Of a stretch of DNA of 21,543 nucleotides, positions 1 through 21,543 are shown in pieces. Position 1 is the stretch's first letter. Each line of letters starts with the position of its first letter. The position numbers were made by a program, and so were the translations under genes. The notes under the pieces are model-generated. The model did no database searches and had not been told where the DNA came from. It saw nothing but the letters and a program-made list of their open reading frames with translations. This stretch comes from a virus: IMG/VR virus record IMGVR_UViG_3300028925_008157, positions 1 to 21,543 of that record, one strand, 5' to 3'.

Positions 1-1
1 T

Positions 2-133
2 CTAGATGAAGAGGGCAACGATAGCGGCGAGACTCGCGAAGTGGTTACGGTTGTAAAAGGCGAGACGATTGTGAATCCAGATTATGCAGCATACCAAGCC
101 GCGTGGGATGCGGTTGATGCGGATTTGAATTGA
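2..133 (+). CDS. C-terminal end of an unidentified phage gene (5' truncated)
   Basis: An open frame enters from the left edge and stops at TGA 131-133, leaving 43 residues that end in NPDYAAYQAAWDAVDADLN. The piece is acidic and probably helical at the end. It lies upstream of the lysis cassette and tail genes, so a virion assembly protein is plausible by position, but nothing in these residues identifies a family. The stop overlaps a possible ATG (133-135) that opens only a 15-codon frame, which I do not call a gene. The product remains unknown. Confidence 0.55.
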   Translation, partial: LDEEGNDSGETREVVTVVKGETIVNPDYAAYQAAWDAVDADLN

Positions 134-198
134 TGAGTGGGATCGGACACGGCCATCGACACACCGTTTATAGACATTGAATACGAAGGCACACCGAA

Positions 199-357
199 AT
201 GAGTTGGCTGGATTTGGAAGATTTTAAGGTCGTTCTCGCATCCGTAGCGGGAATTGGAAACTGGTTAGTGGATGTGGATTTGATTCTGAAGGTCGGCATT
301 AGTGCGGCGAGCTTGGTATACATAATTTTGAAGATTCGACAGCTACTAAAAAGATGA
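199..357 (+). CDS. Small single-span membrane protein (52 aa), possible holin-class protein
   Basis: This short frame begins at ATG 199 and ends at TGA 355-357, where the stop overlaps the ATG of the next gene (ATGA). The protein has a moderately polar N-terminal half (MSWLDLEDFK) and one hydrophobic stretch around residues 32-45 (GISAASLVYIIL) followed by a basic tail (KIRQLLKR). This fits a one-pass inner-membrane protein with a cytoplasmic positive C-terminus. Its place at the head of a cluster with another membrane protein and a spanin pair suggests a lysis role such as holin or antiholin, but size and topology alone do not prove it. No strong Shine-Dalgarno is visible before it. Confidence 0.55.
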   Translation: MSWLDLEDFKVVLASVAGIGNWLVDVDLILKVGISAASLVYIILKIRQLLKR

Positions 358-674
358 AACGACTAACTATTATTGGGGCATTACTGCTAACTGCGGTGAC
401 TGCCAGTGCTGGTGACCTGTTTGGTGCGGCCCTCAAGCCGAAACCATCTGTGACCCTGTTCGGGCAAACGCTTACTTGGCCAATTCCATCCATCTGTATT
501 GGAGGAAAAGCTGGAGTGTTGCCAGATGCGAAAGTATCGCCAGAAGGCATCAACCTCAAAATCCCTTACCTCTCCATCGATGTTCCATTCCCGTCTTTGA
601 CGATGAAAGCTGGAACCAACACGGTAGAGGTTAAGTTGGGTGCGGTAGAGAGAAACGAACGTAAGGCAGACTAA
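354..674 (+). CDS. Secreted protein of unknown function in the lysis cassette (106 aa)
   Basis: The protein starts with a textbook Sec signal peptide: basic MKR, a hydrophobic core (residues 4-14) and a small-residue cleavage region ending in TASAG (about residue 20). The mature part of roughly 86 residues is rich in Pro, Ile, Leu and Gly and appears beta-like, with an alternating pattern such as INLKIPYLSIDVPFPSLTM. One cysteine (near residue 48) remains after cleavage. I recognise no muramidase, amidase or peptidase motif, so it is not a visible endolysin. It overlaps both neighbours by stop-start contacts (354 and 674), so it is probably co-translated with the membrane proteins of the cassette and exported to the periplasm. 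Its function is unknown; a periplasmic lysis factor, superinfection factor or envelope-binding protein are all possible. Confidence 0.75.
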   Translation: MKRLTIIGALLLTAVTASAGDLFGAALKPKPSVTLFGQTLTWPIPSICIGGKAGVLPDAKVSPEGINLKIPYLSIDVPFPSLTMKAGTNTVEVKLGAVERNERKAD

Positions 675-868
675 TGTTAAAAAGTAAAACAGTATGGACG
701 GCAGTTGCCGCAATAGTTGCCGCGATTGGTGGTTACTTCACGGGCGAACTGGAGATGGCAGAGATGCTGCAACTGATCGTGACCAGTGGGCTTGCGGTGT
801 TCCTGCGGATTGGCGTTAAGAAGAGCGAAGATGCCGCGAAGGCAGCACCAGAAAAGGCCGCCGAGTAA
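674..868 (+). CDS. Small membrane protein, candidate holin (64 aa)
   Basis: The ATG at 674 overlaps the TAA of the preceding gene. The chain reads as a short basic N-terminus (MLKSK), a hydrophobic segment (residues 7-21, TVWTAVAAIVAAIGGYF), a short acidic loop (TGELEMAE), a second hydrophobic segment (residues 31-47) and a charged Lys/Glu/Ala-rich tail (KKSEDAAKAAPEKAAE). Two membrane segments with a charged C-terminus in 64 residues match class II holins, which oligomerise in the inner membrane and open it at lysis. The neighbouring spanin genes support that reading. Many phages carry similar small proteins annotated only as hypothetical, so the assignment rests on topology and context. Confidence 0.65.
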   Translation: MLKSKTVWTAVAAIVAAIGGYFTGELEMAEMLQLIVTSGLAVFLRIGVKKSEDAAKAAPEKAAE

Positions 869-1159
869 ATGGGACTCATCAGCGCAATTATCGCGTTGTT
901 AAAAGCCGTCCCATCACTGGAGCGGCTTTTTTTGAAGATAACTGATGGCATACGGGAAGCACAGGCGAATGACCGGCTTGAGGCGAAGCTGTCTCACATT
1001 GATGCTGCTATGCGGTCTGCTCACGGCGGGTTGCTCCACTCCGAGACAAATGAATGGAGTGAAGACCCTGACCGATCACCCGCAATTCCAGAGGGCAGCA
1101 CAATCAGCACCGAAGTGGACGCGAGCAGCACTGGAGGCGGTGGCCAAATTGGAGTATGA
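869..1159 (+). CDS. Rz-like inner-membrane spanin (i-spanin), 96 aa
   Basis: The gene starts directly after the candidate holin stop. The N-terminus (MGLISAIIALLKAVPSLERLFLKI) is hydrophobic or amphipathic, followed by a charged helical stretch (residues 25-50, with EAQANDRLEAKLSHIDAAM) that could form a periplasmic coiled coil, and a Ser/Gly-rich tail. By itself this is weak evidence, but a second gene encoding a clear outer-membrane lipoprotein lies within it in the +1 frame and ends 16 bases beyond it. This is the classic nested Rz/Rz1 arrangement, in which the two proteins bridge the periplasm and fuse the membranes in the last step of lysis. Part of the later sequence of this frame may be shaped by the constraints of the overlapping lipoprotein. 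Confidence 0.65.
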   Translation: MGLISAIIALLKAVPSLERLFLKITDGIREAQANDRLEAKLSHIDAAMRSAHGGLLHSETNEWSEDPDRSPAIPEGSTISTEVDASSTGGGGQIGV

Positions 1160-1175
1160 GCTAGAGCGAAACTGA
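945..1175 (+). CDS. Rz1-like outer-membrane lipoprotein spanin (o-spanin)
   Basis: Read in the +1 frame of the gene at 869-1159, this protein has basic residues, a hydrophobic core (LTLMLLCGLL) and a lipobox L-T-A-G-C, the signature of signal peptidase II processing and lipid attachment at Cys. The mature part is short (about 46 residues) and ends in a helical segment rich in Lys, Arg and Glu. A start at ATG 969 (MTGLRRSCLT) gives a more typical signal peptide than ATG 945, which adds eight mostly basic residues; both are possible. Its stop overlaps the ATG of the tail gene at 1175. A tiny lipoprotein nested in a small membrane gene beside a holin candidate points strongly to the outer-membrane spanin subunit. 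Confidence 0.8.
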   Translation: MAYGKHRRMTGLRRSCLTLMLLCGLLTAGCSTPRQMNGVKTLTDHPQFQRAAQSAPKWTRAALEAVAKLEYELERN

Positions 1176-3913
1176 TGCCAGCAAACGATCCAATTATAGA
1201 TGGCGACACCCACTTCATAGGGGTGAATATGCGCCTCGACCCCGGCCAACTGAAGGCGGGGTTCTGTGCGTCTGCCAAGAACAAGCGGTTCGTGAATGGT
1301 AAGGCATCCACAAGGCCCGGTATTAAGAAGATGCCGTGGTCTAATAAGGCGGCGGATGCTTGGCTGGAGCAAACCTACTCCGCTGGCAGCATTGTTACTT
1401 ATAGTGGCCGTGCGGCAGTAGTGACTGGAACCACCGAGGCACAAGTCGATGGAGGCACTGGGGTTTTATCCTCTTCATCCACGAATGCTATTCTGTTAAA
1501 TGGGGACTTCGCCAGCGCGGCCTCTTGGATAACCACCCTCGATCCCGGCTGGGGAATCACTGGTGGAGAAGCGGTTCACGCGGCTTCCTCCGGCCTAGAC
1601 AATTTATACCAAGACATGAGTGCTGTTCTTGGTGGTGATTACACCATCACTCTCACAGTCACAAACGCGACTCCGGCGACGGGCCACATTAAAGTGTTAG
1701 TTGGCCAATCGGGCTATGGGACTTCCACGGGGTCGCCCACTGGATATACTACGTCCGGCGCAGACCCAGTGAAGGGCCAATATGCCGGGACAGTTGGGGG
1801 TCAGGAATACACCATAAACGTCACCTCAAAAGGGCAGAACCCAAACCGCGTGTACCTCCAGGCAACTGCCGATTTCGCTGGAAGTGTGGATACTGTCTCC
1901 ATCATAGAGGGGGCAACTCCAGAGCGGGTGGCGTTAAGTGCCACGATAACGCTTGGAACAGATTCTTGGCAAGCGGGTGGCCCGATTAGTCAGGAAAACA
2001 CGCTTGGCCCATTTTATAAAAGGAAGAGCCTTTCGTTTGTCGTGAACGGGGCGCACACAGTAAACACAGCCGTTCAGAGTGTGGCGGTAGATGCAATCCC
2101 ACACGCAGTTTATTTTGGGGACATTGTAACTTTTTCAACTGGCGGGGGTAAACTGCTAGTTAACGCAACGGCTTCGGCGACGGCCACCACCATAAGTGGA
2201 ACTCTCTCCGTGGCGGATTTGGCGGACGACGAAACCGGCGCACTGGAACAGCCCCCACTAACCACATCCTCCACGCAAGACACTGTTGCCCTAGCGTATT
2301 GGGAAAGCCTCGGCCACCGCACCTACGGCTACGGAACCGTATATGGCACTGGAATCTTCCGCGACCCAGCCTCCACCGAATATGTTTTGGTGGCCGCCGC
2401 TGACGGGGTGTATGCGACGAAGGAAGGCAACCCCTCGACCAAACTCGCTGGAGTTTCCGCCATTGGCACGGACGTAGAGTTCGTCCAGTGCTTCAACAAC
2501 GTAATCATGTTTAGAGGGGACGCACTGGAGCCACTCGCAATGGCTCGGATCGACATTGGGTTTGTGTCCATCAGTCAAACAGATACGGATTTAACAATCG
2601 ACGAGAACGAGGACGATGGCACAGAGCAAATCCCAAACGCATCCACGGGGCTATTCTTCGCGAACAGATTGTTGATCCCACATTCCAAGGATTTGGTGGC
2701 CGCGAGTGATTTCCTAAACTACACCCGGTATTCGCCGGTCATGTCGAACTTCCGAATCAATCAGGGGAGTGAAGACGAACTGGTCGCCTTGGTACGAATC
2801 AATAGCTCCACCATCGCTTGTTTTAAAACAAACAGCATCTACATGGTGTACAACATTTACGGGAGTATGTCCGACATCACGCTGGATGAAGTCACCCGTG
2901 AGTATGGTGCGGTTAGCAAGAACTCCATTGTTCAGGTTGGGGATGATGTTGTGTTCCTGTCGAGCAAGAAGGGCGTGACCAGTTTGGGTGTGGCGCAGAA
3001 TGGTAAGGTAAGTGCGGTGGATATTCCGATGTCCGAGCCTATCCAGCCGCTCATTGATCGGATCAACTGGAATGCCGCGAGCGGAGCCGCCGCCGCCTAC
3101 CACAACAATCGCCTCTACATGGCCGTTCCGCTGGACGGGTCGAGCGATAATAATGCAATTTTGGTTTTCGATTACTTGGCTGGCGGATGGGCCGGGTACG
3201 ACACCGGCACGGCAATCAAGGTTAAGTCATTTCTGGAAACCACCCACCAAGGCAAACGCCGACTATTCTTCCTCGACACAGACGGCTTCATCAACCTCTA
3301 TGATGATGCGCTTACGGAGTGCGGGTTTGTGGATGAGTTGCCGAAGTCCACGGATTCCACCCATGCAGATTTCGGGAACACCAAGATCGAGCAAATTAGC
3401 GACGAGATAATAACTCGCGGCTACACGGCTGGAGATGTTGGCTTCAAGAAATGGCAAAGCGCAGACGTTCATTTGGCGACTAACGATTCCAATTTCACAG
3501 TTAGTGTCCAGTTCGATGGGCCAGAGGAAGACAATCTGGAGCTAACGCCAGTGGGAGGCCAGACTTTAAGCCGAACAACCTACGATAAACCCTTCGACAA
3601 GGCCGACTATGTGGAGTCGATGGTGGATGATGATTTCCTGACGAAGTATCGGCAAGACTACAGTGTGAAGCTGTTGAAGCCGGTGGAGGACTTGGCGGTG
3701 GGAGAAGTTAATGGGGTGGACATTGCGCTGCCACTAACTGGAGAAACGGGATTCGACCCCGACCTCCACCAACAATCTCAAAACCGCTACCGTTACCGGG
3801 GCGAAGGCCGCTATGTACAATTGAAGGTGGCGAACACGAATGGTCGAGCCGAGTTGGTGGCCGCCAAAGTGGGCGCATTGCCCGGTCAGAATTTAATAAC
3901 TAAAACGATATGA
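1175..3913 (+). CDS. Tail nozzle/hub-like protein with beta-propeller-type core and a carbohydrate-binding-type insertion (912 aa)
   Basis: The N-terminal 55 residues contain a pattern I associate with short-tailed phage tail proteins (GVNMRLDPGQL, NGKASTRPGI). The region from about residue 365 to 720 carries repeated beta-strand segments (FVQCFNNVIMFRG, FFANRLLIPHSKDL, YHNNRLYMAVPLDG, AILVFDYLAGGWAGY) like those in P22 gp10-type tail-hub or nozzle proteins, which are beta-propellers. Residues 107-244 read like a carbohydrate-binding jelly roll (LLNGDF at 107-112, GW..TGGEAVHAA, YTITLTVT, a closing FAGSVDTVSI). Residues 285-352 resemble another small beta module. The last 70 residues include QNRYRYRGEGRYVQLKVANTNGRAEL, a usual ending for such proteins. 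It follows the lysis cassette and overlaps the first fibre gene by four bases. A structural role in the tail is well supported; the exact part is inferred. Confidence 0.75.
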   Translation: MPANDPIIDGDTHFIGVNMRLDPGQLKAGFCASAKNKRFVNGKASTRPGIKKMPWSNKAADAWLEQTYSAGSIVTYSGRAAVVTGTTEAQVDGGTGVLSSSSTNAILLNGDFASAASWITTLDPGWGITGGEAVHAASSGLDNLYQDMSAVLGGDYTITLTVTNATPATGHIKVLVGQSGYGTSTGSPTGYTTSGADPVKGQYAGTVGGQEYTINVTSKGQNPNRVYLQATADFAGSVDTVSIIEGATPERVALSATITLGTDSWQAGGPISQENTLGPFYKRKSLSFVVNGAHTVNTAVQSVAVDAIPHAVYFGDIVTFSTGGGKLLVNATASATATTISGTLSVADLADDETGALEQPPLTTSSTQDTVALAYWESLGHRTYGYGTVYGTGIFRDPASTEYVLVAAADGVYATKEGNPSTKLAGVSAIGTDVEFVQCFNNVIMFRGDALEPLAMARIDIGFVSISQTDTDLTIDENEDDGTEQIPNASTGLFFANRLLIPHSKDLVAASDFLNYTRYSPVMSNFRINQGSEDELVALVRINSSTIACFKTNSIYMVYNIYGSMSDITLDEVTREYGAVSKNSIVQVGDDVVFLSSKKGVTSLGVAQNGKVSAVDIPMSEPIQPLIDRINWNAASGAAAAYHNNRLYMAVPLDGSSDNNAILVFDYLAGGWAGYDTGTAIKVKSFLETTHQGKRRLFFLDTDGFINLYDDALTECGFVDELPKSTDSTHADFGNTKIEQISDEIITRGYTAGDVGFKKWQSADVHLATNDSNFTVSVQFDGPEEDNLELTPVGGQTLSRTTYDKPFDKADYVESMVDDDFLTKYRQDYSVKLLKPVEDLAVGEVNGVDIALPLTGETGFDPDLHQQSQNRYRYRGEGRYVQLKVANTNGRAELVAAKVGALPGQNLITKTI

Positions 3914-5007
3914 GCTTAACAGTAACCGTCCAGAAGGGACATGATTTTTCAAGCGGCAACGTGACGCGAGCCGCGCTAAACGCAGGAGCCGTTCCGACAG
4001 TGGCCGTTACTGGTTCTGTTGGGACGAGTGAGTTGGCGGCTGGTTCGGTGACGGGGACGGAACTGAAGAGTTCGGCATCCGTGGATACAGACCGGGCAGT
4101 TACCACGAACCACATCCAAGACGATGCCGTGACCACGGCGAAGATTGTGGACAACGCCGTCACTCTTCCCAAGTTGGTGGGTTACGACACGCTAAAAAGA
4201 GGGACTTTAATAAAGACCGGGGATACCGCAGAAACCGACACAATTATTCCAGAGACTTTCGTGGCTAATACTGCCAGTAAAATACTTATTGGAGATGGAA
4301 ATGACCTGTTAAGTCTCGGCCATGAACCCGATGACGAGGAAGATGGGGACACCACGCTTAACCAGCCGAAGAGTCACGTTGCGATTGGATTAACCGCTCC
4401 AGTTGATTCTGCCCAGACAACCGGGGTTTTGTTGACCCTGAAAGACTATGCTATCAAGGTGGTAAAACTGGCTAAAAACCTTGTTGCTGGAACCGCCACG
4501 CCGGGGATTATTGTTTATAATGGGTCTGGAGTGGCTTCGGTTCTGGCTTCCACGGATGTGGATAGTTCCGTGCTGACTACTAACACGACTTCGACGCCTT
4601 CGTTCAGAGTCTTGCATAAGAAGATAACTCTTCTTGGGCCAAGTTCACTAGCGGCATTTGGGGTAGAAACAGATTTCAGTACTAACTTGGGCCACGACAG
4701 AACTTTTGTTGGAGCGCACGAATTCGGGGCTATACCCTCGGACTTTAATGTGTACCTAGAAGCGACGGCTGCCGATAAGGGGTACGCTTCTGGGGATAGA
4801 CTTCTTATTCCGGGGAGTGGGTATGGAGGCGCGGGCTACACGGCTTCGTGTTACGCGGATGGTACTAATGTTTATCTTTCGGTCAACTACTCATTGAGAT
4901 TTTCCGATAAACGCACCGTTGCCGCGAGTCAAGCCGCCGATGCGAGCTTCAACCTAACTCATATAGTTCCTAGTAAATGGAAAGTAGTGGCCCTCGTTAG
5001 CGAATAA
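3910..5007 (+). CDS. Tail fibre or appendage protein (365 aa)
   Basis: The ATG overlaps the stop of the nozzle-like gene. The N-terminal 100 residues contain short degenerate repeats of the kind seen in phage fibre shafts (SVGTSELAAGSVTGTELKS, NHIQDDAVTTAKIVDNAVTLPKL). After a linker, the chain becomes rich in Thr, Val, Ser and Gly, and ends in a compact domain (from about residue 255) with aromatic residues and Gly-rich loops such as IPGSGYGGAGYTASCYADGTNVYLSV. This suggests a trimeric beta-rich fibre with a C-terminal receptor-binding or trimerisation head. The gene is followed without a gap by the collagen-like fibre gene, whose N-terminus carries a similar repeat (SITDGKISKEAKINPTKL). Specific receptor or enzyme activity cannot be read from the sequence. 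Confidence 0.7.
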   Translation: MSLTVTVQKGHDFSSGNVTRAALNAGAVPTVAVTGSVGTSELAAGSVTGTELKSSASVDTDRAVTTNHIQDDAVTTAKIVDNAVTLPKLVGYDTLKRGTLIKTGDTAETDTIIPETFVANTASKILIGDGNDLLSLGHEPDDEEDGDTTLNQPKSHVAIGLTAPVDSAQTTGVLLTLKDYAIKVVKLAKNLVAGTATPGIIVYNGSGVASVLASTDVDSSVLTTNTTSTPSFRVLHKKITLLGPSSLAAFGVETDFSTNLGHDRTFVGAHEFGAIPSDFNVYLEATAADKGYASGDRLLIPGSGYGGAGYTASCYADGTNVYLSVNYSLRFSDKRTVAASQAADASFNLTHIVPSKWKVVALVSE

Positions 5008-6737
5008 TGCCAGACCGCTCCGACATATCGCCCCTCTCAATTACTGATGGTAAAATCAGTAAGGAGGCGAAGATCAACCCAACCAAGTTGGCTCCAGCCA
5101 CTTCGGGTCAGGTGTTGATTGCTGGAACGGATGGTAAATTCAGGCCGGGTAATCTCGTAACAACTTCCAGCGGCGACACCGTTGCACAAGGCCCGGCTGG
5201 AGCTAGTGGTGCGACTGGATCACAGGGGGCAACTGGAACCACCGGAGCCGCAGGCACGGCTGGATCGGATGGAACCAATGGAACAAATGGACTCCAAGGA
5301 GATGCCGGAACCAATGGAACCAACGGAACCAATGGAACCAACGGAACCAATGGACTCCAAGGAGATGCCGGAACCAACGGAACCAATGGAACCAATGGAA
5401 CAAATGGACTCCAAGGAGATGCCGGAACCGATGGCACCGATGGCACCGATGGCACCGATGGCACCGATGGCACCGATGGCACAAACGGAACCAACGGCAC
5501 AAACGGAACCAACGGCACGAATGGATCAGACGCCACCGTCACGGCGACCAGCGTGGATGACGCCTTGCACGGTGCGGACACAACCACATTCGGATTCGTT
5601 AAGCGAGATGCCGACAACTCCCACACGATTGATACGACCACATATTCTGCCAGTGGCCACACCCACGATGACAGGTACTATACTGAAACCGAGCTAGACG
5701 TTTCATTGGCGGCTAAATCAGGGACGGGCCACGCCCATGATGCGATGGATAGTGGGAATAGCTACGCCACTGGATTTGTCCCCGCTGGAAGTGTCACACA
5801 CAGCGACACCTATTTGCGAAAAGATGGAACATGGGGAACTCCCGTGGATACCAACACCGACACCAACACCACATACGCAAGCAGCGACTTTGACCATGAT
5901 GCACTGACTAACTTTGAAACCAACGAGCATATTGATTGGACTGGGGCAAGTGCAGGAACAGTCCACGCATCTAATTACACCAACACAACCTATTCAGCAG
6001 GAAACAGCGGATTGGTTCCAGCGGCGGGTAGCGCGGGGCAGTTCCTAAAGCACGATGCTTCGTGGGGAACCCCGCCCGACACCACCGCGAATGAGACGAT
6101 CACGTTGGGCGGAGATGTTAGCGGGTCAGGGACAACATCAATTGATTGCACGGTGGATGACGACTCCCACAATCACGCAATAGGGACGATTACCGGAGTC
6201 TTAAATGCTAGCGCAGGAGCGGGGTCGGCTGGAAAACTGATTAAGCTAGCAGCAGATGGTTACATTGACGGCTCAATGCTGGATAGCTCGGACATTTCGT
6301 TTAATGACTTAGACGACCTCCCCAGCACGTTCACCCCAACGATTGACGATGCCAGCGCATTAACCACCGATGTGTGGAGTGCGTCCAAGATAATTTCATA
6401 TCTGGTTTCGTTTTACGCCACACTATCCAACGGGTTCTCCGCCCATAAATACACTCGGACAATTACATGGGGAACGGATGACGGGGCGCACGTTACTTTT
6501 ACTGGGTCTGGGGCAGCGGAAGTAGCTACGGTAACCCACAGTCGTGGAACAGCATTTATCACGTTATCCATTATTGATGTAAGTGGGTCAATCGCAGAAC
6601 CCGGAGCGAATGGGTTTGTTGATTTGGATGCGCTTATTACGGTAGTTAGTGTGGACGATGACACTATTAAACTAGGCATCGCTTCGGGGGCGGGTGTATC
6701 AACAGGGGATGTGTATAAACTAACCGTTATTGGATGA
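5007..6737 (+). CDS. Collagen-like tail fibre protein (576 aa)
   Basis: The N-terminal 60 residues share the short fibre repeat of the preceding protein and may be the attachment part. Residues 62-174 are an unbroken Gly-X-Y series (GPAGASGATGSQGATG, then many GTN and GTD triplets with three GLQGDA inserts), a phage collagen-like shaft expected to form a triple helix. Further on come modules common in phage fibres: GHTHDDRYYTE (217-227), two copies of a W-G-T-P element (YLRKDGTWGTP at 270 and FLKHDASWGTP at 347), and DHDALTNFETNEHIDW (296-311). The last 100 residues are Val/Thr/Asp-rich and probably form the distal tip. Start ATG 5007 overlaps the previous stop, and the final TGA overlaps the next ATG. 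The receptor is unknown. Confidence 0.85.
   Translation: MPDRSDISPLSITDGKISKEAKINPTKLAPATSGQVLIAGTDGKFRPGNLVTTSSGDTVAQGPAGASGATGSQGATGTTGAAGTAGSDGTNGTNGLQGDAGTNGTNGTNGTNGTNGLQGDAGTNGTNGTNGTNGLQGDAGTDGTDGTDGTDGTDGTDGTNGTNGTNGTNGTNGSDATVTATSVDDALHGADTTTFGFVKRDADNSHTIDTTTYSASGHTHDDRYYTETELDVSLAAKSGTGHAHDAMDSGNSYATGFVPAGSVTHSDTYLRKDGTWGTPVDTNTDTNTTYASSDFDHDALTNFETNEHIDWTGASAGTVHASNYTNTTYSAGNSGLVPAAGSAGQFLKHDASWGTPPDTTANETITLGGDVSGSGTTSIDCTVDDDSHNHAIGTITGVLNASAGAGSAGKLIKLAADGYIDGSMLDSSDISFNDLDDLPSTFTPTIDDASALTTDVWSASKIISYLVSFYATLSNGFSAHKYTRTITWGTDDGAHVTFTGSGAAEVATVTHSRGTAFITLSIIDVSGSIAEPGANGFVDLDALITVVSVDDDTIKLGIASGAGVSTGDVYKLTVIG
5262..5528 (+). repeat. In-frame 9-bp tandem repeats coding Gly-Thr-Asn/Asp
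   Basis: Within the collagen-like fibre gene the units GGAACCAAY (Gly-Thr-Asn) and GGCACCGAT (Gly-Thr-Asp) repeat many times. A 27-base block beginning AATGGACTCCAAGGAGATG occurs three times, at 5286, 5349 and 5403, spaced 63 and 54 bases apart, both multiples of 9. Copies of one amino-acid triplet use nearly identical codons in blocks, as expected from recent slippage or unequal recombination. Length changes here would preserve the frame and alter shaft length. Confidence 0.9.
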
Positions 6738-7093
6738 CCCCAATCCAGCAAGCAAAAGCAACCTATGAACCAAACTCCACAAACACTTTCGAGAGCGATC
6801 TGGTCTGGCATCTACACAACGCCTACGTTTGGTCTGGCGATGATGCGTTCATCATGGGTCGGCCAATGCCGAAGGATAAAGTTGCTGAAGAATGCACTCG
6901 CCAAACCACTTATCCAGCGGACGAATGCAACACTTGGTTTGTTTGGCTTGGGTCAGGAAAAGCTGCGCTCAAGCGATTCTTGGAAGTCGCCCCATTCAAG
7001 CTGGAATACGTCGCTTGGCACAGGCGCGGGTCGCAATTGAAAATTTATAAATGGACAACTTACGAACGAAAGGTAAATAAATATGGGAACTAG
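6734..7093 (+). CDS. Hypothetical phage protein (119 aa), possibly related to small GNAT-like virion-region proteins
   Basis: The ATG overlaps the stop of the collagen-like fibre gene, and the 3' end overlaps the next gene by 11 bases. The N-terminal half resembles a small enzyme-like fold (ESDLVWHLHNAYVWSGDDAFIMGRP), and the C-terminal half has a pattern of aromatic and basic residues (GSGKAALKRFLEVAPFKLEYVAWHRRGSQL). Podoviruses of the T7 type often place a small acetyltransferase-like protein at this position before the internal virion proteins. I see a loose resemblance only and no firm acetyl-CoA binding motif. No signal peptide or membrane segment is present. The function is open. Confidence 0.6.
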   Translation: MTPIQQAKATYEPNSTNTFESDLVWHLHNAYVWSGDDAFIMGRPMPKDKVAEECTRQTTYPADECNTWFVWLGSGKAALKRFLEVAPFKLEYVAWHRRGSQLKIYKWTTYERKVNKYGN

Positions 7094-7901
7094 AGTAGCA
7101 GCCCCGCCCCCAAGAAAATATGGGGAGGAAATGAAATCGACCCTCCAAGCACAAGTGGATATGGCTCCACAATTGTATGGCGCGGAGGAAGCGTGGCGCG
7201 GCAAATACGCCCAGCTAGACATGGACATCGCCAACCAGATGACTCCACAACTGCTGGACTTGTATGAGTCCTCGCAGCGTCGGCTTGGCACAATGGATCG
7301 TGAGCAGCTTGATCTCCAGCGGGGAGGCGACATTGAGGCGATTGAAAAATATGGAGGCCGAGCGAGGGAAGCACTGGACGCCGCCAATCCAGAACAGGCC
7401 GCACTATTAAAGGAGCTAAATGCCCAAGCAATGGGCGACCTCCAACTGGGCGGACAACTAAATGCTGGCGAGCGGCGAACCATTAACCAATCGGCCCGTG
7501 GCGCACAAGCCGCCCGTGGGTTTGGTTACGGAATAAATGATGCCGCCATTGAGTCGTGGGCGAACTTGCAGGGCAGCGAACAAAAGCGGCAGCAACGACA
7601 GGGTTTCGCCCAATCAATGGTTGGCATGAATCAGGCGACTCAAGCCGATCCATTTATGGCGGTTTTGGGTAGGCCAAGTTCCATGAACCCAATGATGTCT
7701 GGGGGCGTGGTTGGTCAAGCTGGAGGCTTTAATCCCGGCGCAATGTTTAGTCCAGAATCGCAATATGCTGGCGACATTTATAACCAGAATTATCAAGGCG
7801 AAATGGCGGCTCGAACGGCAAGCGCGAAAAACCGGGCATCAATGATTGGTGCTGGAATGCAAGCGATGGGTTCGGCGGCTGGCGGCGGTGGTAAAATGTA
7901 A
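7083..7901 (+). CDS. Probable internal virion (DNA-ejection) protein, small subunit (272 aa)
   Basis: The chain opens with a region I associate with podoviral internal proteins (PRKYGEEMKSTLQAQVDMAPQLY), continues as a long charged helix (residues 30-125) and ends in a low-complexity Gly/Ala/Met-rich tail (SMIGAGMQAMGSAAGGGGKM), suitable for membrane association during ejection. Segments such as RGAQAARGFGYGINDAA resemble proteins ejected with DNA in short-tailed phages. The position, directly before two larger probable ejection proteins, fits the order small-medium-large of internal core proteins (as in T7 gp14-gp15-gp16). The similarity is one of architecture; I cannot claim homology to T7. 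A weak AAAGG motif lies upstream of the ATG. Confidence 0.65.
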   Translation: MGTRVAAPPPRKYGEEMKSTLQAQVDMAPQLYGAEEAWRGKYAQLDMDIANQMTPQLLDLYESSQRRLGTMDREQLDLQRGGDIEAIEKYGGRAREALDAANPEQAALLKELNAQAMGDLQLGGQLNAGERRTINQSARGAQAARGFGYGINDAAIESWANLQGSEQKRQQRQGFAQSMVGMNQATQADPFMAVLGRPSSMNPMMSGGVVGQAGGFNPGAMFSPESQYAGDIYNQNYQGEMAARTASAKNRASMIGAGMQAMGSAAGGGGKM

Positions 7902-8296
7902 TGATTAAATTCCTCCACACAGGAGCCTCGAAAAAGAATGGTCGCGGTCGCGGCCTACGCTTATTTCGTTGGGGCAATCGTCAACTGGAACTGTGGTGGT
8001 TTCCAGCGGGTGAAGTTGTGGAGGATCACATACATAATCACGCAGTCGTTCGGTTGTTTTTTATATTCGGCAAGATGGTGTTTTGGAGTGCGCCAACTGG
8101 AACCAAACGGAAGACCTTGACTCATCTCGGCTCCACGTTGAGAATTCCAGTGGGAGTAGCTCATGGGGCGCAAATCCAACGCTCCAGCATATTCTTAACC
8201 TACGAAAAGTGGAATGATTCCCCCACCACAATTGCTCACGACATCGAATTTACCGACAGAACTATCCAACCTATATCGGGAGGTGTGTCTGCATGA
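7901..8296 (+). CDS. Cupin-fold protein of unknown role (131 aa)
   Basis: The ATG overlaps the previous stop (TAATG). The middle of the protein carries a cupin pattern: motif 1 is PAGEVVEDHIHNHAVV with metal-type histidines H43 and H45, followed by a glycine-bearing turn (FGK, near 57), and motif 2 is IPVGVAHGA with P83 and H88. This suggests a small metal-binding beta barrel. The usual motif 1 glutamate after the His pair is not obvious, so catalytic activity is uncertain. The N-terminus is basic (KKNGRGRGLRLFRW). It sits between internal virion genes, an unusual place for an enzyme; a minor virion protein or an auxiliary metabolic or regulatory protein is possible. The next gene overlaps its 3' end by 83 bases. 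Confidence 0.7.
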   Translation: MIKFLHTGASKKNGRGRGLRLFRWGNRQLELWWFPAGEVVEDHIHNHAVVRLFFIFGKMVFWSAPTGTKRKTLTHLGSTLRIPVGVAHGAQIQRSSIFLTYEKWNDSPTTIAHDIEFTDRTIQPISGGVSA

Positions 8297-8690
8297 TGAA
8301 TCTGCCTACACATTTCTCTGTCAATGGCACGAAACAGTTCATCAAATTGATGACATCGTGGATGAAGATGTGGGGTCGAAGGAGAAAACCATTGAGTGTT
8401 TTATTCGGCTCCACGAACTCTACGCAAATCCCTTTTACAGGAAACACGAAGACAGATTAAGCATGGTGGTAACGCTCGTAACAAATATGTATGCAGACTC
8501 GGTTGAGTGGGAGAAGTCCGACACCGAATGGAAACGTAAGTGGGCAGATTTTATGCGATTTGCTGGCAACGAAATGGCTTACGCAGTCGCATACATAGTT
8601 GGGGGTTGGACACATTTGAGGTTCATTAGTCGGATGTTTAGGGTTTTGTCCTACACCGACCACCACACAGAAAACCACGAACAAATTTAG
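8214..8690 (+). CDS. Conserved-looking all-helical phage protein with DDxxDxD motif (158 aa)
   Basis: The frame starts at ATG 8214 inside the cupin gene; no later ATG precedes the conserved-looking part, and a GTG at 8283 sits too close to a GGGAGG to be preferred. The protein is predicted to be helical. It contains HETVHQIDDIVDEDVG (residues 40-54) with an Asp-rich IDDIVDED at 45-52, then NPFYRKHEDRL (72-82) and YAVAYIVGGW (123-132). I recall similar small proteins in many tailed phages, with a WDDLIDxD-NPFY pattern and no known function. The motif recalls metal-binding Asp clusters of isoprenoid-synthase-type folds, but that link is speculative. A virion or assembly role is suggested only by its location between ejection protein genes. 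Confidence 0.7.
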   Translation: MIPPPQLLTTSNLPTELSNLYREVCLHDESAYTFLCQWHETVHQIDDIVDEDVGSKEKTIECFIRLHELYANPFYRKHEDRLSMVVTLVTNMYADSVEWEKSDTEWKRKWADFMRFAGNEMAYAVAYIVGGWTHLRFISRMFRVLSYTDHHTENHEQI

Positions 8691-8699
8691 GAGAACAAA

Positions 8700-9914
8700 A
8701 TGGCTGAATATTTTAGTAAATACAAAGGGCGAAACGGCCCAGCGATAGCCCCCGGCATTGTCCAGATGATGGGCAGCATTGGGGATGAGTATGCGAAGGG
8801 CATTAAGGGGTTATCCGAGGGACTGGAGAAGTACCGGCAGAACAAGGAAACCCGCGACATACTGGAGGAAACAGCCCTTAACGAATATGCGCGGCAACTT
8901 CCAGCCGAGGACGAGGAGGTTGATCCAATCAAGTCAGAATACTTGTCTCAATATGGGGAGAAAGTGCGCGACGCTTCGGATATGTCGATGGGTGAGTTGA
9001 AGGGGCTTGTGTCCTCGATGCAGACGGATCGAAATGAGATGCAGAAGCAGCAAGACTACACACTGCAAGAAAAACTTTACGGCCTAAAGGAGCGCGAAGT
9101 GGCTGCAACGGAGGCAAAAATAATCTCCGACAAAGCCACCGCAGACGATAGAAATGTCTTGGCTAGTGAAAAACAAATTGCTGACATCCTGTATAACGAC
9201 GGGCTTATAGGCATTGGCAAAGCCAAAAACGCACTGCTTGAAAACAAGCAATTCACCGAGCGGCTAGACGCACTGAATGCGGATGAACAAGCCGGTAAAA
9301 CTCTTGAACAAAACCAAACCGCCTTGAGAAAGCTGTGGGAAACTGACAACAGTTCAATTGGTAAAGAAGTGCAAGAGATGTTGAAGGGAGACTTCGATCC
9401 AGAAACAATTCGCCCGTGGATTGATACGAAGATAAAGGCAGCTTCGGATGCGGCGGTTAAAGAGTTAGGCAAGCCAGAACTCCACGACTATGACGGACAA
9501 AAGGTTCTCACCTACGGCAACACCATCGTCAAGCTGGATAACGTGGATGGCAAACTTCGGATGCAACCTGACAAGATGGAACAACTCCGAACAAGAATCA
9601 AGGAATCCATTGCAGAGATTATGTCTAGCATATCGTATGCGGCTGAACTCCAAAACAAAGGGAAGAAGGAAGATGCACCAACACCTATCCAAGACCAGAT
9701 AGATGCGTATAAAGAATACGACAAGGAATTGATAGACAAATACGGGCCAGACTCATCGACATCGGCAACAACGACTAGAGCGGGGGTTCCAGCTTCGTCA
9801 GAGAAAAAATACAGGGTTCAGACTCCAGATGGAAGAACCGCCATTGTTGCGGAAAGTAACCTTGAGCGGGCGAAAAAAGACGGCAACAAAGTCCTTGGTG
9901 AAGTTGGGGAATAG
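8700..9914 (+). CDS. Probable internal virion protein, medium subunit, coiled-coil rich (404 aa)
   Basis: Translation starts at ATG 8700 behind a clear AGGAGA five bases upstream. The N-terminus (about residues 1-45) has Gly and hydrophobic residues (GPAIAPGIVQMMGSIGDEYAKGIKGL) and could insert in or touch a membrane. Residues 45-330 are mostly charged helix with heptad-like stretches, rich in Lys, Glu and Gln. The C-terminal 36 residues form a different, beta-containing element (KKYRVQTPDGRTAIVAESNLERAKKDG). Its location between a small and a very large internal protein gene, and its stop only two bases before the next ATG, fit the middle member of an ejection-protein set. No enzymatic motif is visible. 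Confidence 0.6.
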   Translation: MAEYFSKYKGRNGPAIAPGIVQMMGSIGDEYAKGIKGLSEGLEKYRQNKETRDILEETALNEYARQLPAEDEEVDPIKSEYLSQYGEKVRDASDMSMGELKGLVSSMQTDRNEMQKQQDYTLQEKLYGLKEREVAATEAKIISDKATADDRNVLASEKQIADILYNDGLIGIGKAKNALLENKQFTERLDALNADEQAGKTLEQNQTALRKLWETDNSSIGKEVQEMLKGDFDPETIRPWIDTKIKAASDAAVKELGKPELHDYDGQKVLTYGNTIVKLDNVDGKLRMQPDKMEQLRTRIKESIAEIMSSISYAAELQNKGKKEDAPTPIQDQIDAYKEYDKELIDKYGPDSSTSATTTRAGVPASSEKKYRVQTPDGRTAIVAESNLERAKKDGNKVLGEVGE

Positions 9915-9916
9915 CG

Positions 9917-12900
9917 ATGGCTGAAGAATCATACTTAACCTACGAAGACCCGCCTAAAGATGATTCGTACTTAACCTACGAAGACCCGCCTAAAGATGAT
10001 TCGTACTTAACTTACGAGCAGTCCGAGGACGGCGAGGCCGCGCCCACCGAAACACAACTGGAAAAAGACGTTGAAAAGTACGGGGCGTGGAATGCCGCGC
10101 CTCCACCTTCCAAGTGGGGTGAATTCAAGCATTGGTTTAGAAAAGAACTGACTCCGTTCATTGGCCCGTCAGAGCGGCAGATTGCGGAGGAAGGCGTTAT
10201 GTGGACTGACCCAGTTACCCAGCAGCGGGGAATAATGTACAAGCCGCTTGCCGACAAGTTCACCAAGCAGGGACTTTTCAACACCCCCCTCATAGGCGAC
10301 CTCAAAGAGAAAGTCGGCATTGACGCCAAAGACCTAGAGGAATTTGGAGTGTCGGAAGAATGGGCGAAGGGGATTGCTGGGACGCAGCGCGCCATACTTG
10401 GTGCGACGGAACAACTCACAAATCCACTGGTGGCGATGGCTGCGGTGGCCTCTGGCGGTGCGCCGTTGTTAGGCAAAATCTTGGCTGGCGGGTTTAGCGT
10501 TCACATGGCGTCGGGTCTTCCAGACGTAAAGAAGGCTTTTGATGACGCGGTTGAAGCGGGCGACACGCAAGCCGCAGCGGAAGCCCTGACGGGTGGAGTG
10601 TTGCAAGCATTTTTCGCATACAAGGCTGGACGCCATGCTACCCAAGGGGGTGGTGCGAAAATCAAGGCGCTCCACCAAAAGACACTGCAACCCGAATTAA
10701 AAAAACTTTTAGCGCACCAGATTAAAACCGAATACACCGGCCCACAGCTTCGCGTCATATTCAGCCGGGTGAACAAAAACCAAGGCACTCCAGCGGAAGT
10801 GGAGATGGTGAAGTTCATCAACGGCGAAATGAAGCCGGGGGTTTTAGTCAAGAAAGGGGCCAAGACCACTTTCACCTCTGCCGAGGCGAAGATGTTCAAG
10901 AACAGCAAGGCTTGGAAAAACTTTCTCGGAATTGAAGACGTTAAGGTTCCAGTGGCAACCCGGCTCATCTCGGAAAAAGCCGGGATGAAAGCCCCGGTAG
11001 AAGCCCCGCCATCTGTCGGAAAATATCTCAAGCTGGAGGAAGCGCGGGTTCCAGTGATGCTTGCCGAATCCAAGATGGGAGTTCCAGCGGGAACCAAGAC
11101 TTCATCCATGCCGCCGAAGGTGGAGGAACCCGATTGGTTTGGTAAGGCAATTGGCCCCGTCAAGAATGTTTACAAGAAATGGCTCACCTCCAAGGGGCAA
11201 CTTAAATTCACCGACCCAACAAGCGGCCTCACCGTGGATGTTTATACCCGCAAGGGCGAAATGGGAGGCAACATTTTATCCGAACTCAAGCATCTGGATA
11301 ACGTCAGCGCAAAACTTCGCCGCGCCGAAAAGAAATCTTACGGCAAGAACAACCCCAAGCCAGAAGACTTAATGGAGCGTATGAACTCCTTCTTGGCAAA
11401 CGAGAAGGTGGACTTGCCGAAGCCAATCCAGAAAGTCTTGACCGAGATGCGGACACACAAAAAGGGGTTGTCCAAAGAAATCCAAGGGCTAGTCACTGGA
11501 GAACTGAAAGCCACCATTGGCGACAACATGGAAGTGTACCTTAATAGGTCGTATGAGATTTTTGATAACCCGAAATTTAAGGAGAAGATTCTAAAGGGCA
11601 AGAAGGTTGAAGGCTCGCAATACGAGGTTGCAAAGGAATTCCTAGCCAACGAACGACAAGCTGATCTCATTGCCGAGGCCCAAAAGAAAGTGGAAGCTGG
11701 TGAACTGGCCGAGCATCAGATAGACGGGTATGTAGATCGTCGCTTGTCTGGCGAGATGGAGGCCATGTTGAATGTGGCGGGGCGCGACATCTTTGAAGCC
11801 ATACCGTCTTCGGGGCGAGTGCTGGATGTGGTCAAGAAGCGGAAGAACATTCCAGTTGAAATCCGTGAACTTTGGGGGGAGTACAAAGACCCCTATGTGA
11901 ACTATGCCCGCACCGTCACCAAGATGTCGCAATTCATTGAGACAACCAAGTTCTACCAAGAATTGCGCGAGGCTGGGCTGAACAGATTTTTGTGGGAAAA
12001 ACCTTTTGAGGGATTCTCGGAACAGATTGGTGGCGGCGAAAGATTTGCGGTAAAGAAGGATGGGAGTCTAGGCAAGAAAGTAGCCAGTAACCCACGACTC
12101 GCCCCAATCGACGGACTCTACACGACCAAGGAACTGGCCAAAGCCTTCACCTCGCTGGATGAACTCGGCCCACTGGGAACGGGGCTGGAACGAGCGTTAA
12201 TGGTTCCAACAGCGGCAGCGAATATAAGTGCTACGGTTTTGAATCATGTTACTCAAAATCGAAACTTTCACGGCGGCGGCGTAATGTCGATGGCGAACAA
12301 CCGGCTTTCACCAAAACAAACCTATAAAGCGTTAAAAACAATCGGCGCAGACATAATTAAATTAGATAGCAAAGCGCAGCTTGAGAAAATTCAAGAATAC
12401 GCGAAGCTGGATTTCTTCGACCAAGCCGCCGTGCCAACTGAAATGTTAGCCAGCCTCAAGGATGTGCTTGGTAAAGACAGAAGCGCGTGGTTGGAAGACC
12501 TCTCCAGTGGCCGAATCAACTTGAGTAAGGGGGGACGGGTTTTAGCAAAAGCCGGTAAGTTACCATTTGAAGTTTATCAAGGCGTGGACACCGCGTTTCG
12601 GATTGCCAACTTTGAGGTTGAACTGGCTCGGTATTCCAAGGCTCTCAAGATTGATTCCAAGAACCCACAACTTCGCCAAGATGTTGCGAATATCATCAAG
12701 GACACTTACCCGACATATTCCAGAGTGCCGCTGGCGATTAAGGCGTTGCGCCGGTTCCCGTACTTGGGGTCATTTATCAGTTTTCCAGCGGAGATAATCC
12801 GCACAACCAAAAACACTTATTCCTTGTCAATGAAAGAACTGGCTACGCCGGGCCTCCGCGAAATCGGGGCCAAACGGTTTGCGGCCTTGACAGGAACCTT

Positions 12901-13852
12901 AATACTCCCCGAAATCGCAACGAGGGTGGTCAACAATCTATCTGGAATTAGTTCAGAAGAAAAAAAAGCCATACGCCGGTTTGTCCCGCCGTGGTCGAAA
13001 AACGGCAACCTAAAAATCTCAAAGGAGGAAGACGGTCACTACAATTATTTCGATCTAAAATACAGCGATCCCTACTCCTACCTCAAGGAACCTCTGGTCG
13101 CGGCAATGCGAGCCGGGGGCGAACCCGACGTACATTACTGGCAAGCCTTCGGCACACTTATCCAGCCATTCACGGATGAGAAGATATTTGCGTCCAAGCT
13201 ATTCGATGTGACTCGAAACATCACGGAATCTGGACGCCCGGTGTGGGACGAAAACGATTCACTGGACGAGCGCACAACCAAGATACTCACTCACCTTGGG
13301 GAAGCGATCACACCGGGCAGTGCCAAGTCCATCAACCGTTTGTATAAAGCGGCCAACGACCAGAAAGGCGACTTCGGGCGCGAGTACGATTTAGGTTATG
13401 AAGCCTTCGCGCAATTTGGGTTCCGCACATCCAAGCTGGACATTGGGAACAGCCTTGCCATCCACAAGCTGCCGCAATCGAAGCGCAAAATAAATGGCTA
13501 CTCTGGAGACTTCACAAGAGAGATGCGCCGAACACGGCTGGATGACGCACAACAACTGGAACTTTACACGAAGGTAAACGAAGACCGATTCAAGGAATGG
13601 CAAACCGTCCACCGCGATATTCAAGCGGCCCAAACCCTTGGAGTGGGGTTGGTGACGGTGGAACTTGCCTTGCAGAAAAGCGGATTTAACAAGGACGAAC
13701 GAGAAGCCTTACGCAATGGAACCTTTATCCCATACTGGCCAAGCGATGAAAAAGCCTTGGAAATCCAGATAGAAGGGCGAACCTTCAACCGAGTCAACTT
13801 ACTTGGCCGCTACACAGAACTACTAGCCTCCCCGCTCCTAAATGAAAACTAA
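9917..13852 (+). CDS. Large internal virion / polyvalent protein, probable DNA-ejection protein (1311 aa)
   Basis: The protein begins with nearly three copies of a 12-residue repeat (SYLTYEDPPKDD). A hydrophobic, Gly/Ala-rich region at about residues 150-200 (LVAMAAVASGGAPLLGKILAGGF) could be membrane active. Long charged helices follow from about 250 to 750. Residues about 884-1010 contain a block (VYQGVDTAFRIANFEVELARYSKAL, FPYLGSFISFPAEIIRTTKN) that resembles large polyvalent-protein-associated domains of phages (LPD38 type, from memory). The size, location and neighbours fit the largest ejection protein of a podovirus, comparable in position to T7 gp16. I see no lytic transglycosylase signature, so peptidoglycan cutting is not supported. 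No recognisable domain lies in the last 200 residues. Confidence 0.75.
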   Translation: MAEESYLTYEDPPKDDSYLTYEDPPKDDSYLTYEQSEDGEAAPTETQLEKDVEKYGAWNAAPPPSKWGEFKHWFRKELTPFIGPSERQIAEEGVMWTDPVTQQRGIMYKPLADKFTKQGLFNTPLIGDLKEKVGIDAKDLEEFGVSEEWAKGIAGTQRAILGATEQLTNPLVAMAAVASGGAPLLGKILAGGFSVHMASGLPDVKKAFDDAVEAGDTQAAAEALTGGVLQAFFAYKAGRHATQGGGAKIKALHQKTLQPELKKLLAHQIKTEYTGPQLRVIFSRVNKNQGTPAEVEMVKFINGEMKPGVLVKKGAKTTFTSAEAKMFKNSKAWKNFLGIEDVKVPVATRLISEKAGMKAPVEAPPSVGKYLKLEEARVPVMLAESKMGVPAGTKTSSMPPKVEEPDWFGKAIGPVKNVYKKWLTSKGQLKFTDPTSGLTVDVYTRKGEMGGNILSELKHLDNVSAKLRRAEKKSYGKNNPKPEDLMERMNSFLANEKVDLPKPIQKVLTEMRTHKKGLSKEIQGLVTGELKATIGDNMEVYLNRSYEIFDNPKFKEKILKGKKVEGSQYEVAKEFLANERQADLIAEAQKKVEAGELAEHQIDGYVDRRLSGEMEAMLNVAGRDIFEAIPSSGRVLDVVKKRKNIPVEIRELWGEYKDPYVNYARTVTKMSQFIETTKFYQELREAGLNRFLWEKPFEGFSEQIGGGERFAVKKDGSLGKKVASNPRLAPIDGLYTTKELAKAFTSLDELGPLGTGLERALMVPTAAANISATVLNHVTQNRNFHGGGVMSMANNRLSPKQTYKALKTIGADIIKLDSKAQLEKIQEYAKLDFFDQAAVPTEMLASLKDVLGKDRSAWLEDLSSGRINLSKGGRVLAKAGKLPFEVYQGVDTAFRIANFEVELARYSKALKIDSKNPQLRQDVANIIKDTYPTYSRVPLAIKALRRFPYLGSFISFPAEIIRTTKNTYSLSMKELATPGLREIGAKRFAALTGTLILPEIATRVVNNLSGISSEEKKAIRRFVPPWSKNGNLKISKEEDGHYNYFDLKYSDPYSYLKEPLVAAMRAGGEPDVHYWQAFGTLIQPFTDEKIFASKLFDVTRNITESGRPVWDENDSLDERTTKILTHLGEAITPGSAKSINRLYKAANDQKGDFGREYDLGYEAFAQFGFRTSKLDIGNSLAIHKLPQSKRKINGYSGDFTREMRRTRLDDAQQLELYTKVNEDRFKEWQTVHRDIQAAQTLGVGLVTVELALQKSGFNKDEREALRNGTFIPYWPSDEKALEIQIEGRTFNRVNLLGRYTELLASPLLNEN
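9932..10018 (+). repeat. 36-bp tandem repeat coding an N-terminal 12-residue repeat
   Basis: Two identical 36-base copies (9932-9967 and 9968-10003), each beginning TACTTAACCTACGAAGACCC, are followed by a truncated third copy up to 10018 with a C-to-T change. They encode the repeat YLTYEDPPKDDS at the extreme N-terminus of the 1311-residue virion protein. Near-perfect nucleotide identity suggests a recent duplication. Confidence 0.9.
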
Positions 13853-13857
13853 TTCCA

Positions 13858-14277
13858 GTGGACACAACAACGCTAGGCACAATTGGGGAACGTCTCGTCG
13901 AGGCCGAGTTATTGAAACTCGGTTTTTGTGTCGCCCGCCCAGCAGTGGACATTGACGGGTACGATTTGCTTGCGGGAACTAATTCCCGCGAATACCATAG
14001 ACTCCAGATCAAGACTTGTCGGATACCCGCCGAGTACCGGGGGAGTTACGGCTACCGATACACCACGCTCAAAAACAAAAAATCAGATTATTTCATATTC
14101 GTCTGCCTAATGCACAACTCATTCTACATCGTACCAACCGCCCTAACAGCCGCTTCGATTCGCCTCTCTGGAGACGGCAGCGGGCAGTCCGAGGTAGAAA
14201 AGTTTTTTGGCGCGTGGCACATATTAAAACCAACGCACCCCGATCATGCCTCCACGCAAGTTCTTGATGCACAGTAG
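13858..14277 (+). CDS. PD-(D/E)XK endonuclease-like protein next to attP (139 aa)
   Basis: The open frame starts at GTG 13858, five bases after the stop of the large virion gene; no ATG is available upstream of the conserved motifs. The motif order is that of the PD-(D/E)XK fold: GTIGERLVEAELLKLGF (E11), DIDGYDLL with D36, and LQIKT with Q50 and K52. This combination is closest, from memory, to the group I intron-type PD-(D/E)XK endonucleases (I-Ssp6803I-like), a family also found free-standing. The protein likely cuts DNA with metal ions. It lies between the last virion gene and attP, so after integration it would be at the prophage end. A defence, homing or resolvase-type function is possible. 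A strong Shine-Dalgarno is lacking. Confidence 0.75.
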   Translation: MDTTTLGTIGERLVEAELLKLGFCVARPAVDIDGYDLLAGTNSREYHRLQIKTCRIPAEYRGSYGYRYTTLKNKKSDYFIFVCLMHNSFYIVPTALTAASIRLSGDGSGQSEVEKFFGAWHILKPTHPDHASTQVLDAQ

Positions 14278-14298
14278 GATACGTTAATCCGCTATGGA

Positions 14299-14343
14299 CT
14301 GGGGGTCAGGAGGTCGAGAGTTCAAATCTCTCCATCCCGACCA
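14299..14343 (+). other. attP: Phage attachment site core (attP): 3' part of a tRNA-Pro(GGG) gene
   Basis: The bases read as the 3' part of a tRNA: anticodon loop CTGGGGG (U33 and anticodon GGG, 14299-14305), 3' anticodon-stem strand TCAGG, variable loop AGGTC, T arm GAGAG-TTCAAAT-CTCTC, acceptor strand CATCCCG, discriminator A and encoded CCA (14341-14343). Upstream bases (ATGGA) do not pair with TCAGG, and no CGGGATG acceptor 5' strand or D arm is present, so this is not a complete tRNA gene. Such a fragment next to a tyrosine integrase gene is the hallmark of attP, restoring the host tRNA after integration. Two further bases (GA) at 14297-14298 also fit the expected host stem. Confidence 0.85.
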
Positions 14344-14360
14344 TTTACTCTTATTTTTGC

Positions 14361-14448
14361 TTGTTTTCTAGAGGCTGATTTCGCAATCTCCGTTTCAGGA
14401 CACTTGTTGCGTGTGTCCTTTCAGCACACATTGAGTCTAGAAAAACAA
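14361..14448. repeat. Nested inverted repeats between attP and the integrase start
   Basis: Outer arms TTGTTTTCTAGA (14361-14372) and TCTAGAAAAACAA (14436-14448) are inverted copies differing by one extra A. Between them lies a perfect 7-bp inner pair, AGGACAC (14397-14403) and GTGTCCT (14413-14419), with a 9-base loop. The right outer arm ends just before the integrase ATG. The structure could be integrase or excisionase arm sites, a repressor operator, or an RNA structure controlling integrase translation. The inner hairpin lacks a following T run, so a factor-independent terminator is unlikely. Confidence 0.6.
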
Positions 14449-14449
14449 C

Positions 14450-15634
14450 ATGACACCCGAAAACCGCCCTCCCACACCTGACGATCTGCCACTGTTTCAT
14501 TTAGATAAGGGCAAGGTGCGTTTCATGTTTAGGGGGCGACACTACTCTTTGTTCAGACCGTGGTTGGGTGGGAACTACTACATAAAAATCCAGCGGCTTG
14601 GATTTCGCAAAACCACATCCCTCCACACCGACGATCCGAAGCGGGCCGTGGCAATGGCGATAGGTGTGATCGACTATTTCCTCTCTGGAATTGATCCAGA
14701 GGCGTTGAAGGAGCCGTCCCACGCCACCGCTGATTTGGTGACCCGCTCGTACCGGGTTATTGCGCTGCGCCACGGGCTGAAGGAGGTTACGATTGGCGGG
14801 AACATTTCCTCGCTCAAGAAAATCATTGGGCGGCGCAAGTCGCTTCGCAGCTTTCCGATTTCCAGACTCACCGGGAAACTCGTCCGCGAGTTCATTGATT
14901 TTGAACTGGATTTAATCGCAGGGCAGGGCGAGGAAGCTCGGCAGCGCAAACTCCGCAGCATTCAAGGGGTATTGAAACAGGCAAAATCCATATTTAAGAA
15001 ATCATTTCACTCGCGGTACGAGGATGCGGGAATCCACCTCGGCAACATCGAGGGGTTCATGCTCGAACGGGGCGAGACTCCAGTGTTGGTGACTAAAGTC
15101 CCGCTGGAGGATGAGGTGGTGGAGGTGCTGGACGCGAAGATGGAGAAGTTGGGTGAGGTGCGGCCAGATCGCTACGCCGCCTATTTGCTGGCCAAGTCCA
15201 CGTTGCGTCGGGGCGAAATCCAGCGGGCTAAATGGGACTGGATACAAATGAAGAAGGGCCATCCGCATATCGTGATGTCTGCGGATCAGAAGGGGAAGAA
15301 GGCCACCTCCATTCCGCTCGACCCCACGATCTACGCCGCCCTCCAGCAGTGGTACAAGTTAACCGAGGACAAGGAATACATCCTGCCAGAAGACGGGTGG
15401 GAGGGCGAACGCTGCGGCTATTTTATGAAGGAACTGGACAAGTGGCTGCGCGACAAGGGCGGACTCAAAACCGACCACACGTTCCACGAACTCCGCGCCC
15501 ACACACTCCACACGATCCGAGAGAAGTATGGGCTGGAAGTCGCAGCCCGCGTGGGGCGGCATTCGGACTCATCCATCACGGCCCAGTGCTACGCCGGGGA
15601 GAAGAAAATCCCCGTGGGCTTTAACTTAAATTAA
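14450..15634 (+). CDS. int: Tyrosine site-specific recombinase (phage integrase), 394 aa
   Basis: The protein integrates and excises the phage by recombining attP with the host attB. The C-terminal catalytic domain holds the full set of active residues: R253 in STLRRGEI, a beta-hairpin lysine near K281 (DQKGKKATSIPL), H346-x-x-R349 in FHELRAH, H371 in GRHSD, and nucleophile Y381 in QCYAGEKK. The central part (about 90-200) fits a SAM-like core-binding domain, and the N-terminal 85 residues contain a beta-rich part (KVRFMFRGRHYSLFRPWLGGNYYIKIQRLG) suitable as an arm-binding domain. H371 and Y381 are ten residues apart, one more than the usual nine. No clear Shine-Dalgarno precedes ATG 14450, and the upstream inverted repeat may regulate it. 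The tRNA fragment 107 bases upstream is its probable target. Confidence 0.96.
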   Translation: MTPENRPPTPDDLPLFHLDKGKVRFMFRGRHYSLFRPWLGGNYYIKIQRLGFRKTTSLHTDDPKRAVAMAIGVIDYFLSGIDPEALKEPSHATADLVTRSYRVIALRHGLKEVTIGGNISSLKKIIGRRKSLRSFPISRLTGKLVREFIDFELDLIAGQGEEARQRKLRSIQGVLKQAKSIFKKSFHSRYEDAGIHLGNIEGFMLERGETPVLVTKVPLEDEVVEVLDAKMEKLGEVRPDRYAAYLLAKSTLRRGEIQRAKWDWIQMKKGHPHIVMSADQKGKKATSIPLDPTIYAALQQWYKLTEDKEYILPEDGWEGERCGYFMKELDKWLRDKGGLKTDHTFHELRAHTLHTIREKYGLEVAARVGRHSDSSITAQCYAGEKKIPVGFNLN

Positions 15635-15635
15635 A

Positions 15636-15749
15636 ATGATGAAAAAAAGTGAAGAAAAAACTTGCATTGTGGGTGGTGAGAACTCACCCTCGCTCCAGTG
15701 CCGAACCATCGCCAATTTTCACAAAAACAATACTCTGGCAAGCCGATAG
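15636..15749 (+). CDS. Doubtful small ORF after integrase (37 codons)
   Basis: An ATG at 15636 (or the adjacent 15639) just after the integrase stop opens a 37-codon frame, beginning MMKKSEEKTC and ending at TAG 15747-15749. It covers the first of the three palindromes. The position would suit an excisionase, but the product has no helix-turn-helix or other motif that I can recognise, and the composition is not convincing. I list it only because the surrounding 180 bases otherwise have no gene. Confidence 0.15.
   Translation: MMKKSEEKTCIVGGENSPSLQCRTIANFHKNNTLASR
15675..15688. promoter_or_regulatory. Palindromic operator-like site 1
   Basis: GGTGAGAACTCACC is a 14-base near-perfect dyad: six-base arms are fully complementary around a central AA. 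It matches two further copies at 15765 and 15791. The site is 90 bases upstream of site 2 and lies in the only gap between the integrase gene and the RHH regulator gene. Binding by a dimeric regulator is the simplest reading. Confidence 0.6.
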
Positions 15750-15752
15750 TTT

Positions 15753-15804
15753 TTTATTTAGCCGGGTGGGAACCCACCTTTATTTAGCCGGGTGGGAACT
15801 CACC
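15753..15804. promoter_or_regulatory. Tandem 26-bp direct repeat with palindromic operator-like sites 2 and 3
   Basis: Two adjacent 26-base units start TTTATTTAGCCGGGTGGGAA and differ at only a few bases at the end. Each contains the 14-base palindrome seen at 15675: GGTGGGAACCCACC (15765-15778, perfect arms) and GGTGGGAACTCACC (15791-15804, one arm mismatch). Site 3 ends nine bases before the ATG of the RHH gene, so it could block transcription or ribosome access. Site 2 is followed by TTTATTT and could also act as a weak terminator hairpin. No convincing -35/-10 promoter pair was found here. Confidence 0.65.
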
Positions 15805-15813
15805 CAATCAAAA

Positions 15814-15999
15814 ATGAACGAACACAAGGAATACACCATACTGGTGAAACTAAATGCCAAGCACCGAAATCGCGCAAAAACACAAGCGCGGGTTCTCGGA
15901 ATTCGCTTGAGCGAACTCTACCGGCAAGCCCTGACCAGTGGGCTGAACGAAATCCAAGACGAAGACGCATTAGAGCGCATTAAAAACATTCCAGCATGA
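15814..15999 (+). CDS. Ribbon-helix-helix DNA-binding regulator (61 aa)
   Basis: The protein has the pattern of Arc/CopG-type regulators: a short strand with alternating residues (YTILVKL, residues 6-12), helix 1 (AKHRNRAKTQARVLG), a Gly-containing turn, and helix 2 (RLSELYRQALTSGLNEI). Such proteins bind DNA as dimers by inserting the paired strands in the major groove. The start ATG 15814 was chosen over one at 15649 because the added 55 residues do not look like protein and run through the palindrome array. No clear Shine-Dalgarno precedes the start. The three palindromes upstream are natural candidates for its own binding sites, suggesting autoregulation and possibly control of the integrase/early-gene boundary. 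No CI-like repressor is visible in this window. Confidence 0.75.
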   Translation: MNEHKEYTILVKLNAKHRNRAKTQARVLGIRLSELYRQALTSGLNEIQDEDALERIKNIPA

Positions 16000-16024
16000 A
16001 CAACACACCCCTCCAACTAATTTT

Positions 16025-16393
16025 ATGGGGGCAAAAAAGAAGCAACCGAAACGCTCGGTTCTGGAAATTCGTTTCGCGTATTTTTGGGGGGTTCTGGACG
16101 GGCCAAAACTCGTTGAAGAACTCGCCTTTCATCCAAAACGAAAATGGAGGTTCGATTTCGCACATCCAGCAACCAAAACCGCAATCGAGATCGAGGGCGG
16201 CGTCTGGAGCGGAGGGCGGCACACGAAACCGGCAGGGTTTACGAAGGATTGTGAGAAATACAATGCCGCCGCTGCCGCCGGTTGGACTGTCTTTAGGCTC
16301 ACCGGCTACCACATTAACGCAATACACATTACGCCGATAAAGGAGTTCATATTATGCCAGAAGAACACGCGAAGCATTCCCCGTCTCAACTGA
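16025..16393 (+). CDS. Phage PD-(D/E)XK endonuclease (122 aa)
   Basis: The core reads RKWRFDFAHP (D44), then TAIEIEGGVW (E55 and E57), SGGRHTKPAGF, DCEKYNAAAAAGWTVFRLTG. This is the signature of a small nuclease family widespread in tailed phages, in which a catalytic Asp is followed by an E-x-E/K pair and a GRH motif. It likely cuts DNA with divalent metal ions during recombination or replication. The ATG 16025 gives a basic N-terminus (GAKKKQPKRS); the frame has no better start. The gene follows the RHH gene by 25 bases, and its 3' end overlaps the next gene by 40 bases, where an AGGAG ribosome site lies inside its coding sequence. Resolvase-type function is an inference. Confidence 0.8.
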   Translation: MGAKKKQPKRSVLEIRFAYFWGVLDGPKLVEELAFHPKRKWRFDFAHPATKTAIEIEGGVWSGGRHTKPAGFTKDCEKYNAAAAAGWTVFRLTGYHINAIHITPIKEFILCQKNTRSIPRLN

Positions 16394-16524
16394 AGAACAA
16401 GAAAGTCTGCCCGCAGTGGACGAACGATTCCAGCGGAGACACAAGGGCCGCTGACGAGGGAACAATGCTCCACGATGTCATGGAAAAATGGGCGACGGCA
16501 ATTAAGGAGGGCGATTTCAAGTGA
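16354..16524 (+). CDS. N-terminal piece of a split RecB/Cas4-like nuclease (56 aa)
   Basis: This frame starts at ATG 16354 after a good AGGAG (16341-16345) and ends at TGA 16522-16524. It contains the start of phage DUF2800/RecB-like nucleases: HAKHSPSQLKNKKVCP, with the first cluster-type cysteine C19, and TRAADEGTMLHDVMEKW, matching the conserved A.EGT..H region. The rest of the nuclease lies in the -1 frame and begins at GTG 16521, overlapping this stop by four bases (GTGA). The piece lacks catalytic residues and would be useless alone. It either works as a separate subunit with the downstream product or is joined to it by -1 frameshifting; a sequencing error or a recent indel is the alternative. 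Confidence 0.75.
   Translation: MPEEHAKHSPSQLKNKKVCPQWTNDSSGDTRAADEGTMLHDVMEKWATAIKEGDFK
16504..16511 (+). promoter_or_regulatory. Internal Shine-Dalgarno for the C-terminal nuclease ORF
   Basis: AAGGAGGG lies within the coding sequence of the 56-codon frame and ends nine bases before GTG 16521. It is among the strongest ribosome sites in the window and decides for GTG 16521 as a true start; a TAA at 16503-16505 excludes any upstream extension in that frame. A similar internal site can also stimulate -1 frameshifting. Confidence 0.7.
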
Positions 16525-17447
16525 GCTACCAACTCCCAACTCTCACAGACGAACACGCCACGCTGATCGGGTGGTGCATGAAGAGGGTCGAGCCTCGACT
16601 GCGGCAAGCTGACCAAACCCACATCGAGTGTCGGCTGGAGATTCCAGACATAACGTGGGGAACCAGTGACGTTGTGCTGCTAACGGGCGACCACATCACG
16701 CTCATTGATTACAAGTTTGGCAAGTGGATTGTTGATGAGCCGAAGAACAATCTGCAAGCCAAAGCATACACGCTGGGCGCATTTCACAAATTTCCAGAAG
16801 CCAAAACTGCCGAGTTCATTTTCCTCACGCCCCGGCACGAACTGGAACAGTCCTCGGTGTTTAAGCGCGGCGAGGCGATGGGTTGGACGGACGAGTTCAA
16901 AACCATTGTTGCGCGAGCAGATGACCCCTCCAGTCCGTACCGGCCCGACTCGGAAAATTGCCTTTTTTGCGGGACGAAAGCCCGCTGCCCTGAATTACAA
17001 AAACGCGCTATGGACATTGCAGAAGACTACGACGGGCTACTCCTACCAGAGTCAGCAAAGATGACGGCCCTCACCAACCCAGCCCAACTCCAGCGGGCCT
17101 TGGATGTGGCGTCTATCATGGAACGATGGGCGAAGAACGTCCGCAACACCGCGCTCGAACTGCGCCTCGAAGGCGTGGAGATACCGGGGTATGAACTCAA
17201 GCAAACCGCCGGGAACAGAAAAATAAAAGACGTTGCCCGCGCATGGGACGCCCTCAAGGAAATCGTTCCACAAGAGGAATTTCTGGAGGCGTGTTCCATC
17301 ACCCTCGGAACGCTGGAGAAGAAGCTCAAGGAGCAAGCCCCTCGCGGGCAGAAACAAGAATTTGCCAAATCCACGCTCGATGTTCTGGATACTCTAGGAT
17401 TGGTCGAGCGTGGGAGGGACAAAACATACCTAACGAAACAACGATGA
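16521..17447 (+). CDS. RecB/Cas4-like PD-(D/E)XK nuclease, C-terminal part (308 aa, DUF2800-like)
   Basis: The core holds the catalytic set of RecB-type nucleases: THIECRLE, WGTSDVVLL (D50), ITLIDYKFGKW (D63, K65), and NNLQAKAYTLG (Q79). Later comes a C-x2-C-x5-C group in NCLFCGTKARC (C147, C150, C156), as in Cas4/AddB-type iron-sulphur nucleases, whose fourth cysteine is N-terminal; here that cysteine is in the separate upstream frame. The remaining 140 residues are helical (DVASIMERWAKNVRNTAL), typical of DUF2800. The start is GTG 16521 with an internal AAGGAGG. The stop overlaps the ATG of the next gene (ATGA). In this neighbourhood of candidate SSB and polymerase, a recombination or end-processing role is likely. 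Confidence 0.85.
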   Translation: MSYQLPTLTDEHATLIGWCMKRVEPRLRQADQTHIECRLEIPDITWGTSDVVLLTGDHITLIDYKFGKWIVDEPKNNLQAKAYTLGAFHKFPEAKTAEFIFLTPRHELEQSSVFKRGEAMGWTDEFKTIVARADDPSSPYRPDSENCLFCGTKARCPELQKRAMDIAEDYDGLLLPESAKMTALTNPAQLQRALDVASIMERWAKNVRNTALELRLEGVEIPGYELKQTAGNRKIKDVARAWDALKEIVPQEEFLEACSITLGTLEKKLKEQAPRGQKQEFAKSTLDVLDTLGLVERGRDKTYLTKQR

Positions 17448-18151
17448 CTGAAAAAAAGAAAAAAGGCAGCGGCAACGCTGGAAGCACCACGGCACTAGCT
17501 ATCCCGCAACCGGCGGCTGGCTCTGTCAGTGGAGAAATCGAAACAAGCGACTTGGTTGTGCCGTCTCTCAAGATGGCCGCTAAAACTGGCGAACTGGGCG
17601 AGCTATTCATGCCCGGTTCACTGGTGCTGAATGCCGAGTATGCGCTGTACGGGGCGCGAGCCGACGAGGCCGAGAAGAAGAAGGAAGACCCAGTGTGGAT
17701 CACGGTTCTCCACGCCAAGAAATCCTACTACGAACACACCGAGTATGGGTCTGGCGAGATGCCCAAAACTGCCGACACACTCGACGAAGTGCTGGCTCAA
17801 GGCGGCTCACTCGAATGGGTGGACGGCGCGAAGCCAACATGGAACCCGCAAGTCTGCTGCACGGTGCTGATTCGAGGGGACGACGAAGCCTACTTCCCGT
17901 GGGACTTCGGCAAACACCGCTACGCTATGGCTCGCTGGATTCTCGCCAGTTTCAGCGCATACAACAATGCCGCCAAACCCATCCTAACTGCTGCGGCACT
18001 AAACCTCCGCGCTGGGCTGGAATACGGGAGTTGGGGGCTAACCTCGGCCCTCAAGAAAAAGGGGCAGAATAGTTGGTACATTCCAGTGCTGACTACCGGG
18101 GAAAAGAACGACGAAAAATTCGCCTCATGGGCGCGTGAACTTACCCATTAA
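17444..18151 (+). CDS. Possible ssDNA-binding / replication accessory protein (235 aa)
   Basis: The start ATG 17444 overlaps the previous stop; an extension upstream in the same frame would run through the nuclease gene and reads as shadow sequence. The N-terminus is a Lys/Gly/Ser-rich flexible stretch (TEKKKKGSGNAGST), followed by VVPSLKMAAKTGEL and a middle part with many aromatic residues (WITVLHAKKSYYEHTEYG), and ends with ALKKKGQNSWYIPVLTTGEKN. I associate this layout with phage proteins found between RecB-like nucleases and polymerase genes and considered ssDNA-binding. No classic OB-fold signature is readable by eye. Co-translation with the nuclease and the polymerase supports a replication or recombination role. 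Confidence 0.55.
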   Translation: MTEKKKKGSGNAGSTTALAIPQPAAGSVSGEIETSDLVVPSLKMAAKTGELGELFMPGSLVLNAEYALYGARADEAEKKKEDPVWITVLHAKKSYYEHTEYGSGEMPKTADTLDEVLAQGGSLEWVDGAKPTWNPQVCCTVLIRGDDEAYFPWDFGKHRYAMARWILASFSAYNNAAKPILTAAALNLRAGLEYGSWGLTSALKKKGQNSWYIPVLTTGEKNDEKFASWARELTH

Positions 18152-18152
18152 C

Positions 18153-18159
18153 GGAGGGG
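18153..18159 (+). promoter_or_regulatory. Shine-Dalgarno for the DNA polymerase gene
   Basis: GGAGGGG immediately after the preceding stop lies nine bases before ATG 18169. It is too close to a TTG at 18160, which would only add three residues, so ATG 18169 is taken as the start. Confidence 0.6.
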
Positions 18160-18168
18160 TTGTGGGTA

Positions 18169-19950
18169 ATGGGGTGGCGGCGGGGCTTCATGGTTTCCTC
18201 GTCGTCACCTCAACTCGCGAGAGATATGATCGCAATTGATTTCGAGACATACTACGACGCCGACTGCACCGTGAAGGGACTCGGCCCCGATGCCTATTGT
18301 CGGCATCCTAAATTCGACCCCTACATGGTGTCTCTCCACGGTGAGGGCATTGACTATGTTGGGCCGACTCAAGCTGCGCCTTGGTGCAGTATTCCAGCCG
18401 ACGCCTCGTTCGTGGCTCACAATGCGGCGTTCGATTCCACGGTGTTCGAGGCGGCACAGCGCATGGGCTACATTCCCGGCGACCTAACTCCAACGTGGGA
18501 CTGCACCGCCAATCTCGGCGTGTATATACAATGTCCGCGCAATCTGAAGGGGTTCGCCGAGCAAATGCTGGGGGTGAAGCCCGACAAGGCGGTTCGGGAC
18601 AAGATGAAAGGCAAGCTGCCCTCCGACCTCGACGACGCCGAACTCAAAGCCCTCATCGAATATGCCCGCTACGATGCCGTTTATTGTCACGAACTCTGGA
18701 ACACCTACGAGAAATATTGGCCATATAAGGAACGAGTTTTAGCTCGCCACACCATGACCAGCGGCCAGCGCGGGATTCACATTGACAAGCCAAAACTGGA
18801 TGCCGGGGTTGAAGTTCTTTATGAGATCAAGGAAGCGGCGGGGAAGCTAGTCCCGTGGAGCGCGGACGAGGAACCAATCAACTCCCTCAAACAACTCAAA
18901 ATTTATTGCACCAAGCAGGGCATACCCGCCCCAGCTAACACCAACCAAAACGAACCAGAATGCGCCGAGTGGGAGGCCGAGTACGGTGACAAATATCCAG
19001 TCGTGGCTGCGCTGCGCGATTGGCGCAAATCCAACCGGCTACTCCGCTTATTCCAGACCGTTAATACTCGACTGCGCGATGATGACTCGATGCCGTTTGG
19101 CCTCAAATACTTTGGCGCAACTCTCACGGGCCGATGGTCAGGAGACACGGGCCTCAATATGCAGAATCTTCCACGGGGCGAAAACTTCGGCATTGATACT
19201 CGAAGCCTTTTCATTCCACGGGCCGGTAAGAAGTTCATAATTTGTGATCTGGCCCAAATCGAACCCCGCGTCATGGCGTGGCTCACTAACAACACTGAAA
19301 TGATGGACTATGTTCGCAAGGGCGAGGACATATACACGGCCCATGCGCTTTCCACGATGGGCCTTGACAAGGTGGACAAACAAGCCCGGCAACTCGCCAA
19401 AATCCGCGTTCTCGGACTGGGCTATGGGTGTGGGGCGGCTCGATTCAAACAAATCGCCGACAATTGGGGCGTGAGCCTCTCCAGTGACGAAGCCGAACAC
19501 ACGGTTAAGGATTATCGGCGCACGAATCCAGAAATCCTCAAGTTTTGGAGGCAACGGGAACGAGAATTTAAGAACGACGTAAACGAAAACCACTACTACA
19601 AGCTGCCAAGTGGTCGCCACATTAGCTATTTCAATGTGCGATATAAAAGTGACCAGTGGTTTGCCTCCATCACGCGGGGCGCAACTCCACGGCACTGGTA
19701 TGGTGGGAAGCTCGTCGAGAATGTTGTTCAAGCCACGGCCCGCGACATTTTCGCCGAGCATTACTACACAATTATCCGCGCCGGGTTCGAGGTTTTATGG
19801 ACAGTCCACGATGAAATTATTGTGGAGGTGGATGAGGACGATAAACAGGCCCGCGCCGAAATTCAGAATCTAATGAGCCGCACTCCAGATTGGATCAAGG
19901 GGTGTCCTGTCGCAGCCGAAGCGCACGAAGCGAAAGCATATACGAAATGA
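18169..19950 (+). CDS. polA: Family A DNA polymerase with 3'-5' exonuclease domain (593 aa)
   Basis: The N-terminal proofreading domain shows all three exonuclease motifs: IAIDFETYY (D24, E26), VAHNAAFDSTVFE and YARYDAVYCHELW. The polymerase domain shows motif A FIICDLAQIEPRVMAWL (D360, E365), motif B RQLAKIRVLGLGYG and motif C WTVHDEIIVEV (H547, D548, E549). There is no 5'-3' exonuclease domain, as in T7-type phage replicative polymerases; with 593 residues it is somewhat short. It synthesises phage DNA in the cytoplasm. The position equivalent to Phe762 of E. coli Pol I is Leu (L415), a variant reported often in viruses with a temperate lifestyle. Residue numbers use ATG 18169. The stop overlaps the next ATG. 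Confidence 0.96.
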   Translation: MGWRRGFMVSSSSPQLARDMIAIDFETYYDADCTVKGLGPDAYCRHPKFDPYMVSLHGEGIDYVGPTQAAPWCSIPADASFVAHNAAFDSTVFEAAQRMGYIPGDLTPTWDCTANLGVYIQCPRNLKGFAEQMLGVKPDKAVRDKMKGKLPSDLDDAELKALIEYARYDAVYCHELWNTYEKYWPYKERVLARHTMTSGQRGIHIDKPKLDAGVEVLYEIKEAAGKLVPWSADEEPINSLKQLKIYCTKQGIPAPANTNQNEPECAEWEAEYGDKYPVVAALRDWRKSNRLLRLFQTVNTRLRDDDSMPFGLKYFGATLTGRWSGDTGLNMQNLPRGENFGIDTRSLFIPRAGKKFIICDLAQIEPRVMAWLTNNTEMMDYVRKGEDIYTAHALSTMGLDKVDKQARQLAKIRVLGLGYGCGAARFKQIADNWGVSLSSDEAEHTVKDYRRTNPEILKFWRQREREFKNDVNENHYYKLPSGRHISYFNVRYKSDQWFASITRGATPRHWYGGKLVENVVQATARDIFAEHYYTIIRAGFEVLWTVHDEIIVEVDEDDKQARAEIQNLMSRTPDWIKGCPVAAEAHEAKAYTK

Positions 19951-20222
19951 AAACAGAACTACTAGACGAAACGTGGTTTAACGGCCCCAACTATAGTCCA
20001 GTGCTGGACAAGAGCAGACTCACCGGCCAACTAGCCCGAATCTTCAACTGCATGAAGGATAGGCGATGGAGAACGTTGGGTGAAATCGAAGACGTAACCG
20101 GCGACCCCCAAGCATCTATCTCGGCGCAACTCCGACACCTACGAAAGAAACGGTTTGGCGAGTACGAGGTACGAAAGCAAAATCTAGGCTACGGCCTCTA
20201 CCAATATAAGGTGATGGCATGA
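19947..20222 (+). CDS. Winged-helix phage protein (91 aa)
   Basis: ATG 19947 overlaps the polymerase stop; upstream extension to ATG 19890 would lie in the polymerase gene. The protein has the pattern LTGQLARIFNCMKDRRWRTLGEIEDVTGDPQASISAQLRHLRKKRFG, a helix, then a turn, a recognition helix (ASISAQLRHLRK) and a wing-like end (YEVRKQNLGYGLYQYKV). I know this as a common small phage family near replication genes. It probably binds DNA, but as regulator, replication-initiation or helicase-loading factor is unknown. Its stop overlaps the next ATG, so it is likely part of the same transcript. Confidence 0.75.
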   Translation: MKTELLDETWFNGPNYSPVLDKSRLTGQLARIFNCMKDRRWRTLGEIEDVTGDPQASISAQLRHLRKKRFGEYEVRKQNLGYGLYQYKVMA

Positions 20223-20371
20223 ACTACGACTGCATCGACGATGAGCGAGAGGAAACCTGTCAATCCTGCGGGGGTCGCGGCTACATGACCGTGGACTCTG
20301 GCGGCGCAGGGCCAGCCTATGCGTGTCCCGACTGTTCCAGTGATGAGGAAGAGGAAGAGGATGATGAATGA
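20219..20371 (+). CDS. Small zinc-ribbon-type protein with acidic tail (50 aa)
   Basis: The ATG overlaps the stop of the winged-helix gene. Two CxxC pairs, ETCQSCGGRGY (C14, C17) and YACPDCSS (C36, C39), form a likely four-cysteine zinc site; the first pair resembles the DnaJ-type CxxCxGxG element. The tail is almost entirely Asp and Glu (SDEEEEEDDE), which can mimic DNA or bind basic partners. No further domain is present. Function is unknown; small phage zinc proteins of this sort may act on host proteins or be accessory replication factors. Confidence 0.7.
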   Translation: MNYDCIDDEREETCQSCGGRGYMTVDSGGAGPAYACPDCSSDEEEEEDDE

Positions 20372-20576
20372 GTATATTGGAGGCGGCGAGTATGTCTGGC
20401 AAATTTATTGCGGGGTGCGCGGCCCCTACACCAAATACCAAGAGGAATATCGCGTCCTCGGCAACCCGATCAGAACAGAAACAGCCGCTCACCTGTTTTC
20501 CGAAGTTCGAGACAGAAGTTACGAAGCAAACGCAGGTGCAGTTAGCCGAGTGCTAATGGGCCTATGTATAGAATGA
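20364..20576 (+). CDS. Small hypothetical phage protein (70 aa)
   Basis: The frame starts at ATG 20364 (an adjacent ATG at 20361 is also possible), overlaps the end of the zinc-ribbon gene and follows the purine-rich sequence GGAAGAGG, which can serve as ribosome site. The product reads GGGEYVWQIYCGVRGPYTKYQ and continues with a mixed helical half (TAAHLFSEVRDRSYEANAG). A competing frame from 20368 to 20556 overlaps the same bases; I prefer this one because of its natural composition with aromatic and charged residues in helical spacing. No motif allows a function. Confidence 0.55.
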   Translation: MNEYIGGGEYVWQIYCGVRGPYTKYQEEYRVLGNPIRTETAAHLFSEVRDRSYEANAGAVSRVLMGLCIE

Positions 20577-20722
20577 ATAATTTAGTGGCGGCAGAACAAC
20601 AACAAAACTCGCCAGTTAGAAAGGCTGGCCATGTCCTATGGTTTTGGAGTTGGGCTGGGCAACACCCGCCACTAGCCCTCGGCCCGCGTTTGCGGTGTTC
20701 GGGGGAGATTTTATGCACCTAG
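20573..20722 (+). CDS. Doubtful small ORF (49 codons)
   Basis: ATG 20573 overlaps the stop of the preceding gene in the same ATGA style as most genes here, and the frame runs to TAG 20720-20722, overlapping the next gene by ten bases. The product (MNNLVAAEQQ...) includes the stretch VLWFWSWAGQ but no recognisable fold. The position supports coupling; the composition is ambiguous. Alternatively these bases are a leader for the gene at 20713. Confidence 0.3.
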   Translation: MNNLVAAEQQQNSPVRKAGHVLWFWSWAGQHPPLALGPRLRCSGEILCT

Positions 20723-20871
20723 ACACCAACCAATACGAAGTCTCCGACGCTTGCCCCGAATCTCTGGGGTTGGGTACGCAAAAAGATTTCGATGAAAAAT
20801 ACGAAAAATGGAAAATCAAACAAGCCAACGAACCCCCAACGTGGCAGTGGATCGCAGACGAAACACAATGA
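20713..20871 (+). CDS. Small hypothetical phage protein (52 aa)
   Basis: ATG 20713 follows GGGGGAG (20701-20707) at a normal distance, which favours it over the upstream in-frame ATG at 20638. The product is hydrophilic (MHLDTNQYEVSDACPES, then KDFDEKYEKWKIKQANEPP) and contains one cysteine and several aromatic residues. No domain is recognised. Its TGA overlaps the next ATG, so it belongs to the same transcript. Confidence 0.55.
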   Translation: MHLDTNQYEVSDACPESLGLGTQKDFDEKYEKWKIKQANEPPTWQWIADETQ

Positions 20872-21077
20872 ACCCTGAAAAACACGAACGCGAAGTGCTT
20901 GAGGAACGAGTGCGCGACCTCGAACGCCAACTGGCGCAAGAACAAGCCTCTCACCTAAACGAAAAAGAAATCTGGAAGCACGAACTCATGCGGGCAAACT
21001 TAAAAGCCCGGCTGCGCTTCCAAGATGAGGTTGCCGCTCGTCGCGCCGCTCGGCGGGCAGCACAATTCGAGGATTAA
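20868..21077 (+). CDS. Small coiled-coil protein (69 aa)
   Basis: ATG 20868 overlaps the previous stop. Almost the whole chain is a charged helix: EREVLEERVRDLERQLAQEQ, then NEKEIWKHELMRANLKARLRFQDE, and an Arg/Ala-rich end (ARRAARRAAQFED). Heptad-like spacing of Val, Leu and Ile suggests a coiled coil, possibly an oligomer, with a basic C-terminal part able to touch nucleic acid. It lies immediately before the candidate primase/helicase-associated gene, with the stop codon abutting the next ATG. A function cannot be named. Confidence 0.6.
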   Translation: MNPEKHEREVLEERVRDLERQLAQEQASHLNEKEIWKHELMRANLKARLRFQDEVAARRAARRAAQFED

Positions 21078-21543
21078 ATGCCAACAACTCTCCCTCCACG
21101 AATCAAAGACTGTCCCTCCAGCGGCGCGGGTGTTCATAAATGGATATTTCATGCGGCGTGTACGCTGGACAAGGCTGGGTTTCCAGATGCCGACATTGAA
21201 GAGTGGGTGGCGAAAAACGCGACTCGAAGCCTCCAGCCGGGCGAAGTTCGGAATGCACTCAAGTCGATCCGAAATTCCAGCGGTGAAGCTCGCCCTAGTT
21301 GGCCTTTCCCCAACCCCATCGACACGAAACGAATCGCCAGCCTCGGCGGCGGCATGGGTGCGCTCAAAAACTCGTCGGCGGTTCGATGTACGACTGCTGG
21401 GGAAGCCCTAGCGATCTTGTTCGAGAACGACCCGCTGCTTTGTTGCGGGTTAAGCTCCAGCGAATTCGCAACCATGCCGCTCTCCAGATGGAGCAAAGCC
21501 CTGCTCTCACAATTCCAGTTCATAGTCCCATCCCCAATGTCCG
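21078..21543 (+). CDS. N-terminal part of a probable primase/helicase-associated protein (3' truncated)
   Basis: The gene starts at ATG 21078 directly after the previous stop and runs off the window after 155 codons without a stop. Early residues contain a helical element (GVHKWIFHAACTLDKAGFPDADIEEWV, then PGEVRNALKSI) resembling the PriCT-type helical segment beside phage primases. Further on come LFENDPLLCCGLSSSEFAT and FQFIVPSPMS, a pattern I recall from large proteins in Verrucomicrobiota and related mobile elements that continue into a primase- or helicase-like part. That recall is not checked. Its location at the end of the replication block fits a role in replication initiation. Confidence 0.5.
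   Translation, partial: MPTTLPPRIKDCPSSGAGVHKWIFHAACTLDKAGFPDADIEEWVAKNATRSLQPGEVRNALKSIRNSSGEARPSWPFPNPIDTKRIASLGGGMGALKNSSAVRCTTAGEALAILFENDPLLCCGLSSSEFATMPLSRWSKALLSQFQFIVPSPMS

What the first reader, a model, noticed from the sequence alone, without database searches (positions are those of the whole stretch)
14299..14343. attP core identical to a tRNA-Pro(GGG) 3' part, proving an unintegrated phage form
The tRNA 3' half (anticodon loop through CCA) is present without its 5' half and sits between late genes and the integrase gene. In an integrated prophage those gene blocks would be at opposite ends, so this DNA is a virion, circular or permuted form. It also predicts the host target: a tRNA-Pro(GGG) gene with anticodon arm CCTGA-CTGGGGG-TCAGG and encoded CCA, which can be used to find the host.
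Basis: partly seen in the sequence, partly recalled or inferred. Interest (0 to 1): 0.6.

Follow-up and report, generated by a model that had tools for sequence, protein, structure and literature searches.

The report
Phage attachment site copying tRNA-Pro half
The 45 bases are the copied 3' half of a proline tRNA gene that a marine phage would use to insert itself into a host chromosome; the matching tRNA gene occurs in one genus of marine Verrucomicrobiota, so this is an ordinary attachment site that usefully points to the host.

Summary
Window 14299-14343 is a tRNA-Pro(GGG) 3' half (anticodon loop to CCA) without its 5' half. It lies just after a PD-(D/E)XK gene that follows late genes, and just before a tyrosine integrase gene. 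Three related phage contigs carry it at the same place (43-44/45 identical; 2 variable columns of 45, against about a third in the flanks). A fourth relative with an open integrase frame lacks it.

The host prediction works. A slightly relaxed pattern hits 4 of about 85,000 bacterial and archaeal species genomes, all in one genus of marine Verrucomicrobiota, each inside a complete tRNA-Pro(GGG) with the predicted CCTGA-CTGGGGG-TCAGG arm and CCA. The window copy differs by one T-loop base, so 'identical' is slightly wrong. In one of these genomes a different element sits in this tRNA gene and left a displaced 3' half starting in the anticodon arm, which supports the crossover site. No prophage of this phage was found.

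Best reading: an attP core on an unintegrated (circular, concatemeric or permuted) phage molecule. 'Proving' is too strong: a tandem prophage junction would look the same, and integration was not observed. New member of a well-known kind.

The parts
14299..14343 (+). attP core: tRNA-Pro(GGG) 3' half, anticodon loop through CCA
   Evidence: 44/45 to complete host tRNA-Pro in L007-L010
14299..14305 (+). CTGGGGG anticodon loop: inferred 7-bp overlap (strand-exchange) region
   Evidence: Shared by all four attP copies and the host tRNA; the left boundary of identity varies only outside it; the displaced half in host genome G008 starts 3 bases before it. Inference.
14324..14324 (+). single difference from the host tRNA (A for G at tRNA position 57)
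   Evidence: one mismatch in G006-G009
14450..15634 (+). tyrosine integrase, 394 aa
   Evidence: PF00589 4.3e-13, phrog_1 2.1e-20; R, HELR, GRH and Y motifs read directly
13858..14277 (+). PD-(D/E)XK nuclease-like gene immediately upstream of the core
   Evidence: PF11645 7.2e-9; 87-88% identical and in the same place in four relatives
9917..13852 (+). large virion structural protein (late gene)
   Evidence: phrog_22602 2.9e-39
15814..15999 (+). small ribbon-helix-helix-like ORF downstream of the integrase, possible regulator
   Evidence: conserved from this ATG in L056; no Pfam hit; fold assigned by eye
16521..19950 (+). early replication block: DUF2800/exonuclease gene and family A DNA polymerase

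Best explanation
The 45 bases are the attP core of a phage of marine Verrucomicrobiota. The adjacent tyrosine integrase would recombine it with the host tRNA-Pro(GGG) gene, exchanging strands in the 7-bp anticodon loop CTGGGGG. The host keeps a working tRNA because its own 5' half is joined to the phage-borne 3' half; the host's own 3' half is displaced to the far prophage end. Because late genes lie directly upstream of the core and the integrase directly downstream, the sequenced molecule is most likely an unintegrated circular, concatemeric or permuted form. Shown: core, integrase, synteny, matching host tRNA. Inferred: crossover position, integration by this phage, physical form of the molecule.
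For: Exact position and anatomy. Same core in L001-L003 between the PDDEXK gene and the integrase, 2 of 45 columns variable against 23/60 and 44/134 in the flanks; the two substitutions should be neutral for the tRNA (purine 57; G-U for G-C at the inner end of the acceptor stem). The relaxed pattern hits only 4 genome contigs species, all Verrucomicrobiota of one genus, all complete tRNA-Pro(GGG) with the CCTGA arm. The site is a used attB: in G008 a complete tRNA with phage-like T stem GAGAG/CTCTC is followed by about 1.7 kb of inserted DNA, then a displaced 3' half (tRNA bases 31-78) with T stem GCGAG/CTCGC, then the dksA-like gene that directly follows the tRNA in G010. Anticodon-loop crossovers are one of the standard tRNA subsites (PMC4383910). 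Gene order around the core is conserved in four related contigs.
Against: No prophage related to this phage in the host genus (21 genomes) or in 293 sampled genomes of the order, and no viral contig with the host tRNA 5' half. Relative L004 has the integrase frame but lacks the core, so the core is not indispensable. Phage G+C is about 52% against roughly 55-62% on host contigs that hold the matching tRNA or its close variant.
Confidence: 0.92

Rival explanations
1. The window is a junction inside a tandem prophage array, which also places late genes, attP-like core and integrase side by side.
For: The gene order would be the same as in a free molecule. Tandem islands at tRNA genes exist (PMC4383910 counts 125).
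Against: Four related contigs show the same order with phage genes on both sides of the junction, and not even a single integrated copy of this phage was found in the genomes searched.
Confidence: 0.04
2. A refinement, not exclusive of the best explanation: integration happens but is transient, without classical lysogeny, as in T7-like cyanophages whose integrase and tRNA-Leu attP work but give no stable lysogens.
For: No prophage found in the host clade; a relative lacks the core yet keeps the integrase frame; precedent PMC8776855.
Against: A small RHH-like gene with three palindromic sites next to the integrase could be a repressor; the genomes per clade are few and are incomplete MAGs.
Confidence: 0.35
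3. The block is a captured tRNA remnant with no attachment function.
For: The core is missing in L004.
Against: Strong conservation of the core against the flanks, location next to the integrase in every copy, and a matching, used attB in hosts.
Confidence: 0.03

Closest known systems
attP cores of T7-like cyanophages P-SSP7 and S-TIP37 (tRNA-Leu), PMC8776855
   Same: Integrase plus a tRNA-derived attP core on a marine phage, matching the host tRNA
   Different: Target here is tRNA-Pro(GGG) of Verrucomicrobiota; the core lies upstream, not downstream, of the integrase; a T7-like genome plan was not shown for this phage
uvMED group G11, marine phages assigned to Verrucomicrobia by integrase/att match, PMC3861242
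   Same: Host phylum inferred from an attP core matching a host tRNA
   Different: G11 was matched to single-cell genome SCGC AAA300-K03 and has about 45% G+C; relatedness to this phage was not tested directly; the window integrase has no match in the phages collection
tRNA-targeted integrative islands with anticodon-loop crossover (Islander class A), PMC4383910
   Same: Displaced 3' tRNA-gene fragment and regenerated tRNA mark the ends
   Different: Those are integrated islands; here only the free phage side is seen for this phage

Membership tests
tRNA-targeting tyrosine-integrase attP | tRNA 3' half without 5' half, reaching the gene's 3' end | tested here: met
tRNA-targeting tyrosine-integrase attP | adjacent tyrosine recombinase gene with conserved catalytic residues | tested here: met
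   motifs read directly from the translation
tRNA-targeting tyrosine-integrase attP | matching complete tRNA gene (attB) in a plausible host | tested here: met
   44/45 in four genomes of one genus
tRNA-targeting tyrosine-integrase attP | integrated copy with attL and attR for this phage | tested here: inconclusive
   none found, but the genomes are drafts and absence is weak evidence; a different element in G008 does show both junctions at this tRNA
tRNA-targeting tyrosine-integrase attP | recombination activity | not testable with these tools
   needs an assay
unintegrated phage molecule | phage genes on both sides of the core | tested here: met
unintegrated phage molecule | circular closure or terminal redundancy | tested here: inconclusive
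   No end-to-end repeat among the repeats listed for the 21.5-kb window; probably a genome fragment

The most novel reading that the evidence does not exclude
A lineage of mainly lytic marine Verrucomicrobiota phages keeps a tRNA-Pro attP and integrase for transient integration, and elements using this site repeatedly swap the 3' half of the host tRNA, spreading an element-borne T-stem allele (GAGAG/CTCTC) into the host population.
Probability: 0.2. Interest if true: 0.5.

Novelty: new member of a known kind. Interest (0 to 1): 0.3.

Why it matters
It gives a testable host for an uncultured phage group: one genus of marine Verrucomicrobiota, for which few phages are known, and a precise site (tRNA-Pro(GGG), next to a dksA-like gene) where integrated copies can be sought by PCR or in reads.

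Tried and rejected
Exact 45-mer in genome contigs and viral contigs: no hit, hence the relaxed pattern. Rfam scan of the core: no useful tRNA hit for a half gene, so the empty scan near the L004 integrase says little about a replacement core there. ARAGORN's 81-nt tRNA-Pro call in L002 was rejected: it runs into the end of the upstream nuclease gene and its acceptor stem has mismatches. The integrases found in the order are 26-32% identical and were not taken as copies of this phage. The DNA polymerase hit in G008 (28% identity) was taken as a host polymerase. The tRNA fragments in G223 and G124 were not used because of masked or contig-end sequence.

Full report
Observation. The 45 bases at 14299-14343 are as described and read as the 3' half of a tRNA-Pro(GGG) from anticodon loop to CCA. 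ARAGORN finds no complete tRNA in the window. Upstream lie a PD-(D/E)XK gene and a 1311-residue virion structural protein; downstream lie a tyrosine integrase, an exonuclease-like gene and a family A DNA polymerase.

Relatives. The integrase brings in four other IMG/VR contigs (78-80% identity). Three (L001-L003) carry the core in the same place. Within the 45 columns only two vary, against 23 of 60 and 44 of 134 in the flanks, and identity to the window is 96-98% in the core but 71-77% outside. Both substitutions should keep a working tRNA (A for G at position 57; U for C opposite G7). L004 lacks the core apart from about ten bases, with the integrase frame kept; true deletion, assembly error and use of another site cannot be told apart. 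The gene order nuclease - core - integrase - exonuclease - polymerase is the same in the others.

Host. The exact 45-mer is in none of the 84,980 species genomes. A pattern shortened to 40 bases with three two-fold degenerate positions matches four genomes, all marine Verrucomicrobiota, and all four fall in one genus by the search tool's grouping. Each has a complete tRNA-Pro(GGG), CGGGATGTAGCGTAGCCTGGTTAGCGCGCCTGACTGGGGGTCAGGAGGTCGAGAGTTCGAATCTCTCCATCCCGACCA. The window differs from it by one base. In a sample of 293 genomes of the order only these four match the pattern.

The site is in use. In G010 the tRNA, with T stem GCGAG/CTCGC, is followed directly by a dksA-like gene. In G006 the tRNA with GAGAG/CTCTC is followed directly by the start of the same gene. 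In G008 a GAGAG/CTCTC tRNA is followed by about 1.7 kb, then a displaced 3' half (bases 31-78) with GCGAG/CTCGC, then the dksA-like gene. This is the pattern of an integrated element that replaced the host 3' half, with the boundary in the anticodon stem-loop. The element is not this phage: its ends and genes differ. G143 has a decayed displaced half before the dksA-like gene, with an upstream flank that resembles that of G008. G007 and G009 have other DNA after the tRNA. An unrelated viral contig, L100, begins exactly at base 31 of this tRNA and encodes a different integrase. The G006 site shows that GAGAG/CTCTC also occurs at an apparently empty site, so the exchange of halves is shown only for G008.

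Mechanism. Most likely the integrase exchanges strands in the anticodon loop CTGGGGG, the leftmost stretch shared by all copies; anticodon-loop crossover is one of the standard subsites (PMC4383910). This is inference, not assay. The host tRNA would stay functional because the phage supplies the 3' half.

Form of the molecule. Late genes and integrase on opposite sides of the core argue for a free, concatemeric or permuted molecule. A tandem prophage junction would look the same, so the word 'proving' is too strong. No prophage of this phage was found in 21 genomes of the genus or 293 of the order, but these are drafts. Marine T7-like cyanophages integrate at tRNA-Leu without stable lysogeny (PMC8776855), so lysogeny should not be assumed.

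Known or new. Assigning hosts to marine phages by integrase/att match to a tRNA is established, including one Verrucomicrobia case (PMC3861242). This is a new member of a known kind; the useful result is the host genus and the site.

Noticed in passing
window 15675-15804; L051 7989-8453: Three palindromic sites GGTGRGAACYCACC lie between the integrase and a small RHH-like gene (15675, 15765, 15791); relative L001/L051 has three GGTGAGG(A/T)CTCACC sites in matching places. Possible operators of a small repressor.
   Followed up: partly
L004 7872-7900: Relative with an open integrase frame lacks the tRNA-derived core, leaving ...GTTGACCCCCAACCATTTG...
   Followed up: partly
L041 12167-14003: 1.7-kb element with a TolB-like gene between tRNA-Pro(GGG) and a displaced 3' half in host genome G008; a direct repeat (GTTCTGACTTTTGGCAGAAGAAATGGCAGAAGC) lies near both ends.
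   Followed up: partly
L100 (reverse complement 1-52); L058 end: Unrelated viral contig starting exactly at base 31 of this tRNA-Pro, followed by a different integrase; host contig G262 ends four bases after its tRNA with the same GCTT, a possible attL.
   Followed up: partly
L101 3501-3541 (MW202444): Freshwater phage with an unannotated tRNA-Pro-like 3' half just downstream of its integrase.
   Followed up: no
window 7901-13852: Relatives L051, L053/L054 and L055 have about 5.7-5.9 kb without detected similarity to the 1311-aa virion protein where the window and L056 carry it: apparent late-gene replacement.
   Followed up: no
window 5198-5540: Array of 9-bp (collagen-like G-x-y) repeats in a probable tail fibre gene.
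   Followed up: no
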